From: Arthrobacter sp. MYb229
GTDB lineage: Bacteria > Actinomycetota > Actinomycetes > Actinomycetales > Micrococcaceae
Direction of reading: 5' to 3'
Length of the DNA: 64,000 nucleotides
NCBI RefSeq assembly: GCF_002975405.1
Contig: NZ_PCPS01000005.1
Location: forward strand, 1-64,000
In this document: in pieces, positions 1 through 64,000 of the stretch
How the letters are laid out: the number at the start of each line of letters is the position of its first letter
How positions within the stretch are numbered: the stretch's first letter is position 1
Made by a program: the position numbers and the translations under genes
The notes under the pieces: model-generated
Databases searched by the model: none
The model's input: the letters and a program-made list of their open reading frames with translations, nothing else
What the model was told of the DNA's origin: nothing

Positions 1-27
1 TTATATATCCACCAAATTAAAAATAAT

Positions 28-75
28 TCGGTATCAATAAACTTGGCACACTATTGAGTTCTCAAACAACAAACA
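28..75 (-). promoter_or_regulatory. rRNA operon leader (antitermination/processing element)
   Basis: Read on the minus strand this contains GTTTGAGAACTCAATAGTGT followed by GCCAAG, the conserved element found in the leader upstream of 16S rRNA in many actinobacteria (boxA-like antitermination and RNase processing region). Its orientation means the 16S gene begins beyond position 1, outside the window. No rRNA gene body is visible here. The match to the actinobacterial leader is from memory of the family, not a search. Confidence 0.8.
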
Positions 76-132
76 CTCTCGACACCACAACCACCGCAAT
101 CGGCGGCTGCTTCGCTCCGGAGCAACTTTACA

Positions 133-160
133 ACTCTAGCATGTTTCGTGAACCGGTCAA
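133..160 (-). promoter_or_regulatory. rRNA operon promoter, proximal
   Basis: On the minus strand TTGACC (155-160) and TAGAGT (133-138) are separated by 16 bp, a good sigma-70-like promoter placed about 60 bp upstream of the conserved rRNA leader element. It would drive the rRNA operon leaving the window to the left. Confidence 0.65.
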
Positions 161-250
161 AACCAGTCGAAACGCCTTGTGAAAAGCTCTTTGCCGCCGG
201 ATGAATTCTACGTGTATTCCACGTTGTTTCCGTTCCGGCAACAGAGAAAA

Positions 251-279
251 ACTATACGGGGCTTCTACGTATCGCGCAA
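251..279 (-). promoter_or_regulatory. rRNA operon promoter, distal (candidate)
   Basis: On the minus strand TTGCGC (274-279) and TATAGT (251-256) are 17 bp apart. Tandem promoters are usual for rRNA operons, and this one lies between the tyrS terminator and the proximal promoter. Confidence 0.5.
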
Positions 280-345
280 ATCGGCGAACTATCCAATAAA
301 TCGTCCCTAAACACCGGCTGACTAGTGGTTTAGTGATAAGGGTAC

Positions 346-396
346 AACAAAACCGCCAGAAAAGTGTCGTGGTTCACAGACATTTCTGGCGGTTTC
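346..396 (-). terminator. tyrS terminator
   Basis: Inverted repeat with arms ACCGCCAGAAA (352-362) and TTTCTGGCGGT (383-393), the stem extended by further pairs toward the loop. On the minus strand it is followed by TTTTGTTG. It lies just downstream of tyrS and separates it from the rRNA promoters. Confidence 0.75.
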
Positions 397-428
397 GTGT
401 TTGTCGCTGATTGAAGCTGGCTACTTAC

Positions 429-1748
429 CTAGGCCGAAAGCTCCACGACTGCCATGTTCTTCTTGCCGCGGCGCACGATGGCGTAGCGGCCATGCAGGAA
501 GTTCTCTGCGGTTAGCACCGTATCGATACCGGCGACCTTCTCGTTATTCACGTAGGCGCCACCTTCGTTCACGGTACGACGAGCCGCAGACTGGCTTTCG
601 CTCAAACCCGAAGCGTGCAGCACGTTCAGAATACCGAGCTCATCGGCTGTAACCTTCGCCGACGGCAACTCGGCGAGCACCGATTCCAGAGTTAGCAGAT
701 CGATCTCGCTCAGATCACCATTGCCGAAGACCGCCGCCGAAGCCGCGATGACCTTGTTAGTGGCCTCTTCACCGTGAACCAGCGAGGTGACAAGCCATGC
801 GAGCTCGCGCTGGGCCTGGCGTTTGAACGGACGCTCGGCGACCTCGATCGCGAGGGCCTCGATCTGCTGTCGGGTCAGGAAGGTGAAGACCTTCAAACGG
901 TTGATCACATCCGCGTCGGCGGTATTCAGCCAGAACTGGTAGAGGGTGTACGGGCTGCACATCTCCGCGTCCAGCCAGATCGCGTTTCCTTCGGACTTGC
1001 CGAACTTGGTGCCATCGGAATTGGTAATCAGCGGGGTGCCGTAGGCGTGAGCCGACTTGCCCTCAACCTTGCGGATCAGGTCGGTTCCGCTGGTGAGGTT
1101 TCCCCACTGATCCGAGCCACCGGTCTGCAGGGTGCAACCGTACTGACGGTTCAGCTCAAGGAAGTCGTAGCCCTGCAGCACCTGGTAGGAGAACTCGGTG
1201 TAGCTGATGCCCTCCTCGGAGTTCAGCCGGGCGGAAACGATTTCCTTCTTGATCATCGTGCCAACACGGAAGTACTTGCCCACGTCGCGCAGGAAGTCCA
1301 AGGCGGAGAGCTGTTGGGTCCAGTCCAGGTTGTTGACCAAGCGGACCGCGTTCTCCCCCTCGGCAGAAAGGAAGCGGGACACCTGCCCCTGCAAGCGGGT
1401 AACCCACTCGGTGACGGTTTCTCTGGTGTTCAAGGTGCGCTCGGCGGTCTGCCGCGGGTCGCCGATCAGGCCGGTGGACCCGCCGACCAGGGCCAGCGGC
1501 TTGTGCCCGGCCAACTGCAGGCGGCGCATATTCAGCAACTGCACGAGGTTGCCCAAGTGAAGGGAAGGTGCGGTCGGATCGAACCCGCAATAGTAAGTGA
1601 TGCTCTCTTCGGACAGCACGCGTTCTAGCTCGGCCTCATCGGTGGACACGTGCACCAGCCCGCGCCACTTTAGTTCCTGCCAGATATTCTCGAAGGAGGG
1701 ATCATTACTCTGTCCCGCAATGACGGGATTTTGCTTTAAGTCAGACAC
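429..1748 (-). CDS. tyrS: Tyrosine--tRNA ligase
   Basis: Class I aminoacyl-tRNA synthetase that activates tyrosine and charges tRNA-Tyr in the cytoplasm. About 439 aa, normal for the bacterial TyrS family. The HIGH-like motif appears as HLGN near residues 64-67 and the KMSKS-like loop as KFGKS near 248-252; the last 70 residues form an S4 RNA-binding domain. An in-frame GTG three codons earlier (1757) is possible. I chose GTG at 1748 because TAATGT lies 7 nt before it, the leaderless spacing seen for several other genes here, and neither start has a well-placed ribosome site. Transcription runs toward the rRNA operon, with a strong hairpin terminator between them. Confidence 0.95.
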   Translation of the reverse strand: MSDLKQNPVIAGQSNDPSFENIWQELKWRGLVHVSTDEAELERVLSEESITYYCGFDPTAPSLHLGNLVQLLNMRRLQLAGHKPLALVGGSTGLIGDPRQTAERTLNTRETVTEWVTRLQGQVSRFLSAEGENAVRLVNNLDWTQQLSALDFLRDVGKYFRVGTMIKKEIVSARLNSEEGISYTEFSYQVLQGYDFLELNRQYGCTLQTGGSDQWGNLTSGTDLIRKVEGKSAHAYGTPLITNSDGTKFGKSEGNAIWLDAEMCSPYTLYQFWLNTADADVINRLKVFTFLTRQQIEALAIEVAERPFKRQAQRELAWLVTSLVHGEEATNKVIAASAAVFGNGDLSEIDLLTLESVLAELPSAKVTADELGILNVLHASGLSESQSAARRTVNEGGAYVNNEKVAGIDTVLTAENFLHGRYAIVRRGKKNMAVVELSA

Positions 1749-1837
1749 AGTCTCCACATTAGCAAAATCCCGTCGGCCAGTCCTAGTTTGTTCCCGTTCT
1801 CACACCCGGGGATTCCGGGTTGTCTTGGGATGAACTA

Positions 1838-4096
1838 CTACTGCTCGGTGAGCCCCGCGGGCAGCGGCGCGGTGTGAATCACGTGCAAGCGCTGGGTGGT
1901 GCGGGTCATCGCGACGTACAGATCGCCCACTCCCCCGTCGACGTCCGCGATCAGCTGCGCAGGTTCCACGATGATCACCCCGTCGAATTCCAATCCCTTG
2001 GATTCGCGTGCGGTAATCACCACGATGTCCTGGACCATTCCGCCGGATCCGGTGCCAACACGCTCGCCGTAGACCTTGGTGACCGCAGCGCGCGCGGCGG
2101 CCAGCAATTCCTGCGGGACGATGATCGCCTGCAGGCCGCCGGCCGCGTAGTCCAGCTCTTCGGGAAGCTGCGTGATGAGTTGCTCGATCAGCCGGCCCTG
2201 CGGCGCATAGGTGAGCACCGGCGGCCAGTCTCCTTCGCGCACCGCGCGCGGCGTGGTGATGCGCAGCCCCGCGGCTTGGGCCACGCGAACTGCCGCATCG
2301 GCGATCTGCGCCGGGGTGCGGTAGTTGACCGTAAGCTCTTCGAGGTTGTAGCGCTTGCCCAGGAAGGGTTCCAGTGCCTGCGCCCAGCTATTGGCGCCCG
2401 AGGCGGCGGAGGTCTGCGCGATATCCCCGACGATGGTGAAGGACTTCATCGGGCAGCGGCGAACCAGCAGGCGCCACTGCATCGGCGAAAGTTCCTGCGC
2501 CTCATCGACCACGATATGCCCGTAGGCCCAGGTGCGATCGGCCACCGCACGTTCCGCAGCACTCTGCGAGGCGGCGGTTTCCTGGTTGACCGCGGCGACC
2601 TGCTCCGCGGTGACCACCCCGTCGATCCCCGCGTTGGCGAGCATCGTGTCCATGTTATTCAGCGCCATTTTCGCGTTTTCCACATCCCGCTCGTACTGCG
2701 AGTTATCGGGAGCGTCCTGCGGGTTGACGAACTCGCCGAGCAATTCGGCGGCCTCGTCGAGCAGCGGCACATCGGCCTCTGTGAAGGCCGAGCCCGCCGG
2801 GCGGAACAGCGCGTCGCGGTCGGACTGCGACAAGCGCGGGGCGGCCGCCTCCAGCAGGTGCGGCTTGGCGTAGAGCTCTTCGAGCAGGCCCTGCGGGCTC
2901 AGCGGCATCCAGCACAGGTTGATTGCCACGCGCACATCCCAGGATTCGCGGACTTCCTGGGGCAGGTAGGAGCGGTCCGCGGCGCTGGGCTGCCCCGCAG
3001 ATTCCTCCAGTTTGCGCAGCAGCTGCTCGGCCAGGTCCCCGACGATCACCTTGGTGAAGGTTTCGCGGGCCTCGTTATAGGGCTTGTGGCTGTGCCGGGC
3101 GCGTTCGCGGGCGTTGCGCACCATGCCCCGGGTCAGCGTCAGCCGGGTGCCTTCGACCACCACCGTGCGGTCCTCGGCGAGCAGCCGCTGGCGGTTGCGC
3201 ACCGCGGCGGCGATCACCTTGGCCATCGACAGCCGGCCCTTGACCTTCGCCACGGTCCGGTTGGTTTCCGGGCCGGCCGCCACTCCGTGGTACAGCTCGC
3301 CCACCGAGGACATGACCACACCGGTTTCACCCAGCGACGGGAGCACTCGTTCGATATAGCGCATGAAGGAGTTGGACGGGCCGACGATCAGCACGCCGGC
3401 ATTCTTCAGCCGTTCCCGGTATTCGTAGAGCAGGAAGGCCGCGCGGTGCAGCGCAACGGCGGTTTTGCCGGTGCCCGGTCCGCCCTGCACGACCACGGCG
3501 CCGGGTAGTTCCGCACGGATGATCGCATCCTGCTCTGCCTGGATGGTGCCGACGATATCGCCCATCCGGCCGGTGCGCTTTTCGCGCAGCGCGGCCATCA
3601 AGGCACCTTCACCGTGGTGGGTGTGGCCCTCGTCGAGCCAGGTTTCATCGAGCACGTCGTCTTCGATCCCCGCCACCGTACGGCCCTTGAGCATCAGGTG
3701 GCGGCGGCGCCGCACGCCGCGCGGGTTCAACGCGGTGGCCTGGTAGAACGGGGCGGCTTCGGAGGCGCGCCAGTCGATCATCAGCCGATTGAGCTCCTCG
3801 TCGGACAGCCCGATGCGGCCGATATAGCGCGGTTCGATGCCCTCGCCGTGGTCGGCCATGTCCAGCCGGCCGAAGACCAAGCGATCCTGCACCGCGTCCA
3901 ACTGGGCGATGCGGTCCTCGTAGAGGCTGGCGAATGAATCGCGTTCGGATTGGTTCTGGAAGGTACCCACCGCACCGGTGGCGCGAGTGCGCGCAAGCTG
4001 CTCCACCTTTTCCGCGCGCAACTCATCGAGCCTGTCATACAGGCGTGCGACGTACTGGCTTTCAGCGAGCAGATCCCGCTCGATCGTACCGGTCAA
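1838..4096 (-). CDS. HelD/HelR-type UvrD-like ATPase (RNA polymerase recycling)
   Basis: A 752-aa superfamily 1 ATPase related to actinobacterial HelD/HelR, which bind stalled RNA polymerase, open its channels, release nucleic acid and in some species give rifampicin tolerance. The first 110 residues look like the coiled-coil arm that enters the secondary channel. Walker A is GGPGTGKT (205-212) and the DEAQ Walker B is at 531-534. The stretch between them (about 440-525), rich in acidic residues, A and Q, sits where HelR has its primary-channel loop. The start is TTG at 4096, preceded by GAGGGG at good spacing. It stands alone next to tyrS and close to the rRNA promoters. I saw no rifampicin-associated palindrome upstream, so an antibiotic role is unproven. 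Confidence 0.85.
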   Translation of the reverse strand: MTGTIERDLLAESQYVARLYDRLDELRAEKVEQLARTRATGAVGTFQNQSERDSFASLYEDRIAQLDAVQDRLVFGRLDMADHGEGIEPRYIGRIGLSDEELNRLMIDWRASEAAPFYQATALNPRGVRRRRHLMLKGRTVAGIEDDVLDETWLDEGHTHHGEGALMAALREKRTGRMGDIVGTIQAEQDAIIRAELPGAVVVQGGPGTGKTAVALHRAAFLLYEYRERLKNAGVLIVGPSNSFMRYIERVLPSLGETGVVMSSVGELYHGVAAGPETNRTVAKVKGRLSMAKVIAAAVRNRQRLLAEDRTVVVEGTRLTLTRGMVRNARERARHSHKPYNEARETFTKVIVGDLAEQLLRKLEESAGQPSAADRSYLPQEVRESWDVRVAINLCWMPLSPQGLLEELYAKPHLLEAAAPRLSQSDRDALFRPAGSAFTEADVPLLDEAAELLGEFVNPQDAPDNSQYERDVENAKMALNNMDTMLANAGIDGVVTAEQVAAVNQETAASQSAAERAVADRTWAYGHIVVDEAQELSPMQWRLLVRRCPMKSFTIVGDIAQTSAASGANSWAQALEPFLGKRYNLEELTVNYRTPAQIADAAVRVAQAAGLRITTPRAVREGDWPPVLTYAPQGRLIEQLITQLPEELDYAAGGLQAIIVPQELLAAARAAVTKVYGERVGTGSGGMVQDIVVITARESKGLEFDGVIIVEPAQLIADVDGGVGDLYVAMTRTTQRLHVIHTAPLPAGLTEQ

Positions 4097-4216
4097 TCTT
4101 GGTTCCCCTCGCGCTAACTTACAGGACAGACAATCTTACGCGCGTAGCGACCCTACGGGTTAATCCCGCGAAGCCACCACGTCATCTTCGCGCCGCACCA
4201 CGCCGTGGCGCGTCGG

Positions 4217-4750
4217 TTAAACCGTTTGCAGCGACAGCACCCGGTGCCCGTCCAGGTTCTTGCGTCCGCCCAAGGCTTCAAGTTCCAAGATCACCCCGAC
4301 GCCGGCGACGATGCCTCCGGCGCGTTCGATCAGCCGCACCGAGGAGCCCACCGTCCCGCCGGTGGCGAGCACATCGTCGAGCACCAGCACCCGGGTGCCG
4401 GGGGCGATCTCATCCTTGTGCAACTCCAGCGCGGCGCTGCCGTATTCCAGGGTGTAGTCATCGCGGTAGACCTCGCGCGGCAGCTTTCCGGCCTTGCGGA
4501 TGGTCAGCATCCCGGTCCCCGAGGCGTAGGCCGCGGCCGCGGCGAGCACGAAGCCGCGCGCTTCCAGCCCGGCGACGATGTCGAAGGTCCCGGCGAAGGG
4601 CGCGATCAACTCGTCGACCAGGCGGCGCAAGCCCACAGGATCGGCAAACACCGGGGTGAGGTCCTTAAAGGAGATACCGGGCTGCGGGTAGTCGGGGACC
4701 ACCGCGCACAGTCGATCCAGCAGTTCGCAAATGCTCTCGTTATTAGTCAC
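4217..4750 (-). CDS. apt: Adenine phosphoribosyltransferase
   Basis: Purine salvage enzyme that makes AMP from adenine and PRPP. The 177-aa protein has the type I PRTase PRPP-binding signature VLVLDDVLATGGT near residues 121-133, and the N-terminal YPQPGISFKDLTP stretch usual in Apt. The frame stays open further upstream, but homology begins at GTG 4750, and a TAAAAT hexamer lies 7 nt before that codon with no Shine-Dalgarno, suggesting a leaderless mRNA. In many actinobacteria apt lies beside relA; here the neighbours are a HelD-type ATPase and an isomerase-like gene, all on the minus strand. Confidence 0.92.
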   Translation of the reverse strand: MTNNESICELLDRLCAVVPDYPQPGISFKDLTPVFADPVGLRRLVDELIAPFAGTFDIVAGLEARGFVLAAAAAYASGTGMLTIRKAGKLPREVYRDDYTLEYGSAALELHKDEIAPGTRVLVLDDVLATGGTVGSSVRLIERAGGIVAGVGVILELEALGGRKNLDGHRVLSLQTV

Positions 4751-4757
4751 GCGTAAT

Positions 4758-4763
4758 ATTTTA
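4758..4763 (-). promoter_or_regulatory. -10 element of apt (leaderless geometry)
   Basis: TAAAAT on the minus strand, ending 7 nt before the GTG start of apt. No convincing -35 was seen. The spacing places the expected transcription start on the start codon. Confidence 0.5.
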
Positions 4764-4899
4764 GTGCGTGCGTGACCCCGCTGGGTACCTGGACGATTGT
4801 GCCATCGGCGGAACGGAGGCACCCGGGCTCGCTGCTGCTGCGCCGCCCGGTCGCCCATTGCCTAGCGCGGCAGCGGTCCGGGCGCGGAATCGCGCGGAA

Positions 4900-5640
4900 T
4901 CAGCGCTGCATCAGGGTATCGCTCGGCCAAGGCAGCAGTGTGGGGAATTCGGCCGAATCGGCGGCCTTGGTGGCGCGTACCACCCCGCTGACCGGGCGGC
5001 CGGCGAACCAGGCGGCCAGATCGTAGTCGGTTCCCTCCAATACCCAGGACCGCTGGCCGTTGCCGAGCACCTGGCGCTGCCGTCCATGGGGTTGCACCAC
5101 GACGCGGTCACCTGCCCGCACCCGGGCGGCCAGCGCGCGCAGCAGGTGATCGGAAAACTCTTGCGGCCAGCTGGCGGCCGGGCGCACGAATTCGTCCAGA
5201 TCGGTGGCGTGTATCAGCATTTCGCGCCACACCGCATAGACCATGTCCGCGACCTGCGCCGCGGGCCGATAGCCCACCGGCTGCTCCCATTTGGCTTCGC
5301 AACCGGCCAGCACCACGCGCAGCTGCGCGAGGGATTCGGCCACCAGTTCGCGCAGCTTTTCCGGTCGCAGCAACGCGACCATATTGATCGCTTCGATCCG
5401 CCCGACCTGTCCCCCGTCGTACATCGGCGGCAAGTGCGCGGCCCCGGCGTTCTCGAATTGCCGCCGGGCAGCCTGCGCCAGCGAATGCAGGTGCGCGACT
5501 AGTTGCGCGGTGCTCCAACCGGGCAGCGAGCTGGGCTTGGCGTAGGCCTCGTCGGGCAACTTCGCCAGCTGCGTGGCCAGTTCGTCTAAGGCGGTGGTGA
5601 CCTGCTCAAGGAGTTGTTCCGGCGGAAGTTCAGATGTCAT
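4900..5640 (-). CDS. Maleylpyruvate isomerase-family, mycothiol-dependent enzyme
   Basis: A 246-aa protein of the DinB-like four-helix fold used by mycothiol-dependent maleylpyruvate isomerases. The N-terminal half carries LPGWSTAQLVAHLHSL, the usual metal-site helix with histidines, and a later LIHATDLDEF segment supplies the expected third metal-binding histidine region. Known members use mycothiol, the actinobacterial thiol, as cofactor; the substrate here cannot be read from sequence, as many family members are uncharacterised. Start chosen at ATG 5640, because TAGAGT lies exactly 7 nt upstream and no ribosome site is present; an in-frame GTG at 5649 overlaps that hexamer and is less likely. 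Confidence 0.7.
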   Translation of the reverse strand: MTSELPPEQLLEQVTTALDELATQLAKLPDEAYAKPSSLPGWSTAQLVAHLHSLAQAARRQFENAGAAHLPPMYDGGQVGRIEAINMVALLRPEKLRELVAESLAQLRVVLAGCEAKWEQPVGYRPAAQVADMVYAVWREMLIHATDLDEFVRPAASWPQEFSDHLLRALAARVRAGDRVVVQPHGRQRQVLGNGQRSWVLEGTDYDLAAWFAGRPVSGVVRATKAADSAEFPTLLPWPSDTLMQR

Positions 5641-5647
5641 GGCACAC

Positions 5648-5653
5648 ACTCTA
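5648..5653 (-). promoter_or_regulatory. -10 element of the isomerase-like gene (leaderless geometry)
   Basis: TAGAGT on the minus strand, 7 nt before the ATG at 5640. It matches the TAGAGT used by the rRNA promoter in this window. Confidence 0.5.
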
Positions 5654-5701
5654 GCGCGCGGGCGTATGCGCGCAGAAGTAGCCAGCTCGTTAATTGCCTA
5701 C

Positions 5702-5745
5702 GGCGGCGCAATAGCTTCGCGGCATTTCGAAGCTATTGCGCCGCC
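5702..5745 (-). terminator. Probable argH terminator (18-bp perfect inverted repeat)
   Basis: GGCGGCGCAATAGCTTCG (5702-5719) pairs perfectly with 5728-5745 around an 8-nt loop, 27 bp beyond the argH stop codon. There is no clear U-tract on either strand, so it may act as an RNA-stabilising hairpin as well as, or rather than, an intrinsic terminator. Confidence 0.6.
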
Positions 5746-5771
5746 ATCGGTTGCGGAACGAAGGTTTGTGC

Positions 5772-7536
<1,765 letters not shown>

Positions 7537-8088
7537 ATGGAAATCCAGTTATACCGCGGTGATATCACCACGTTGAACGTTGATGCCATCGTGAACGCAG
7601 CCAACCCCTCATTGTTGGGCGGCGGCGGCGTTGACGGAGCTATTCATGCGGCAGCCGGCCCCGGCCTGCTCGCCGCCTGCCGCGAAGTGCGCACGGCCCG
7701 GTACCCCGATGGGATCCCTTCCGGTATTGCCGTAGCAACGAAGGCGGGGAACCTTTCGGCGAAGTGGGTTATTCACACCGCGGCGCCGAACCTGGCACTG
7801 ATCAAGCCAAACCCGAAAATACTGGCCGATTGCTTCAGCAATTCGCTCTATCTAGCCGCGCGCCATGAGGCGCACTCGATCGCATTCCCGGCTTTGGGCG
7901 CGGGTGCGTTCGGCTGGCCGCCAGCGCAGGTCGCACAGATTGGCTTCGAAACGATCAGCGCCTGGATCGAGACGAATAAGCATATTTCGCCGATCCATCG
8001 AGTCGTGATGGTGTCACATACCGACGAGGTTCAAGAAGCCTTCGAGCAGGCATTCAACATGTCCTCCGTGGACCAGCTCGCAGCCTAA
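7537..8088 (+). CDS. Macrodomain protein (ADP-ribose / O-acetyl-ADP-ribose binding)
   Basis: A single 183-aa macrodomain of MacroD type. Family members bind ADP-ribose and often remove ADP-ribosyl from proteins, or deacetylate O-acetyl-ADP-ribose. Visible hallmarks are DAIVNAANPSLLGGGGVDGAIH (residues 18-39, the ADP-ribose site with catalytic Asn and Asp-type positions) and the later ALGAGAFGWP loop that wraps the diphosphate. GGAGGA 7 nt before ATG 7537 fixes the start; the frame is open 22 codons further upstream without support. It lies alone on the plus strand between two minus-strand genes, with no toxin or sirtuin partner beside it. Confidence 0.88.
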   Translation: MEIQLYRGDITTLNVDAIVNAANPSLLGGGGVDGAIHAAAGPGLLAACREVRTARYPDGIPSGIAVATKAGNLSAKWVIHTAAPNLALIKPNPKILADCFSNSLYLAARHEAHSIAFPALGAGAFGWPPAQVAQIGFETISAWIETNKHISPIHRVVMVSHTDEVQEAFEQAFNMSSVDQLAA

Positions 8089-8116
8089 ACGCTCCGATAC
8101 CCCGGTGTCAGACACC

Positions 8117-8160
8117 AAGAACTGCCCGTCATGGCATAGCGCCTGACGGGCAGTTCTTCT
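8117..8160. terminator. Bidirectional terminator
   Basis: AAGAACTGCCCGTCA (8117-8131) and TGACGGGCAGTTCTT (8144-8158) form a perfect 15-bp stem between the convergent macrodomain and DUF222/HNH genes. Both arms end in A/T-rich bases but U-tracts are short. Confidence 0.7.
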
Positions 8161-8171
8161 CTGGGCCGCGG

Positions 8172-10121
8172 TCAAGCAGCCGGGTGGGCACTATCGCCCG
8201 GGGCTTGCCGGTTGTGCCGCGTTTCCGGATGCTGGTTCATCACGGACGGATGATCGGCGACGGATGGAATTCCGGGGCCCTGCGCAGAGCCATGTCCGGT
8301 GGCATCGAAGGTTTGGAAGTACTGGTTGCGTCTCGGCCTTCGATCTGGATCGAGGTGTTCGGGCAAGAGCACGTGCGGCAGCCCGTCGATGCTCACGATC
8401 TTGAGGTACCCCAGGTGCACCGCGACATGATGGGCCGGGCATAAGGGGCAGCAATTGGACAGGCTGGTTTGGCCTCCGTGTTCCCAGTACCGGATGTGGT
8501 GGTAATCCAGCAGCGCCGGATCCATGGTGCAACCGGGCACGATGCAGCCGCCGTCGCGTGCCCGCGCCGCCCGTTTGATCGATTTGGGAAACAACCTCTG
8601 GGATCGTCCGACATCGAGCACCTGCCCCGCCGCATTGAAAACCATGGGGATGATCTCTGCGTCGCACAATAATTTGCGCAGCTCCTCCGGTTCCAGCTCG
8701 ATCCCGTGGGCGGTGCGGGCGGTACCGCTGGCCAGCTCGCGCAGGTCGCGTAGCGCCAGGTACACGATCAGCTCCGGGGTCACGATTTTTCCCTCGCCGC
8801 CTTCACCGCCATGGGGTTGGTTTCGCAAGATGCCCAGCAGGGCATTCAGCCGGCGTCGCGGCACGCTGCACAGCGGATCCAGGTCCGCCTGCGCGGCCAG
8901 GTCAGCGGCGGAGGCCGGAAGAGGTTCGATTCCAGCCGGGACCGGCGGTGGGTTGCTGCGCCGCGTCCGGGAAGAAGGTGCTGGCATTGCGGAGTTTTCC
9001 TTGCCCTGCGGCGCTCCTTCAGCCTCGCTGCTAAGGTCGGGCGCCGCTTCCTCCGCGGCCGCGGGTTCCGGGATCTGCTCGGGGTCGGGATCGGCAGCCC
9101 ACCGCGGAGGCGGGCTGCCGCTGCTCCACTGTTGATCCAGTTTTTCTCGACAGGCCGGCAGCCGCTCCTCGGGCTTTGCGGCGGTTGGCTGCATGTCCGG
9201 GGCATCTGCCGGCCGTTTGGGTACCGCCGCGGTCAAGCGGGCCGCCGCCCCGGCGGCCGTACGCTTGTTGTCGGCCTGGGCGATCAGCGATTCGAAGAGC
9301 TCGGCGTCGAGCCCCTCCACTCGGATGAGGTACTCGTGCACTCCCTGCTTGACCGGGCGGGGGAAAACCCCGAGTTCCGGGCGGGGCTGCACGGCATGCG
9401 TCAGCTTGTATCGGGCCATCAGGGCAGAGATTTTCTTCCGGCTGGTGGCTCGATCGTGTTCCTTCAGCAGCCGGTTGGCGTGCGCCTCGAGGGTTTGGCC
9501 GTCCTCTGCCGTGGCGCTGGCGGTGGTGGGCAGCCCATCGAAGGTGGTGTCCTCGGGCTCCAGCTTGTCCAGCGCCCTGGCCTGGGCGAGCACCGCGCGC
9601 GGATCAAGCTGCTTGTGCTCGGCGAAGGTGCGGGCCAGTTGCGTAAACCGCGGGGCGCAGCCGGTGCCAGCGATGCTGCGCCGGGCATGGATCAGGTGCG
9701 CGTCGGCGATGCGGCGGCTGGCCTCCTGATAGTCCAGCCCGAGCCACTTGCCCAAAAAATCCGCGGCATCCCGGTAGCAGGTGCGCCCCGGAGCCAGCCG
9801 CGCGGCGGCGCTGAAATCGGTGGAGCCGGCACGCAGCGCGTCGAATTCCTCCAGTGCCAGGGCATGGCTGGCGGTAATTTCCACGGCGCTGGCCGCACGC
9901 GGCAGCTCGCGGTAGACCTCGCGGTTCAACCGCTCGAGATGCTCGGCGAAGGCGGCCGCCATCCGCGGATCATCGACGGCGGCGGCTTGCTCGGCAAGGA
10001 CCCCGAACAGCGTGCGGCACGCGTCTTGCGCGGCGATGAGCTGTTCGATACTCAGCGCCGGCGCGGTAACGAGCTGGCCGGCCAGCTCGCTTAGCGTCAG
10101 GGGCAGTTGTTCGGGGTCCAT
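8172..10121 (-). CDS. DUF222 / HNH endonuclease-signature protein (copy 1)
   Basis: A 649-aa protein of a family expanded in actinobacteria: an N-terminal alpha-helical DUF222 region (residues about 20-330), a low-complexity A/P/E-rich linker (about 330-410), and a C-terminal HNH nuclease motif with CIVPGC, LDYHHIRYWEHGG, and CPLCPAHHVAVH zinc and catalytic elements near 545-600. The biochemical role is unknown; members are often linked to mobile DNA or called HNH endonucleases only by motif. A second copy with the same plan is at 48549-50195. It interrupts the arginine cluster between argR and argH. ATG 10121 is the first start with DUF222 homology. Confidence 0.82.
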   Translation of the reverse strand: MDPEQLPLTLSELAGQLVTAPALSIEQLIAAQDACRTLFGVLAEQAAAVDDPRMAAAFAEHLERLNREVYRELPRAASAVEITASHALALEEFDALRAGSTDFSAAARLAPGRTCYRDAADFLGKWLGLDYQEASRRIADAHLIHARRSIAGTGCAPRFTQLARTFAEHKQLDPRAVLAQARALDKLEPEDTTFDGLPTTASATAEDGQTLEAHANRLLKEHDRATSRKKISALMARYKLTHAVQPRPELGVFPRPVKQGVHEYLIRVEGLDAELFESLIAQADNKRTAAGAAARLTAAVPKRPADAPDMQPTAAKPEERLPACREKLDQQWSSGSPPPRWAADPDPEQIPEPAAAEEAAPDLSSEAEGAPQGKENSAMPAPSSRTRRSNPPPVPAGIEPLPASAADLAAQADLDPLCSVPRRRLNALLGILRNQPHGGEGGEGKIVTPELIVYLALRDLRELASGTARTAHGIELEPEELRKLLCDAEIIPMVFNAAGQVLDVGRSQRLFPKSIKRAARARDGGCIVPGCTMDPALLDYHHIRYWEHGGQTSLSNCCPLCPAHHVAVHLGYLKIVSIDGLPHVLLPEHLDPDRRPRRNQYFQTFDATGHGSAQGPGIPSVADHPSVMNQHPETRHNRQAPGDSAHPAA

Positions 10122-10231
10122 GCACCGATGATGCCCCGGGGCGGGCGCGGGTTAAACGGCACCGCCACCGGGTGTGGATAACATCCGGTGGCGGGTCGAT
10201 CGTGCGTGGAGATCGTGCGCGGGCGAGCCGG

Positions 10232-10735
10232 TTAGCGTGGTTCGGCCAGCTGCAGGAAACGCCCGGCGACCTCCGCTGCTCCATCGGCGGCCCGGGTGAT
10301 GATCATGATGGTGTCGTCCCCGGCGATGCAGCCGAGGATGGAGGGCATCTGCGAGTGGTCGATGGCCAACGCGAGCAGGTTCGCGGCGCCCGGCGGGGTG
10401 CGCAATACGACGATGTTGCCCGAGGCTTCGGCGGTGACCAGCTGCTCCTGGCAGATCTTGGCCAGCCGCGCGTCGAGCACCTCCTGGGTGATGGCGGTCT
10501 TCGGGGAACGGTCCCCGCCCTCCTGGCGCACCGCGTAGATCAGCTGGCCGAGGTGGTCGCGGATGCGCACCGCCCCGATCTCCACCAGATCCCGGGACAG
10601 CGTGGCCTGGGTGACCTCCAGCCCGTCGTCCTTCAGCAGCCCGAGCAGCTCGGCCTGGCTTTTGACCGAATTGTTCCCCAGGAATGCGCGGATCCGCGCC
10701 TGGCGTGCGGTCTTGGTGCTTGGCTGGGCTCCCAT
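10232..10735 (-). CDS. argR: Arginine repressor
   Basis: Hexameric arginine-responsive repressor of the arg genes. 167 aa: N-terminal winged helix with the LSRDL recognition element, then the C-terminal oligomerisation and arginine-binding domain with PPGAANLLA and GCIAGDDTIM. Its ATG abuts the argF TAA with no gap, so it is the last gene of the argCJBDFR operon and very probably represses its own transcription through the operator in front of argC. Confidence 0.95.
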   Translation of the reverse strand: MGAQPSTKTARQARIRAFLGNNSVKSQAELLGLLKDDGLEVTQATLSRDLVEIGAVRIRDHLGQLIYAVRQEGGDRSPKTAITQEVLDARLAKICQEQLVTAEASGNIVVLRTPPGAANLLALAIDHSQMPSILGCIAGDDTIMIITRAADGAAEVAGRFLQLAEPR

Positions 10736-11695
10736 TTAAAGCTCGACCCGCTCGTCCGCGGCCAGCTCGGAGGCGACCATCAGCCAGGTCATGATGGCCT
10801 TCTGCGCGTGGACCCGGTTTTCGGCCTCGTCGAAGACCACCGACTGCGGGCCGTCGATCACCTCGGCGGAAATCTCGTAGCCGCGGTAGGCCGGCAGGCA
10901 GTGCAGCACGATGGCATCGGGCTTCGCCAGCTTCATGGCTTCGGTGGTCACCGAGTAGTCGGTGAACAGCTTCTGGCGCGTCGCCTTCTCGGCTTCCTGC
11001 CCCATGGAGACCCAGGTGTCGGTGACCACCACGTCCGCGTCGGCCAGCGCGGCGGCCGCGTCGGTGGTGATCATGATCGACGCGCCGGTCTGCTCGGCGC
11101 GGATTTCCGCGGCGGCGATGATCTCGGCGGACGGCAGGTAGCCTTCCGGGCCGGCGATGCGCACGTGCATGCCGGCGGTGACCCCGGCCAGCAGGTAGGA
11201 GTTGGCCATATTGTTCGCCGCGTCGCCCAGGTAGACCATGCTCAGACCCTGGGTCTTGCCCTTGTGCTCGCGCACGGTGAGCAGGTCGGCGAGCAGCTGG
11301 CAGGGGTGGTAGTCATCGGAGAGCGCGTTGATCACCGGCACCGCGGAGTTCGCCGCCATTTCCTCCAAGCCGGACTGCGCGTAGGTGCGCCAGACGATGG
11401 TGGAGACCATGCGCTGAAGCACCTTGGCCGAGTCCGCGATGGATTCCTTGTGGCCCAGCTGCGATTCGCCGGAGTTGATGATCAGCGGGGAGCCGCCGAG
11501 CTCGGCGATGCCCGCGTGGAAGGAGACGCGGGTACGGGTGGAAGTCTTGTCGAAAAACACCGCGACGGTTTGCGGGCCGGCGTAGGGCCGGTAGCCGTAT
11601 TTGTCGGCCTTCATCTTAGCGGCGAGGTCCAGGACCTTGGACTGCTCGGCGGGGCTCAGGTCGAGGTCGGTCAAGAAGTGGCGGGTAGCGCTCAT
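10736..11695 (-). CDS. argF: Ornithine carbamoyltransferase
   Basis: Makes citrulline from ornithine and carbamoyl phosphate. 319 aa. The carbamoyl-phosphate loop STRTRVSF (near residue 51) and the HCLPAYRG ornithine-binding motif (near 265) are intact, placing it with anabolic OTCases. ATG 11695 has AAAGGA upstream. It follows argD after a 45-bp gap and abuts argR, as in other Micrococcaceae. Confidence 0.96.
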   Translation of the reverse strand: MSATRHFLTDLDLSPAEQSKVLDLAAKMKADKYGYRPYAGPQTVAVFFDKTSTRTRVSFHAGIAELGGSPLIINSGESQLGHKESIADSAKVLQRMVSTIVWRTYAQSGLEEMAANSAVPVINALSDDYHPCQLLADLLTVREHKGKTQGLSMVYLGDAANNMANSYLLAGVTAGMHVRIAGPEGYLPSAEIIAAAEIRAEQTGASIMITTDAAAALADADVVVTDTWVSMGQEAEKATRQKLFTDYSVTTEAMKLAKPDAIVLHCLPAYRGYEISAEVIDGPQSVVFDEAENRVHAQKAIMTWLMVASELAADERVEL

Positions 11696-11740
11696 GAATC
11701 GGTTCCTTTTGCTTCCGGTGGTGCCGGGAAAATGTGTGGG

Positions 11741-12991
11741 CTAGGCGGCGGTGGCCGCGGTCAGCAGCGCCGGCAGGGCGGCGAGGAAGGTGCCCAGCTG
11801 CTCGCGGGTGATGATCAGCGGCGGGGCCAGGCGGATGGTGGACTCGTCCGTGGCGTTCACGATGAACCCCGCATCCAGCGCGGCGCCAACCAGCTTCGGC
11901 GCCGAACCATCCATCAGCTCGAAGGCGGTGAGCAGGCCGCGGCCGCGGACCTCCCCCACCCCGTCGATGCCGGCCAGTTCGGCGCGCAGCCAGTTCCCGG
12001 TTTCGCGCACATGGCCCAGCAGCTTCTGATTTTCGATGGTGTGGATGACCGCGAGCCCGGCGGCGCAGGCCACCGGGTTGCCGCCGAAGGTGGTGCCGTG
12101 GTCCCCCGGGGTCAGCCAGGCGGTGTTCTGCTGCCCGAAGACGATCATCGCCCCGATCGGGAAGCCGCCGCCCAGGCCCTTGGCCAGGGTCATCACATCG
12201 GGGATCACGCCGGTGGAGGCGAAGAACTCGCCGGTGCGCCCCATGCCGGTCTGCACCTCGTCGAAGACCAGCAGGGCCCCGGCCGCGGTGGTGATCTCGC
12301 GGGCCGCGCGCAGGTACTCGGCGCCCAGCTCGCGCACCCCGGCCTCGCCCTGGATGGGCTCGATGAATACCGCGGCCACGGTTTCGTCCACCGCGGCGCG
12401 CAGCGCGGCCTCGTCTCCGGCCGGAATCCAGCTGACGTTGCCCGGCAGCGGAGCAAAGGGAGCGCGGTACTTCTCCTTGTAGGTCAGCGACAGGGCGCCG
12501 AGGGTGCGGCCGTGGAAGGCGTGCTCCAGGGCGATCACCTTGGTGCGCGGGACCGCCGCGGTGCCGGTGTTCCGGCGGGTGAGCTTCAGCGCCGCCTCGT
12601 TCGCCTCGGTGCCGGAGTTCGCGAAGAACACCTTCGAGCCTTCCGGGGCGGCCGAAATTTCGAGCAGCTTCTCGGCCAGCGCGATCTGCGTCGGGGAGCT
12701 GAAGAAGTTCGACACGTGGCCCAAGGTCGCCAGCTGGCTGGTGATCACGGAAGTCAGCAGCGGGTTCGCGTGGCCCAGGGTGTTCACCGCGATGCCGCCG
12801 AGCAGATCCAGGTACTGGTTGCCGTCGGCGTCCCAGACATGGCAGCCGGCCCCGCGCACGAGCACCCGCGACGGGGCGCCGAACACGCCGAGCAGCGACT
12901 TGGCGTAGCGGGCGGAGAGATCCGCGCCGTGCAGCGCGGAGAGTTCGTTGGCCTCGTTCAGCGCGCCGGTGGCGCGCAGTTCCTGACTCAC
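11741..12991 (-). CDS. argD: Acetylornithine aminotransferase
   Basis: Class III PLP-dependent aminotransferase converting N-acetylglutamate semialdehyde to N-acetylornithine. 416 aa. PLP site features are visible: [13 protein letters not shown] with the cofactor Asp, and [14 protein letters not shown] with the Schiff-base Lys. The start is a GTG that overlaps the argB TGA by 4 nt (GTGA), so translation is coupled. It may also serve in lysine synthesis, as ArgD enzymes often accept succinyl-diaminopimelate; that is family knowledge, not visible here. Confidence 0.95.
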
Positions 12992-13914
12992 TTGGATTCC
13001 TTAATCTGGGGTACCACCTGGGTGCCGATCCCGGCGGTGGTGAAAATTTCGAGCAGCATCGAGTGCGCCTCGCGGCCGTCGACGATATGCGCCTGGGGCA
13101 CTCCGGCGTCCACCGCCTTCAGGCAGGCACCCATCTTCGGGATCATGCCCGATTCCAGGGTGGGCAGCATGCTGCGCAGCTCCTCGTTGGTGATCGAGCT
13201 GATCAGCGAGGACTTGTCCGGCCAGGCGGCGTAGAGCCCCTCCACGTCGGTGAGGATCACCAGCTTGGCCGCGCCCAGCGCGGTGGCCAGCGCCGCGGCG
13301 GCGGTGTCGGCGTTGACGTTGAGGATCGCGCCGGTGGGATCGGCGTGCTCGTCGAACTCCGGGGCGACGGTGGAGATGACCGGGATCATTCCGGCTTTGA
13401 CCAGCGAATCCACCTGGTCGGTGCGCACCCGGGTGACCTCGCCGACCAGCCCGAGGTCAACCTCGACGCCGTCCACGGTGGTGCCGGTGCGCACCGCCTG
13501 CAAGGTGGCCCCGTCCTCCCCGGACATGCCCACCGAGTAGGGTCCATGCGAGTTGATCAGGCCCACCAGATCGCGCTGCACCTGGCCGGTGAGCACCATG
13601 CGCACCACATCCATCGCCTCCGGGGTGGTCACCCGCAGCCCGCCGCGGAATTCGGATTTGATGCCCAAGGTGTCGAGCATCTTGTTGATCTGCGGTCCGC
13701 CGCCGTGCACCACCACCGGGTTGATCCCGGCGTGGCGCAGGAACACGATGTCCTCGGCGAAGGCGCGGCGCAAGGACTCGTTGACCATCGCGTTGCCGCC
13801 GTATTTGATGACCATCGTGGTCCCGGCGAAACGCTGGATCCAGGGCAGCGCCTCGATGAGCGCTTCGGCCTTGGTGCGAGCGGCGCCGAGGTTGGTATGT
13901 GCTGTGTGCGGCAT
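12988..13914 (-). CDS. argB: Acetylglutamate kinase
   Basis: Phosphorylates N-acetylglutamate, the controlled second step of arginine synthesis. 308 aa, with the amino-acid kinase fold: VIKYGGNAM near residue 35 and [13 protein letters not shown] near 67, plus the nucleotide-binding LTDVEGLY near 214. CAGGAG lies before ATG 13914. The N-terminal extension ahead of the kinase core is the type seen in arginine-inhibitable enzymes, so feedback inhibition is likely. It overlaps argD by 4 nt. Confidence 0.95.
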
Positions 13915-13940
13915 GGTGGGTTTGCTCCTGCGAAGGCGGC

Positions 13941-15140
13941 CTAGCTGGAGTAGGCGGAGTTTTCGTGGACGTAGTCGTGGGTCAGGTCGTTGGTGAGGAT
14001 CGTCGCCTCGATCGCCCCGGCGTTCAGGTCGATGTCGATGGTGACGAAGCGGTCTTCCAGCGAGATCAGATTGCGGTCCTCGCCGACGCCGCCGTTTTTG
14101 CAGACCATCACGCCGTTGATCGCCACGTTCAGCTCATCGGGTTCGAAGGCCGCGGCCGTGGTGCCGACCTCGGAGAGCACCCGGCCCCAGTTCGGGTCCT
14201 TGCCGAAGATCGCGGTCTTGACCAGGTTCGAACGGGACACCGCGCGGGAGACCTCCAAAGCGTCGGCCTCGGTGGCCGCGTTGTAGGTGCGCACCGCGAT
14301 GGTGTGTTGTGCACCTTCGGCATCGTCGATCAGCTTCGCGGCCAGCTCCTGGCACAGATCTGCCAGGGCGGCGGTGAATTCTTCCAAGTCCGGGGCGATG
14401 CCCGAGGCGCCGGAGGACATCAGCAGCACGGTGTCGTTGGTGGACATGCAGCCATCGGAGTCCGCCCGGTCAAAGCTCACCGCGGTGGCCGCGCGCAGGG
14501 CCTGGTCCAGCGCCTGGGGCTCGAGCACCGCATCGGTGGTGAGCACCACGAGCATGGTGGCCAGCGCCGGGGCGAGCATTCCCGCACCCTTGGCCATGCC
14601 GCCGATGCTATATCCGCTCACGCTGCGCGAGGCGATTTTCGGGACGGTGTCGGTGGTCATGATGCCGGCGGCGGCCGCATCGGCGGCTCCCTGGCCGTCG
14701 GCGAGCGCTCCGGCCGCCTGTTTCACCCCGGGCAGCAGCTTATCCATGGGCAGTTGCATGCCGATCAGCCCGGTGGAGGCCACCGCCACGTCGCCCGAAG
14801 AGAGGTTCAGCAGTTCGGCCACGTATTCGGCGGTGCGGTGCGTATTTCCGAATCCCTCGGCACCGGTGCAGGCGTTGGCGCCGCCGGAGTTCAGCACGAT
14901 CGCATCCACCCGGGCGTCCTTGATGATCTCCTTGGACCAGTGCACCGGGGCGGCGGCCACGCGGTTCGCGGTGAATACCGCGGCGGCGGTGAAGTCCGGG
15001 CCCAGGTTCTGCACCAGCACGACGTCGTTCTTGCCGGTGGATTTCAGGCCCGCGGGGACCCCTGAGGCCAGGAAGCCGGCCGGTGCGGTGACGCCGGCCA
15101 GTTCGGCCGGCGGAAAGGTGGGGGTGTGGGACAGGCTCAC
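13941..15140 (-). CDS. argJ: Bifunctional glutamate N-acetyltransferase / amino-acid acetyltransferase
   Basis: Recycles the acetyl group from N-acetylornithine to glutamate; bifunctional members also use acetyl-CoA. 399 aa. The autocleavage site is recognisable as LATML, with the new N-terminal Thr acting as nucleophile, and the oxyanion-hole STGLIG motif is present earlier. Ends in AYSS, close to the usual ArgJ C-terminus. GTG 15140 overlaps the argC stop by 4 nt (GTGA). The presence of argJ means the pathway is the cyclic one, which fits the absence of argA or argE here. Confidence 0.95.
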
Positions 15141-16168
15141 GGTGCGACTCCTTGCATCATCAATCCGGTGGTTTCGGGCAGGCCGAGGGCGATATTCATC
15201 GATTGCACCGCGGCGCCCGCGGTGCCCTTGGTGAGGTTATCCAGCGCGAGGGTGACGATCACTCGTCCGGCGTGCTCGTCGAGCGCCAGCTGCAGTTGCA
15301 CGTGGTTGCTCGCCTGCACCGCGCCGGTGGTCGGCCACTGGCCCTCGGGCAGCAGGTGCACAAATGGCTCGTTGGCGTAGGCCGATTCCCAGGCTGCGCG
15401 CAGCGCGTGCGCGGTGACTCCGGGCTTGATCCGCGCGGTGGCGGTGGTCAGGATGCCGCGCGGCATCGGCGCGAGGGTCGGGGTGAAGGATACGGTGACT
15501 TCCTCCCCGGCGAGCTTGGACAGGCCCTGCTCCATCTCGGGGATGTGGCGGTGGATGCCGCCGACGCCATAGGTGCTCATCGAGCCCATGGTTTCGCTGC
15601 CCAGCAAATGGGTTTTGGCGCTCTTTCCGGCTCCGGAGGTGCCCGAGGCGGAGACGATGACCACGTCCTTGGCCTCCAACAGGCCCGCGCCGTAGCCCGG
15701 GGCGAGGGCCAATTGGCCGCCGGTCGGGTAGCAGCCGGGGACGGCCACGCGCTTGGTGCCGATCAGTTGTTCGCGTTGGCCGGGCAGTTCGGGCAGCCCG
15801 TAGGGCCAGGATCCGGCATGCGGCGAACCGTAGAATTTCTCCCAGGCGGCGGCGGATTCCAGTCGGTGGTCTGCCCCGGCGTCGATGACCAGGGTGGATT
15901 CGGGCAGGGCCGCGGCGACCGCGGCGCTCGCGCCATGCGGAAGGGCGAGGAAGACCACGTCGTGCCCGGCCAGGTTTTCCACGGTGGTCTCCACGAGCAC
16001 GCGCTCGGCCAGGGAGTGCAGATGCGGGGCGACGCCGCCCAAGCGCAGCCCGGCCTGGGAGTGCGCGGTGATCGCACCGATCTCTACCTGTGGGTGGTTG
16101 GCCAAAATTCGAAGGACCTCGCCGCCGGCGTATCCGCTGGCGCCGGAGACAGCAACTGAAATCGTCAT
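15137..16168 (-). CDS. argC: N-acetyl-gamma-glutamyl-phosphate reductase
   Basis: NADPH-dependent reductase for the third step of arginine synthesis. 343 aa. N-terminal [12 protein letters not shown] nucleotide-binding motif; catalytic Cys in [10 protein letters not shown] (near residue 145). It is the first gene of the argCJBDFR operon. ATG 16168 has TAGAGT 6 nt upstream; GAGG lies only 2 nt from the start, too close for a normal ribosome site, so leaderless initiation is likely. ARG-box-like repeats lie just behind the promoter. Confidence 0.96.
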
Positions 16169-16174
16169 GACCTC

Positions 16175-16180
16175 ACTCTA
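16175..16180 (-). promoter_or_regulatory. -10 element of the arg operon
   Basis: TAGAGT on the minus strand, 6 nt before the argC ATG. The -35 region (about 16197-16204) falls inside the candidate operator, so ArgR binding would block polymerase. Confidence 0.55.
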
Positions 16181-16187
16181 CAACTGG

Positions 16188-16217
16188 TTATGCATCAAAC
16201 CTAATAAATATGCATAA
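16188..16217. promoter_or_regulatory. Candidate ARG boxes (ArgR operator) upstream of argC
   Basis: TTATGCAT (16188-16195) and ATGCATAA (16210-16217) form a perfect inverted repeat around an A/T-rich core, with a further TGCATAAATA stretch. This resembles the TGCATAA-type half-sites of actinobacterial ARG boxes. The region covers the expected -35 of argC and sits in the gap shared with the divergent quinone oxidoreductase gene. Confidence 0.6.
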
Positions 16218-16338
16218 ATAGTTCGTCATTTACGCAACCCGGGGCTGCCACCCACCCGGCTCACACCCTTCAGTCCTAGACTGGTTACCAGGAGCCGTCA
16301 GCAATATGGCATAGGGACAAAGATTGGAAGCGCATCGC

Positions 16339-17307
16339 ATGAATCAGCAGAGCATACTCGTCTCCCACGCAGGTGGGCCCGAAGTTTTGGAGCTCGGCGA
16401 AACCCCAATCCCTGCCCCGGGCGCAGGGCAGGTGCTCGTCAAAGTCGAGGCCGCCGGCGTGAACTTCATCGAAACCTATCAGCGCTCGGGAGTCTACGCC
16501 GTGGACTATCCGTTCACCCCGGGCAGCGAATTCTCCGGCACCGTCACCCAGGTCGGCGAGAACGTGCGCCATTTGAAGGTCGGCGACCGGGTCGCCACCT
16601 CCAGCGGCACCAAGGGCTACGCCCAGTACGCCGTGGTCGGCGAGACCGAGCTGGGCAAGGTGCCCGACAAGGTCGACCTGCGATTGGCCGCGGCGCTCCC
16701 CCTGCAGGGCATGACCTCGCACTATCTGACGCATTCGAGCTATCTGGTGCATTCGGGCGATGTCATCCTCAGCTACGCCGGCGCCGGCGGAGTGGGACTG
16801 CTGCTCACGCAGATCTTGAAGATGAAGGGCGCCACCGTCATCACCACCGCTTCCACCCAGGAGAAGAAGGACCTGGCCCGCGCCGCCGGAGCCGACTACG
16901 TGGTGGATTATGACCAGGTCGAAGCCACCGTGGACAAGGTCACCGGCGGAGTGGGCGTGCACGCGGTCTACGACGGCATCGGCAAGGACACGTTCGAAAC
17001 CTCGCTGAAGGTACTCAAGCGCCGCGGCACGCTGGTGCTCTTCGGCGGGGCCAGCGGCCAGGTTCCGCCCTTCGACCTGCAGCGGCTGAATGCGGCCGGG
17101 TCGCTGACCGTGACCCGGCCGAAGCTCTCGGACTTCCTGGCCACGGACGAGGAACGCGCATGGCGCTTCGGCGACGTCTTAGGCTGGGCCGCCAGCGGGG
17201 ACTTGGATGTCCGCGTCGGGCAGAAATTCGCGCTGGCCGACGCGAGCAAGGCGCATAGTGCGTTGGAATCGCGCAAAACCACCGGCAAGGTGCTACTCGT
17301 ACCCTAA
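16339..17307 (+). CDS. Quinone oxidoreductase (zinc-free MDR family)
   Basis: NADPH-dependent quinone reductase-like member of the medium-chain dehydrogenase family, 322 aa. It lacks the zinc-binding cysteines of alcohol dehydrogenases and has the NADPH-binding AGAGGVGLLLTQ motif near residue 149. The N-terminal GroES-like domain has GVNFIETYQRSG, typical of Qor. ATG 16339 is preceded by GGAAG at 8 nt; a TTG five codons upstream is less likely. It faces away from argC and shares its promoter gap. The physiological quinone or alkenal substrate is not evident. Confidence 0.85.
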   Translation: MNQQSILVSHAGGPEVLELGETPIPAPGAGQVLVKVEAAGVNFIETYQRSGVYAVDYPFTPGSEFSGTVTQVGENVRHLKVGDRVATSSGTKGYAQYAVVGETELGKVPDKVDLRLAAALPLQGMTSHYLTHSSYLVHSGDVILSYAGAGGVGLLLTQILKMKGATVITTASTQEKKDLARAAGADYVVDYDQVEATVDKVTGGVGVHAVYDGIGKDTFETSLKVLKRRGTLVLFGGASGQVPPFDLQRLNAAGSLTVTRPKLSDFLATDEERAWRFGDVLGWAASGDLDVRVGQKFALADASKAHSALESRKTTGKVLLVP

Positions 17308-17325
17308 CTCCCAGCCCCAGTTAGC

Positions 17326-17361
17326 TAATGCCTGCCACTGCACCTCAGCGGCGGGCATTAG
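17326..17361 (+). terminator. Terminator of the quinone oxidoreductase gene
   Basis: CTAATGCCTGCC and GGCGGGCATTAG form an 12-bp stem with one G-T pair, starting 18 bp beyond the stop codon. No long U-tract follows. The remaining gap to the next gene (to 17581) shows nothing else I can support. Confidence 0.55.
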
Positions 17362-17581
17362 TCGATTAATGAACTAGCGCTTTGAGCCAATAGCCACTGG
17401 CCCATGCCGCTGGCCGATTCCATCTTCTGGAACCACGGCAGCACTCCGGTTTCGAAATACGAGCCACGGTGAAGCGTCCTCTTCGCCAAGATTCCGCAGA
17501 CCATGCAGCCGGCGGAAAACCACCGATCTTCCGAGGGCCCGCAGCGAGCCGGGCCAGCCCAGATCCCCGGGAACCCAGAAT

Positions 17582-19069
17582 CTAGAATCGCGAGGATCCC
17601 CCGGCGCCGGAGAAGCTGCCGCCACCGGAATAGCCGTGGGAGACGCCCGAGGAGCTGGCGGCCTCCCGGGAGGTGTCCACCGCGTTGACCCCGGTGGCGT
17701 ACCCGGCGTTGTAGGAGTTCACCCGCCAGAACATCGAAGCCGGGTAGATCACATCGAGAATGGATCCCGAACGGCTCGCACCGGTGCTGTCGTAGCGGGA
17801 GTGGCGCAGCGCTTCGTGCATCTCCTGCTTCTCTTCGGCGCTCGACGCATAGACCTCGACCTGCGCGCTAGCGTAGGCATCGAGTCGTTCGGTGAGCTGG
17901 CTGCGCAGTTCGGACAACTTATCAAGGGCGGTATCCACATCGAGCTTTTCGGCCTTCAGCTCGTTGCCCAGATCTGCCACGGCGCGTTTTGCGGTGGCGG
18001 AGTAGGAATCCAATGCGGCGGCTTGTGCCTGCAGTTCTTCCGGCGCATCTTCGATCAGCGCGGGCAGCTCGGTCAGGTCTTCGAGCAAGGGTGCGGTTTG
18101 GCGGCGCCAGGCATCTTCCCACGCGGCACCGCGGGTGTAGAGGGCCGCGGCGTCGTTGATCGCATCGTCGGTGAGGTCCAGGGCCTGGGCGTTGGCGTGG
18201 AATTCCTTGGCGCGAGCCACCCCGGGGCTGCTTGAACGCAGCTTCTTGCTCGCCTGCGCCAGCTCTTGCTGCGTGGTGAAGCAAGCGCGGTAGGTGGCGG
18301 CAAAGTCGGCGAAGCGTCGTTCGAGTTCCGCGGCGTGGTGCGAGTCGCCAGGCAAGGTGCGCGCGGATAGTTCGGTGGCGTCCAAATCCATGGTCACATT
18401 GGTCAGGTGCGCGCTGCCCGATTCCAGCTGCTCGGCGAAGCTCTTTCGCCGCCCCGAACGCACCGCGAGCGCTATGCCGGTACCTCCGATGGCGCCCAGG
18501 CTCCCCAGCCCCACGGTCCAGCCGAGCGCCGGATGCCGATACCAGGGGCGGTTGATGATGTTCGCGCCGCGCGCGGCGACGGCGACAACTCCGTCGGTCC
18601 AGCGGGCCTGGTTAAAATCCTCGGAGCCCGCCTCATGGATCGAGCGCATCTGGGAGTCGGACACCTTGCGGTCCTCGCCGAAGTAGGTCCCGATCTGGCC
18701 ATCTCCAGGGCCCTCCACGGACAGCGTGATGATGAAGTATCCGTCGGCCCAGTAGTCACCGTAGTCCTCGGGGTCCGCCGAAATCCATTCGGGGTGCGCG
18801 CTGCGGGCGTGGCCTAGCGTCTGGCTGTTGATGTCATCCGCATACTGGCCTTCACGCGAATACACGGCGACCTTGGTGGGCTCGTTGAAGTCGATCTCGC
18901 CCACCGCATCGCGCAGCTTCTGCTCGTTGAGCACGTTGGCGGTGTCATCGATGGTGATCGAATCCAGGTTTATTCCCTCTGCCTGCGCCGCGGGCGGCAC
19001 GGCGAGGAACAGCAGCGTGGCGGCGGCCGCCGCGGCCAGTGCACGGCGTGGAGAATTTAGCTGGCGCAT
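17582..19069 (-). CDS. Secreted/membrane DUF5129 (TPM-like) protein
   Basis: A 495-aa exported protein. Residues 1-30 are a signal peptide ending near AQA-EG. Residues 31-150 resemble a TPM-type domain (DDTANVLNEQ, VAVYSREGQYADDIN). A hydrophobic segment near residue 180-205 (LGWTVGLGSLGAIGGTGIALAV) would anchor it, followed by a long A/E-rich probably coiled-coil cytoplasmic part and a Ser/Gly-rich tail (GYSGGGSFSGAGGSSRF) as in TPM proteins. Function is unknown; TPM proteins act in membrane or photosystem quality control in other bacteria. ATG 19069 has GAGAGGA upstream. Confidence 0.7.
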   Translation of the reverse strand: MRQLNSPRRALAAAAAATLLFLAVPPAAQAEGINLDSITIDDTANVLNEQKLRDAVGEIDFNEPTKVAVYSREGQYADDINSQTLGHARSAHPEWISADPEDYGDYWADGYFIITLSVEGPGDGQIGTYFGEDRKVSDSQMRSIHEAGSEDFNQARWTDGVVAVAARGANIINRPWYRHPALGWTVGLGSLGAIGGTGIALAVRSGRRKSFAEQLESGSAHLTNVTMDLDATELSARTLPGDSHHAAELERRFADFAATYRACFTTQQELAQASKKLRSSSPGVARAKEFHANAQALDLTDDAINDAAALYTRGAAWEDAWRRQTAPLLEDLTELPALIEDAPEELQAQAAALDSYSATAKRAVADLGNELKAEKLDVDTALDKLSELRSQLTERLDAYASAQVEVYASSAEEKQEMHEALRHSRYDSTGASRSGSILDVIYPASMFWRVNSYNAGYATGVNAVDTSREAASSSGVSHGYSGGGSFSGAGGSSRF

Positions 19070-19386
19070 GGAGAATTCCTCTCAGGCAGATGATGCGAAT
19101 TATTCCGAACGTTAGGCCAATAGCTCCATCCTAACGGCTGGAACGGGGTAGCCGCGCAGTCCGCGTGGCGCCGCGGCACGCTGCCAGGAGGAGCAGCGAT
19201 GTGATTCCAACGACCAATTGACCCTTCAACTTCCCGGTAGGCGGTCCGAGGGTATTTAATGGGTTCTGGACGCCGCAACGTCCGATCCCCTCCAGGATCC
19301 GTACCCCCTTTTCCGAGAGTTCACTCCCCCTGAGCGCTCGAACCACTTGTGCATGACACTTTAGTGAAGGGACGGATCCGCCAAGT
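19070..19386. other. Intergenic region between divergent DUF5129 and Pls/PosA genes
   Basis: About 317 bp with no supportable gene. It contains the DUF5129 ribosome site and an AGGGA stretch 14 nt before the synthetase start, farther than ideal. I could not choose promoter elements with confidence. Confidence 0.5.
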
Positions 19387-22300
19387 ATGGACTCCGTAAA
19401 TAGTTCAAAGACCGAGGAGCCTGGGCTCCACTCGCCCCAGTTCCCTTCCGGTGCGCTAGCTCCTGCCGAGCGCACCCTCATCGACATTCTGCAGGCCACC
19501 GCCACGGCGCATCCCGACGCGCCGGCCATTGACGACGGCGAACGCAGCGAAAGCTACGCGGAGCTGATCGAGGAGGTCAAGGCGAAAGCCCGCGCCCTGC
19601 ATGAACACGGGCTCGGCGCCGGCGACCGAATCGGCGTGCGCGTCCCCTCGGGAACCCGCCAGCTTTATGAATGGATCCTCGCGATCCTCTGGGTCGGTGC
19701 CGCCTACGTACCGGTTGACGCGGACGATCCGGACGAGCGGGCGAAGGTGGTCTTCACCGAGGCCGAGGTCGCCGGCATCGTGAAGGGCCTGGAGGAGATC
19801 GTGGTTTCCGCCGATCGCCCCACCCCCTTCCCGAACCCGCGCGCGCCGCAGCTGGACGACGACGCGTGGATCATCTTCACCTCCGGCTCCACCGGCAAGC
19901 CCAAGGGCGTGGCGGTCTCCCACCGTTCGGCCGCCGCCTTTGTGGATGCCGAAGCACTCATGTTCCTGCCCGAAGACCCGCTGAACACCTCGGACCGCGT
20001 GCTGGCCGGGCTGTCGGTGGCCTTCGATGCGTCCTGCGAGGAGATGTGGATCGCCTGGCGCAACGGCTCCTGCCTGGTTCCCGCCCCGCGGGCGCTGGTG
20101 CGCAGCGGCATGGATCTGGGCCCCTGGCTGATCTCCCGCTCCATTACCGCGGTCTCCACGGTGCCCACTCTCGCCGCCCTCTGGCCGTCGCAGGCGCTGG
20201 AGTCCGTGCGCCTGCTGATCTTCGGCGGCGAAGCCTGCCCGCCGGAGCTTGCCGGACGCCTGGCCACCACGGGCCGCGAGGTGTGGAACACCTATGGCCC
20301 GACCGAGGCCACCGTGGTGGCCTGCGGCGCCACCATGGACGGCAGCCTCCCGGTGCGCATCGGCCTGCCGCTGGCCGGCTGGGACCTGGCGGTAGTCGAC
20401 GGAGAGGGAATTCCCGTCGCCGAAGGCGAAACCGGTGAGCTGATCATCGGCGGGGTGGGCCTGGCCCGCTATCTGGACCCGGAAAAGGACGCCGAGAAGT
20501 ACGCGCCCATGCCCACCCTGGGCTGGGACCGCGCCTACCGCTCGGGCGACGTGGTGGTCAATGACCGGCTGGGGCTGATCTTCATCGGCCGCGTAGACGA
20601 CCAGGTAAAGATCGGCGGCCGGCGCATCGAACTCGGTGAAATCGACGCGGCGCTGAGCGCGCTCGACGGCGTGTCCAGCGCCGCGGTGGCGGTGCGCGAA
20701 ACCGGTACCGGAAACAAGCTGCTTGTCGGCTATCTGGCCGCCGACGCGGGCTATGACCTGGATGCCGCGCGCACCGAACTGCTCAAGGATCTGCCCGCGG
20801 CGATGGTGCCGCTGCTCACCGTGGTGGACAGCATGCCGATGAAAACCAGCGGCAAGGTGGACCGCAACGCGCTGCCGTGGCCGCTGGCCGGGGCCGAATC
20901 CGAGCAGTCCGGCGAGGAGCTGGCCGGGCTCGATGAGACCGGCGACTTCGTGGCCCGGGCCTGGAAGGGCGCGCTGGGCATCGCGGCCTCCAGCGCCGAC
21001 TCCGACTTCTTCGGCTCCGGCGGCGGCTCGCTCTCCGCGGCCCAACTGGTCTCCGCTTTGCGCGCCCGCTACCCGGACCTGACGGTCGCCGAGCTCTACG
21101 ACTACCCGCGCTTTGGCGCGCTGGTGGAATACCTCGGCGGACAGCAGGTCAACGACGAGGTCATCGAGCCTCGCATCGTCAAGCGCACCAAGCGCATCAC
21201 GCAGATCGCCCAGACTCTGCTCGCGGTGCCGCTGTTCATCCTTTCCGGCCTGCGTTGGTTCACCTACCTGATGCTCGGTCACTGGTTCCTGCTCAGCGTG
21301 GGAATCCTCGAAGCGCAGCTGCCGATTCCGTGGTATTCGATCGTGGCCTCCTGGCTGATCTTCGTGACCCCTGCCGGGCGCATGGGGCTCTCGATCCTGG
21401 CCAGCAAGCTCTTGCTGCGCGGGCTGAAACCGGGAACCTACCAGCGTTCGGGCTCGATGCACCTGCGCTTGTGGCTGGCGCAGCACATTTCCGATGTGGT
21501 CGATCCGATTTCCCTGGCCAGCGCGCCGCTGCTGCCTTGGTACGCGCGCATGCTGGGCGCAAATATCGACAGAACCGCCACCATGCACACGCTGCCTCCG
21601 GTGACCGGAATGCTCACCGTCGGACCGGGGGCCACCTTGGAGCCCGAGGTCGACGTCTCCGGCTACTGGATCGACGGCGACCAGGTGCATGTGGGCCATG
21701 TGAGCGTCGGCGATTTCGCCTCCGTCGGCGCCCGCTCCACCTTGGTTCCCGGAGCAGTGGTTGGACCACACACCATCGTGGAAGCCGGATCCGCCATCTA
21801 CGGCGAAACCCGCGAGAACTCGCGCTATGCCGGATCCCCGGCCGCTCGCGAGGGACGGGCCAAGCCACGCTGGCCCGAAGAAATTCCGTCATACCGGGTC
21901 CTTCCGCGCGTGCTGGGCGCGGTCGGTTCGATATTGCTGAACCTCTTGCAGTGGTTGCCGGTGGTTTTGGCCGTGTTGGCGGTCACTCCGATGCTGCGTG
22001 CCGAGGAATCGCTGACCTCGATCGGCTGGAAAATCATCCCGGCGGTGCTGCTTGCCGCGCTGGTATGGTTCCTGTCCATGATGGCGCTGATCGTCATCGA
22101 GGTGCGGTTGCTGTCCATCGGCCTGGTCGAAGGCTGGCATCCGGTGACCTCCCGGGTCGGCTGGCAGGCGTGGGCGACCGAACGCGTGCTGGATACCGCC
22201 CGCGATGTGCTCTTCCCGCTCTACGCTTCATTGTTCACCCCGGTGTGGCTGCGGCTGCTCGGCGCCAAGGTCGGCCGTGACGTGGAAATCTCCACGGTGC

Positions 22301-23307
22301 TGCTGATCCCGAAGATGACCGCCATCGCCTCGGGCGCTTTTTTGGCCGATGACACCATGGTCGCCTCCTACGAATTGGGCGGCGGCTGGATGCATATCGC
22401 CCCGGTGCGCGTGGGCAAAAAAGCGTTCCTCGGCAACTCCGGCATCCTGCATGCCGGTCGCCGGGTGCCTAAGCGCTCGCTGATTGCGGTGCTTTCGGCG
22501 ACCCCCCGCAAGATGAAGGCCGGAACTTCCTGGATCGGCTCTCCCCCGCATAAGCTGCGGCGCACCACGGTGGATGCCGAATCCGAGCGTACCTATCAGC
22601 CGCCGATGAAGCTCAAGATCATGCGTGCGGCCTGGGAGCTCTCCCGTTGCCTGGCGGTCTTCACCACGGTAGGCATCGCCGCCGGAGTGCTCTGGGCGCT
22701 GTCCGCGCTGGTGACCCACGTGAACCCGCTGTCCGCCGCGCTGCTCTCCGGCGCGGTACTGGTCTTGGCCGGAGCTCTCGCCGCAGCCAGCGCGTTGGCC
22801 GCCAAATGGCTGGTGGTCGGGGTGATCCGCCCGGGCGAGCACACGCTGTGGAGCTCGTTCATCTGGCGCACCGAGATGGTCGACTCCTTTGTGGAGCTGG
22901 TCTGCGCCCAGTGGTTTGCGCGGCTGGCCTCCGGCACGCCGGCGCTGGTCTGGTTCCTGCGTGCGCAGGGCGCAAAGATCGGGCACGGGGTGTGGTGTGA
23001 AAGCTACTGGTTCCCCGAGGCAGACCTGGTCACCTTGGAAGATCACACGACGGTGAACCGCGGCAGCGTATTGCAGACCCACCTGTTCCACGACCGCATC
23101 ATGTCCATTGACACGGTCACCCTCGGGTCCGGGGCTACGCTCGGCCCGCACAGCGTCATCCTGCCGGCTGCGAAGATCTCCGATGGCACCACCACCGGAC
23201 CGGCTTCGCTGGTGCTGCGCGGCGAGGTGCTGCCAGCAAATACCTACTGGCGCGGCAATCCGGCGGTACGCTGGAACATCACACCCGACGAATCACAGAC
23301 AGCATAG
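19387..23307 (+). CDS. Pls/PosA-type membrane nonribosomal poly-amino-acid synthetase
   Basis: 1306 aa with the architecture of epsilon-poly-lysine synthetase: adenylation domain (about 30-500), carrier domain (about 515-585), then membrane segments alternating with three acyltransferase-like soluble domains. Adenylation motifs are TSGSTGKPKG (165-174), NTYGPTEAT (301-309), YRSGD (384-388), GRVDDQVKIGGRRIE (401-415) and catalytic Lys490. The phosphopantetheine serine is probably Ser548 in GGGSLS. Specificity positions read D214, A215, E218, S257, I278, G280, T302, V310 (D-A-E-S-I-G-T-V), which resembles reported lysine codes. Hydrophobic pairs occur near 605-670, 905-960 and 1105-1160. There is no thioesterase or classical condensation domain. 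An M1 peptidase gene follows after 11 bp. Product inferred: a cationic homopolymer of lysine or a similar diamino acid. Confidence 0.85.
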   Translation: MDSVNSSKTEEPGLHSPQFPSGALAPAERTLIDILQATATAHPDAPAIDDGERSESYAELIEEVKAKARALHEHGLGAGDRIGVRVPSGTRQLYEWILAILWVGAAYVPVDADDPDERAKVVFTEAEVAGIVKGLEEIVVSADRPTPFPNPRAPQLDDDAWIIFTSGSTGKPKGVAVSHRSAAAFVDAEALMFLPEDPLNTSDRVLAGLSVAFDASCEEMWIAWRNGSCLVPAPRALVRSGMDLGPWLISRSITAVSTVPTLAALWPSQALESVRLLIFGGEACPPELAGRLATTGREVWNTYGPTEATVVACGATMDGSLPVRIGLPLAGWDLAVVDGEGIPVAEGETGELIIGGVGLARYLDPEKDAEKYAPMPTLGWDRAYRSGDVVVNDRLGLIFIGRVDDQVKIGGRRIELGEIDAALSALDGVSSAAVAVRETGTGNKLLVGYLAADAGYDLDAARTELLKDLPAAMVPLLTVVDSMPMKTSGKVDRNALPWPLAGAESEQSGEELAGLDETGDFVARAWKGALGIAASSADSDFFGSGGGSLSAAQLVSALRARYPDLTVAELYDYPRFGALVEYLGGQQVNDEVIEPRIVKRTKRITQIAQTLLAVPLFILSGLRWFTYLMLGHWFLLSVGILEAQLPIPWYSIVASWLIFVTPAGRMGLSILASKLLLRGLKPGTYQRSGSMHLRLWLAQHISDVVDPISLASAPLLPWYARMLGANIDRTATMHTLPPVTGMLTVGPGATLEPEVDVSGYWIDGDQVHVGHVSVGDFASVGARSTLVPGAVVGPHTIVEAGSAIYGETRENSRYAGSPAAREGRAKPRWPEEIPSYRVLPRVLGAVGSILLNLLQWLPVVLAVLAVTPMLRAEESLTSIGWKIIPAVLLAALVWFLSMMALIVIEVRLLSIGLVEGWHPVTSRVGWQAWATERVLDTARDVLFPLYASLFTPVWLRLLGAKVGRDVEISTVLLIPKMTAIASGAFLADDTMVASYELGGGWMHIAPVRVGKKAFLGNSGILHAGRRVPKRSLIAVLSATPRKMKAGTSWIGSPPHKLRRTTVDAESERTYQPPMKLKIMRAAWELSRCLAVFTTVGIAAGVLWALSALVTHVNPLSAALLSGAVLVLAGALAAASALAAKWLVVGVIRPGEHTLWSSFIWRTEMVDSFVELVCAQWFARLASGTPALVWFLRAQGAKIGHGVWCESYWFPEADLVTLEDHTTVNRGSVLQTHLFHDRIMSIDTVTLGSGATLGPHSVILPAAKISDGTTTGPASLVLRGEVLPANTYWRGNPAVRWNITPDESQTA

Positions 23308-23318
23308 GACCGCGCCGG

Positions 23319-24623
23319 ATGCCCCAGAAGATCTTGGATGAATACACCAAGCACCACGGTTCGGCCGCGTACACCGTGGACCACTACGACCTGGAACTGA
23401 CTTGCAAGCTCGCCAGCAACCTGCTCGAAGGCAAGGCGGTACTGCACCTGCGCGCGCTCCAGGACCTGGACACCGTGCAATTGAACCTGCACGGGCTGCG
23501 CGTGCTGAAGGCCACCTGCCAAGGCAAAAAGGCCCAGGTCTCCAAGCGCAACCACCGCATCGAGGTGCAGCTGCCGAGCCGCTTGGCCGCCGGCGAGCGC
23601 ACCGAGCTGACCCTGCGCTATGCAGGCAACCCCGGGGTGCAAAACGGCATCTGGGGCGAGGTCGGCTGGGAAGAGCTGACCGATGGGGTGCTCGTTTCCG
23701 GTCAGCCGACCGGCGCGGCGACGTGGTTCCCCTGCAACGACCACCCGAGCCACAAATCCACCTACCGCTTCTCCATCGCCACCGACGCCGGCTACCGGGC
23801 GGTGGCCAACGGCGAACTGATCAACCATTCACGCGCCGCCAGCCGCGACACCTGGGTCTACGAGCAGCGCGAACCGATGGCCAGCTACCTGGCTACCTTG
23901 CAGATCGGCCGCTATTCGGAGATCCCCTTCGACGAGGATCGGCATCTGGTGGCCTATGCGGTGCCCGGCATGGATCTGAAGGTCCGCGGGGCCTTCGGCA
24001 AACAGACCGAAATGGCAGAGGTCTTCGAACGGCACTTCGGCCCGTACCCCTTCGAGAGCTACAAGATCGTGGTGGTCAACGACGAGCTGGAGATCCCGCT
24101 CGAGGCCCAGGGGCTGAGCATCTTCGGGCTGAACCACCTGTCCATGGACTGGGAGGCGCAGCGCCTGATCGCCCACGAATTCTCCCACCAGTGGTGGGGC
24201 AACTCGCTGACCCTGAAGCGTTGGAAGGACATCTGGCTGCACGAGGGCTTCGCCTGCTTCAGCGAGTGGCTGTATTCCGAAGCCGCCGGGGTCATGCCCA
24301 TGGCCGAACGCGCCCGGCTGGCCTGGGAACTGCTCGACGGGCAGGACCAGGATTTGGCCATCGGGGATCCGGGGGCCAAGGACATGTTCGATGACCGCGT
24401 ATACAAGCGTGGCGCGATGGCGCTGTTCGCGCTGCTCGGAGAGCTTGGCACCGAAACCTTCTACACGATGCTCAAAGAGTGGGCGGCCGCCCGAAGCCAC
24501 GGGCACGTAGACACCGAGGCGTTCATCGCGCACGCCCAGGGTTTCGCCCCCGACGCACTGGATGTCGCCGCCCTGCTGCGGCCGTGGCTGTACGACCAGA
24601 AGCTGCCGGTTTTCCCACGCTAG
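23319..24623 (+). CDS. M1 family zinc aminopeptidase
   Basis: 434-aa M1 metallopeptidase with an intact zinc site: HEFSH (286-290) and Glu309 in LHEGF, the HExxH-x18-E pattern, plus Tyr362 in VYKRGA as the transition-state tyrosine. The usual GAMEN substrate loop is replaced by EAQGLSIFG (262-270), and the C-terminal ARM-repeat domain of large aminopeptidases is missing, so this is a short M1 form. No signal peptide is visible. It starts 11 bp after the poly-amino-acid synthetase and is surely co-transcribed. M1-type enzymes degrade epsilon-poly-lysine in producing streptomycetes as I recall, so a role in trimming or self-protection is plausible but inferred. Confidence 0.85.
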   Translation: MPQKILDEYTKHHGSAAYTVDHYDLELTCKLASNLLEGKAVLHLRALQDLDTVQLNLHGLRVLKATCQGKKAQVSKRNHRIEVQLPSRLAAGERTELTLRYAGNPGVQNGIWGEVGWEELTDGVLVSGQPTGAATWFPCNDHPSHKSTYRFSIATDAGYRAVANGELINHSRAASRDTWVYEQREPMASYLATLQIGRYSEIPFDEDRHLVAYAVPGMDLKVRGAFGKQTEMAEVFERHFGPYPFESYKIVVVNDELEIPLEAQGLSIFGLNHLSMDWEAQRLIAHEFSHQWWGNSLTLKRWKDIWLHEGFACFSEWLYSEAAGVMPMAERARLAWELLDGQDQDLAIGDPGAKDMFDDRVYKRGAMALFALLGELGTETFYTMLKEWAAARSHGHVDTEAFIAHAQGFAPDALDVAALLRPWLYDQKLPVFPR

Positions 24624-24646
24624 CGCGCCGCATAGAACACCACCTA

Positions 24647-24681
24647 CGAACCGTCGAGTCTGCTCGGCGGTTCGTTTCTTT
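24647..24681 (+). terminator. Terminator of the synthetase/M1 operon
   Basis: CGAACCGTCGAG (24647-24658) pairs with CTCGGCGGTTCG (24663-24674) with one G-T pair and a 4-nt loop, followed by TTTCTTT. A typical intrinsic terminator 23 bp after the M1 stop codon. Confidence 0.85.
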
Positions 24682-24761
24682 AAGCGCAGTAGCGCACTGC
24701 TCCCTGGTCCTGCCCGTTTGCATCGTCGGATTCTGAATGCCAAAAACTTCGCTACTCGGTA

Positions 24762-24791
24762 TTGCTAACTACCAGTAGTCTGCGATACTAT
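24762..24791 (+). promoter_or_regulatory. Promoter of the padR-DUF1048-ABC operon
   Basis: TTGCTA (24762-24767) and TACTAT (24786-24791) with an 18-bp spacer. The spacer and the start region are occupied by the inverted repeat described separately. Confidence 0.6.
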
Positions 24792-24801
24792 CTACTGGTA
24801 G
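24769..24801. promoter_or_regulatory. Candidate PadR operator
   Basis: CTACCAGTAG (24769-24778) and CTACTGGTAG (24792-24801) are perfect reverse complements, and each half is itself nearly palindromic (CTAC..GTAG). They bracket the -10 of the promoter for padR. Two-fold symmetric sites at this place are usual for autoregulating PadR proteins. Confidence 0.65.
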
Positions 24802-24834
24802 TCATTATCACTAGATAGCGCTTGGAGGGCCTCT

Positions 24835-25188
24835 ATGGCAAAGCAGATGACCGAAATGCTCAAGGGCACCCTGGAGGGGATCGTCCTGGCGATCTTGGAT
24901 GAATCTCCGGCCTACGGATACGAAATCACCGCACGGCTGCGCGGCAAAGGGCTCAGCGACATCGTCGAAGGAACCGTCTACGCCCTGCTGATCCGCTTGG
25001 AGAAACGCGGTCAGGTCGACGTGGAAAAGGTGCCCTCGGAAAAGGGGCCACCGCGCAAGGTCTATACCTTGAACGCGATGGGCCGCGATTACCTCGAAGA
25101 GTTCTGGAAGAGCTGGTTCTTCCTCTCCGAGCGCATCGAAGCATTGCACAAAAACTACACCAACCACCCAGAAGGAAAATCCTCATGA
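24835..25188 (+). CDS. PadR family transcriptional regulator
   Basis: 117-aa winged-helix repressor. LKGTLEGIVLAILDESPAYGYEIT is the standard PadR N-terminus and GTVYALLIRLEKRGQV its recognition helix and wing. PadR proteins of this short (subfamily 2) type usually repress an adjacent transporter and respond to small toxic molecules. GGAGGG 5 nt before ATG 24835 fixes the start. First gene of a four-gene operon linked by 4-bp ATGA overlaps, with a symmetric operator over its own promoter. Confidence 0.9.
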   Translation: MAKQMTEMLKGTLEGIVLAILDESPAYGYEITARLRGKGLSDIVEGTVYALLIRLEKRGQVDVEKVPSEKGPPRKVYTLNAMGRDYLEEFWKSWFFLSERIEALHKNYTNHPEGKSS

Positions 25189-25553
25189 GCACCAAATGGT
25201 ACGAAGTCCTCACCGGCCAGCTGCAGCAGAAAAAGCAATACAAGGAAGCCAAGGCCCGCTTGGACGCGCTGCCCGAGCCCTACCGCGCAACGGCTACGGC
25301 GTTGAATCGCTACTTCATGTATTTCGGCGGCATCACCGATGGGGACACCCTGGTGCAGATGTTCATCGACCACGCTGACCTGTGGGAGCGAGCCTCCATC
25401 GACCGGCTGCCGCTCCGTGAAGTTGTTGGCGAGGACCCAGTGGAATTCGCTGAAAACTTCACCCTGTCCTACGGAGGAAAACAATGGATCGACAAGGAAC
25501 GCGCCCGGCTGATCAAGGCAGTTCAGGACGCGAAACGAAGCGAAGAATCATGA
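25185..25553 (+). CDS. DUF1048 family protein
   Basis: 122-aa, mostly helical, charged protein matching the DUF1048 pattern: repeated short helices, LPEPYRATATALNRYFMYFG in the middle and a conserved ENF-type C-terminus. No signal peptide or membrane segment. DUF1048 genes are typically found between a PadR regulator and an ABC transporter, as here (4-bp overlaps on both sides), so it probably senses or helps control that system, but no biochemical function is known to me. Confidence 0.75.
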   Translation: MSTKWYEVLTGQLQQKKQYKEAKARLDALPEPYRATATALNRYFMYFGGITDGDTLVQMFIDHADLWERASIDRLPLREVVGEDPVEFAENFTLSYGGKQWIDKERARLIKAVQDAKRSEES

Positions 25554-26329
25554 ACACCGAGAGTGCACCCACCGCAATCAGCGTCCGCGGGCTGAAAAAG
25601 TCGTATAAGGACCTCCAGGTGCTCCGCGGGGTTGACCTGGAGGTAAACCCCGGAGAGATCCTGGCGCTGCTCGGCTCGAATGGCGCCGGGAAAACCACAC
25701 TCGTGCGGATACTTTCCACGCTGCTGGCCGCAGATGCAGGCAGTGCGCTCGTCGCCGGTTTTGATACCGCCACCCAGGCGCACCGGGTCCGCGAAACGAT
25801 CAGCCTGACCGGTCAATTCACCGCCATCGATCCGGTGCTCAGCGGCCGCGAAAATCTAGTCTTGATGGCGCAGCTGCGTCACCTGAAAAACGCGAGTCAG
25901 CATGCCGAGGAGTTGCTGGAACGATTTGCGCTTAGCGACGCTGGCGACCGGAAGGCCGCGACCTATTCCGGTGGAATGAGCCGCCGGCTAGACATTGCGA
26001 TGAGCCTGATCGGGAATCCACGCATCATTTTCTTGGACGAGCCAACCACCGGCTTGGATCCGCAGGCACGCTTGGAGGTCTGGGATACCGTACGCCGGCT
26101 CGCCGCGGACGGCACCACCGTGCTGCTGACCACGCAGTACCTCGACGAGGCCGAACAGCTGGCGGATCGTATCGCGATCTTGCACCGGGGAACCATCATT
26201 CAAAACGGGACCCTCGACCAACTCAAGGACTTGCTGCCGCCAGCCCACGTAGAATACGTGAAGAAACAGCCCTCCTTGGAGGAAGTGTTCCTCGCCTTGG
26301 TCGGCGCCCCCGATCAGGAGCAGCCATGA
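25550..26329 (+). CDS. ABC transporter ATP-binding protein
   Basis: 259-aa drug/polyketide-type ABC ATPase (DrrA-like). Walker A GSNGAGKTT near residue 42, signature YSGGMSRRLDIA near 142, Walker B IIFLDEPTTGLDP near 163 and H-loop region LLTTQYLDEAEQLADR near 193 are all intact. The start is ATG 25550, which overlaps the DUF1048 stop by 4 nt; an earlier in-frame ATG inside DUF1048 lacks support. It pairs with the permease that follows to export a probably hydrophobic or antibiotic substrate; the substrate is unknown. Confidence 0.92.
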   Translation: MNTESAPTAISVRGLKKSYKDLQVLRGVDLEVNPGEILALLGSNGAGKTTLVRILSTLLAADAGSALVAGFDTATQAHRVRETISLTGQFTAIDPVLSGRENLVLMAQLRHLKNASQHAEELLERFALSDAGDRKAATYSGGMSRRLDIAMSLIGNPRIIFLDEPTTGLDPQARLEVWDTVRRLAADGTTVLLTTQYLDEAEQLADRIAILHRGTIIQNGTLDQLKDLLPPAHVEYVKKQPSLEEVFLALVGAPDQEQP

Positions 26330-27090
26330 CCACCCACGCGCTACACGACACCGGCGTACTCACCGGACGCTCGCTGCGTCATATCCTGCGCAGTCCCGAC
26401 ACGATCATCACCACCGCGATCACCCCGATCGCCATGATGCTGTTGTTCGTTTATGTGCTCGGAGGTGCAATCAATACCGGCACCGATGGCTCCTACATCA
26501 ACTACCTATTACCCGGGATCCTGCTGATCACCATTGCCTCGGGCATTGCGTATACCGCCTACCGGCTGTTCCTGGACTTGCAAGGGGGCATCTTTGAACG
26601 CTTCCAGTCCATGCCGATCTCCCGATCCAGCGTGTTGTGGGCGCATGTATTCACCTCGCTGCTCGCAAACCTGGTATCCATCGCCATCGTCATCGGGGTG
26701 GGACTGCTGATGGGCTTCCGCGCCCAAGCCTCAATCGGTGGCTGGTTGGCGATAGTCGGGATTCTGGTGCTCTTCGTCTTGGCGTTGACTTGGCTCGCGG
26801 TCATCGCCGGGCTGAGCGCGAAGACCGTAGATGGGGCCAGCGCATTCAGCTACCCGTTGATCTTCGCCCCATTCATCAGTTCCGCTTTTGTGCCTACCGC
26901 CTCGATGCCCTCTCCGGTGGCCTGGTTCGCCGAACACCAGCCGGTGACCTCCATCGTTGACACGCTTCGGGCCTTATTTTCCGGACAGCCGGTTGGACAA
27001 GAAATATGGGTGGCGCTGGCCTGGCTGCTGGGAATCCTAGTGATCGCGTACTCGCTGGCGAATCTGATCTATCGCCGTAAAATCAGCTAG
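26326..27090 (+). CDS. ABC-2 type transporter permease
   Basis: 254-aa integral membrane protein with about six hydrophobic segments (near residues 22-45, 58-80, 98-125, 135-160, 168-188 and 225-245), as expected for the DrrB/ABC-2 family. It contains the usual FQSMPISR-like motif in the cytoplasmic coupling region. ATG overlaps the ATPase stop by 4 nt. Last gene of the PadR-controlled operon. Confidence 0.9.
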   Translation: MTTHALHDTGVLTGRSLRHILRSPDTIITTAITPIAMMLLFVYVLGGAINTGTDGSYINYLLPGILLITIASGIAYTAYRLFLDLQGGIFERFQSMPISRSSVLWAHVFTSLLANLVSIAIVIGVGLLMGFRAQASIGGWLAIVGILVLFVLALTWLAVIAGLSAKTVDGASAFSYPLIFAPFISSAFVPTASMPSPVAWFAEHQPVTSIVDTLRALFSGQPVGQEIWVALAWLLGILVIAYSLANLIYRRKIS

Positions 27091-27107
27091 CCGCGAGATG
27101 ACTGCAA

Positions 27108-27150
27108 CCGAGCCGAGGCATGCGCATCTCCCTTACCCGACTCGGCTCGG
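27108..27150 (+). terminator. Possible terminator of the PadR-ABC operon
   Basis: CCGAGCCGAG (27108-27117) and CTCGGCTCGG (27141-27150) are perfect complements with a 23-nt loop, 17 bp after the permease stop. No U-tract follows, so termination strength is doubtful. Confidence 0.4.
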
Positions 27151-27409
27151 CGGATCGCCCACAAAGATTGAGCGGCTTCGCTGCGCATAGCAGGCCACCG
27201 CTGCACCAATGAAATTTCAACCGGATCGTTAACCGGCGAACGCCGACCGTTCCCCGCATTCCCCTTCGACGCCACGAGGCGAAGCCCGCGCCCTGCGAGT
27301 TCAATTTTCGCTTCTGTCCAGCAAACCGCATTAATCACATCTACCCTTTTCAAGCCCTGGTTTCCCAATTGTTCATCTTGTGTTAACCGGGAAAAATTAG
27401 GCTGGGGTT
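27151..27409. other. Gap before ppk2
   Basis: With the hairpin above, the gap from 27091 to 27409 is about 319 bp without a gene. It contains a TAGGCT hexamer (27398-27403) exactly 6 nt before the ppk2 ATG, the same leaderless geometry as elsewhere, and nothing else I can support. Confidence 0.45.
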
Positions 27410-28303
27410 ATGACGGTTGAACTCCCCCTCCTCGAAGAGGCTTTCCGCGGATATTCGGTTCTAGACAATGACGACGACCCGGTCTTAGTTCGCGCCGACG
27501 GGAGCATCGTGGACACTTGGCGGGAGGACTACCCGTACGAGGCCAAGATGGACCGTGTCACCTACGACGCGGAGAAGCGAGCGTTGCAGATCGAACTGCT
27601 GAAGCTGCAAAAGTGGCTCAAGGTGCATGGTCGACGTCTGATGATCGTCTTCGAGGGCCGCGATGCCGCCGGCAAGGGCGGCACGATCAAGCGGTTCGCC
27701 GAGCACCTGAACCCCCGCGGCGCTCGTGTAGTCGCGCTCGAAAAGCCGACGGAGCGCGAATCCAGCCAGTGGTACTACCAGCGCTACATCGAGCATTTCC
27801 CGACCGCCGGGGAGATCGTGCTCTTCGACAGGTCCTGGTACAACCGCGCCGGGGTGGAACGCGTGATGGGGTTCTCCACGCAAAACCAGGTGGAGCATTT
27901 CCTGGAGCAGACCCCGCACTTCGAGCGGCTGCTCGTCGAGGAGGGCATCGACCTGGTGAAATTCTGGTTCTCCGTCTCCGCCGGCGAACAGCTGACCCGC
28001 TTCACGATTCGCCGGATCGACCCGGTGCGCCAGTGGAAGCTCTCCCCCATGGACCTGGCCTCGCTGGACAAGTGGGATGACTACACGGCCGCGAAGAAGC
28101 AGATGTTCTTGAAGACCGATACCGAGCACGCCCCGTGGACGGTGGTGAAGTCCAACGACAAGAAACGCGCCCGGTTGCAGGCGATGCGCCACGTGCTGAA
28201 CCTCTTCGAATACAAGGGCAAGGACCACGAGCTGGTAGGCACCCCGGACCCGAAGATCGTCGGCCGCGCCGCGCGGGTCATCAACCACGGCGAGGAGTTC
28301 TAG
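27410..28303 (+). CDS. ppk2: Polyphosphate kinase 2
   Basis: 297-aa one-domain PPK2 enzyme that moves phosphate between polyphosphate and nucleotides. Walker A is GRDAAGKGG near residue 84; the lid and catalytic segments EKPTERESSQWYYQRYIEHFP and FDRSWYNRAGVE follow, both diagnostic of the family. Single-domain members are usually class I (nucleoside diphosphate) or class III; sequence alone does not settle which. No Shine-Dalgarno; TAGGCT lies 6 nt before ATG. Monocistronic. Confidence 0.92.
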   Translation: MTVELPLLEEAFRGYSVLDNDDDPVLVRADGSIVDTWREDYPYEAKMDRVTYDAEKRALQIELLKLQKWLKVHGRRLMIVFEGRDAAGKGGTIKRFAEHLNPRGARVVALEKPTERESSQWYYQRYIEHFPTAGEIVLFDRSWYNRAGVERVMGFSTQNQVEHFLEQTPHFERLLVEEGIDLVKFWFSVSAGEQLTRFTIRRIDPVRQWKLSPMDLASLDKWDDYTAAKKQMFLKTDTEHAPWTVVKSNDKKRARLQAMRHVLNLFEYKGKDHELVGTPDPKIVGRAARVINHGEEF

Positions 28304-28403
28304 CGCCGGTCCTTGTACCTCGGCCGCAGCCGGCACTACGCTGAGGCAACCGACAAACACCGCCGCCAGTTGACGGCGGGATGCCCAGCGCGAAGGAACG
28401 ATC

Positions 28404-28835
28404 ATGGCCGAATCCGCGGAAACCGAGCGGCGAGCCGCCGCGCCCGCTCCCTATGTGCTCTTCCCCGGGACCGCCCGGGAAGCCTTGGGCCGCTACGCGC
28501 AGATCTTCGGCGGGGAGCTTGCACTGTTCAGCTACGCAGAATTTTCCCGCACCGATGGCGCCGGCGAGGCGATCGCCCACGGAATGCTCGATGGCGTGGT
28601 CACCCTCTTCGGGGCGGACGCCGCCGAAGGGGAAAAGTCCGTGGCCATGCAGGGGCTGATGCTTTCGCTGCTGGGAACCGCGCCCCCGGAGGTTTTACAC
28701 GGCTGGTTCGATAAGCTCGCGCAGGATGGTTTGGTGATCGATCCGCTCGCGGCTAAGCCGTGGGGCGCCACCGACGGGCAGGTTGTGGACCGCTTCGGGC
28801 TGCACTGGCTGATCGGCTACGAACCCGAAGGCTAG
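28404..28835 (+). CDS. VOC / PhnB-like glyoxalase-fold protein
   Basis: 143-aa protein of the PhnB-like branch of the vicinal oxygen chelate superfamily. The N-terminal APYVLFPGTAREALGRYAQIFGGEL and the ending WGATDGQVVDRFGLHWLIGY are the standard PhnB features. Metal-binding residues are not obviously conserved, and the substrate is unknown. GGAACG precedes ATG 28404. Stands between ppk2 and two convergent minus-strand genes. Confidence 0.8.
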   Translation: MAESAETERRAAAPAPYVLFPGTAREALGRYAQIFGGELALFSYAEFSRTDGAGEAIAHGMLDGVVTLFGADAAEGEKSVAMQGLMLSLLGTAPPEVLHGWFDKLAQDGLVIDPLAAKPWGATDGQVVDRFGLHWLIGYEPEG

Positions 28836-28861
28836 GCCCCTCCGGAGCGCGACGGCATGCT

Positions 28862-29137
28862 TTATGAGGGCAGCGGATTCCCGTACGGATAATCCACCCA
28901 CACCCCATCGCCGCGCTCGGGGCAGTGCCGCTCGGCCCCGTTGCGCACGCAATGCGTGTCCGCCGGGTAGCGGTGCCCCTGCAGCAGCTTGCCGAATTCG
29001 ATCGATCCCAGATCGGATACCTCGCGTCCGTCTCGGTAGCGCAGCGCGTAGTTGAAATAGCGGAAGCGGCGCTTGGTGAACCGGCGGATCCCGGACAATG
29101 CCGAGGCGCGCACCGCAACGGGCAGCTCAAGACTCAT
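28862..29137 (-). CDS. Hypothetical small basic protein with HC-x7-HC motif
   Basis: 91-aa protein I do not recognise. It is basic and aromatic (FTKRRFRYFNYALRYRDGR) and has two His-Cys pairs separated by seven residues (DTHC...ERHC), which could bind a metal. No signal peptide or membrane segment. ATG 29137 is 7 nt after the stop of the ABM gene, and an in-frame ATG at 29155 would overlap that gene by 11 nt; either suggests co-translation with it. Codon usage fits the neighbourhood and the reading frame has third-position GC bias. Confidence 0.6.
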   Translation of the reverse strand: MSLELPVAVRASALSGIRRFTKRRFRYFNYALRYRDGREVSDLGSIEFGKLLQGHRYPADTHCVRNGAERHCPERGDGVWVDYPYGNPLPS

Positions 29138-29144
29138 GGTGCCA

Positions 29145-29468
29145 TCATTCCGCATGGCCGGACGCGTCGAATCCGCTGGCGACGACCGTGGTGAAATGCT
29201 CAACGACGGGGAACGGCTCGTAGAAGTGATGCAGCGCCTGCTTCCACCGCTGGTATTCCGGCGAACGGCGAAAGCCCTCGGTGTGGGCCGCAACCGACAC
29301 CCAGCGCACCAGCAGCAGATAGTCTCCCGGGGATTCGATCGAACGCGATAGCTCCAAGTTCGCGAACCCCGGTTGGCATTCGATCAGCTTTCGCGCCTCG
29401 GCGAAGGCGGCCTCAAATTCTGCTTCCTGCCCTTGTCGGACAGGAAGTATCGCGTGTTCCAGGATCAT
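29145..29468 (-). CDS. Antibiotic biosynthesis monooxygenase (ABM) family protein
   Basis: 107-aa ferredoxin-like dimeric alpha-beta barrel protein. ILPVRQGQEAEFEAAFAEARKLI followed by GFANLELSRSIESPGDYLLLVRW and a final FYEPFPVVEHF are typical ABM features. Members include quinol monooxygenases, haem-degrading enzymes and proteins of unknown role. TAGGCT lies 6 nt before ATG 29468, with no ribosome site (leaderless geometry). Followed closely by the unknown 91-aa gene. Confidence 0.82.
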   Translation of the reverse strand: MILEHAILPVRQGQEAEFEAAFAEARKLIECQPGFANLELSRSIESPGDYLLLVRWVSVAAHTEGFRRSPEYQRWKQALHHFYEPFPVVEHFTTVVASGFDASGHAE

Positions 29469-29474
29469 TCTCTG

Positions 29475-29480
29475 AGCCTA
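29475..29480 (-). promoter_or_regulatory. -10 element of the ABM gene (leaderless geometry)
   Basis: TAGGCT on the minus strand ending 6 nt before the ATG at 29468. Confidence 0.5.
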
Positions 29481-29706
29481 GCAATTAACGGTTTAGCGGA
29501 TCCTATGTGACGCGCCGCGGCCCGCCGTCGCGAGGGCTAAGCGGCCCACCGCTCGCTTCGTGGGCCCCGTTTTACGAGCTCACGCGCGGAAGATGCGGCG
29601 CGGGATCTTGGCTGGCTCCGCTGCCCTATCCAGATGCGGCGGCTCTGCCTATGCTGGGAGGCGTAGGTCCCATGCCGCGTCCAACAATACGAAGGAAGGC
29701 ATCCTG

Positions 29707-30120
29707 ATGGAACCAGAGACCCTTGTGCTCGCCGGAATTCTTTTGCTGTCGCTGATCGCGGTGACCACCGGAGGTCAGCTGCTGCTCAGGATCACCACCG
29801 GTGCGCTGTACGCCAATGAGCTGCAGAAGTCCTGGTTTCGTGCCGGGCACGCGCATGCCGGCGTGCTGCTCGTGCTTTCTCTGGCGCTGCTTCCCTATAC
29901 CGATCATTTCGCCACGGAGAACTTTTTCGGCTCTGTGGCTCGGCTCGGCGTACCAGTTGCCGCGATTTTGATGCCGGCGGGATTCTTCCTCAGCGTTATC
30001 GGCAAGGACCCGCAAAAGCCCAGCAAGCTAGCTTGGCTGATCGCGGTCGGGGCCGCTTCGCTCATTGCGGGCCTGCTCGCCGCGGGAATCCTGGCCATTC
30101 AAGCCGGGGCCGGCGGATAA
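29707..30120 (+). CDS. Hypothetical four-helix integral membrane protein
   Basis: 137 aa with about four membrane segments: residues 5-28, 48-66, 75-97 and 108-134. A conserved-looking RAGHAHAGVLL motif opens the second segment; histidines at the membrane face could bind a metal or haem. I do not recognise the family. AAGGAAGG lies 8 nt before ATG 29707, which rules out the longer upstream frame. It stands alone, with a plausible TATGCT hexamer near 29648. Confidence 0.6.
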   Translation: MEPETLVLAGILLLSLIAVTTGGQLLLRITTGALYANELQKSWFRAGHAHAGVLLVLSLALLPYTDHFATENFFGSVARLGVPVAAILMPAGFFLSVIGKDPQKPSKLAWLIAVGAASLIAGLLAAGILAIQAGAGG

Positions 30121-30193
30121 TCCACCGGTTCGAGGGCGCGGGTTTGTCCCGTTGAAAGGGCTGGCAGGTTCGGCAGGCGCAGCTTTCGAAGGT

Positions 30194-30424
30194 TTAGGAG
30201 CCCAGCTCGTCTTCGGGAAGCGTGGCACGCGGCCCCAAGGGTTCGTCGGTTTCCTCTTCCCACTCCATCGTGGGTGTGGGTGGATCATCCAGGTGCACGC
30301 CGGCGCCGCGTTGGATCATGGTGACCGCCCCCATCGCCAGGAATACCGCAACGGCAACCGCCGCGGCACCGAGCACCAGGATCAGCAAGACGGCGCCGAG
30401 GCGCGAAGCTACACGTGAGCCCAT
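30194..30424 (-). CDS. Hypothetical small single-pass membrane protein
   Basis: 76 aa. One strong membrane helix (residues 9-36, very rich in A, V and L) preceded by basic residues and followed by an acidic tail (MEWEEETDEP), so the C-terminus probably faces outside. No known family. GGAAGGCGG precedes ATG 30424. Convergent with the four-helix protein gene. Confidence 0.55.
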   Translation of the reverse strand: MGSRVASRLGAVLLILVLGAAAVAVAVFLAMGAVTMIQRGAGVHLDDPPTPTMEWEEETDEPLGPRATLPEDELGS

Positions 30425-30541
30425 GGGATACCGCCTTCCGAGTCTGCCATAAACGCTAATTCTATCCGTTCGCGCCAGATTCGGCCGGGACAACGGCAGA
30501 AACCTTCGGCCTGTTCACGAAATTTTCATCCGGCAACGGCG

Positions 30542-30584
30542 AACGCCCCGAGATTTCCGCGGGCTGCGGATCTCTCGGGGCGTT
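30542..30584 (-). terminator. pheT terminator
   Basis: AACGCCCCGAGA (30542-30553) pairs perfectly with 30573-30584, with a second internal stem in the loop, 18 bp beyond the pheT stop. The U-tract is poor on the minus strand. Confidence 0.6.
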
Positions 30585-30602
30585 GGGCATGATAGGCCGT
30601 GC

Positions 30603-33143
30603 CTAACGCTGGGTGGCGCCGAACTTCTCGGTAGCCAGGGCCACCGCGGCGGCGCGCGCCTCGGACGCTTCATCGGCGGTCAGCGTGCGATCCGCGGAAC
30701 GGAAACGCAGCCCGAAGGCCAGCGACTTCTTGCCGTCCTCGATGCCCTTGCCCTGGTAGACATCGAATAGGGCGATGCCTTCGAGCAGGGCACCGGCACC
30801 TTCGCGCAGGGTGCGCAGCACGTCGCCGGCGACAACGTGCTCGTCCACGATCAGCGCGACATCCTGAGTGGCCAGCGGCTGGGTGGACAGGTGCTGTGCG
30901 ACGACCACGGCGGGAGCGGCTGCCATCAGTGCGGTGGCGTTCAGCTCCATGGCGACCGTGCGGGCCGGCAGATCGGCGTCCTTGAGCAGCTGCGGGTGCA
31001 GTTCACCGGCGTAGCCGATGACTTCTCCGTTGAGCTTCAGTGCTGCGACACGGCCCGGGTGGAAGGCCTGGTGGCTGCCCTGGGCAACCTCCAGCGGTGA
31101 CCCGAGCAGATCCGCGATCGTGCGTGCGGTATCCAGCGCGTCGGCCCAGTCCCAGGCGCGCGGGGTGAACCCGGCGCCTGCGGCGGCCTCGTGGCCGGTG
31201 AAGACCGCGGCCACATGCCACGGCTGCTCCGGCACCCCGCCGAACAGTTCGGCCAGTACCTCATCGCTTGGCTTGACGCCCAACGGAGGCAGCACCGATG
31301 AGCCCAGCCGTTCGCCCGGCAGGAACACCAAGCCGCCCTCGTAGAGGGCCAGGTCGCGGAATCCGCGGCCCAGGTTACGCCGTGCGGTGTCCAGCAGGCC
31401 CGGCAGCATCGAGGTGCGCAGGAAACGGAACTCCTTGGAGATCGGGTTGGCCAGGGTCACCGCGTCGACCGTGGTTCCGGCCACCGGTGCGCCGAAGGCG
31501 TTGTTCTGCGCCGCGGAGACGAACGGGTAGGACAGGATTTCGGTCAGCCCGAAGTCGGCCAGGCCCTGCAGGATGCGGCGGCGCTGGGACTGCGTGCGAG
31601 TCAGGCCGCGGCCCGGAGGGGCCACCGGCAGGGTCGCGGGGATCTGGTCGTAGCCAACCACGCGGGCGACCTCTTCGACCAGGTCCTCCTTGATCGCCAG
31701 GTCCGGGCGCCAGCTCGGTGCGGTGACCGAGAAGCCGACGGCGGTCTGCGCGACGGACGCGCCGATGCCTTCCAGCGCCTCGATGGTCTGCGCGTCGGTG
31801 TACGGCACGCCGATCAGGCGTTCGGCGTATCCGGCCGGCAACTCGATCACGGTGGGCGCCGGGATTTCGCCGGCGTCGGTGACCCGCGCGGTCTCGGTTC
31901 CGCCGGCAAGTTCGACCAGCAGCTGCACCGCGCGCTGTGCGGCGATCTGCATCACCTGCGGGTCAACTCCGCGCTCGAAACGCTTGGAGGCTTCCGAAGG
32001 CAGCTTGTGGCGGCGGCGCGAGCGGGCAATGGAGACCGCATCGAAGTGCGCGGCCTCGATCAGCACGCGGCCGGTCCCATCCGATACCTCGGTAGTGGTC
32101 CCGCCCATGACGCCGGCGATGCCGATGGCACCGGACTGATCGGTGATCAGCAGGTCCTCGACGTGCAGCTCGCGCTCCTTGGCGTCCAGGGTGGTGAGCT
32201 TCTCCCCGGGGTTTGCCCGGCGCACGGTGATGGGCCCGGTGAGCTTGTCCGCATCGTAGAAGTGCAGCGGCGCGCCGAGTTCGAGCATCACGTAGTTCGA
32301 AATGTCCACGATCAGCGAGATCGAACGCATGCCGGCCAGCTGCAGGCGCGAGGCCATCCAGCGCGGGGTCGGGCGGCTCGGATCGACGCCGGTGACTTCG
32401 CGGGTCACGAAGCGGGTGCAGCCTGGCACGCCGTAGATCGGGGCCTGGTCCGCCAGGGTGACAGGCAGGCCTGCCTCGGCGGCCGCGGTGACCTTCACCG
32501 TGGTGGCCGGGTCGGTGAACGAGGTTCCGGTGGCCAGCGCGTATTCGCGGGCGACGCCGCGGATCGAGAAGCAGTATCCGCGGTCCGGGGTCACGTTGAT
32601 CTCGGCGGCCTGATCGGTCAGCCCGAACAGTTCCATGACGTCGGTGCCCAGCTCCGGGTCCAGGCCCAGGGTGGAGAGCACCATGATGCCATCGTGGTCC
32701 TCGCCGATGCCCAGCTCGCGGGAAGAGGCGATCATGCCGGCCGAGACGTGGCCGTAGGTTTTTCGCGGGGTGATCTTGAAGTCCCCGGGCAGCACCGCAC
32801 CGGGCAGGGTGACAACAACCTTGTCGCCCTCCACGAAATTGTGCGCGCCGCAGATGATGCCCTGCACCCCGGATGGCTCGATGCCCTCGCCGGTCAGGGT
32901 CTGTTCCTGGCCTTCCGGAACGACGCGGACCTGGCACCAGTTGATGGTCTTGCCGTTGGTCTGCTCCTCCTTGACCAGGGAGAGCACCTGGCCGACGACG
33001 ATCGGGCCGGACAGGGTGTCGGAGGGACGGTGCACGTCCTCTTCCTCGAGGCCGACCTTGACCAGGTCTGCCATAATGTCTTCGGCCGAGGCGTCGGCCG
33101 GTACCTGCGCATACTCGCGCAGCCATGAAAGCGGAATACGCAT
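30603..33143 (-). CDS. pheT: Phenylalanine--tRNA ligase beta subunit
   Basis: 846-aa beta subunit of the alpha2-beta2 phenylalanyl-tRNA synthetase. Domains in order: N-terminal OB-fold tRNA-binding domain (about 40-155, with CGAHNF), B3/B4 editing region (EAAHFDAVSIARSRRRHKLPSEAS near 365-385), B5 domain, inactive synthetase core, and the C-terminal ferredoxin-fold anticodon domain (STQPLATQDVALIVDEHV near 755). ATG 33143 lies 3 nt after the pheS stop, so they form one operon. Confidence 0.96.
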   Translation of the reverse strand: MRIPLSWLREYAQVPADASAEDIMADLVKVGLEEEDVHRPSDTLSGPIVVGQVLSLVKEEQTNGKTINWCQVRVVPEGQEQTLTGEGIEPSGVQGIICGAHNFVEGDKVVVTLPGAVLPGDFKITPRKTYGHVSAGMIASSRELGIGEDHDGIMVLSTLGLDPELGTDVMELFGLTDQAAEINVTPDRGYCFSIRGVAREYALATGTSFTDPATTVKVTAAAEAGLPVTLADQAPIYGVPGCTRFVTREVTGVDPSRPTPRWMASRLQLAGMRSISLIVDISNYVMLELGAPLHFYDADKLTGPITVRRANPGEKLTTLDAKERELHVEDLLITDQSGAIGIAGVMGGTTTEVSDGTGRVLIEAAHFDAVSIARSRRRHKLPSEASKRFERGVDPQVMQIAAQRAVQLLVELAGGTETARVTDAGEIPAPTVIELPAGYAERLIGVPYTDAQTIEALEGIGASVAQTAVGFSVTAPSWRPDLAIKEDLVEEVARVVGYDQIPATLPVAPPGRGLTRTQSQRRRILQGLADFGLTEILSYPFVSAAQNNAFGAPVAGTTVDAVTLANPISKEFRFLRTSMLPGLLDTARRNLGRGFRDLALYEGGLVFLPGERLGSSVLPPLGVKPSDEVLAELFGGVPEQPWHVAAVFTGHEAAAGAGFTPRAWDWADALDTARTIADLLGSPLEVAQGSHQAFHPGRVAALKLNGEVIGYAGELHPQLLKDADLPARTVAMELNATALMAAAPAVVVAQHLSTQPLATQDVALIVDEHVVAGDVLRTLREGAGALLEGIALFDVYQGKGIEDGKKSLAFGLRFRSADRTLTADEASEARAAAVALATEKFGATQR

Positions 33144-33146
33144 AAC

Positions 33147-34226
33147 CTAGATCTCCATCCCGAAGTGCTGGCTGAAACGGACGTCGCCCTCGATCATGTC
33201 GTGCATGTCGGGAACGTCGTTGCGGAACATGAGCGTGCGCTCGATGCCCATGCCGAAGGCGAAGCCGGAGTACTCTTCCGGATCGATGCCGGCGGCGCGC
33301 AGCACATTCGGGTTGATCATGCCGCAGCCTCCCCACTCGATCCAGCGCGGTCCGCCCTTGGCCCCGGGGTGCCAGATATCGAGCTCGGCGCTCGGTTCGG
33401 TGAACGGGAAGTAGGCCGGGCGCAGCCGGATCTGCGCCTCGGCGCCGAACATCTGGCGGGCGAAGTGCTCCAGCGTGCCGCGCAGATCGGCCATGGTCAG
33501 GCCCTTGTCCACGGCCAGCCCCTCGAACTGGTGGAAGACCGGGGTGTGGGTGGCGTCGAGCTCATCGGTGCGGAAGGTGCGTCCCGGGCAGAGCACGTAG
33601 ACCGGCACCTCGCGCTCCAGCATCGAGCGGACCTGCACCGGGGAGGTGTGGGTGCGCAAAACCAGGTGCGCGTCTGCCGGCTCGATGAAGAAGGTGTCCT
33701 GCATTTCGCGGGCCGGGTGGTCCGGCTTGAAGTTCAGCGCGTCGAAGTTGAACCATTCGGATTCCACCTCGGGGCCCTCGGCGATTTCCCAGCCCATGCC
33801 GACGAAGATGTCCGAGACGCGGTCCTGCAGGACCGAGAGCGGGTGGCGGGCCCCGGCGCGGCGGCGGCGCGGCGCGGCGGTGACATCGACGGTCTCCTCG
33901 ACGAGGATGCGGGCGGCTTCGGCTTCTTCGAGCACTTCGGTGCGCGCGGCCAGGGCCTTGTTGACGCGGCCGCGGGCGCCACCGACGAGCTTGCCGGCTA
34001 CGGCCTTCTCGGTTTTGTCCAGCTTGCCGATCTGGCGGTTGGCCAGCGACAGCGCGGACTTCTCCCCGGTGTGAGCCAGCCGTGCGTCTTTTAGTTCGGT
34101 CAGGTCGCCGGCGGTCTCGATGGCTGCTAGTGCCGCCTGGACCGCGGCGTTGATGCCTGCTTCATCGGTCGGATGCGGGACGCTTTGGTCCGTTTCCGTT
34201 GCCTCTTGGGTTGTCTGATCAGACAT
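33147..34226 (-). CDS. pheS: Phenylalanine--tRNA ligase alpha subunit
   Basis: 359-aa catalytic subunit, class II synthetase. N-terminal coiled-coil (about 20-110), then motif 2 ([13 protein letters not shown]), and motif 3 ([13 protein letters not shown] near the C-terminus); DTFFIEP-type and phenylalanine-site residues are present. The ribosome site GAGAAGGA lies before a perfect 14-bp palindrome GGATCGATCGATCC (34228-34241) that ends next to the start codon. No T-box or Phe-rich leader peptide is apparent. Confidence 0.96.
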
Positions 34227-34284
34227 GGGATCGATCGATCCTTCTCTTCGCTCGTGGAACTCTTGGTTCCTATTCTATTGGCTA

Positions 34285-34316
34285 GGGCCCGCCAACGTTT
34301 CAACGATGACGGGCCC
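34285..34316 (-). terminator. Possible terminator after the LppM-like gene
   Basis: GGGCCCG (34285-34291) and CGGGCCC (34310-34316) with extra pairs AACG/CG-T in between, 27 bp after the stop codon of the lipoprotein gene and ahead of pheS. No U-tract. Confidence 0.45.
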
Positions 34317-34342
34317 GGGCCGTGAAGATGCTTACGATTCGC

Positions 34343-34993
34343 TTAGTGGCCGCTCGGGTCCTTGGCACCCTTCGGCGCAAAGGCCAGGGCAATGATCAGC
34401 ACGAGCACCAGCAGGGCGCCGCCGAAGATCATCGAGTAGAACAACGCGTAGTTGGCGCTGCCGGTGGCCTTGTATTCCTCGGCGCCGGCCATCATGTCGA
34501 AGGCTACCGAGTGGTGCTCGACCTCGCCCGCAGAGTGCGAAACAACCTTGCCCGGGAAGCTGACTACCAGGTTTGCCTCGGTGAACTGTTCGTTGACCAC
34601 GACTTCTCCGGCACCGGGCATCGAGAACTCAAATTCGCCGCCCTTGTCGGTCAGCGAGATCGGGAAGCCGAAGGTGCTGAAGGCATCCTGCAGCTGGACG
34701 AAGTTCATCTTGCCGACGGTTTCGAAGCGCAGGCCGACGTTTTCCCCGTCGTCGACGGTGGTGTAGCTCCACTGCTCGCCGAGGATCTGATCCAGTTCAT
34801 CGGTGTTCAGCTGGCTGGCCAGCACGTCTTCGAAGGGCTGCCCCTGCAGGTTTTCCTGATGAGTGGTGACCTGCAGCGCACCGGTGGCCTGATCGGCACC
34901 GGTCACATTGACTTCAGCGTTCATGTTGACGCATCCGGACAGGGCCAGGATTGCGGTAAATACCAGCGCGAGAACGCCAAGAAGTCTCTTCAC
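34343..34993 (-). CDS. LppM-like lipoprotein
   Basis: 216-aa lipoprotein. A signal peptide with lipobox LALSGC (Cys21) is followed by a beta-rich LppM domain (about 25-180: ATGALQVTTH, VGLRFETVGKM, GEFEFSMPG) and a C-terminal membrane helix (about 187-208) with a short basic tail. In mycobacteria LppM is a surface-exposed protein involved in host interaction; in this environmental type of organism its function is unknown. The start is GTG 34993 with GAGGAG 8 nt upstream. Third gene in the methyltransferase-Nudix-LppM direction but separated by a 76-bp gap. Confidence 0.75.
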   Translation of the reverse strand: MKRLLGVLALVFTAILALSGCVNMNAEVNVTGADQATGALQVTTHQENLQGQPFEDVLASQLNTDELDQILGEQWSYTTVDDGENVGLRFETVGKMNFVQLQDAFSTFGFPISLTDKGGEFEFSMPGAGEVVVNEQFTEANLVVSFPGKVVSHSAGEVEHHSVAFDMMAGAEEYKATGSANYALFYSMIFGGALLVLVLIIALAFAPKGAKDPSGH

Positions 34994-35069
34994 TCGGATT
35001 GCTCCTCAAGTTTATTGATTGATTATCTACATTTTGCCGACACCGGGCACTAGTTCCAGCTTACGCGGT

Positions 35070-35504
35070 TTAGAGCGTGCGCCCTGCATGGGCTTGAGCC
35101 AGGCAGGCGGCGACGATCGGCGCGTCCGCTTTGATCCACGGCACCGCGGCACCCAGCGACTCATCCAGAGCCAGCCAGGCCAATTGGTCGTGCCCGTCGA
35201 GCGTGTCGGGAGTGCCGGAGCTGATGGTGGCGAACCAGACTCGCATGGCGGCCTGCTCGTTCAGCGCCCAGCCCTGCGCCAGCGGTCCGGTAACTTCGGC
35301 GCCGAGCGTGAGCTGCACGCCGAGCTCCTCGCGCAGCTCTCGATGCACCGCCTCGATATCAGACTCCCCCGGTTCGACCTTGCCACCGGGAAATTCCCAG
35401 AGGCCGGCCAAGGCTGCCGGGCGGTTGCGCCGGGCAGCCAGCATTTTCGTCGGCGACGCGAAGCTATCGACGATGGCTACGGCGACGATTTGTTTCAGAT
35501 TCAT
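35070..35504 (-). CDS. Nudix hydrolase, MutT-like
   Basis: 144-aa single-domain Nudix protein. The full Nudix box G-x5-E-x7-REUxEExGU is present: GKVEPGESDIEAVHRELREELGV near residues 41-63. The AARRNRPAALAGLWEFPGG segment just before it is typical of MutT-type 8-oxo-dGTP pyrophosphatases, so sanitising oxidised nucleotides is the likely role, though CTP pyrophosphohydrolase-type activity is also possible. AAGGAA precedes ATG 35504, 18 bp after the upstream methyltransferase gene. Confidence 0.85.
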   Translation of the reverse strand: MNLKQIVAVAIVDSFASPTKMLAARRNRPAALAGLWEFPGGKVEPGESDIEAVHRELREELGVQLTLGAEVTGPLAQGWALNEQAAMRVWFATISSGTPDTLDGHDQLAWLALDESLGAAVPWIKADAPIVAACLAQAHAGRTL

Positions 35505-35522
35505 GGAGGTGTTCCTTGGGCT

Positions 35523-36395
35523 TTAGCGTTGGGCGCGGGCCGAGGCATACAGGCAGACCGTCGCGGCGGTGCTCACGTTCAGCGATTCGGCCACCCCGTA
35601 GAGCGGCACCGCGACCTTGTACCCGGCCAGTTCCTTTTCCTGCTCGTCGAGACCCTGCCCCTCATTGCCGAAGAGCCAGATGGTGGGCCGCTCGAGCGCC
35701 GGTTCATTCGCCGGCAGTTCGGTTCCGGTCCCCGCGCGCAGCACCGCCGAATCCTGCAGGGTGTCCAGGTTGTGGGCCGCGTAGCCATCGGCCGCGAGCA
35801 CTTGCAGGCGTTCCCCGGCGGCAGCGATGAAGTCGTTGAGGTCGACGTCGCTGAGCACCGGCAGGTGGAAGAGCGAGCCGACGGTGGAGCGCACGGCCTT
35901 CGGATTGTAGATGTCGACGCTGTCCTTGGTCAGGATCACCGCGTCGGCACCCGCCGCGTCGGCGGCACGCAGGATGGTTCCGGCATTGCCCGGATCCTGG
36001 ATTCGGCAGAGCACCGCGATCAGCTTGGGGTTGCTGGCCAGCACCTCGGAAAGCTGCGGCTGGGACATTGCGACGACCGCGAGGATGCCCTGCGGGTTCT
36101 TCGTATCCGCCATCGCCGAGATGACATCGCCGGTGACAAAATGAGTGCGCACCTTGGCTGCGTCGAGCAAGGCCGTAAATTCTTCGTGGCGTTCCAGAAA
36201 ACCAGGGACCACGTAAACTTCTTGGACCAGCTGGTCGTTGGAACGGTGCGCAACCAGCGCCTCGCGGACCGCTTGCGGGCCTTCGGCAAGGAATTCGCCG
36301 GTTGCCTCACGGCCCTTGCGGTGGGCCAAGCGGGCGACCGCCTTGACTCGGTCGGCGCGCGGATTGGACATCACGTCTGGGGGAAAGCTCGTCAT
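35523..36395 (-). CDS. TrmH/SpoU family RNA 2'-O-methyltransferase
   Basis: 290-aa SAM-dependent methyltransferase with an alpha/beta knot. N-terminal substrate-binding domain (about 10-100), then the three SPOUT motifs: RIQDPGNAGTILRAADAAGADA, FGNEGQGL and LYGVAESLNVSTAA. Family members methylate ribose in 23S rRNA or tRNA. The gene often lies between pheST and rplT in actinobacteria. ATG 36395 has TATTCT 6 nt upstream and no ribosome site; an internal ATG at 36371 is the alternative. Confidence 0.88.
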   Translation of the reverse strand: MTSFPPDVMSNPRADRVKAVARLAHRKGREATGEFLAEGPQAVREALVAHRSNDQLVQEVYVVPGFLERHEEFTALLDAAKVRTHFVTGDVISAMADTKNPQGILAVVAMSQPQLSEVLASNPKLIAVLCRIQDPGNAGTILRAADAAGADAVILTKDSVDIYNPKAVRSTVGSLFHLPVLSDVDLNDFIAAAGERLQVLAADGYAAHNLDTLQDSAVLRAGTGTELPANEPALERPTIWLFGNEGQGLDEQEKELAGYKVAVPLYGVAESLNVSTAATVCLYASARAQR

Positions 36396-36418
36396 TATTC
36401 GAGAATACCGGTAGAAGC

Positions 36419-36463
36419 ACCGAAGGGCGGGTTCCACACTATGTGCGGTACCCACCCTTCGGT
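36419..36463 (-). terminator. Terminator of the infC-rpmI-rplT operon
   Basis: ACCGAAGGGCGGGT (36419-36432) and ACCCACCCTTCGGT (36450-36463) pair at 13 of 14 positions, 45 bp beyond the rplT stop. It lies immediately upstream of the methyltransferase start, overlapping where its promoter must be. Confidence 0.65.
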
Positions 36464-36507
36464 GTGATCTGTCCTACCTGAGGCCTAGCTCAAAGGGAGA
36501 AACGGAT

Positions 36508-37170
36508 TTACTTCATCTGCTGGCGGGATTCTCCACCAGCTGGCTCGAAGCCTGCGCCCTTGGCAGCTTCGATCGAGTTGAACCAGAACTCGGCCTCGGT
36601 CTGCTCGTACCAGGTCGAGCCTGGGACGTGGTACTTGTTCGATCCGGCGTTGCCCTTGATGACGAAGCCTTCTGGTGCGTCCTGGCCTTCAACGGCCTTG
36701 ATCACGCCTTCGCCTTCGACGCTCTTGGCTGCTGGTGCAGCTGCGGCCTTTGGAGCCTTGGCAGCCTTTGGTGCGGAAGCTGGTGCTTCTGCGCCGCGAG
36801 GAGCGTTGACATCTGCCGGAAGAGCGTCCTTTGCAACCTTGACCAAGGTAGCGAAAGCGTTCGAGTCCGAAACAGCCAGCTCGGAGAGCATGCGACGGTC
36901 AACCTCGACCTCAGCGGCCTTCAGGCCCTGGATCAGACGGTTGTAGGTCAGGCCGTTGGCGCGGGATGCAGCGTTGATACGCTGGATCCACAGGCGACGG
37001 AAGTCGCCCTTGCGCTTACGGCGGTCGTTGAAGCTGTAAACGAACGAGTGGAGCAGCTGCTCCTTGGCCTTACGGTACAGGCGCGAACGCTGACCGCGGT
37101 AACCCTTTGCGCGTTCCAGAACGACGCGACGCTTCTTATGGGCGTTTACTGCCCGCTTCACACGTGCCAC
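36508..37170 (-). CDS. rplT: Ribosomal protein L20 with C-terminal extra domain
   Basis: Residues 1-118 are a standard bL20 protein ([14 protein letters not shown] start, [36 protein letters not shown]), which binds 23S rRNA early in 50S assembly. Normal L20 ends near residue 120; here the frame continues without break to 220. Residues 120-155 are an A/K/P-rich linker, and 160-212 form a small domain with [28 protein letters not shown] and [11 protein letters not shown], the pattern of the so-called sunset domain. So the product is a fusion; the appendage probably sits at the ribosome surface. Last gene of infC-rpmI-rplT. Confidence 0.93.
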
Positions 37171-37273
37171 GTGTGTACTCCTTCAAGTCAGTTCCTCCCA
37201 CCCGGGATAACCAGGTGAAAGCGAAATCTATGGTTGTTGGGGTTGTGCTTCCCCGAATTGCGAAAGGGAGAGC

Positions 37274-37468
37274 TTAGAGGCCCAGCATCCGCTTGATGGT
37301 CTTCACATCGGCCTTAGCTACCAGCTGGTCAGAAGCCAGGCGGCGCGTGACGCGCGAGGACTTGTGCTCCAGGTAGTGACGACGGTTGGCCTGCTGGCGC
37401 TTGAGCTTGCCGCTACCAGTCAGCTTGAAGCGCTTCTTGGCGCCACTGTGAGTCTTGAACTTCGGCAT
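37274..37468 (-). CDS. rpmI: Ribosomal protein L35
   Basis: 64-aa bL35. [21 protein letters not shown] is the universal start and the protein is very basic throughout. AGGAGA 9 nt before ATG 37468 fixes the start, so the longer frame upstream is not real. Between infC and rplT, as in nearly all bacteria. Confidence 0.96.
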
Positions 37469-37635
37469 AGCTGCCGTTCTCCTAACGTGCTCCACATAAA
37501 TCGTGAGATCTGTGGGGATCATCCGAAGCGGGCCTCTTGGCAAGGTGACCGCTGCTGTTCTCTTGTAGTTGGACCTTCGCAAGGAAGATCCTTCACCGTT
37601 TCCGATGACGGGCCCGGAGGCCCAACAGGCTTGGG

Positions 37636-38319
37636 CTAGGCTTCGCCTTCAGCCGCGTTGCGAGCCTGCTCCAGCTTCGCGAGAGCTTCATCATCCATCG
37701 CTGCTGCGACGTTCTGACCCTCGGTCTCTTCTGGGGCGTCGGTGCGGATCTTGCGCTTCGCGCTTTCCCGGCCACCCGACTTCTGCTGCTGTTCGCGGCG
37801 AGCCTCTGCCTTGTTCTTCAGCGGACCAACAACCATGACCATGTTTCGGCCATCGATGCGAGGGGTGGACTCTACGAGCCCGACCTCTGCTACGTCTGCT
37901 GCAAACTTTTCTAGCAAGCGAATGCCCATCTCTGGGCGTTGCTGCTCACGTCCACGGAACTGGATCATGGCCTTGACCTTGTCGCCTGCGCCTAAGAAGC
38001 GCAGTGCGTGGCCGACCTTGGTCTCGTAGTCGTGGGTGTCGATCTTCAGACGGAAGCGGACTTCCTTCAGGATCGTGTTGGTCTGGTTCTTACGAGCTTC
38101 ACGAGCCTTGACAGCGGCTTCGTACTTAAACTTGCCGAAGTCCATCAGTTTGCATACAGGAGGCTTGGCGGTCGGTGCCACCTCGACCAAGTCCAGATCG
38201 GACTCGACAGCTAGTCGGAGCGCGTCCTCGATGCGGACGATTCCTACCTGCTCACCATTGGGGCCGACGAGACGTACCTCTGGCACGCGAATGCGCTCAT
38301 TAATGCGTGGATCGCTGAT
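37636..38319 (-). CDS. infC: Translation initiation factor IF-3
   Basis: IF-3 keeps 30S subunits free and checks the start codon. The N-domain ([17 protein letters not shown]), linker and C-domain ([31 protein letters not shown]) are complete, followed by a charged tail of about 40 residues. In-frame codons upstream of GTG 38286 encode [10 protein letters not shown], the conserved IF-3 N-terminus, and the only sensible initiator is ATC at 38319, with AGGAG 6 nt upstream and an in-frame TGA just before it. I therefore call 38319 (227 aa) with a rare ATC start, as IF-3 genes use elsewhere for autoregulation. If rejected, the start is GTG 38286. Confidence 0.93.
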
Positions 38320-38364
38320 GTGTCACTCCTGATTTTCGTAAGTCACTTACTCGCAAATGAAGAA

Positions 38365-38395
38365 GGCCCCCGTCTGCGAAGTGCAGGCGAAGGCC
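38365..38395 (-). promoter_or_regulatory. infC leader hairpin (attenuator-like)
   Basis: In the infC 5' leader the minus strand reads GGCCTTCGCCTGC, a short loop, then GCAGACGGGGGCC, followed by TTCTTCATTT. It looks like a terminator or an L20-type control structure ahead of infC. Position and T-rich tail suggest attenuation; which protein controls it cannot be seen. Confidence 0.55.
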
Positions 38396-38409
38396 AAAGA
38401 ATAGACGAC

Positions 38410-38438
38410 ACAATAGTTTTACGATTCTTCCTCGTAAA
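38410..38438 (-). promoter_or_regulatory. Promoter of infC-rpmI-rplT
   Basis: TTTACG (38433-38438) and TATTGT (38410-38415) with a 17-bp spacer on the minus strand, about 90 bp before the IF-3 start. The leader hairpin lies between promoter and start codon. Confidence 0.6.
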
Positions 38439-38443
38439 GCTAT
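38413..38443. repeat. Inverted repeat overlapping the infC promoter
   Basis: ATAGTTTTACGA (38413-38424) and TCGTAAAGCTAT (38432-38443) match at 11 of 12 positions around a 7-nt centre. It covers most of the promoter spacer, the -35 and part of the -10, so it could be an operator. Confidence 0.6.
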
Positions 38444-38614
38444 TTCCGGATACTCATAAATATCCTGCCGAATTACCCGGAAGCCTAAACGGCTACTGCG
38501 GGTGGGAGTTGGCCTCCACTTGCATGGCTCAACACTGATCTCTTGGTGACATCATCCGGATACCGGACGCTCTCAAGTACCTGTATTGAGTCGGTCTGTG
38601 ACAAGCTTAGCAGT

Positions 38615-38980
38615 ATGAGTACCGAAGACACCAACTCGCAGCAGCACGCCGTCGAGCAGCAGATGCGCGACATCGCAGAAGTTCCAGCAGTAGAGATCAT
38701 CACCACCGCCGCAGTTCACCTGATGAGCGCGGCCGCGGTCAAATGCGGACTGGCAGAAGGTGATGATGCCGATGAGCTGAAGGATCTTGATGAAGCTCGC
38801 AAGCTAATTACCGCTCTGGCTGGCCTAGTCACCGCGGGGGCACCCGAGCTTGGCTCACAGCACGCGGCACCGCTGCGTGACGGTCTGCGAAGCCTTCAGC
38901 TCGCCTTCCGCGAAGCATCATTGATCCCGGATGCACCAGGCAAGGGCCCGGGCGAGAAGCTCACCGGACCGGTCAACTAG
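38615..38980 (+). CDS. DUF1844 domain protein
   Basis: 121-aa, acidic, helical protein with the DUF1844 core DIAEVPAVEIITTAAVHLMSAAAVKCGLAE. In actinobacteria this gene is commonly divergent from infC, as here, but its role is not known; a link to translation is suggested only by the conserved position. ATG 38615 is the first start with homology. There is no Shine-Dalgarno, so it is probably leaderless, although I could not pick a good -10. Confidence 0.8.
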   Translation: MSTEDTNSQQHAVEQQMRDIAEVPAVEIITTAAVHLMSAAAVKCGLAEGDDADELKDLDEARKLITALAGLVTAGAPELGSQHAAPLRDGLRSLQLAFREASLIPDAPGKGPGEKLTGPVN

Positions 38981-39013
38981 CGATTGTTTCGCAGAATTTT
39001 AAGAGATTAACGT

Positions 39014-39055
39014 CATGGATCCGCTTCCTTTGGGAAGCGGATCCATGCTCGTTTA
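39014..39055 (+). terminator. Terminator after the DUF1844 gene
   Basis: CATGGATCCGCTTCC (39014-39028) pairs perfectly with 39033-39047 around a 4-nt loop, then CTCGTTTAAA. Strong 15-bp stem, 34 bp after the stop codon. Confidence 0.75.
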
Positions 39056-39122
39056 AACACGAGCTTTCCGTTTCGGAACAGATATTGCCGGATCGAAACG
39101 AGCCACAACGCCTTGCACTAGA

Positions 39123-39128
39123 TAGGCT
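39123..39128 (+). promoter_or_regulatory. -10 element of the GNAT pair (leaderless geometry)
   Basis: TAGGCT, 6 nt before the ATG at 39135. No convincing -35. Confidence 0.45.
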
Positions 39129-39134
39129 TCGGTA

Positions 39135-39689
39135 ATGGATACCTTCGAACAGCCGGTACTGCATGCCGGGCGCTATGTCTTGCGGCCGTTCGACATCGGC
39201 GACGTGGAATTGATCGAGGCGGCCTCGCTGGATCCGCTCATTCCGTTGATCACCAGCGTTCCCGCTAAGGGATCCAGCCAGGACTTCGCGGACTTCATCT
39301 CCAGGCAGCAGCAGCGTCTGGCTGACCGCACCGGGTATTCCTTCGCCATCGCCGAGGCACAGACGAATCGGGCGATCGGGCAAATTGGGCTGTGGCTGCA
39401 CAACGTTGCCGCCGGCCGGGCAAGTATCGGATACTGGATCGATCCTGCACAACGCGGACGCGGTGCGGTGAGCGCGGCGTTGGATGCACTCACCGATTGG
39501 GCCTTGAAGCTTGCGGCCATCCATCGGGTGGAGCTGTACATCGAGCCTTGGAACGAAGGGTCCTGGCGGGCCGCCGAAAAATGTGGTTTCACCCGCGAAG
39601 GATTACTGCGAAGCTGGCAACTGATCGGCACCGAGCGCAAGGACATGTACTGCTACTCCCGGCTGAAAACCGAGGGCCCGGCTCACTAG
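39135..39689 (+). CDS. GNAT N-acetyltransferase, RimJ/RimL-like
   Basis: 184-aa acetyltransferase. LRPFDIGDVELIEAA opens the domain; IGYWIDPAQRGRGAVSAAL is the acetyl-CoA binding motif A and GSWRAAEKCGFTREGLLR the conserved motif B. RimJ/RimL-type enzymes acetylate N-termini of ribosomal proteins or small molecules; the target is unknown. TAGGCT lies 6 nt before the ATG (leaderless geometry). A second GNAT gene follows after 37 bp, probably in the same transcript. Confidence 0.87.
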   Translation: MDTFEQPVLHAGRYVLRPFDIGDVELIEAASLDPLIPLITSVPAKGSSQDFADFISRQQQRLADRTGYSFAIAEAQTNRAIGQIGLWLHNVAAGRASIGYWIDPAQRGRGAVSAALDALTDWALKLAAIHRVELYIEPWNEGSWRAAEKCGFTREGLLRSWQLIGTERKDMYCYSRLKTEGPAH

Positions 39690-39726
39690 CAAAAGCACGA
39701 TTCCACTACGAGAGGCAGGATCATTG

Positions 39727-40218
39727 ATGGACCGTCAAACGCAGAAGATTGTTCTGGAACCATTGCACGAGGGGCATAGGCAGTTCGTCATTTCCCTGGC
39801 CTCCGATGAACGAGTCACTCGCTATATCGGTGATGGCTCGGTCTGGGACGACCAGACGATCGGCGAGCGAATTCAATTGGCACTGAGCGCTTTGCCGCTT
39901 GCCACGGTTGGGGCCACTCGCTGGTTTGTGGCTATCGCTGCGGGGCATCCGGCAGGGCTGGTCGTGGCCACCCGTAAACCCGAGGGAGTCGAACTTGGGT
40001 ATTGGGTCTCCCCCGGCTATTGGGGTCAGGGAATCGCCGGTGCCATGGTCAATAGCGCGCTAGGGCTCATCCCCGAACTATTTCAGGTGCGCCGTTTGAT
40101 CGCTCGGGTCGACCCAGCCAATGTTGCCTCGGCCAAGTTGTTGGCGCGCAGAGGCTTCACGGGGCGGTCAAGCACCGACGGGCTGGATCACTACGAGCTC
40201 AAACTCACCTCGGCCTAA
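39727..40218 (+). CDS. GNAT N-acetyltransferase
   Basis: 163-aa acetyltransferase of the same broad family as the gene before it, but diverged. GVELGYWVSPGYWGQGIAGAMV is the acetyl-CoA site and ANVASAKLLARRGF the C-terminal motif. AGGA 6 nt before ATG 39727 supports this start over a TTG one codon earlier. Its TAA overlaps the stop codon of the convergent MFS gene. Confidence 0.85.
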   Translation: MDRQTQKIVLEPLHEGHRQFVISLASDERVTRYIGDGSVWDDQTIGERIQLALSALPLATVGATRWFVAIAAGHPAGLVVATRKPEGVELGYWVSPGYWGQGIAGAMVNSALGLIPELFQVRRLIARVDPANVASAKLLARRGFTGRSSTDGLDHYELKLTSA

Positions 40219-41552
40219 ACGAAGTCGCCCATCCGCGCGCGACGGGTGCGGCGCACTCGTCGGCGGATCTGCTGGGCGATCAATGCGATTACCACGATGA
40301 ATACCGCCAGCAAGCCGATGCCGATAAATGCCTGGGCGGGGCCGAGCGTATCCACGAAGATGCCGGTCAGCGGTGAACCGAGCGCGGTGCCGGTGGTCAT
40401 CGCCGAACCGTACCAGCCCATGGCCTCGCCGCGGCGTTTCTCCGCGACCAGATCGGTGAGCCATTCGGAGGCCGCCGAGAGCGTGGGCGCGCAGAGCAGG
40501 CCCGGGGCGAGCGAGAGCAGCGCCAAGCTCCAGGTGTCGGTGGCGAAATACATGGGCACGGTCAGCACCGCCATCGCCAAGAGCAGCAGGAGCGGGGAGA
40601 TGGCCCGGTTCATCGAGCCGTAGACCAGCCCGCCGATCAGCGACGAACCGCACCAGAAGAGGAATACGATCCCCAGGTCACCGGAGCGTGACTGCGCTTC
40701 GAGCTCGGCAACGATGCCCACCTCGGTGCCCGTGAGCAGCGCACCGGCTCCGCCGGCGGCGATGAACACCGCAAGCACCGAGGCGCTGATCCAGTTGAAG
40801 CGGCTCTTGAACGCTCGCCCGCGGCTCTTGATCCGGGCGCGCGCGGACTTCCACCCCGCGGTGATCAATTCGCCCTCGACCTCGGCCACGCCGAAGGGGG
40901 CCGCGGCGATGAAACTGGCCTCCGCGCCGAGACGCTCCTCGTGCACGTTGGCGCGCAGGGCCACCGCCTTGGGGTCATCACTGCGCGTCGGCGGATTCAA
41001 GATCATCAGCGCCAGACCGGCGACCGATGCGGTCACCCCGATGACGCTCAGCCCGATGGTGCTGCTGATCTGCGTGGCGACGATCCCTGCCGAGGCCGGT
41101 CCGACGATGAATACCAGTTCGGTGGCCGTCGCATCGAGCGCAAAGGCGGTGCGCCGGTTATCCCCGGTGGTCATGATGCCCAGGGCGGTACGGACCACGG
41201 AGAACACCGGCAGCGAGAAGAGCCCGCCGATGAATGCCAGCGGGTACACCCACTCCAGCGACACGTGCGGGACGGTGCACCAGACGATGGTTTCGACGAA
41301 GATCGAAGGAATCAGCGCCCGGCGCAGCCCCCACGCATCGACCCGGGCACCGCGCCACGGGGCGCCGATGGCAATGCCGAGGGTCATCAGTGCGGTAACC
41401 AGCCCGGCGGACACCCAGCTCTGATCGAGATTCGTAACCAGGTGCAGAAGCAGCAGCATGCTCAGCGCCGAGTGCGGCAATCGGGCAATCATTCCGATGA
41501 CTAGCAGCGATGAAATCTGCGGCTGCCGCAGAATCTGCCAATACCGTTTCAT
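40215..41552 (-). CDS. MFS transporter
   Basis: 445-aa major facilitator with twelve probable membrane helices in two halves and a long charged central loop (about residues 195-250, rich in E, R and K). The first half has the GAPWRGARVDAWGLRR segment matching the MFS loop 2-3 motif. Likely a drug or metabolite efflux protein; the substrate is unknown. It ends in a basic RRRVRRTRRAR tail. Ends tail-to-tail over the GNAT gene with a shared CTAA. It starts 21 bp after sseB and is probably co-transcribed with it. Confidence 0.85.
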   Translation of the reverse strand: MKRYWQILRQPQISSLLVIGMIARLPHSALSMLLLLHLVTNLDQSWVSAGLVTALMTLGIAIGAPWRGARVDAWGLRRALIPSIFVETIVWCTVPHVSLEWVYPLAFIGGLFSLPVFSVVRTALGIMTTGDNRRTAFALDATATELVFIVGPASAGIVATQISSTIGLSVIGVTASVAGLALMILNPPTRSDDPKAVALRANVHEERLGAEASFIAAAPFGVAEVEGELITAGWKSARARIKSRGRAFKSRFNWISASVLAVFIAAGGAGALLTGTEVGIVAELEAQSRSGDLGIVFLFWCGSSLIGGLVYGSMNRAISPLLLLLAMAVLTVPMYFATDTWSLALLSLAPGLLCAPTLSAASEWLTDLVAEKRRGEAMGWYGSAMTTGTALGSPLTGIFVDTLGPAQAFIGIGLLAVFIVVIALIAQQIRRRVRRTRRARMGDFV

Positions 41553-41573
41553 ACCCGGTGGTGTCCTTTTCTC

Positions 41574-42455
41574 TTAGTCTGGTGCGCTGAGCAAACTCAC
41601 TTCGAGCGAATCGACCGCTTCGGCGAATTCTGGGTTTTGGGCGAGGCGCCCATGGATGTCTTTGGTGCTCTGGCGGGCTTCGGCCTCGGGGGTTCTGGCG
41701 GCGAAGACGAACTGCAGGTTCAGTTCCGGTCCCGGGCCGCCGCCCAGCACCGCCGCTCCAGAGACATCTCGCGAGCCGACTCCCCGGCCCGGCGCCACCT
41801 TCACCGCGCGGAGCGCCGGATAACCGGCGGTCGCCTCTTCGACGAGCTTGGCGATGTGCTCGCTGAGATAGCTGGGGGTCCAATCGGTCTGCTTGGCCAG
41901 GTTCCACATCCCGGGGCGACGCAGCACGAAGGTGAAATCGCTGCCCGGGTCGAGCACCAGCAGCTGGGCTTCTTCGCTCACCGCAGACAGGGCCGCGCGG
42001 GGTGCGTAGACCGCCACCGGTCGGGCCTCGCCATGCCAGGCCTGCAAGCGCTCGACCGTGGTGAATACCGGCAAGGCCATCCGCCCATCGGGTGCCTTGA
42101 TCTTGACCAGCGCCATGTCGGCTTCCTTATCGGCGGCGAAACCATGTTCGGTCAGCGCTTCTTCGCCGAGCTGGGCGACAACCGCCACGAAGACGCGAGC
42201 CTGGGACAGGGCCCGATGCACTCCGGCTTCGTCTCCGGTTCCCGCGCGGAGCTCGGCCAGGGCGCGCTCCACGGCCGGGTCGGCGGCTCCATCGTCCTTG
42301 TCAAACTTGTGCAACGGATTTTCCTCGCCGCTCAAGTCCCGACCGTCCCAGCCTTGGCCGGCAGAATCTGCGCGGTTGCCAGCTTGCGCCAACGCCGCGG
42401 CGATATGCCCGGGCAGGTGGCGTTTGGGATCGGATTCGGGGTGCGAAGTGCTCAT
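41574..42455 (-). CDS. SseB family protein
   Basis: 293-aa protein with an N-terminal SseB domain (about 60-170: ALAELRAGTGDEAGVHRAL, VFVAVVAQLGEE, GRMALPVFTTVERLQAW) and a C-terminal half matching the SseB C-terminal region. SseB genes commonly follow hisA/priA in actinobacteria, as here, without a known function. TAGCAT ends 6 nt before ATG 42455, consistent with leaderless initiation. Confidence 0.8.
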   Translation of the reverse strand: MSTSHPESDPKRHLPGHIAAALAQAGNRADSAGQGWDGRDLSGEENPLHKFDKDDGAADPAVERALAELRAGTGDEAGVHRALSQARVFVAVVAQLGEEALTEHGFAADKEADMALVKIKAPDGRMALPVFTTVERLQAWHGEARPVAVYAPRAALSAVSEEAQLLVLDPGSDFTFVLRRPGMWNLAKQTDWTPSYLSEHIAKLVEEATAGYPALRAVKVAPGRGVGSRDVSGAAVLGGGPGPELNLQFVFAARTPEAEARQSTKDIHGRLAQNPEFAEAVDSLEVSLLSAPD

Positions 42456-42550
42456 GAAACTATGCTATCTGCCGGGTGCAAATGCGAAAGTCCTGCGACG
42501 AAAATCCGTTCATGACCTTTGCCACGCACCCCGGCTCCGGTGCAGACGGC

Positions 42551-42589
42551 AAAAGACCCGAACCGGGCCGGTGGGCGCTGGTTCGGGTC
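42551..42589 (-). terminator. Terminator of the his operon
   Basis: GACCCGAACC (42555-42564) and GGTTCGGGTC (42580-42589) pair perfectly; on the minus strand the stem is followed by TTTTG. It sits 22 bp after the priA stop. Confidence 0.85.
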
Positions 42590-42611
42590 CTGGCTCAAAA
42601 AATGGTGGAGG

Positions 42612-43349
42612 CTAGCGGCGCCCTGCCACGTCCAGCGCTTGGGCGAGGGTGAACTGGCCCGCGTAGAGCGCCTTGCCCATGATCGCCCCTTCGATTCCCT
42701 CCGAGACCAATTCGCGCAGCACGCGCAGATCTTCCAGCGAGGAGATGCCACCGGAGGCGATCACGGGTTTGGTGGTCTTGGCGCAGATTTCGCGCAGCAG
42801 GTCCACGTTCGGCCCGCGCAGGGTGCCGTCCTTGGTCACGTCGGTGACCACATAGCGGGCGCACCCGGCATCTTCCAAGCGTGCCAGCACGTCCCAGAGG
42901 TCGCCGCCGTCCTTGGTCCAGCCGTGGCCGGACAGGGTGGTTCCGCGCACGTCCATGCCCACGGCGATCTGCTCGCCGAAGCGTTCGATGACGCGCGCGG
43001 TCCAGTCGGGGTTTTCCAATGCTGCGGTCCCCAGGTTCACGCGGGTGGCCCCGAATTCCAGGGCGCGCTCCAGCGAGGCATCGTCGCGGATGCCGCCGGA
43101 GAGTTCCACCTTGATGTTCAGTTCGTCGGCGATGCGGCGGACCACCTCGGTGTTGTTGCCGCGGTCAAAGGCCGCGTCGAGATCCACCAGATGGAGCCAT
43201 TCGGCCCCTTCGCGCTGCCAGGACAGGGCCGCCTCCAGCGGGTCGCCGTATCCGGTTTCCGACCCGGCTTCGCCCTGCACCAGGCGAACGGCTTGGCCGC
43301 CGGCGATATCTACCGCCGGGAGCAGTTCAAGAATTGGTTGCTCGCTCAT
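42612..43349 (-). CDS. priA: Bifunctional phosphoribosyl isomerase A (HisA/TrpF)
   Basis: 245-aa beta-alpha barrel that isomerises ProFAR in histidine synthesis; actinobacterial PriA also does the TrpF step of tryptophan synthesis. Catalytic Asp in [14 protein letters not shown] and the second Asp in [15 protein letters not shown], plus phosphate-binding GGIRD and [11 protein letters not shown]. The longer barrel loops and this phylum favour PriA over plain HisA, but that is inference. GAAGGA precedes ATG 43349. Last gene of the his operon here. Confidence 0.93.
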
Positions 43350-43371
43350 AATTTCCTTCTGTCGCTAATGT

Positions 43372-43521
43372 TTAGAGAGTCTGAACCCAGCCGGCGACAA
43401 TTGCCGCGGCGGCCAGGGCCCACAATGCGATGATCCACGAGATATGCGCTTTCTGGCTTTTGAGCGAGATCGCGCCGCCGGCGAGGAAGGCACCGAGGGT
43501 TAGCAGGATGATGGCCCACAT
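43372..43521 (-). CDS. Small two-helix membrane protein in the his operon
   Basis: 49 aa beginning MWAIILLTLGAF and ending VAGWVQTL. Two hydrophobic helices (about 2-20 and 29-46) flank a short basic turn (KSQKAHIS), so it is a small hairpin membrane protein. ATG 43521 starts 3 nt after the hisH stop; AGGAA directly precedes it, so translation depends on coupling. priA begins 22 bp after its stop. No known family. The frame has strong third-position GC bias and fills the gap between hisH and priA exactly, which supports it being real. Confidence 0.7.
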   Translation of the reverse strand: MWAIILLTLGAFLAGGAISLKSQKAHISWIIALWALAAAAIVAGWVQTL

Positions 43522-43524
43522 TTC

Positions 43525-44160
43525 CTAAAGTGTCTCCAACCAGTTGCGCAGCAAGCGGGCCCCGGCGTCGCCGGACTTCTCCGGGTGGAATTGCACGGCG
43601 GACAGCGGACCGTTTTCCACGGCCGCGACGAATTCGGTGCCATGGGTGGACCAGGTCACCTGGGGCGGGGTCATCGCCGGTTGGGTGACATCGAACTCCC
43701 ACTTCTGCACGCCATAGGAATGCACGAAGTAGAACCGCTCGTCCTCGATCCCGGCGAAGAGCCGGCTGTTCTCCGGCGGGCGCACGGTATTCCAGCCCAT
43801 ATGCGGGATGACCTCTGCTTGCAGGCGCTCGACCACACCAGGCCACTCGCCGATGCCTTCGGTTTTCACCCCGTGCTCAACACCTTGCTCGAAGAACACC
43901 TGATGTCCCACGCAGATGCCCAGCACCGGCTGGCCACCGGCGATGCGGCGGCCGATCCAACGCAGCGCGCCGACCTTGGTCAGCTGCTCCATCACCGAGG
44001 CGTAGGCTCCCACGCCGGGAACGACGAGGCCATCAGCGGCCAAGATCGCTTTCGGATCCGCGGTCAGCTCCACCTCGGCGCCGGCGGCTTCCAGCGCGCG
44101 CACGGCCGAGCGGACGTTGCCGGATCCGTAATCGAGGACGACTACAGTTTTTTTCGCCAC
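43525..44160 (-). CDS. hisH: Imidazole glycerol phosphate synthase subunit HisH
   Basis: 211-aa glutamine amidotransferase that feeds ammonia to HisF. The nucleophile Cys lies in [10 protein letters not shown], and the His-Glu of the triad in VQFHPEKSG near the C-terminus. GTG 44160 directly abuts the hisB TAA. hisF is not next to it in this window; in relatives it follows priA or lies elsewhere. Confidence 0.94.
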
Positions 44161-44781
44161 TTAGAGGGCACCCTTCGTGGATGGGATCTTGTCGCCCATG
44201 CGGGCGTCCGGCTCGACCGCTTCACGCAGCGCGCGAGCGAATGACTTGAATTGGGCCTCGACGATGTGGTGCGGATCGCGCCCGGAGAGCACCTCGATAT
44301 GCGCGCAGATCTGCGCGTGGAAGGTGATGGCCTCGAATACGTGCCGCGTCATCGAACCGGTGAAGTGCCCGCCGATCAGGTGGTATTCCTGGCCTGCGGG
44401 TTCCCCGCCGTGCACCAGGTACGGGCGGCCGGAGACGTCAACGACCGAACGGGACAGCGCCTCGTCCAGCGGTGCGTAGGAGGTGCCAAAGCGGCGTATG
44501 CCCGCCTTGGTGCCCAGGGCCACGCGCAGCACCTCGCCGATGGTGATGGCCACGTCTTCGACCGTGTGGTGCACGTCGATGTGGGTGTCACCGGTGGCGC
44601 GCACGGTCAGGTCGATGAGCGAATGCTTGGACAGGGCGGTGAGCATGTGGTCATAGAACGGCACGCTCGTGCTGATCTCCGAGACCCCGGTTCCGTCCAG
44701 GTCCAACTCGACGAAAACTGATGATTCGCTGGTCTCGCGTTCCATCCGGGCGCGACGAGCGCCAATCAATTCGGCAGACAT
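44161..44781 (-). CDS. hisB: Imidazoleglycerol-phosphate dehydratase
   Basis: 206-aa manganese enzyme of histidine synthesis. The duplicated metal-binding motifs are visible as DVHHTVEDV and FHAQICAH...[12 protein letters not shown], with FYDHML before the first. ATG 44781 has AAGGAAG upstream; the longer frame overlaps hisC and is not real. Follows hisC after 25 bp. Confidence 0.95.
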
Positions 44782-44806
44782 GTCTTCCTTCGCTTGTGTG
44801 TGAATT

Positions 44807-45913
44807 CTACTTCTGTGCACCCAGCAACAAGGCCAGGTGCTCCAGGAAGGCGGTGGTTTCGGCTTCGGTGCCGGCGGTGACGCGCAGCGTTCCCTTGATT
44901 CCATTGTCGCGGACAATGATGCCGGCATCCAACAGGCCCTGCCAGATGGCGTGCGGATCTTCCAGTCCGCCGAAGAAGACGAAGTTCGAATCCGAGACAG
45001 ATGGCTTCAAGCCGAGATCGATCAGCGTGGACACGATGCGGTCGCGCTGGGTCTTGATGTCTTCAACCTGCGCGAGCAGCAGCTCGATGTTCTTCAGCGC
45101 CGCGATGGCGGTTGCCTGGGTGACCGCGGAGAGGTGGTAAGGCAGACGCACCAGGCGAATCGCGTCGGTCACCTCGGGGGCCGCCGCGAGATAGCCCACG
45201 CGGGCTCCGGCCAGGCCGAAGGCCTTGGACATCGTGCGCGAGACGATCAAGCGCTGGCGTCCTTCGAGCAGGGTAAGCGCCGATCGAGTACCTGCCAGCG
45301 AGAATTCTGCGTAGGCTTCATCCACGATCACCATGGCGTCCGTTTCGCTGGCGGCCTCATAGACCGCTTCGATGACGTCTAAGCCCAGTGCGGTTCCGGT
45401 CGGGTTATTCGGGGAGCACAGGAATACCACGTTTGGGCGGTGTTCGCGTACCTGCGCGGCGGCGGATTCGGCCGAGAGGGTGAAGTCTTCGGCGCGGTTT
45501 CCGGCAATGAATTCGGTATCGGTGCCACTGGCGAGCAGCGGGTACATCGAGTAGGTGGGGACGAAACTAAGCAGGCTGCGCCCCGGGCCGCCGAAGGCCT
45601 GCAGGATCTGCTGGAGAATTTCGTTGGAGCCGTTTGCGGCCCAGATGTTGTCGGAGGTCAGCCCGTGACCAAGGTAGTCGGCGAGCAGCTCGCGCAATTC
45701 GGTAAATTCACGATCCGGGTAACGATTTAGGCTGGCAGCCGCTTTGGCTACTTCCTGAGCGATGGCATCGACAACGGTCGCTGGCAACGGATGGGTGTTC
45801 TCGTTGACGTTCAGCTGAATGGGGACGTCAATTTGCGGCGCTCCATATGGGGATAGCCCGCGGAGATTCTCACGCAAGGGCAGCTGACTCAGAAGTTCAC
45901 TACGGTCATTCAC
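44807..45913 (-). CDS. hisC: Histidinol-phosphate aminotransferase
   Basis: 368-aa class I/II PLP aminotransferase. [10 protein letters not shown] near residue 92 and [17 protein letters not shown] with the Schiff-base Lys near 230 identify HisC. First gene of the his operon hisC-hisB-hisH-orf-priA. GTG 45913 is preceded 6 nt upstream by TAGAAT with no ribosome site, a leaderless arrangement. hisD, normally upstream, is not adjacent. Confidence 0.94.
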
Positions 45914-45919
45914 GCATTA

Positions 45920-45925
45920 ATTCTA
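45920..45925 (-). promoter_or_regulatory. -10 element of the his operon (leaderless geometry)
   Basis: TAGAAT on the minus strand, 6 nt before the hisC GTG. Confidence 0.55.
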
Positions 45926-45987
45926 ATGCTGAGGCACTCTCGCCGGTGAATCCACGACAAGAACAGGTAACAATAGTGAGCTGGCAC

Positions 45988-46341
45988 TTAGTTCGAGAGT
46001 ACCGGGATATCCAAAGTGTCCCCGGCGTACAACACACCGGCATCGATGGAGTTCAATTCCTCAATGTGGCTCATCGCCGCGTTGACTTCGTAGCCTACGG
46101 CGTACTCGCTGGCCAGCCCCCATAGGGTGTCACCGGGAATCACGGTGACTTCCACCGTCGCCGGGCCGGTGGGAAGGTCCGTGGACGCTTGGGCGCTGCT
46201 GGTGAACATGGTGAACATGAACGCCGCGGCGATCGTGAGCAGGAAGACCGGTATGCCTACCAGTACTGCCCAACCGCGACGGTTGATGCGGATCCTCATT
46301 GGTGTCTTGCTCTGCTGTGGGTGAAGTGCCAGAGTTGCCAC
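45988..46341 (-). CDS. LysM-domain membrane protein, likely SOS cell-division inhibitor
   Basis: 117 aa: basic N-terminus, one membrane helix (about 24-46), then a single LysM domain (about 64-112: VIPGDTLWGLASEYAVG, EELNSIDAGVLYAGDTLDIP). The same arrangement, a short LysM membrane protein divergent from lexA, occurs as YneA in Bacillus and as DivS or Rv2719c types in actinobacteria, which halt division during SOS. That role is inferred from architecture and position. GTG 46341 has GAGGAG 8 nt upstream. It shares the SOS box with lexA. Confidence 0.85.
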   Translation of the reverse strand: MATLALHPQQSKTPMRIRINRRGWAVLVGIPVFLLTIAAAFMFTMFTSSAQASTDLPTGPATVEVTVIPGDTLWGLASEYAVGYEVNAAMSHIEELNSIDAGVLYAGDTLDIPVLSN

Positions 46342-46396
46342 GACTTTTTCTCCTCAACGATTACGGGTGATGCGAACCAATATTCGAATACAATCT

Positions 46397-46412
46397 TCGA
46401 ACACCTGTTCGA
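46397..46412. promoter_or_regulatory. SOS box (LexA site) between the LysM gene and lexA
   Basis: TCGAACACCTGTTCGA is a near-perfect match to the Gram-positive LexA consensus CGAAC-N4-GTTCG. It lies between divergent genes. Weaker variants TCGAACAAATCTTTGA (near 46473) and TCGAACTGAGGACCGA (near 46561) may be additional low-affinity sites. Confidence 0.85.
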
Positions 46413-46598
46413 TACTAGTACATCTTTTCTAACAGAGCCAGATCGAACTTGTCCAGATGTTTTCGAACAAATCTTTGAAAGAAGCCCTGCGATCAACTAA
46501 GATTTCGAAGTAGTCGATCAATGAATACATCACAACATTGGGCACCGACAGTTTGTAGCTTCGAACTGAGGACCGAATGCAAGGGAAGGCAAAAATAC

Positions 46599-47315
46599 AT
46601 GTCAGCATCACAGCGCACTCCCCGGTCGAACGCCCGTTCGCTGACGATACGTCAGAAAAAGATCCTCGAAACCATCCAGCGTGCGATCGGCAAGAATGGC
46701 TACCCGCCGTCGATGCGTGAGATTGGCGACTCGGTCGGGCTCAAAAGCCTTTCGAGCGTTACTCACCAACTCGGTCAGCTCGAAAAGCTTGGGTACATTC
46801 GTCGCGACCCGCGGCGTCCACGAGCGATGGAGATTCTGCTTCCGCTGCAGCTTGCAGAGGACGGCGAGGGAAGCAGCGAGCCGCTGAGCGCGCCGGAACC
46901 CGCTGAGGACACGAAGGTCATTGAGCTGAGCTCCTCGGCAGACACCACAATGGTTCCCTTGGTCGGACGCATCGCCGCCGGTGGACCAATTTTGGCGGAG
47001 CAAACCGTCGAAGACGTCTTTTCCCTACCCCGCCAGCTGGTTGGCCACGGCGAGCTGTTCATGCTCAAGGTATCGGGCGATTCGATGGTGGATGCGGCTA
47101 TTTGCGATGGCGACTGGGTGGTCGTCCGTCGCCAGCAGACCGCGGAGAACGGCGATATTGTGGCCGCATTGCTTGACGAGGAAGCCACGGTGAAGACCTT
47201 CCGTCAGCGCGACGGCCACACCTGGTTGCTGCCACAGAATTCGCGTTATGAGCCGATTCTCGGCGACGCGGCCACGGTGATGGGACGCGTCGTGTCGGTG
47301 ATGCGTTCGCTGTAG
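46599..47315 (+). CDS. lexA: LexA repressor
   Basis: 238-aa SOS repressor. N-terminal helix-turn-helix ([35 protein letters not shown]), a variable acidic linker, and the S24 self-cleavage domain with Ala127-Gly128 cleavage in RIAAGGP, Ser162 in SGDSM and Lys199 in ATVKTF. ATG 46599 has GGGAAGG upstream; the frame open earlier lacks homology. Autoregulated through the upstream SOS box. Confidence 0.96.
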
Positions 47316-47335
47316 CAGGCAAGTTTATTCCAACG

Positions 47336-47385
47336 AGCCATTCGGCCTCACCCATTGTCGGTGAGACCGGATGGCTTTTATTTTG
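47336..47385 (+). terminator. lexA terminator
   Basis: AGCCATTCGGCCTCACC (47336-47352) pairs with 47360-47376 with two G-T/A-C exceptions and is followed by TTTATTTTG. The tail overlaps the stop codon of the convergent GH76-like gene. Confidence 0.8.
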
Positions 47386-48460
47386 CGCTGAGGTGGCTCG
47401 GCGGCAGGCTCACGCGCCCGGCTGCCTGGAGGATCGTCCAGCGTTGGGTGGCCGCCGAAAGCTGCGTCTCGACCCGGTCCGCGATCTGGCTCGCCGTGTC
47501 GCGGACCAATCGCGCGGCGGTGCGGCGGGTCTCAGCGGGCAGACGTTCGTCGTTCGCGGCGAGCGCCAGGTAGCGGCAGAGGATTCCAGTGAACAGATTG
47601 CCGTCTCCGCCGGATTCCAGGCGCAGGCCCTGTGCCGCAGTGGCGAGCTGGTCGTTGATCGCCTGAATCAGCGAGGCGGCTTGTGCCAGATGCTCAGCGG
47701 TCCCGGTGGCCAGCAATGCGCCGAGCACGGTGCCCTGATTGTAGGTGTAGATCGCTTCCTCGGTGCGCGGGCCGCCGGCGGTCAGGCGGATGCCGTCGAG
47801 GTAGAGCCCGGAGGATGTGCTGTAGAGCTCGCGACGCAGCCAGTCCAGCAGCCCGGTGGCGGTGCTCAAGTCCGCGATGCGTGCGAAATACAGGGCCGCC
47901 GGGGCGTTGGTGGGCGTGTTCTTGAAGTCGCGTTTGCGCGACCAGTAGAGCCCGCCGCCGAGCTTCTCGTCTTGGCCGCGCACCAGCTGTCGAGCCAGTG
48001 CACGCATGGCTAGGGTGGCGAGCAGCGCCGGGCGGGCGGTGAGCTGCTGGCTCAGCCCATTGAGCCGTTGGCTGGCAAGCAGCAACCAGGCCATGTCGTC
48101 GTAGAAGTAATTCGGGAAGCGGCCGAAATTGCGCAGCAGGATGCCGCGCAGCAGCTGGTTGGCCCGCCGCCAGTGCCTCTGGGCCGCGCACCGGTGACCG
48201 GAGTGCAGCTCGCGGAAAGCCGCGTCGAGGATCGCGTCGAGATAGTGCGCCTGCCACCAGTAGTGCCATTCGGACCAGGGGCGCGGGCGTTTGCCAGGCG
48301 CTGGCGCGGTAGGCGTCGCATGCAGCGAGCCGATCCAGGTGCCGGGCAGGCCCATGAGCCGATGGCCGAATCTGGCGTGCAGGTCCTCGCCTGCCACCGC
48401 GGCTAGGGCCTCCCAGTGCTCGGGGTCGTGGTTGCCTGGCTGATGCTGCGCTTCATTCAC
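47378..48460 (-). CDS. Glycoside hydrolase family 76-like protein
   Basis: 360-aa (alpha/alpha)6-barrel protein resembling GH76 alpha-1,6-mannanases. HYWWQAHYLDAILDAAFR opens the barrel, the catalytic Asp pair is in NYFYDDMAWLLLA, and YTYNQGTVLGALLA and TNAPAALYFARIA follow. No signal peptide is visible, although GH76 enzymes are usually secreted, so a cytoplasmic glycan or a related activity is possible. GTG 48460 has GGGAG 7 nt upstream; longer starts overlap the upstream HNH gene and lack ribosome sites. Confidence 0.75.
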   Translation of the reverse strand: MNEAQHQPGNHDPEHWEALAAVAGEDLHARFGHRLMGLPGTWIGSLHATPTAPAPGKRPRPWSEWHYWWQAHYLDAILDAAFRELHSGHRCAAQRHWRRANQLLRGILLRNFGRFPNYFYDDMAWLLLASQRLNGLSQQLTARPALLATLAMRALARQLVRGQDEKLGGGLYWSRKRDFKNTPTNAPAALYFARIADLSTATGLLDWLRRELYSTSSGLYLDGIRLTAGGPRTEEAIYTYNQGTVLGALLATGTAEHLAQAASLIQAINDQLATAAQGLRLESGGDGNLFTGILCRYLALAANDERLPAETRRTAARLVRDTASQIADRVETQLSAATQRWTILQAAGRVSLPPSHLSAK

Positions 48461-48548
48461 GAGTCGGCTCCCACTGCTCAATTCTCCGGTTGTGTGCAAC
48501 AGCGTAGCCGCTTCGCCCGCCGGCATCGAGCACATCGAGCGGGCGGGA

Positions 48549-50195
48549 TCAGGCCGCGAGCACTTCGGCGGCCGAGAACCAGTAGGTGTTGCGTCGCGGT
48601 TGTTGATCGGGGTCCAAGAATTTGGGCAGCAGCACCGCCGGAGGTTTGCCCTCGGCCACCACGAGGCTGAAAAGCCCGGCATGGCGCGCGTGGTGATGCA
48701 TGGGACAGAGCAGAACTCCACGATCCACGCGGGTCTGTCCGCCCTCCTCCCATGGATCGACGTGGTCCGCCTCGCAGCGGCTGGCCGGCATCCGGCAGCC
48801 CGGGTAGAGGCAACCGCGGTCGCGGGCGGCCAGGGCGCGTTTCATATGCGGCGGAAAGAGCCGTTTGGATCGGCCGATATCCAGCGGTTGGCCTTTGCCG
48901 TCCAGCACCGCCGGGTAGATTCCGGCATTGCACATGAGCGTTCGGGCCTCCGCCGCGGTCAGCGGCAGGCCATTTTCGGTGCTGGCGAAGCTGGCGGCGC
49001 CAGCGAGCATTTTCTCGTAGTTCAGGTGCACGATCACCTGCGGGGCGATCAGCCCGGCGCCCGGATTTTTGCCGCCGACGCGATTGGCACGCAGCACCGC
49101 GAGCAATCCGGTCAGGTGGCGCAGGGCCGGGCTCAGATCTTCGAAGGGCTGCTCGGGCGGCGGGGCGAGGTTGCTGGGTGGTTTCGGTGGTTCGGCTTCC
49201 GTCGCTTCGGCAGCCGGGGTGCGGGCCCAACCGGGCATGCTCGGCGCATCGTCCCATTCCTTGGGGGTGGGTGGCATTGGCGCAACCGGGGTTCCGGGCT
49301 CGACCGATGGGGCGGGCTCGTCCGATGCGGCGGGCTCGGCGTGGTTGGGATAGCTGGCGTGGACGAGCTCGTTGAGCTGCTCGCGGTTGCCGGCGATGGT
49401 GTTGGGGTTGTCGATCTTGGCGCGGAGCGACTCGATGAGTTCGGCATCGTGCGGGAAGACCTTGAGCTGGTAGATGACCAGTCCGCCTTTTGTGCCACGA
49501 GGGAAGAGTCCTGCCTCGGCGAACAGCGCCTCGGGCGGGCGCTGGGCCTGGAGCTGCTCGGTGATGAGGCCGGACAGGTGCTTCGCGGCGCTGGCCGGTT
49601 CCTGGGCGATGAGCTTAACCGCCTGCGCTTCGAGCTGGGCGCGGGCCTGCGGGCCGGGCAGGTCCGCTTCGGCGTTGCGGATGGCCCGGGCGGCGCCGAT
49701 CGCCGGGCGCGGATCCACGTTGCGGTTCGCGAAGTGGGCGGCAAGCTGCGGGCAATCGGGGGTGGTCCGCTCCCCCGCCTCGGTGACCTTGGCGATCAGC
49801 GAGCCGGCGGCCGCGAGCCGGGAGAGAGCCGCGCCGTGGGCGATGCCCAGCCAGCCGGAGTGCAGGTCCGCGGCGTCCTTGAAGCTGCTGCGGCCCAGCG
49901 TGCAGGTGCCGTGCAGCGCGGCGAGCTGCTCGTCCGTGGGTGCGGCGCCGGCGTCGGCGATGGCATCGAGGGATTCGGTATCCAGCTGGTGGCTGCCGCT
50001 GCGCTGAACCGCGTCGGCCGCGTGGATCTGCAGGCGGGACAGGGTCTGCGCGGTGCGTTCGGCCAGCCAGGCGAAGTAGGCGGCCTGGCCGGCGGGCAGT
50101 TCCTGGGAAGAGAGTTGCGCGCAGGCGGCATCGAGGGTGGTGATGGCCTGGGCCATCGCCCCGAGGGCCGCCTGGTTGCTGGTGAGTTCTTCCAT
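48549..50195 (-). CDS. DUF222 / HNH endonuclease-signature protein (copy 2)
   Basis: 548 aa with the same plan as the protein at 8172: helical DUF222 part (about 1-290), A/P/E-rich linker (about 290-370) and a C-terminal HNH motif with CLYPGCRMPASRCEADHVDPWEEGG and CPMHHHARHAG. All presumed zinc and catalytic His/Asn-type residues seem present. Function unknown. ATG 50195 has GGTGGTGGG upstream; the frame runs on through dinG in the wrong phase and should not be extended. Located between dinG and the lexA region. Confidence 0.82.
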   Translation of the reverse strand: MEELTSNQAALGAMAQAITTLDAACAQLSSQELPAGQAAYFAWLAERTAQTLSRLQIHAADAVQRSGSHQLDTESLDAIADAGAAPTDEQLAALHGTCTLGRSSFKDAADLHSGWLGIAHGAALSRLAAAGSLIAKVTEAGERTTPDCPQLAAHFANRNVDPRPAIGAARAIRNAEADLPGPQARAQLEAQAVKLIAQEPASAAKHLSGLITEQLQAQRPPEALFAEAGLFPRGTKGGLVIYQLKVFPHDAELIESLRAKIDNPNTIAGNREQLNELVHASYPNHAEPAASDEPAPSVEPGTPVAPMPPTPKEWDDAPSMPGWARTPAAEATEAEPPKPPSNLAPPPEQPFEDLSPALRHLTGLLAVLRANRVGGKNPGAGLIAPQVIVHLNYEKMLAGAASFASTENGLPLTAAEARTLMCNAGIYPAVLDGKGQPLDIGRSKRLFPPHMKRALAARDRGCLYPGCRMPASRCEADHVDPWEEGGQTRVDRGVLLCPMHHHARHAGLFSLVVAEGKPPAVLLPKFLDPDQQPRRNTYWFSAAEVLAA

Positions 50196-50281
50196 ACCCA
50201 CCACCTTGCACGGTCCGCGGGCGGGTGCCGGCGGATCGGGCGCAGGGTGTGGAAAAGCGGGCGTGGCCGGTTTGGCGCCGG

Positions 50282-52279
50282 CTACTTTTCCGGTTGCAGG
50301 CGCTGCAGCACGCCGGTGATGACTTTTTTGTCGGTGGTCGGCCACATCGGCGGCAGCGAACTTTTCAGGAACGAGCCGTAGCGGGCGGTGGCCATGCGCG
50401 AGTCGAGGACCGCGACCACCCCCTTGTCCTGCACCGAACGGATCAGCCGGCCGGCGCCCTGGGCCAGGCGGATGGCCGCGTGCGTCGCGGAGACCTGCAT
50501 GAAGCCGTTGCCGCCGTGCTTGGCCACGTCCTCGGTGCGGGCCTTGGAGATCGGGTCGTCGGGGCGCGGGAAAGGGATCTTGTCGATGATCACCAGGCGG
50601 CAGGAATCCCCGGGCACGTCCACGCCCTGCCAGAGGGTCATGGTGCCGAACAGGCAGGTGTCGCGCTCCGCGGAGAAGTCCGCGACCAGCGACTTCATGC
50701 TCGCGTCGCCCTGGCAGAGGATTTTCACATCGAGCTTCTCGCGCAGGATCGCCGCGGCTTCCTCGGCCGAACGCTTGGAGGTGAACAGCGCCAGCGCGCC
50801 GCCGCCGGAGGCGGTGATCAGGTCCTCGATCTCGTCCAGCGTCTCCGCGGCCAGCTGGCGCCCGGGCTTGGGCAGGTGCTTCGCGACGTAGAGGATGCCC
50901 TGGTTCGGGTAGTCGAACGGGCTGCCCACATCCACCCCGGTCCAGGACGGGGCGCCTTGGCCCATGAGCCCGAGCGATCCGGCCACCGAATCGAACTGCG
51001 AGCCGATGGCCAGGGTGGCGCTGGTGAGCACGACGGTGCGCCCGTCGAACAGGCCCTCGCGCAGCTTGCCGGCCACCGAGAGCGGCGCGACGTTCAGCGT
51101 CGCCGGCTGGCTGTCCTCGGTTTCCACGTAGCCGCGGCCCTCGATGAACTCGCGCGGGCGGGAGGTGAAGAGCACCTCGCGGCGCTCCTCGGCTTCGAGC
51201 ATGCGGATCGCGTCGTCCATCACCGCCTGCATCTGCGAGCGGGCGGTCTGCCGGCCGCCGTCCGCCGGGGCGTTCGCCTCCGGCTTGGACAGCGCCAGCA
51301 CCAGTCGGGCCTGTTCGACGATGTCGTTCAGCGCGATGCCCATATCCTCGCGCAGCCCGCGCTCCAGCAAGCCCGTGGGCACCCCGGTGAGCGATTTTTC
51401 CAGCCGGCCGGCGGCCTTGGTGAGCTCGTCGACGTTCACGCCGCAGTGCCTTTTGGCGCCGCCGGCGGCGGTGAGCACCCCGCGCGCCGAGAGCGCACCG
51501 GAGACCGAGCTGGTGACCCGGTCTTGCAGCTCGTGGGCCTCGTCGATGATCGCGACCTCGAAGTCCGGCAGCACGGACAGGCCCTCGAAGGCGGAGACCG
51601 CGAGCAGCGCGTGGTTGGTGATGACCACGTCGGATTCGGCGGCCCGCGCCCGGGCCATTTCGGAGAAGCACTCATCGGCCATCGGGCACTTTTGGGCGCC
51701 CAGGCATTCCATGGCGGAGACCGAAACCTGTTTCCAGGCCTTGTCGCTGACCCCGGGGACCAGTTCGTCGCGGTCCCCGGTATCGGTCTTCTCCGCCCAG
51801 TCGCGCAGCTTCAGCACCTCGGCGGCCAGCGGGGAGAACATCTGCCCGGCGGGCGCGGCCGGCGCGTCCATTTCGAACAGCGTTCCCTCGCTGTCGTCCG
51901 GGTACCCGCCGCCGAGCTTGTACTGGCAGAGGTAGTTGGCCCGGCCCTTGAGCAGGGCCACGTCCATCGGGCGCGAGAGCTTGCCCTTGAGCGCTTCGAG
52001 CAGCCGCGGCACATCGCGCCCCACGATCTGGGACTGCAAGGCGAGGGTTGCGGTGGACACGATCACCGGCTTCGCGCTGGTTTGCGCATGGGCGAGCGCC
52101 GGGATCAGGTAGCCCATCGACTTGCCGGTGCCGGTGCCGGCCTGCACCAGCAGGTGTTTTTCGTCCTCCAGGGCCTCGACCATATGCTTGACCATCTGCT
52201 GCTGGCCGACGCGCATCTGGCCGCCCATGGAGGTCACCGCGGTTTCCAGAAGGTCCAGGACCTGCTCTTGCTTATCCAT
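50282..52279 (-). CDS. DinG-type ATP-dependent DNA helicase
   Basis: 665-aa XPD/DinG family helicase. Walker A GTGTGKS near residue 48 and DEAH box (IIDEAHEL near 240). Between them lie the cysteines expected for a 4Fe-4S cluster: one in NYLCQY and three in MECLGAQKCPMADECF. A C-terminal helicase domain contains FSAERDTCLFGTMTLWQGVDVPG and the final QGAGRLIRS motif. Resolves D-loops, R-loops or blocked forks. Overlaps the end of hflX by 8 nt and is on the same transcript; close to lexA, though I saw no SOS box directly before it. Confidence 0.9.
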   Translation of the reverse strand: MDKQEQVLDLLETAVTSMGGQMRVGQQQMVKHMVEALEDEKHLLVQAGTGTGKSMGYLIPALAHAQTSAKPVIVSTATLALQSQIVGRDVPRLLEALKGKLSRPMDVALLKGRANYLCQYKLGGGYPDDSEGTLFEMDAPAAPAGQMFSPLAAEVLKLRDWAEKTDTGDRDELVPGVSDKAWKQVSVSAMECLGAQKCPMADECFSEMARARAAESDVVITNHALLAVSAFEGLSVLPDFEVAIIDEAHELQDRVTSSVSGALSARGVLTAAGGAKRHCGVNVDELTKAAGRLEKSLTGVPTGLLERGLREDMGIALNDIVEQARLVLALSKPEANAPADGGRQTARSQMQAVMDDAIRMLEAEERREVLFTSRPREFIEGRGYVETEDSQPATLNVAPLSVAGKLREGLFDGRTVVLTSATLAIGSQFDSVAGSLGLMGQGAPSWTGVDVGSPFDYPNQGILYVAKHLPKPGRQLAAETLDEIEDLITASGGGALALFTSKRSAEEAAAILREKLDVKILCQGDASMKSLVADFSAERDTCLFGTMTLWQGVDVPGDSCRLVIIDKIPFPRPDDPISKARTEDVAKHGGNGFMQVSATHAAIRLAQGAGRLIRSVQDKGVVAVLDSRMATARYGSFLKSSLPPMWPTTDKKVITGVLQRLQPEK

Positions 52280-53843
52280 GTAGGTTGAAAGTCTCCAACT
52301 GAACCGCGAGGGATTCTCGCACCTTGACGATCATCCGGGTTCCGTGATCCGTGTGTTCGCTTTCCAATATTTCCGATTCGCTCTGGTGCAGCTTGGCGAT
52401 CAGGTCTCCGCGGTCGTAGGGGATGAGGATTTCCAACTGCACCTCGGGCCGCGGGATCGAGCTGCTGATCTGCTCGAGCAGCGCCTCGATGCCTTCCCCG
52501 GTGCGCGCCGAAACGATCGTGGTGTTCGACTCGCGGTTGCGCACCCGTTCGATGACGATCGGGTCGGCCACATCGGCCTTGTTCAGCACGATGATCTCGG
52601 GAATGTTCAGCGCGTCGACCTCCGCCAGCACCGTGCGCACCGCCTGGATTTGGCCTTCGGGGTCCGGATGCGAGGCATCGACCACGTGCAGGATCAGATC
52701 CGAGTCGGCGATTTCTTCCAGCGTCGAGCGGAAGGCCTCCACCAGCTGGGTGGGCAGGTTGGAGACGAATCCGACGGTATCGGCCAGCGTGTAGGTCAGC
52801 CCGTCGGCGGTTTCCGACTGGCGCACGGTGGGATCCAGGGTGGCGAACAGCGCGTTCTCCACCAGCACCCCGGCGTTGGTCAGCCGGTTGAGCAGCGAGG
52901 ACTTGCCGGCGTTGGTGTAGCCGGCGATGGCCACGGCCGGGACCTGGTTGCGCTTGCGGTTGGCGCGCTTGGCCTCGCGGGCCGGCTTCATCGCCTTGAT
53001 CTCGCGGCGCAGCTTGGCCATCCGGTCGCGAATGCGGCGGCGGTCCATCTCGATCTTGGTTTCGCCCGGACCGCGCGAACCGATGCCGCCACCGGCGGCG
53101 CCCACTCGGCCACCGGCCTGGCGGGACATGGATTCGCCCCAGCCGCGCAGGCGCGGCAGCAGGTATTCGAGCTGCGCCAGTTCGACCTGGGCCTTGCCTT
53201 CGCGGCTCTTGGCGTGCTGCGCGAAGATGTCCAAAATCAGCGCGGTGCGGTCGATGACCTTCACCTTGACGATGTCCTCCAACGCGCGGCGCTGCGAGGG
53301 GGCGAGTTCGGCATCCACCACGACGGTATCGGCGCCGGTGGACGCGACGATGTCGCGCAGCTCTATGGCCTTGCCGGACCCGAGGAAGGTGGAGGAATCG
53401 GGCTTGCTGCGGCGCTGCACGACCCCGTCGAGCACCTCGGAGCCGGCGGTTTCGGCCAGCGCGGCGAGTTCGCGCAAGGAGTTTTCTGCGTCGGTGACGC
53501 TGCCGGAGGTCCAGATGCCGGCGAGCACCACGCGTTCCAGGCGCAGCTGGCGGTATTCGACCTCGGTGACATCTTCGAGCTCGGTGGAGAGCCCGGCCAC
53601 GCGGCGTAGCGCCCGGCGGTCGGCTAAATCGTCTTGGTCCCCGTCGAAGGATGAATGCTCGGCGGAGAAGCGGTTCAGCGCGGTCGCCTGTCCGGAGAAG
53701 ATGTGCTCCTCGACCGGTTCGTCGGCGTGGAATACGGCGGGGGCTTGCGCGTCGTCGGCCGCCAGAATGCGGTCGATGGCTGCCTTGATCTGGGCATCAT
53801 CCATTGATGCCGCGTCTTGCTCGTGTGACTCGGAGTTAGTCAT
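52272..53843 (-). CDS. hflX: GTPase HflX
   Basis: 523-aa ribosome-associated GTPase that splits stalled 70S ribosomes. N-terminal HflX domain (about 85-250, with the TDTVVVDAELAPSQ-type sugar-binding region), a Gly-rich loop GGRVGAAGGGIGSRGPGETK, then the G domain with G1 GYTNAGKSSL, G3 DTVGF and G4 NKAD. Residues 1-75 are an acidic, unstructured extension. ATG 53843 follows AAGGAGACC, the strongest ribosome site in the region, so the open frame reaching 83 codons further upstream is rejected. dinG overlaps its stop by 8 nt. Confidence 0.93.
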   Translation of the reverse strand: MTNSESHEQDAASMDDAQIKAAIDRILAADDAQAPAVFHADEPVEEHIFSGQATALNRFSAEHSSFDGDQDDLADRRALRRVAGLSTELEDVTEVEYRQLRLERVVLAGIWTSGSVTDAENSLRELAALAETAGSEVLDGVVQRRSKPDSSTFLGSGKAIELRDIVASTGADTVVVDAELAPSQRRALEDIVKVKVIDRTALILDIFAQHAKSREGKAQVELAQLEYLLPRLRGWGESMSRQAGGRVGAAGGGIGSRGPGETKIEMDRRRIRDRMAKLRREIKAMKPAREAKRANRKRNQVPAVAIAGYTNAGKSSLLNRLTNAGVLVENALFATLDPTVRQSETADGLTYTLADTVGFVSNLPTQLVEAFRSTLEEIADSDLILHVVDASHPDPEGQIQAVRTVLAEVDALNIPEIIVLNKADVADPIVIERVRNRESNTTIVSARTGEGIEALLEQISSSIPRPEVQLEILIPYDRGDLIAKLHQSESEILESEHTDHGTRMIVKVRESLAVQLETFNLHG

Positions 53844-54256
53844 GGTCTCCTTAGAAGAACTTCTCTGTACAGAATAGTGCGGGGTACCCCCACTTCGCGA
53901 GGTGGCGCGATCAGATGTCGGTGGGTGTTCGGTCATACCGGTCCTTGTGCTCAAGACAAATTGCTGTCGGTGATCAGGTGAAGGGGCGGTTACCAAGAGA
54001 CTGCGGCGGGGCACGAAGGGGTGCGAAGAATCCAGAAAGAAAAAGAAAAGGACCTTGCCGTCTGCAGGTTCATGTGTCCGGTGGGCGCGCAAAATCAGCG
54101 CCGGCTCTCCGGGGAACCCTGGTAACCGAGTGGGTTACGTATTAGACGAAAATCAAAGTCATAGGTAAAACTCTATCAGTGGAACGCGCCGTGCGCCTAT
54201 ATCGCGTAGCTCACGTTGTTTGCCCGGCTTTGCGCGCAGGCGATAATCTTTGGTGC
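53844..54256. other. Long gap between hflX and the divergent methyltransferase
   Basis: 413 bp with no supportable gene. Toward hflX the minus strand contains TATTCT close to the start, and a more distant TTACCT-18-TAATAC candidate (near 54135-54165) that would give a leader of about 300 nt with a pyrimidine-rich run. The plus-strand gene has its own -10 at the far end. Confidence 0.5.
54244..54249 (+). promoter_or_regulatory. -10 element of the RsmC-like gene (leaderless geometry)
   Basis: TAATCT, 7 nt before the ATG at 54257, with TTGCCC 18 bp further upstream as a plausible -35. One of the better complete promoters with this geometry. Confidence 0.6.
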
Positions 54257-54862
54257 ATGACCTCGGATCATTACTTCAGCGCCAGCCCCGCCTCGGCCGA
54301 CGAACGCCGCAGCATCGCGGTGGAATTGAACGGCCAGCGCCGACAGGTGCAGACGGCGCCGGGCATCTTCTCCCCCGCCGGGCTGGACAAGGGCACCGCC
54401 GTGCTGCTGGAGCATGTCCCGACCCCGCGCGGGCGGATCCTGGACATCGGCTGCGGCTGGGGTCCGATCGCGCTGACCGCCGCATTGCAGAGCCCGGAGT
54501 CCGAAGTTTTCGGCGTCGACGTCAACGAGCGTTCCATCGAACTTGCCAAGCTGAATGCGCAAAGCATGGGGCTGTCCAAAATCACCGTAGGCACCCCGGA
54601 CTCGGTGGATCCGGACCTTGAATTCGACACCATCTGGTCAAACCCGCCGATCCGCATCGGCAAGGAAGCCTTGCACGAACTGCTGCTGCTATGGCTTCCG
54701 CGCTTGGCACCGGGCGGCGACGCCTGGCTGGTGGTGCAGAAGAACCTGGGCAGCGACTCGTTGCAGAAGTGGCTGGGAACCCAGTTGCCGGCGGACTGGA
54801 AGATCACCCGCGAGGCGACAGCCAAGGCCTTCCGCGTGCTGAGAGTGGCCCGTCCGGCCTAG
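54257..54862 (+). CDS. RsmC-like class I methyltransferase
   Basis: 201-aa SAM-dependent methyltransferase. SAM-binding motif I is ILDIGCGWGPIALTAAL near residue 62, and the NPPI motif (WSNPPIRIG near 137) marks N-methyltransferases acting on amino groups of bases; RsmC methylates G1207 in 16S rRNA. It lacks the duplicated N-terminal domain of enterobacterial RsmC, as usual for short actinobacterial forms. Convergent with dapF across a strong terminator. Confidence 0.85.
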   Translation: MTSDHYFSASPASADERRSIAVELNGQRRQVQTAPGIFSPAGLDKGTAVLLEHVPTPRGRILDIGCGWGPIALTAALQSPESEVFGVDVNERSIELAKLNAQSMGLSKITVGTPDSVDPDLEFDTIWSNPPIRIGKEALHELLLLWLPRLAPGGDAWLVVQKNLGSDSLQKWLGTQLPADWKITREATAKAFRVLRVARPA

Positions 54863-54881
54863 CCGGATTTGAACATTTTTC

Positions 54882-54927
54882 AAAACAGCCTGCCGCCGAA
54901 TCGAAAGATTCGGTGGCAGGCTGTTTT
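54882..54927. terminator. Bidirectional terminator between the methyltransferase and dapF
   Basis: AAAACAGCCTGCCGCCGAAT... (54882-54902) and its partner (54907-54927) form a 21-bp stem with one G-T pair and a GAAA loop; both outer ends are A/T-rich, giving U-tracts on both strands. Confidence 0.85.
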
Positions 54928-54936
54928 CGTCGTGGG

Positions 54937-55869
54937 TTAGCTGGCGCCGATCACGCCGCGGGCCACCAACGTGGCGGGGCCCGAGAGGATCGTATCTTCC
55001 TTGCCGTCGCCGGTGGGTGCGAATTCCACGCCGACCAGCCCGCCGGGCACTTCGACGGCCCACTGGTTGATCAGTGCGGTGCCGCGCGCCCAGTAGCGCA
55101 TGGCGGCCGCCGCGGCGCACGCCCCGGTGCCGCAGGAGAGCGTCTCCCCCACCCCGCGCTCGTGCACGCGCATCTTCAGCTGCGCGACGCCATCGTTGAT
55201 CAGCGGTTCGGAGGGAACCACGAATTCCACGTTGCTGCCGTTCGGCGGCGTCGGGGATACCTCGGGGGCGGAAAGCAGGTCGAGCTCCTCCAGCATCTGC
55301 GCATCGGGCAGGGCCGCCACGGTATGCGGGTTGCCCATGGTGATGCTCAACGCGGGAAGCGCCTGTTCCCAGCCGCGCGGCTTGACCATCGAGTCGAGTG
55401 AGTCCGCCGCGGCCTGCTCCTCGAAGATCAGCCCCCAGGGGCCGAGGTTAGCGGCGTAGCCGTCGGCCAGGCGGGTGACTTCCTTGACTCCGGCGCGGCT
55501 GCCGATGAGCAGGCTGGCACCGATCGGGAGGTTGACCAGCCCCTCGGCGAGCAGGTAGTGCACGAAGGCGCGCACGCCGTTGCCGCACATTTCGGCGATG
55601 GACCCGTCGTTATTACGGTAGTCCATGAACCAATAGGCCTTGGGGTGATCCAGGGCCTGCTGCTCGAAGCCGGGGACCTTGGAGGTGGGCACGGCGCGGA
55701 TCAGCCCGTCGCCGCCGATGCCGAAGCGGCGGTGGCACAGGGCCGCGACCTGCTCTGGCGTCACCTCGTGCTTGGCTTCGGGGTCCGCGAGCAGCACGAA
55801 GTCGTTTCCGGTGGCGTGCCCCTTGGCGAAGGGCAGTCCGGCAAGCTGGGCTAGTTCGGTGCGGTACAT
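54937..55869 (-). CDS. dapF: Diaminopimelate epimerase
   Basis: 310-aa racemase making meso-diaminopimelate for peptidoglycan and lysine. Both catalytic cysteines are seen: MCGNGVRAF and LSCGTGACA. N-terminal KGHATGNDFVLL is typical of the high-GC Gram-positive form. ATG 55869 lies 9 nt after the miaA stop. Part of the miaB-miaA-dapF set on the minus strand. Confidence 0.95.
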   Translation of the reverse strand: MYRTELAQLAGLPFAKGHATGNDFVLLADPEAKHEVTPEQVAALCHRRFGIGGDGLIRAVPTSKVPGFEQQALDHPKAYWFMDYRNNDGSIAEMCGNGVRAFVHYLLAEGLVNLPIGASLLIGSRAGVKEVTRLADGYAANLGPWGLIFEEQAAADSLDSMVKPRGWEQALPALSITMGNPHTVAALPDAQMLEELDLLSAPEVSPTPPNGSNVEFVVPSEPLINDGVAQLKMRVHERGVGETLSCGTGACAAAAAMRYWARGTALINQWAVEVPGGLVGVEFAPTGDGKEDTILSGPATLVARGVIGAS

Positions 55870-55878
55870 TGCGCTCCT

Positions 55879-56799
55879 TTAGATGGTGGGGTCGCTCGGG
55901 CGGAGCAGTTGTTGTGCTTTGCCCAGCAGCCCGGGTTCTTTCGGGTTCAGCCAGTGCACCCGCGGGTCGGCGTTGAACCAGGTCAGCTGGCGGCGGGCGA
56001 ACTTCCGGGTGGCCACGATGGTGTCCTCGATGGCTTGGCCCCGGTCGATCTTGCCGTCCAGGTAGTCGGTGTACTGCTGGTAGCCGATGGCGCGCGCGGC
56101 GGTTTTCCCTTCGCGTAGCCCGTGGCCCAAGAGCTCGGCAACCTCCTCGGCCAGCCCCATGCGGTCCATTTTACGGACGCGTTCGGCCAGTGTCTCGTGT
56201 AACGCGGGGCGCTCGTAATTTAGTCCGATCTGCAGCGCCGGCTGGAAATACTCGCGGTTGGGCATGTAGGAGCTGAAGGGGCGCCCGGAGATTTCGAAGA
56301 CCTCCAACGCGCGGACGGCACGCCGGGTATCGAGATTTCGGTCCGCGGAGACCGGATCCACCTGTGCCAGCCGGCGGCGCAGCTCGCCATCCCCGTGCTC
56401 CTGCACCTCGGCTTCGAGCCGGTCCCGGACCGCGCGATCGGTGGGCGGGAAGTCGATCACGTCCAGCGCGGCGCGCACGTAGAGCCCGGAGCCGCCGACC
56501 ATGATCGGCACCTTGCCGTGGGAGCGAATCTGGTCGAAATGGTCGCGGGCTTGGGCCTGGAACTGGGCGACGGAGGCCTCTTCGCGGATGTTCATGATGT
56601 CCAGCAGGTGGTGCGCGATGCCGCCGCGCTCGGCTTCGGCGAGCTTTGCGGTGCCGATGTTCATGCCGCGGTAGAACTGCAGCGCGTCGGAGTTGACGAT
56701 TTCGCCGCCCAATTCTTGGGCCAGCGCGATGGCCAGATCCGATTTGCCGGTTCCGGTGGGCCCAACAATGGAGATCACCGGCAGCTGAGTGGAGTTCAT
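55879..56799 (-). CDS. miaA: tRNA dimethylallyltransferase
   Basis: 306-aa enzyme that adds the dimethylallyl group to A37 of tRNAs reading U-starting codons. P-loop [15 protein letters not shown] near residue 12, then [19 protein letters not shown] and [12 protein letters not shown], all standard. Starts 4 nt after the miaB stop, so the two steps of ms2i6A formation are encoded together. Confidence 0.95.
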
Positions 56800-56803
56800 T
56801 CGG

Positions 56804-58333
56804 TTAGCTGCGCGCCTTCATGGTTGGCATGCCCAGGTTGGTTCGGCTTGCCGCGCCGCCGCTGCCGGCGGTAGGCACCGCGCAGCTCTCGGCTTGCGCT
56901 CGGTCCCATGCGTCGCCGGCTCGCGAACGACGCAGCGAATACTCCTCGAGCGTCGGATCGGAGACGAGGTGGAAGGCCGCGGCCTCGGTGATCGGCACGG
57001 TGACCAGATCGCCTGGGCGTGGCTGATCGGCGCCTTGCGGTACGGAGAAGTGCACCAGCCGCTGGTCTTGGGCGCGGCCGGCCAGGCGGTGGGTTTCCTC
57101 GGACTTGCGTCCGGACTGCTCGGTGACCATGACTTCCACGGTGCGCCCGAGCTGCTTGGCGTTTTCTTCCTTGGCGATGCGGTCCTGCAGTGCGGTGAGC
57201 CGCTCGAAGCGTTCCTGCACCACTGCCTTGGGCAACTGGTCGGGCAGCTCGGCGGCAGGGGTGCCCGGACGCTTGGAGTATTGGAAGGTGAAGGCGGTGG
57301 AGAAACGCGATGCCTCGACCACGTCGAGAGTCGCCTGGAAGTCTTCCTCGGTTTCGCCCGGGAATCCGACGATGATGTCGGTGGTGATCGCCGCCTGCGG
57401 GATGCGCGTGCGCACCTTGTCCAGGATGCCGAGGAATTTCTTCGAGCGGTAGGAGCGGCGCATGTCCTTGAGGACCTTGTCGGAGCCGGACTGCAGCGGC
57501 ATGTGCAACTGCGGCATTACATTCGGGGTTTCGGCCATCGCGTCGATAACGTCGTCGGTGAAGGCGGCAGGGTGCGGGCTGGTGAAGCGCACCCGTTCCA
57601 GGCCTTCGATTTCGCCGCAGGCACGCAAGAGCTTGCCAAAGGCCAGCTTGTCGCCGAATTCGACGCCATAGGAGTTCACATTCTGTCCCAGCAAGGTCAC
57701 CTCGATCGCCCCGTCGGCGACCAGCGCCTCGATTTCGGCGAGGATCTCTCCCGGGCGGCGGTCGCGTTCCTTGCCGCGCAGCGCGGGCACGATGCAGAAG
57801 GTGCAAGTGTTGTTGCAGCCAACCGAGATTGACACCCAACCGGCGTAGACCGATTCGCGGCGGGTCGGGAGCGTGGAAGGGAAGACATCCAGAGATTCGA
57901 GGATCTCCAGTTCCGCCTTTTGGTTGTGTTCGGCGCGGTCCAGCAAGGCCGGCAGCGAACCGATGTTGTGCGTGCCGAAGACGACGTCCACCCAGGGGGC
58001 CTTCTTCAGGATCGTTTCGCGGTCTTTCTGCGCGAGGCAGCCGCCAACGGCGATCTGCATTCCCGGTCGGCGGTCCTTGACGCTTTTGAGCATTCCGAGG
58101 TTGCCGTAGAGCTTGTTGTCAGCATTTTCACGGACCGCGCAGGTATTGAACACCACGACGTCCGCCGCTTCGTCGTCGTCCGCCTCAGCTTTGCGGGCAA
58201 GGCCCGCGCTTTCGAGCAGCCCGGAGAGCCGTTCGGAATCGTGCACGTTCATTTGGCAACCGTAGGTGCGTACCTCGTAGGTGCGCGATGGATTCTCGGT
58301 ATCTGCTGGGGTCATCTCGTCGAACTCACTCAC
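56804..58333 (-). CDS. miaB: tRNA-2-methylthio-N6-dimethylallyladenosine synthase
   Basis: Radical SAM methylthiotransferase, 509 aa. Three N-terminal cluster cysteines ([20 protein letters not shown]), the radical SAM triad in GCNNTCTFC, and a C-terminal TRAM domain. About 35 residues after the TRAM domain ([12 protein letters not shown]...MKARS) are an extra, low-complexity tail. GTG 58333 has TAACCT 6 nt upstream, a leaderless arrangement. Confidence 0.95.
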
Positions 58334-58339
58334 CCCTCA

Positions 58340-58345
58340 AGGTTA
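58340..58345 (-). promoter_or_regulatory. -10 element of miaB (leaderless geometry)
   Basis: TAACCT on the minus strand, 6 nt before the GTG at 58333. Confidence 0.45.
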
Positions 58346-58531
58346 CCCAATTCACTGGCACGCAACATCTTAGTCAAGGCTTAACCAACGATACGTGCAG
58401 ACGATCGCGAAACTGCCCGACTTCAAGAATCGGCCTTTAGTTGAAGCATCAAGTCGAATAGGAGATGATCAGGCAAGCCTTCTCGAAAAGAACAAAGCGA
58501 AGAGATCCCCTTCAATGAAAGAGCTGCCAGC

Positions 58532-61327
58532 ATGCGTTCCACGCCGATAACCATGACCGATGAGTTTGACGATGCCCTTTCGCGACTGCATTCCGGCAAG
58601 AACCTGTTTCTCACCGGAAAGGCTGGAACTGGTAAATCTACTCTCATCCGTACGTATCTCGAACAAACGCAGCGGGCTTCCCTGGTTGCCGCACCGACAG
58701 GAATTGCGGCGCTCAATGTAGAGGGCTACACAATACACCGACTTTTTGGCTTTCATTCCGGCACGACGGTTGAACAAGTCCGGTCTAGCGAATACTACCC
58801 GGGCCGTTTCGCGAAGGTTCTGAAACGCCTCGAAACTCTAATAATCGACGAGGCTTCAATGGTTCGGGCCGATTTATTCGATTGCCTCGTCGAGGCCCTA
58901 ACGCGGTTCGGCCCTAAGCCTGGCCACCGTTTCGGAGGTATTCAATTAGTTTTGGTGGGCGATCTTTACCAGCTTCCGCCAGTCGTCCTAGAACCCGAAT
59001 CAGAATACTTCTCCACCGTCTATGAGTCGCCATTCTTCTTTTCTGCCAATACGTTTGAAACATCTGAATTTCCGGTCGTTGAGCTCACGACTGTCTTCCG
59101 ACAGCTTGGCGATGACAGGTTGGTTTCGTTATTGAACTCAGTTCGAGACGGTAGCCTCACTCCAGAATCCCAGCAAGCGCTAAATCAGCAGGTGCGTTCA
59201 GGTTTCACGCCACCGCTTGACGAGCGTTGGTTGACGCTGACCACGACAAATCGTATCGCTGGCGCCAGGAACAAGAGGATGCTCGAAAAACTAGATGCAC
59301 CGCTGCATACATCCGAAGCCAAAATCACGGGTGATATTACCGGTTTCGAACCCCTCGCTGACAAAAAGTTGCAGTTCAAAGACGGCGCACAAGTCATGAT
59401 GCTGACGAATGACCCGGCTGATCGTTGGGTCAACGGAACCATCGCTGAAGTAATCGCAACATCTACGACAGATGCTGGGCATGAAGTAGCGGTCAAGTTG
59501 CCAAGCGGAACGACAGCCATAGTAACTGCGCACAAATGGCACGTTACTCGTCCCGAGTTTTCCGATGGAACGATTAAACACGAATCAGTTGGATCCTTCG
59601 TGCAACTTCCATTTAAACTTTCTTGGGCTATTACGATCCACAAGTCTCAAGGTCAAACGCTAGATAAATGTGTTGTTGATTTGGCTGGTGGAACATTTGC
59701 AGACGGTCAACTATATGTTGGACTCAGCCGTTGCACGAACCTAGAAGGATTGGTTCTCACTCAGCCGATTCAGCCCAAGGATCTCAAAGTAAATCAACGT
59801 ATTCGTCGCTACTTGCGGTCTAAGGGGACAGAAATCCACTCCACGGGCACGGCATACGTTGGAGTTTGCACAGTTGGCGAGCCTTCACGACTATCTAGAC
59901 CTAGACCGGTTGAAATAGCGATTATTACTGATGCCGGAGAAGAAATAAGTACACTCATCAACCCTGAACGCGATTTGGGGACCGCTTGGACAGATTATGA
60001 CATCGCCGCTTCAGAAATACTGCTGGCACCCAGACTTCATGAAGCGTGGAATGCCCTATCGCCCTTCCTCGCGGGTAGAACCCCCGTTGGTTTCAATATC
60101 GACTCAACCCTGTACGACATCGATTATGAACTCAAACGTGGGGGTCATCTGGCAGAGATTCCACTGGGCAATGACGCGCAAGATCTGCGTAAGACTCAAC
60201 TTCTTCAGGAATTTTATGGGCGAACCGCGATAGGCCAAGCACGTGCCGCAAGAGATTCAGACCTACAGAATACGCATAGGACCTCTCATGACGTATTCCC
60301 TGATTCAACGGGAGAGCCGGGCTATTTAATGCCACGGGCAGGTTCTTCCGAAGTTGTCGAATTCCTTGTCGCAAGCGACGAACAACTTGAATACTCGTTG
60401 GCTAATTTTTTAGCGAGTAAAGCTACGGTTGCAGTCCACGAAGCTTCAAGTGCGGCGGTGCTTGCCGGTGTCGACAAAATAGCTGGTAGTGCGTTAATGC
60501 AGGACTCACAGAAATTGATGAAACCGATCCATGAAATCGCTGTGGCTGGCGCTGGCATCTGCTTTACCGGCAGCGCCAGAGACTTACAGGGTAAGCCAAT
60601 CTCAAGGACTGCACTAGAGGATATCGCCGTTGCACATGGAATGGTGCCGCAAGCAAATGTAACGAAGTCGAAATGTCGAATGCTCGTGTCAGCTGAAACA
60701 GGAACTCAATCTGGAAAGGCCAAAAGCGCGCAAAAATTCGGTATCCCAATTTTTTCCGTTGATCAATATCTGCATCATGTCTCCGGGACAATGAGCGAAT
60801 CCACGGACGGAGCAGTAGAATCGCGGACTGTTCGGATCCGTCCCGTACCTGTCCCCATGCGTCAGCAAACAGATTGTGCTCCCGAATTCCACGATGACCC
60901 TGACATCGTCACGGAAATTGAGCAAAACTCCTTGCACGAAAGCGCTGCAGTGTTTGCTTCCCATACGACGCCTCTGGTCGATAATTTTCAAGGATCGACA
61001 ATACGTTCCACCGGCTTGGATTCAGATCAGGCTAACTACGACAGGGCTCGCGCTGAGTCAGCGCAGAAGCAGCCCTACTCGATGACAGCCGCCAGGACTC
61101 CAATGTTGAAAAAGTCCAAATGCTTTCACTTAGTCATGCTCTCGCTCACGCTCGGCCTTCTCATTATTCTTCCGCTGTGCTTCGCCGGATTTGCCGTGGC
61201 TTTTCCAAAAGCAGACTCAATATTATTCGCGTCATTCGGCGTCTCCGCCCTTGCCGGCGTTGTCAGCCTCATATTTTGGATTGTGGTGTCAATCAATCGG
61301 ATGCTGAAAAGGAACCATCAGCAATGA
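58532..61327 (+). CDS. Pif1-like helicase fused to degenerate DnaQ-like domain, BRCT and membrane anchor
   Basis: 931 aa. Residues 20-430: superfamily 1B helicase of Pif1/RecD type with GKAGTGKST (29-37), IIDEAS (104-109), GDLYQLPP (143-150) and AITIHKSQGQTLD (366-378). Residues 440-580 follow the strand pattern of a DnaQ exonuclease (VEIAIITDAGEEISTLINPE, AWNALSPFLAGRTPVGFN) but the acidic catalytic residues of motif I are missing (YVGVCTVGEP). Residues 670-750: BRCT domain (GAGICFTGSARDLQGKPISR ... IPIFSVDQYL). Residues 866-890 and 894-919: two membrane helices. GC is clearly lower than in neighbours, with rarer codons, which suggests recent transfer. Alone on the plus strand between miaB and recX. 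Start ATG 58532; ATG 58553 also possible. Function unknown. Confidence 0.8.
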   Translation: MRSTPITMTDEFDDALSRLHSGKNLFLTGKAGTGKSTLIRTYLEQTQRASLVAAPTGIAALNVEGYTIHRLFGFHSGTTVEQVRSSEYYPGRFAKVLKRLETLIIDEASMVRADLFDCLVEALTRFGPKPGHRFGGIQLVLVGDLYQLPPVVLEPESEYFSTVYESPFFFSANTFETSEFPVVELTTVFRQLGDDRLVSLLNSVRDGSLTPESQQALNQQVRSGFTPPLDERWLTLTTTNRIAGARNKRMLEKLDAPLHTSEAKITGDITGFEPLADKKLQFKDGAQVMMLTNDPADRWVNGTIAEVIATSTTDAGHEVAVKLPSGTTAIVTAHKWHVTRPEFSDGTIKHESVGSFVQLPFKLSWAITIHKSQGQTLDKCVVDLAGGTFADGQLYVGLSRCTNLEGLVLTQPIQPKDLKVNQRIRRYLRSKGTEIHSTGTAYVGVCTVGEPSRLSRPRPVEIAIITDAGEEISTLINPERDLGTAWTDYDIAASEILLAPRLHEAWNALSPFLAGRTPVGFNIDSTLYDIDYELKRGGHLAEIPLGNDAQDLRKTQLLQEFYGRTAIGQARAARDSDLQNTHRTSHDVFPDSTGEPGYLMPRAGSSEVVEFLVASDEQLEYSLANFLASKATVAVHEASSAAVLAGVDKIAGSALMQDSQKLMKPIHEIAVAGAGICFTGSARDLQGKPISRTALEDIAVAHGMVPQANVTKSKCRMLVSAETGTQSGKAKSAQKFGIPIFSVDQYLHHVSGTMSESTDGAVESRTVRIRPVPVPMRQQTDCAPEFHDDPDIVTEIEQNSLHESAAVFASHTTPLVDNFQGSTIRSTGLDSDQANYDRARAESAQKQPYSMTAARTPMLKKSKCFHLVMLSLTLGLLIILPLCFAGFAVAFPKADSILFASFGVSALAGVVSLIFWIVVSINRMLKRNHQQ

Positions 61328-61414
61328 GATAGCTTCACCGAATTTCGCCGACTAAATGCAGCAAGGCTAGGGATTAGATAACCACGCTATGGTCGTTGTT
61401 CGGTATTCAAGATT

Positions 61415-61435
61415 GCCATGGACTAAGTCCATGGC
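61415..61435. repeat. 21-bp palindrome beside recX
   Basis: GCCATGGACT (61415-61424) and AGTCCATGGC (61426-61435) are perfect complements around a single A, just downstream of recX and 88 bp after the helicase stop. It could be a protein-binding site or part of a recX terminator; it has no U-tract. Confidence 0.55.
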
Positions 61436-61456
61436 TGATAAACGTGAACCCGCGAA

Positions 61457-62320
61457 CTACTTCTCGCCGTAGCGCTCTTCCCATTCTTCGCGCGCCACCT
61501 TGAAGGCCATCGAGCCGTGATAGCCCTTGCGCCCGAGCATTCCCACCAGCCGGCGCAGCGCCTTGTCGCGGTCCAGGCCCATGGAGGCCGGGCGGAGTTT
61601 GGCGCGCACCAGTTCGCGGGCGCGCGCTTCCTCGGTTTCGTCGTCGATCTGCTCCAGCGCTTCGGCGGCGACCTCGTCTTCGATGCCTTTGCTGCGCAGC
61701 TCGTGGCGGATGGCGCCTCGGGCGAGGCCGCGGGAACGGGCCCGGGCGACGACCCAGGATTTCGCGAAGCGCTCGTCATCGACCAGGTTCAGTTCAGCAT
61801 AGCGTTCGAGGACCTCGTCGGCGATGTCTTCGGGGCATTCCTTTTCCAGCAGCTTGTCTTTGAGCTGTTTGCTGGTTTTGTCGCTCGCGGTGAGCTGCCG
61901 CAAGATGATGCCTCGGGCTTTTTCCTGCCACTGGTCATCGCTGAGCTCTTCCGGTTCGCCCGATTCGCGTGCTGCACGGCGTTCGGCTCTGGCCTGCCGG
62001 CGTTCTTTTTTGCTAGGGCTTTCGGCTGCCGGGGCGTTATTGGCAAGGATATTGTCCATCGCGGCGCGAAGCTCATCGACGGTTTGCGGTTTCGCCGGTT
62101 CGGCGGTGCCCTGCAGTATTTGCGTTCGCTGGCTGGACTTGGCGGGGCGTGCGGCGCGCTTGGGCGCAGGTTCTTTTAGCTCTTCCAGCTCTTGCTCGGT
62201 GGGCTTGGCCCAATCCGGCATTTGGTCGAAGTCGCCCTGAAACTGCGCGGAGACGGACGTAGCGTCCGACCCGGATCTCGATCCGGGTCGGACGCTACGT
62301 TTCTGAAAGCCTGAGGCCAC
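61457..62320 (-). CDS. recX: Regulatory protein RecX
   Basis: RecX modulates RecA filaments. The three-repeat helical core lies at about residues 130-285 (ARGIILRQLTASDKTSKQLKDKLL, FAKSWVVARARSRGLARGAIRHEL). The first 130 residues are a low-complexity, charged extension typical of actinobacterial RecX. GTG 62320 overlaps the recA TAG by one base, with GAGGG in the recA 3' end as ribosome site. Codons 7-21 lie inside a perfect 20-bp palindrome. A start at the ATG at 62221, beyond the palindrome, cannot be excluded. Confidence 0.9.
   Translation of the reverse strand: MASGFQKRSVRPGSRSGSDATSVSAQFQGDFDQMPDWAKPTEQELEELKEPAPKRAARPAKSSQRTQILQGTAEPAKPQTVDELRAAMDNILANNAPAAESPSKKERRQARAERRAARESGEPEELSDDQWQEKARGIILRQLTASDKTSKQLKDKLLEKECPEDIADEVLERYAELNLVDDERFAKSWVVARARSRGLARGAIRHELRSKGIEDEVAAEALEQIDDETEEARARELVRAKLRPASMGLDRDKALRRLVGMLGRKGYHGSMAFKVAREEWEERYGEK
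62257..62300. repeat. Perfect 20-bp inverted repeat at the recA-recX junction
   Basis: 62257-62276 (ACGTAGCGTCCGACCCGGAT) is the exact reverse complement of 62281-62300, with a 4-nt loop CTCG. It begins 20 bp after the recA stop and lies within the first codons of recX. No U-tract, but the stem is strong enough to attenuate transcription or block processing. Confidence 0.8.
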
Positions 62321-63363
62321 TACTTATCGCCCTCGACGATTCGCAGGTCGGCCTCTCCTTCTTCTCCGGTGTCAAGGATGCCCAGCTTGGTCAGGATCTG
62401 GCGTTCCAGCTCGTTGGCCAGATCTGGGTTGTCACGCAGGAAGCGGCGTGCGTTTTCCTTGCCCTGGCCCAGCTGGTCACCGTCGTAGGTGAACCAGGCA
62501 CCGGACTTCTTGACCATGCCGTGCTCGACGCCCATATCGATCAGGCTGCCCTCGCGGGAAATGCCATGGCCATAGAGGATGTCGAATTCGGCCTGCTTGA
62601 AGGGTGGGGCCATCTTGTTCTTGACGACCTTGCAACGGGTACGGTTGCCGACGGCGTTGGTGCCCTCCTTGAGGGTTTCAATGCGGCGGATGTCGATGCG
62701 CACCGAGGCGTAGAATTTCAGCGCCTTGCCACCGGTGGTGGTTTCCGGGCTGCCGAAGAAGACGCCGATCTTTTCACGCAGCTGGTTGATGAAGATCGCG
62801 GTGGTCTTCGAGTTTGAGAGGCGACCGGTGATCTTACGCAGCGCCTGCGACATCAAACGTGCCTGCAGGCCCACGTGGCTATCGCCCATTTCGCCTTCGA
62901 TTTCGGCGCGTGGAACCAAGGCCGCCACGGAGTCGATCACGATGATGTCCAGCGCGCCGGAGCCCACCAGCATATCCATGATTTCCAGGGCCTGCTCACC
63001 GGTGTCCGGCTGGGAAACCAGCAACGCATCGGTGTCCACGCCAAGCTTCTTGGCATATTCAGGGTCCAGTGCGTGCTCGGCGTCGATGAAAGCCGCCACG
63101 CCGCCGCCGCGCTGAGCGCTGGCTACCGCGTGCAGTGCGAGGGTGGTCTTACCCGAGGATTCCGGGCCGTAGATCTCTACGACACGGCCACGAGGCAGTC
63201 CGCCTATGCCCAGCGCGACGTCCAATGCCACCGAACCGGTGGGGATGACCTCAACGGCGGCGCGGGTGGTGTCACCCAGACGCATGAGCGAGCCCTTGCC
63301 GAAAGCCTTGTCGATTTGGCCCAGAACGGACTCGAGAGCCTTTTCCCGATCATTACTTGCCAT
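62320..63363 (-). CDS. recA: Recombinase RecA
   Basis: 347-aa strand-exchange protein and LexA coprotease. Walker [10 protein letters not shown] near residue 66, the MAW-like loop and L2 region ([28 protein letters not shown] near 195), and the ALKFYASVR motif are intact; no intein. ATG 63363. The upstream region holds a clear SOS box. Confidence 0.97.
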
Positions 63364-63414
63364 GGTTCACCTTTGGTCATGCAGGCCATCGCGCGACCTG
63401 CCAATCAATCTTTG

Positions 63415-63432
63415 TACTGTATCTAGACAGTA
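63415..63432. repeat. Short inverted repeat in the recA leader
   Basis: TACTGT (63415-63420) and ACAGTA (63427-63432) around ATCTAG, 52 bp before the recA start. Could form a small leader hairpin or mark a protein site. Confidence 0.35.
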
Positions 63433-63515
63433 TGAGCGCCAACCGACACTTTAGACCGCTTGGGCCCGAGGTGTGGACAAACTCTTCGTGCTGTTGTTTC
63501 TAGAATAACCTAATC

Positions 63516-63529
63516 CGAACAGATGTTCG
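63516..63529. promoter_or_regulatory. SOS box of recA
   Basis: CGAACAGATGTTCG matches the LexA consensus CGAAC-N4-GTTCG perfectly. It is about 150 bp upstream of recA, overlapping the likely -35 region of a TATTCT (-10) promoter on the minus strand near 63502-63507. Confidence 0.9.
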
Positions 63530-63598
63530 AAATTGCGGCGCGGTGTTTCGAATATTTCGTTTCTTCGAAGACGCCGGGGGCGCCTTCGCCGCGTGCGG

Positions 63599-63823
63599 CT
63601 AGGCTTCCTTGGGCTCGATGTCCATGCCGAGCCAGCGCTCGGGCGGGACATCTTGCGCGCGGCAGATCGCTTCCCACACCTGCTTGGGCTTGATTCCCTT
63701 GCGTAGCGCCTGGGTGGCGTTGAGGCTGCCCAGCTCCGTCAGCGCGAGCGAGTCGGCCAGCATGTGCGAGTAGCCCGAACCGAATTCATGATCCATGTTC
63801 CGCCAGAATTCACTGTTTTTCAC
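63599..63823 (-). CDS. DUF3046 family protein
   Basis: 74-aa protein with the DUF3046 pattern: SEFWRNMDHEFGSGYSHMLADSLAL at the start and WEAICRAQDVPPERWLG at the end. Conserved upstream of recA in actinobacteria; function unknown. GTG 63823 begins the homology, with GGAAG about 10 nt upstream; the longer upstream frame crosses a terminator and is rejected. Confidence 0.9.
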   Translation of the reverse strand: MKNSEFWRNMDHEFGSGYSHMLADSLALTELGSLNATQALRKGIKPKQVWEAICRAQDVPPERWLGMDIEPKEA

Positions 63824-63848
63824 GAGTTGTATTCTTCCATGCATAGCA

Positions 63849-63878
63849 CGAGGGCCCTCGCATTTGCGAAGGCCCTCG
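63849..63878 (-). terminator. Terminator of the partial gene at the right edge
   Basis: CGAGGGCC (63849-63856) and GGCCCTCG (63871-63878) with further TCGC/GCGA pairing inside. It lies between the DUF3046 start and the stop codon at 63900 of the gene entering from the right. Confidence 0.7.
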
Positions 63879-63899
63879 GGTCGAAAACTTAGGTCGGGG

Positions 63900-64000
63900 T
63901 TAAACCGATGCCAGAGGTTTGCCGTTGCGTCCATCGACGTCCATGGCGAACTCGTTGGTCAGATCCAGCGGAACGGTGTCCGGGATGACCACGCCTTCGG
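63900..64000 (-). CDS. Partial gene, C-terminus only
   Basis: The minus strand encodes the last 33 residues of a protein, containing VVIPDTVPLDLTNEFAMD and ending NGKPLASV before a TAA at 63902. The rest is beyond the window. In related genomes regulators such as ClgR, and cinA or pgsA, lie on this side of recA, so a ClgR-type regulator is one possibility, but the fragment is too short to identify. Confidence 0.55.
   Translation of the reverse strand, partial: EGVVIPDTVPLDLTNEFAMDVDGRNGKPLASV

Follow-up and report, generated by a model that had tools for sequence, protein, structure and literature searches.

A candidate two-gene epsilon-poly-L-lysine unit, pls and a pldII-type peptidase gene, in a Glutamicibacter-like genome

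The window, a stretch of 64,000 nucleotides from a genome that is Glutamicibacter-like, carries one large synthetase gene at 19387-23307, which raises the question of what polymer its product makes and whether it works with a partner. We propose, with a probability of roughly 0.87, that pls and a pldII-type peptidase gene together form a two-gene unit for epsilon-poly-L-lysine. Family, domains, pocket identity and a conserved gene pair are observed here. By analogy with Streptomyces and Corynebacterium work, L-lysine would be activated with ATP by a cytoplasmic adenylation domain and loaded onto the carrier serine. The membrane part, with its helix pairs and beta-helix domains, would then link lysines one by one via the amino groups of their side chains, and release the polymer or export it. 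Protection would come from the M1 peptidase, which may cleave polymer that is harmful to the producing cell or finds its way back to it. This would give a small, non-filamentous actinobacterium a complete epsilon-poly-lysine unit, with a characterised lysine pocket and a partner peptidase.

The pls open reading frame (plus strand) starts with ATG, contains no internal stops and encodes 1306 amino acids; a frame open across 1306 codons, together with full-length family matches, rules out a chance reading frame. A 771-amino acid open reading frame on the minus strand overlaps pls and was taken as the shadow of a GC-rich gene. Residues 608-1293 match TIGR02353, the Pls/PosA terminal domain, at 622.6 bits (cut-off 423.1). 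Pfam scores the whole protein at 203.4 bits for AMP-binding (PF00501), 41.6 for carrier (PF00550) and 31.0 for hexapeptide (PF00132), each above its cut-off, although for PF00132 it is the sum over the protein that passes and no individual hexapeptide stretch does. The generic model TIGR01733 falls slightly under its threshold (311.6 versus 317.4). Pfam at E 0.001 returned AMP-binding, PP-binding and Hexapep only, with no condensation or thioesterase domain. Adenylation and carrier domains thus precede the Pls/PosA membrane terminal domain, and the protein, judged by its sequence, is a Pls/PosA-family synthetase. In a 40-row tree built with a quick method, it clusters with the Pls enzymes of Micrococcaceae, Microbacteriaceae, Nocardiaceae, Kribbella and Kitasatospora (SH-aLRT 100).

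The carrier domain occupies 20947-21135 (residues 521-583), and its attachment serine is probably S548 in GGGSL. Beyond it, the best AlphaFold2 model (mean pLDDT 86.0, pTM 0.86; the remaining four models, 84.9 to 75.3) predicts three pairs of long helices, one ahead of each of three beta-helix domains. The first pair lies at 21193-21414 (residues about 603-676), where hydropathy detects the first helix only, the second at 21898-22116 (about 838-910) and the third at 22648-22818 (about 1088-1144), the latter two found by both hydropathy and the model. The C1 acyltransferase-like domain spans 21556-21888 (residues about 724-834, with PF00132 at 771-804) and C2 spans 22261-22578 (about 959-1064), both with limits set by eye on the model. 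C3, at 22972-23286 (about 1196-1300), is placed by the model, by conserved columns and by weak matches to hexapeptide transferases, the best at E 0.00083. It holds the near-invariant residues E1211, D1213, H1232 and H1235 (columns at least 98% conserved over 127 aligned rows). A sequence-only reading of this DNA had assigned the same family and domain plan, and the profile matches and the predicted structure bear it out. Its "about six" membrane helices agree with the three modelled pairs but not with simple hydropathy, which alone yields five segments here and six in a paralogue encoded elsewhere in the genome. The regions that it called acyltransferase-like correspond to the three modelled beta-helix domains, for which Foldseek retrieves hexapeptide acyltransferases, at E 2.7e-4 at best, although the TM normalised to this three-domain query is no more than about 0.1.

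The same reading had held that products from this bacterial group are little described, a point whose weight is not supported. Homologues of Pls from Glutamicibacter, Arthrobacter and Micrococcus are already on record (Jiang et al. 2021, PMC8117764), and an Antarctic study describes non-alpha poly-amino-acid clusters in all of its Micrococcaceae and Dermatophilaceae strains (PMC11078813). The window Pls is therefore a further member of a known system, unlike the homologues of Jiang et al. in coming from another strain or species, and compared with them by description only. In that account, Corynebacterium variabile has the same family of synthetase and a pls-peptidase pair, there an operon. 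As reported, C. variabile Pls yields epsilon-PL when expressed in Streptomyces coelicolor. According to the same paper, epsilon-PL was not detectable in C. variabile itself, nor did expressing its pls in C. glutamicum give any (PMC8117764).

Whether the gene is used, and for what, is a question separate from what the enzyme is; antagonism or surface charge, which the sequence-only reading suggested, would be candidate roles. A synthetase over the cut-off occurs in 14 of 18 same-genus genomes and is lacking in the other four, so pls is dispensable. Our control genome, C. glutamicum, also holds one family member over the cut-off; family membership alone is therefore no predictor of production. 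There is a substantial, if minority, chance that pls is intact yet mostly silent, or serves chiefly at the surface or under stress and not in antagonism. The Pls protein of C. variabile went undetected by proteomics in the published account (PMC8117764), the gene is kept in those 14 of 18 genomes, and among the window's own neighbour genes searched for in 80 named loci of relatives, the peptidase alone is widely kept beside pls. Against this, epsilon-PL is reported to inhibit many bacteria at 1-32 ug/ml, Arthrobacter and Micrococcus among them (PMC8506220). This reading is about function, leaves the identity of the enzyme untouched and fits with the two-gene epsilon-poly-L-lysine unit.

That partner gene, absent from the sequence-only reading, lies at 23319-24623 on the plus strand, starting 11 bp 3' of pls in a putative operon. 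It encodes a 434-amino acid M1 family zinc metallopeptidase (PF01433, PF17900) in the pldII position, whose HEXXH motif (HEFSH, residue 286) is intact. In 78 of the 80 named loci, which span several actinobacterial families, an M1 peptidase gene follows pls on the same strand, and HEXXH...E is intact in all 78. In three of them the gene stands about 650 bases from pls. Of the two exceptions, L113 ends at a contig edge and L079 is without a match. M1 genes are also found beside one Streptomyces and one Kitasatospora family member. In S. albulus, pldII is described as adjoining pls, and its repression as leading to cell dissolution (PMC9223678). A review states that inactivation of Pld and PldII altered neither production nor chain length (PMC8506220). 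From its M1 family and its position, with S. albulus PldII compared by description only, we take the window gene to encode a putative PldII-type peptidase. An unrelated housekeeping aminopeptidase next to pls by chance seems improbable: M1 enzymes are common, the likeness to PldII was judged by family and position, and the top curated NCBI matches fall far under their cut-offs, but neither the same-strand downstream position in nearly all named loci nor the published adjacency of pldII to pls (PMC9223678) fits a chance neighbour.

The substrate was approached through the adenylation domain (19450-20892, residues 22-502), identified by PF00501 and by a phmmer match to 7wew, the crystallised Pls of S. 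albulus (E 3.4e-183), with which it shares 300 of 478 aligned residues (63%). The specificity residues are D214, A215, E218, S257, I278, G280, T302, V310, V311 and K490. The resulting pocket, DAESIGTVVK, equals that of 7wew at all ten positions and extends the eight-residue lysine-like code that had been read from the sequence. The same alignment method gave DLEDIGSVVK and DLEDIGTVVK for two proteobacterial family members, so it does separate pockets. Code position 2 is described as Met in PosA, the delta-poly-L-ornithine synthetase of Acinetobacter baumannii, Ala in Pls and Phe in diaminopropionate and diaminobutyrate enzymes (PMC10522769), and the Ala found here points to lysine. Polymerisation of a different diamino acid (ornithine, diaminobutyrate, diaminopropionate or beta-lysine) is highly improbable: one family makes all these polymers, and the PosA pocket DMEHNGTVSK loosely resembles DAESIGTVVK (PMC10522769), but every pocket residue matches the lysine-using S. 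albulus enzyme, position 2 differs from the Met and Phe types, and the published beta-lysine code is DGESISVVNK (PMC10522769). PosA itself shares the family architecture and acidic residues at the first and third code positions, whereas posA is described as a single-gene operon without a peptidase (PMC10522769); with Ala215 in place of Met and a different pocket, a PosA identity was rejected. Because the pocket is identical to that of Streptomyces Pls and carries Ala at position 2, and because the gene is paired with that of a putative PldII-type peptidase, epsilon-poly-L-lysine would be much likelier than poly-ornithine. The short cationic isopeptide polymer suggested by the sequence-only reading is thus supported as a prediction and may be narrowed toward epsilon-poly-L-lysine.

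The two-gene unit resembles S. albulus Pls/PldII in its ten-residue pocket, its A-domain identity, the domain plan as published and the M1 metallopeptidase gene that follows immediately. It differs in the length of the peptidase gene, 1305 bp here against 1404 bp reported for pldII (PMC9223678). Over the full length, Pls is 49-53% identical to the Streptomycetaceae family members L117 and L118, S. albulus being compared by A domain only.

A second Pls (Pls2), on a different contig of this genome, is 48% identical to the window Pls and is placed by sequence in a distinct Micrococcaceae clade. Among the fetched relatives, loci of this clade contain a membrane acyltransferase-like gene in 20 of 20 cases and an extra dapA in 15 of 20, and these linked genes suggest that the Pls2 polymer is lysine-fed and perhaps acylated. 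We found no description of this clade or arrangement (pls with dapA or paralogues) in the literature searched, mainly non-subscription. It is conceivable, though we consider it doubtful, that this bacterium produces two poly-lysines of different chemistry: plain epsilon-poly-lysine policed by the peptidase from the window, and a Pls2 polymer that is fed through the linked dapA, as its own entry enzyme to the lysine pathway, and acylated on the outside, either as protection or to form a coat bound to the cell. If confirmed, the second clade would show how modified poly-lysines can arise naturally, and the linked dapA would be a genetic handle for substrate prediction in uncharacterised family members.

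A terminator-like hairpin of 13 pairs lies 3' of the peptidase gene (24646-24675, plus strand); it is a consensus match only, and the region has 8 such sites where chance would give 5.2. A promoter scan of 19000-27450 returned no sigma-70-like promoter. A PadR-DUF1048-ABC cassette at 24835-27090 was set aside as an immunity module, since it lies past the terminator-like site. At E 1e-8 its PadR, DUF1048 and membrane subunit had no matches in the 80 named loci, and its ABC ATPase had distant matches only (19 of 80 loci, 24-32% identity). PPK2 is not argued for as an ATP/AMP recycling partner, being adjacent downstream in only 8 of the 80 loci; in these eight near relatives it follows the peptidase within 73-146 bases, a further reason for setting the cassette aside.

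The open reading frame of pls spans 1306 codons on the plus strand (19387–23307), and its product scores 622.6 bits with the NCBI model of the Pls/PosA terminal domain (cut-off 423.1). In Pfam, the protein matches models for adenylation and carrier domains and for a hexapeptide repeat; with TIGR01733, the generic model for adenylation domains, it scores 311.6, slightly below the cut-off of 317.4. An M1 metallopeptidase gene (23319–24623) with HEFSH and a downstream Glu begins 11 bases past the pls stop codon. It is followed by a terminator-like hairpin of 13 pairs (24646–24675), a consensus match of which the region holds 8 against 5.2 expected. The best explanation, to which we give a probability of roughly 0.87, is a two-gene epsilon-poly-L-lysine unit consisting of pls and a pldII-type peptidase. 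The nearest named relative of Pls is that of Glutamicibacter ardleyensis (90% identity), followed by Arthrobacter sp. MYb213 (86%) and five more Glutamicibacter/Arthrobacter genomes (81–83%), which assigns the window to a Glutamicibacter-like organism. The source genome is 4.0 Mb in 23 contigs.

Aligned by sequence with the crystallised adenylation domain of S. albulus Pls (7wew), the window's domain is identical at 300 of 478 aligned positions. The two share one code, DAESIGTVVK, at the ten Stachelhaus positions, anchored on GrsA motif positions. Of 127 aligned rows, partly non-independent since L026 and L120 are one gene and some genomes may duplicate named ones, 101 carry this code and 26 carry DAESIGTVIK. 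Two proteobacterial family members yield DLEDIGSVVK and DLEDIGTVVK by the same procedure, and thus the method does separate pockets. The ornithine enzyme PosA has DMEHNGTVSK according to PMC10522769. That paper ties position 2 to enzyme type, with Ala in Pls, Met in PosA and Phe in enzymes for diaminopropionate/diaminobutyrate, and reports that PosA activated lysine more strongly once its Met was replaced by Ala. The sequence-only reading had proposed a short cationic isopeptide polymer, a sound inference about the biology that can now be narrowed further.

The pairing with the peptidase is conserved. Among 80 named loci (pls regions fetched from named relatives), 78 have a peptidase match 3' of pls on the same strand, with HEXXH...E intact in all 78; L079 has no such match and L113 ends with its contig. 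The two matches lie a median of 55 bases apart, reaching about 650 in three loci, and the pair also occurs in two annotated Streptomycetaceae records. In S. albulus, pldII (1404 bp) adjoins pls; when it was repressed, cells dissolved and chains became longer (PMC9223678). By contrast, a review states that inactivation of Pld and PldII left production and polymerisation degree unchanged (PMC8506220), and a protective role for the peptidase is therefore inferred and partly contested.

By sequence, the C-terminal 707 residues resemble solved structures weakly, with seven matches at E ≤0.01 (best 0.00083), all hexapeptide transferases or carbonic-anhydrase-type proteins. An AlphaFold2 model of residues 585–1300, built from 57 aligned sequences (the window and 56 of the 80 named loci), has a mean pLDDT of 86.0 and pTM of 0.86. 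It predicts six long helices in three pairs, and after each pair comes a domain built of short strands, which we read as a beta-helix. Foldseek gave 23 matches at E ≤0.001, the best being hexapeptide acyltransferases at E 2.7e-4 and weaker, with a query-normalised TM of about 0.1. Many columns, spread over the full C-terminal part, are at least 98% conserved; they are most densely packed in the segment labelled C3 (E1211, D1213, Q1230, T1231, H1232, F1234, H1235 and R1237), which would be the first candidate place for catalysis. Probably, lysine would be adenylated and loaded on S548, the membrane part would polymerise it via side-chain amino groups, chains would exit the cell, and the peptidase would cut those threatening the producer. 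The analysis itself established only the anatomy and the conserved pls-peptidase pairing.

The synthetase is ordinary for this bacterial group: 14 of 18 same-genus genomes and 90 of 297 sampled from the order (own included in both) have it above the family cut-off, and of 14 named control genomes one, Corynebacterium glutamicum, has a member above it. The novelty earlier claimed for the group does not hold, since Jiang et al. 2021 (PMC8117764) already place Pls homologues in Glutamicibacter, Arthrobacter, Micrococcus and other cheese/skin genera. The same study describes epsilon-PL from S. coelicolor expressing the C. variabile enzyme; neither in C. variabile nor in C. glutamicum expressing the enzyme was a product seen. 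Epsilon-poly-lysine or NAPAA clusters are likewise mentioned for Leifsonia (PMC10628120), Agrococcus and Microbacterium (PMC12067966), Micrococcaceae (PMC11078813) and Kocuria (PMC12149201).

The genome encodes a second full-length synthetase, Pls2, on contig C12 (L008 8174–12280; TIGR02353, 576.0 bits), 48% identical to the window Pls and with the pocket DAESIGTVIK. Of the 18 same-genus genomes, G002 is the only other with two members above the cut-off. Other genomes of the family hold relatives at 57–79% identity (best 29 after its own), and 159 of 295 match either Pls type at E 1e-200. In a tree of 40 rows, made by a quick method, one branch (SH-aLRT 99) separates the 16 second-type rows from the rest, and the window Pls groups with the first-type, window-like enzymes (SH-aLRT 100); L117, a Streptomyces enzyme also with a peptidase, falls outside both. 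The program warned of letter make-up in L117, L118 and two outgroups, and of the long row L168. Five second-type rows (L140–L144) have DAESIGTVVK as well, so this clade is not defined by its pocket.

In all 20 second-type loci fetched (L149–L168), a relative of an HGSNAT_cat-type membrane protein gene lies downstream of pls, as it does after Pls2 in our genome (whole stretch L008 8174–13512). In 15 of the 20, the two genes flank a dapA match, which in L151, whose sequence contains N, is fragmented; one example scores 271.2 bits (dapA cut-off 206.15). Our own Pls2 locus has no linked dapA. The linked copy is present in 10 of 14 genomes searched, and all 10 have another dapA over the cut-off elsewhere. 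At E 1e-10, neither gene matched in the 80 named loci (flanks about 8 kb or less), the two Streptomycetaceae plasmid loci or the window. Being a lysine-pathway gene, the linked dapA gives independent support for lysine as the second-clade substrate; that its polymer is acylated is offered as a hypothesis only. M1 matches lie further downstream in five of the 20 (L160–L164); L152 has a partial downstream match, and L150 and L151 each have one upstream, that of L150 belonging to a neighbouring first-type pls. None lies in the 19.9 kb around our Pls2. In L150 (G224:C67), first- and second-type pls are divergent and share a contig, with about 1.6 kb between them.

A polyphosphate kinase 2 gene (27410–28303; TIGR03707, 375.4 bits) lies near the pls-peptidase pair; it may, though this is unproven, be connected with the ATP consumption of Pls. 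In eight of the 80 named loci, all near relatives, it comes directly downstream of the peptidase, which suggests that the cassette separating the two genes here (24835–27090: genes for a PadR regulator, a DUF1048 protein and two ABC transporter components) is a lineage-specific insertion. Counting our own, 8 of the 18 same-genus genomes have DUF1048 relatives. Divergent to pls is a DUF5129 protein gene (17582–19069); of the 80 named loci, just those of the two nearest relatives (L037, L044) share this arrangement, and in five others the gene is found further downstream. An open reading frame with a PIF1-like helicase domain (58532–61324) lies in a stretch with GC of 0.52–0.55, against 0.60–0.70 for most of the window, and was possibly acquired.
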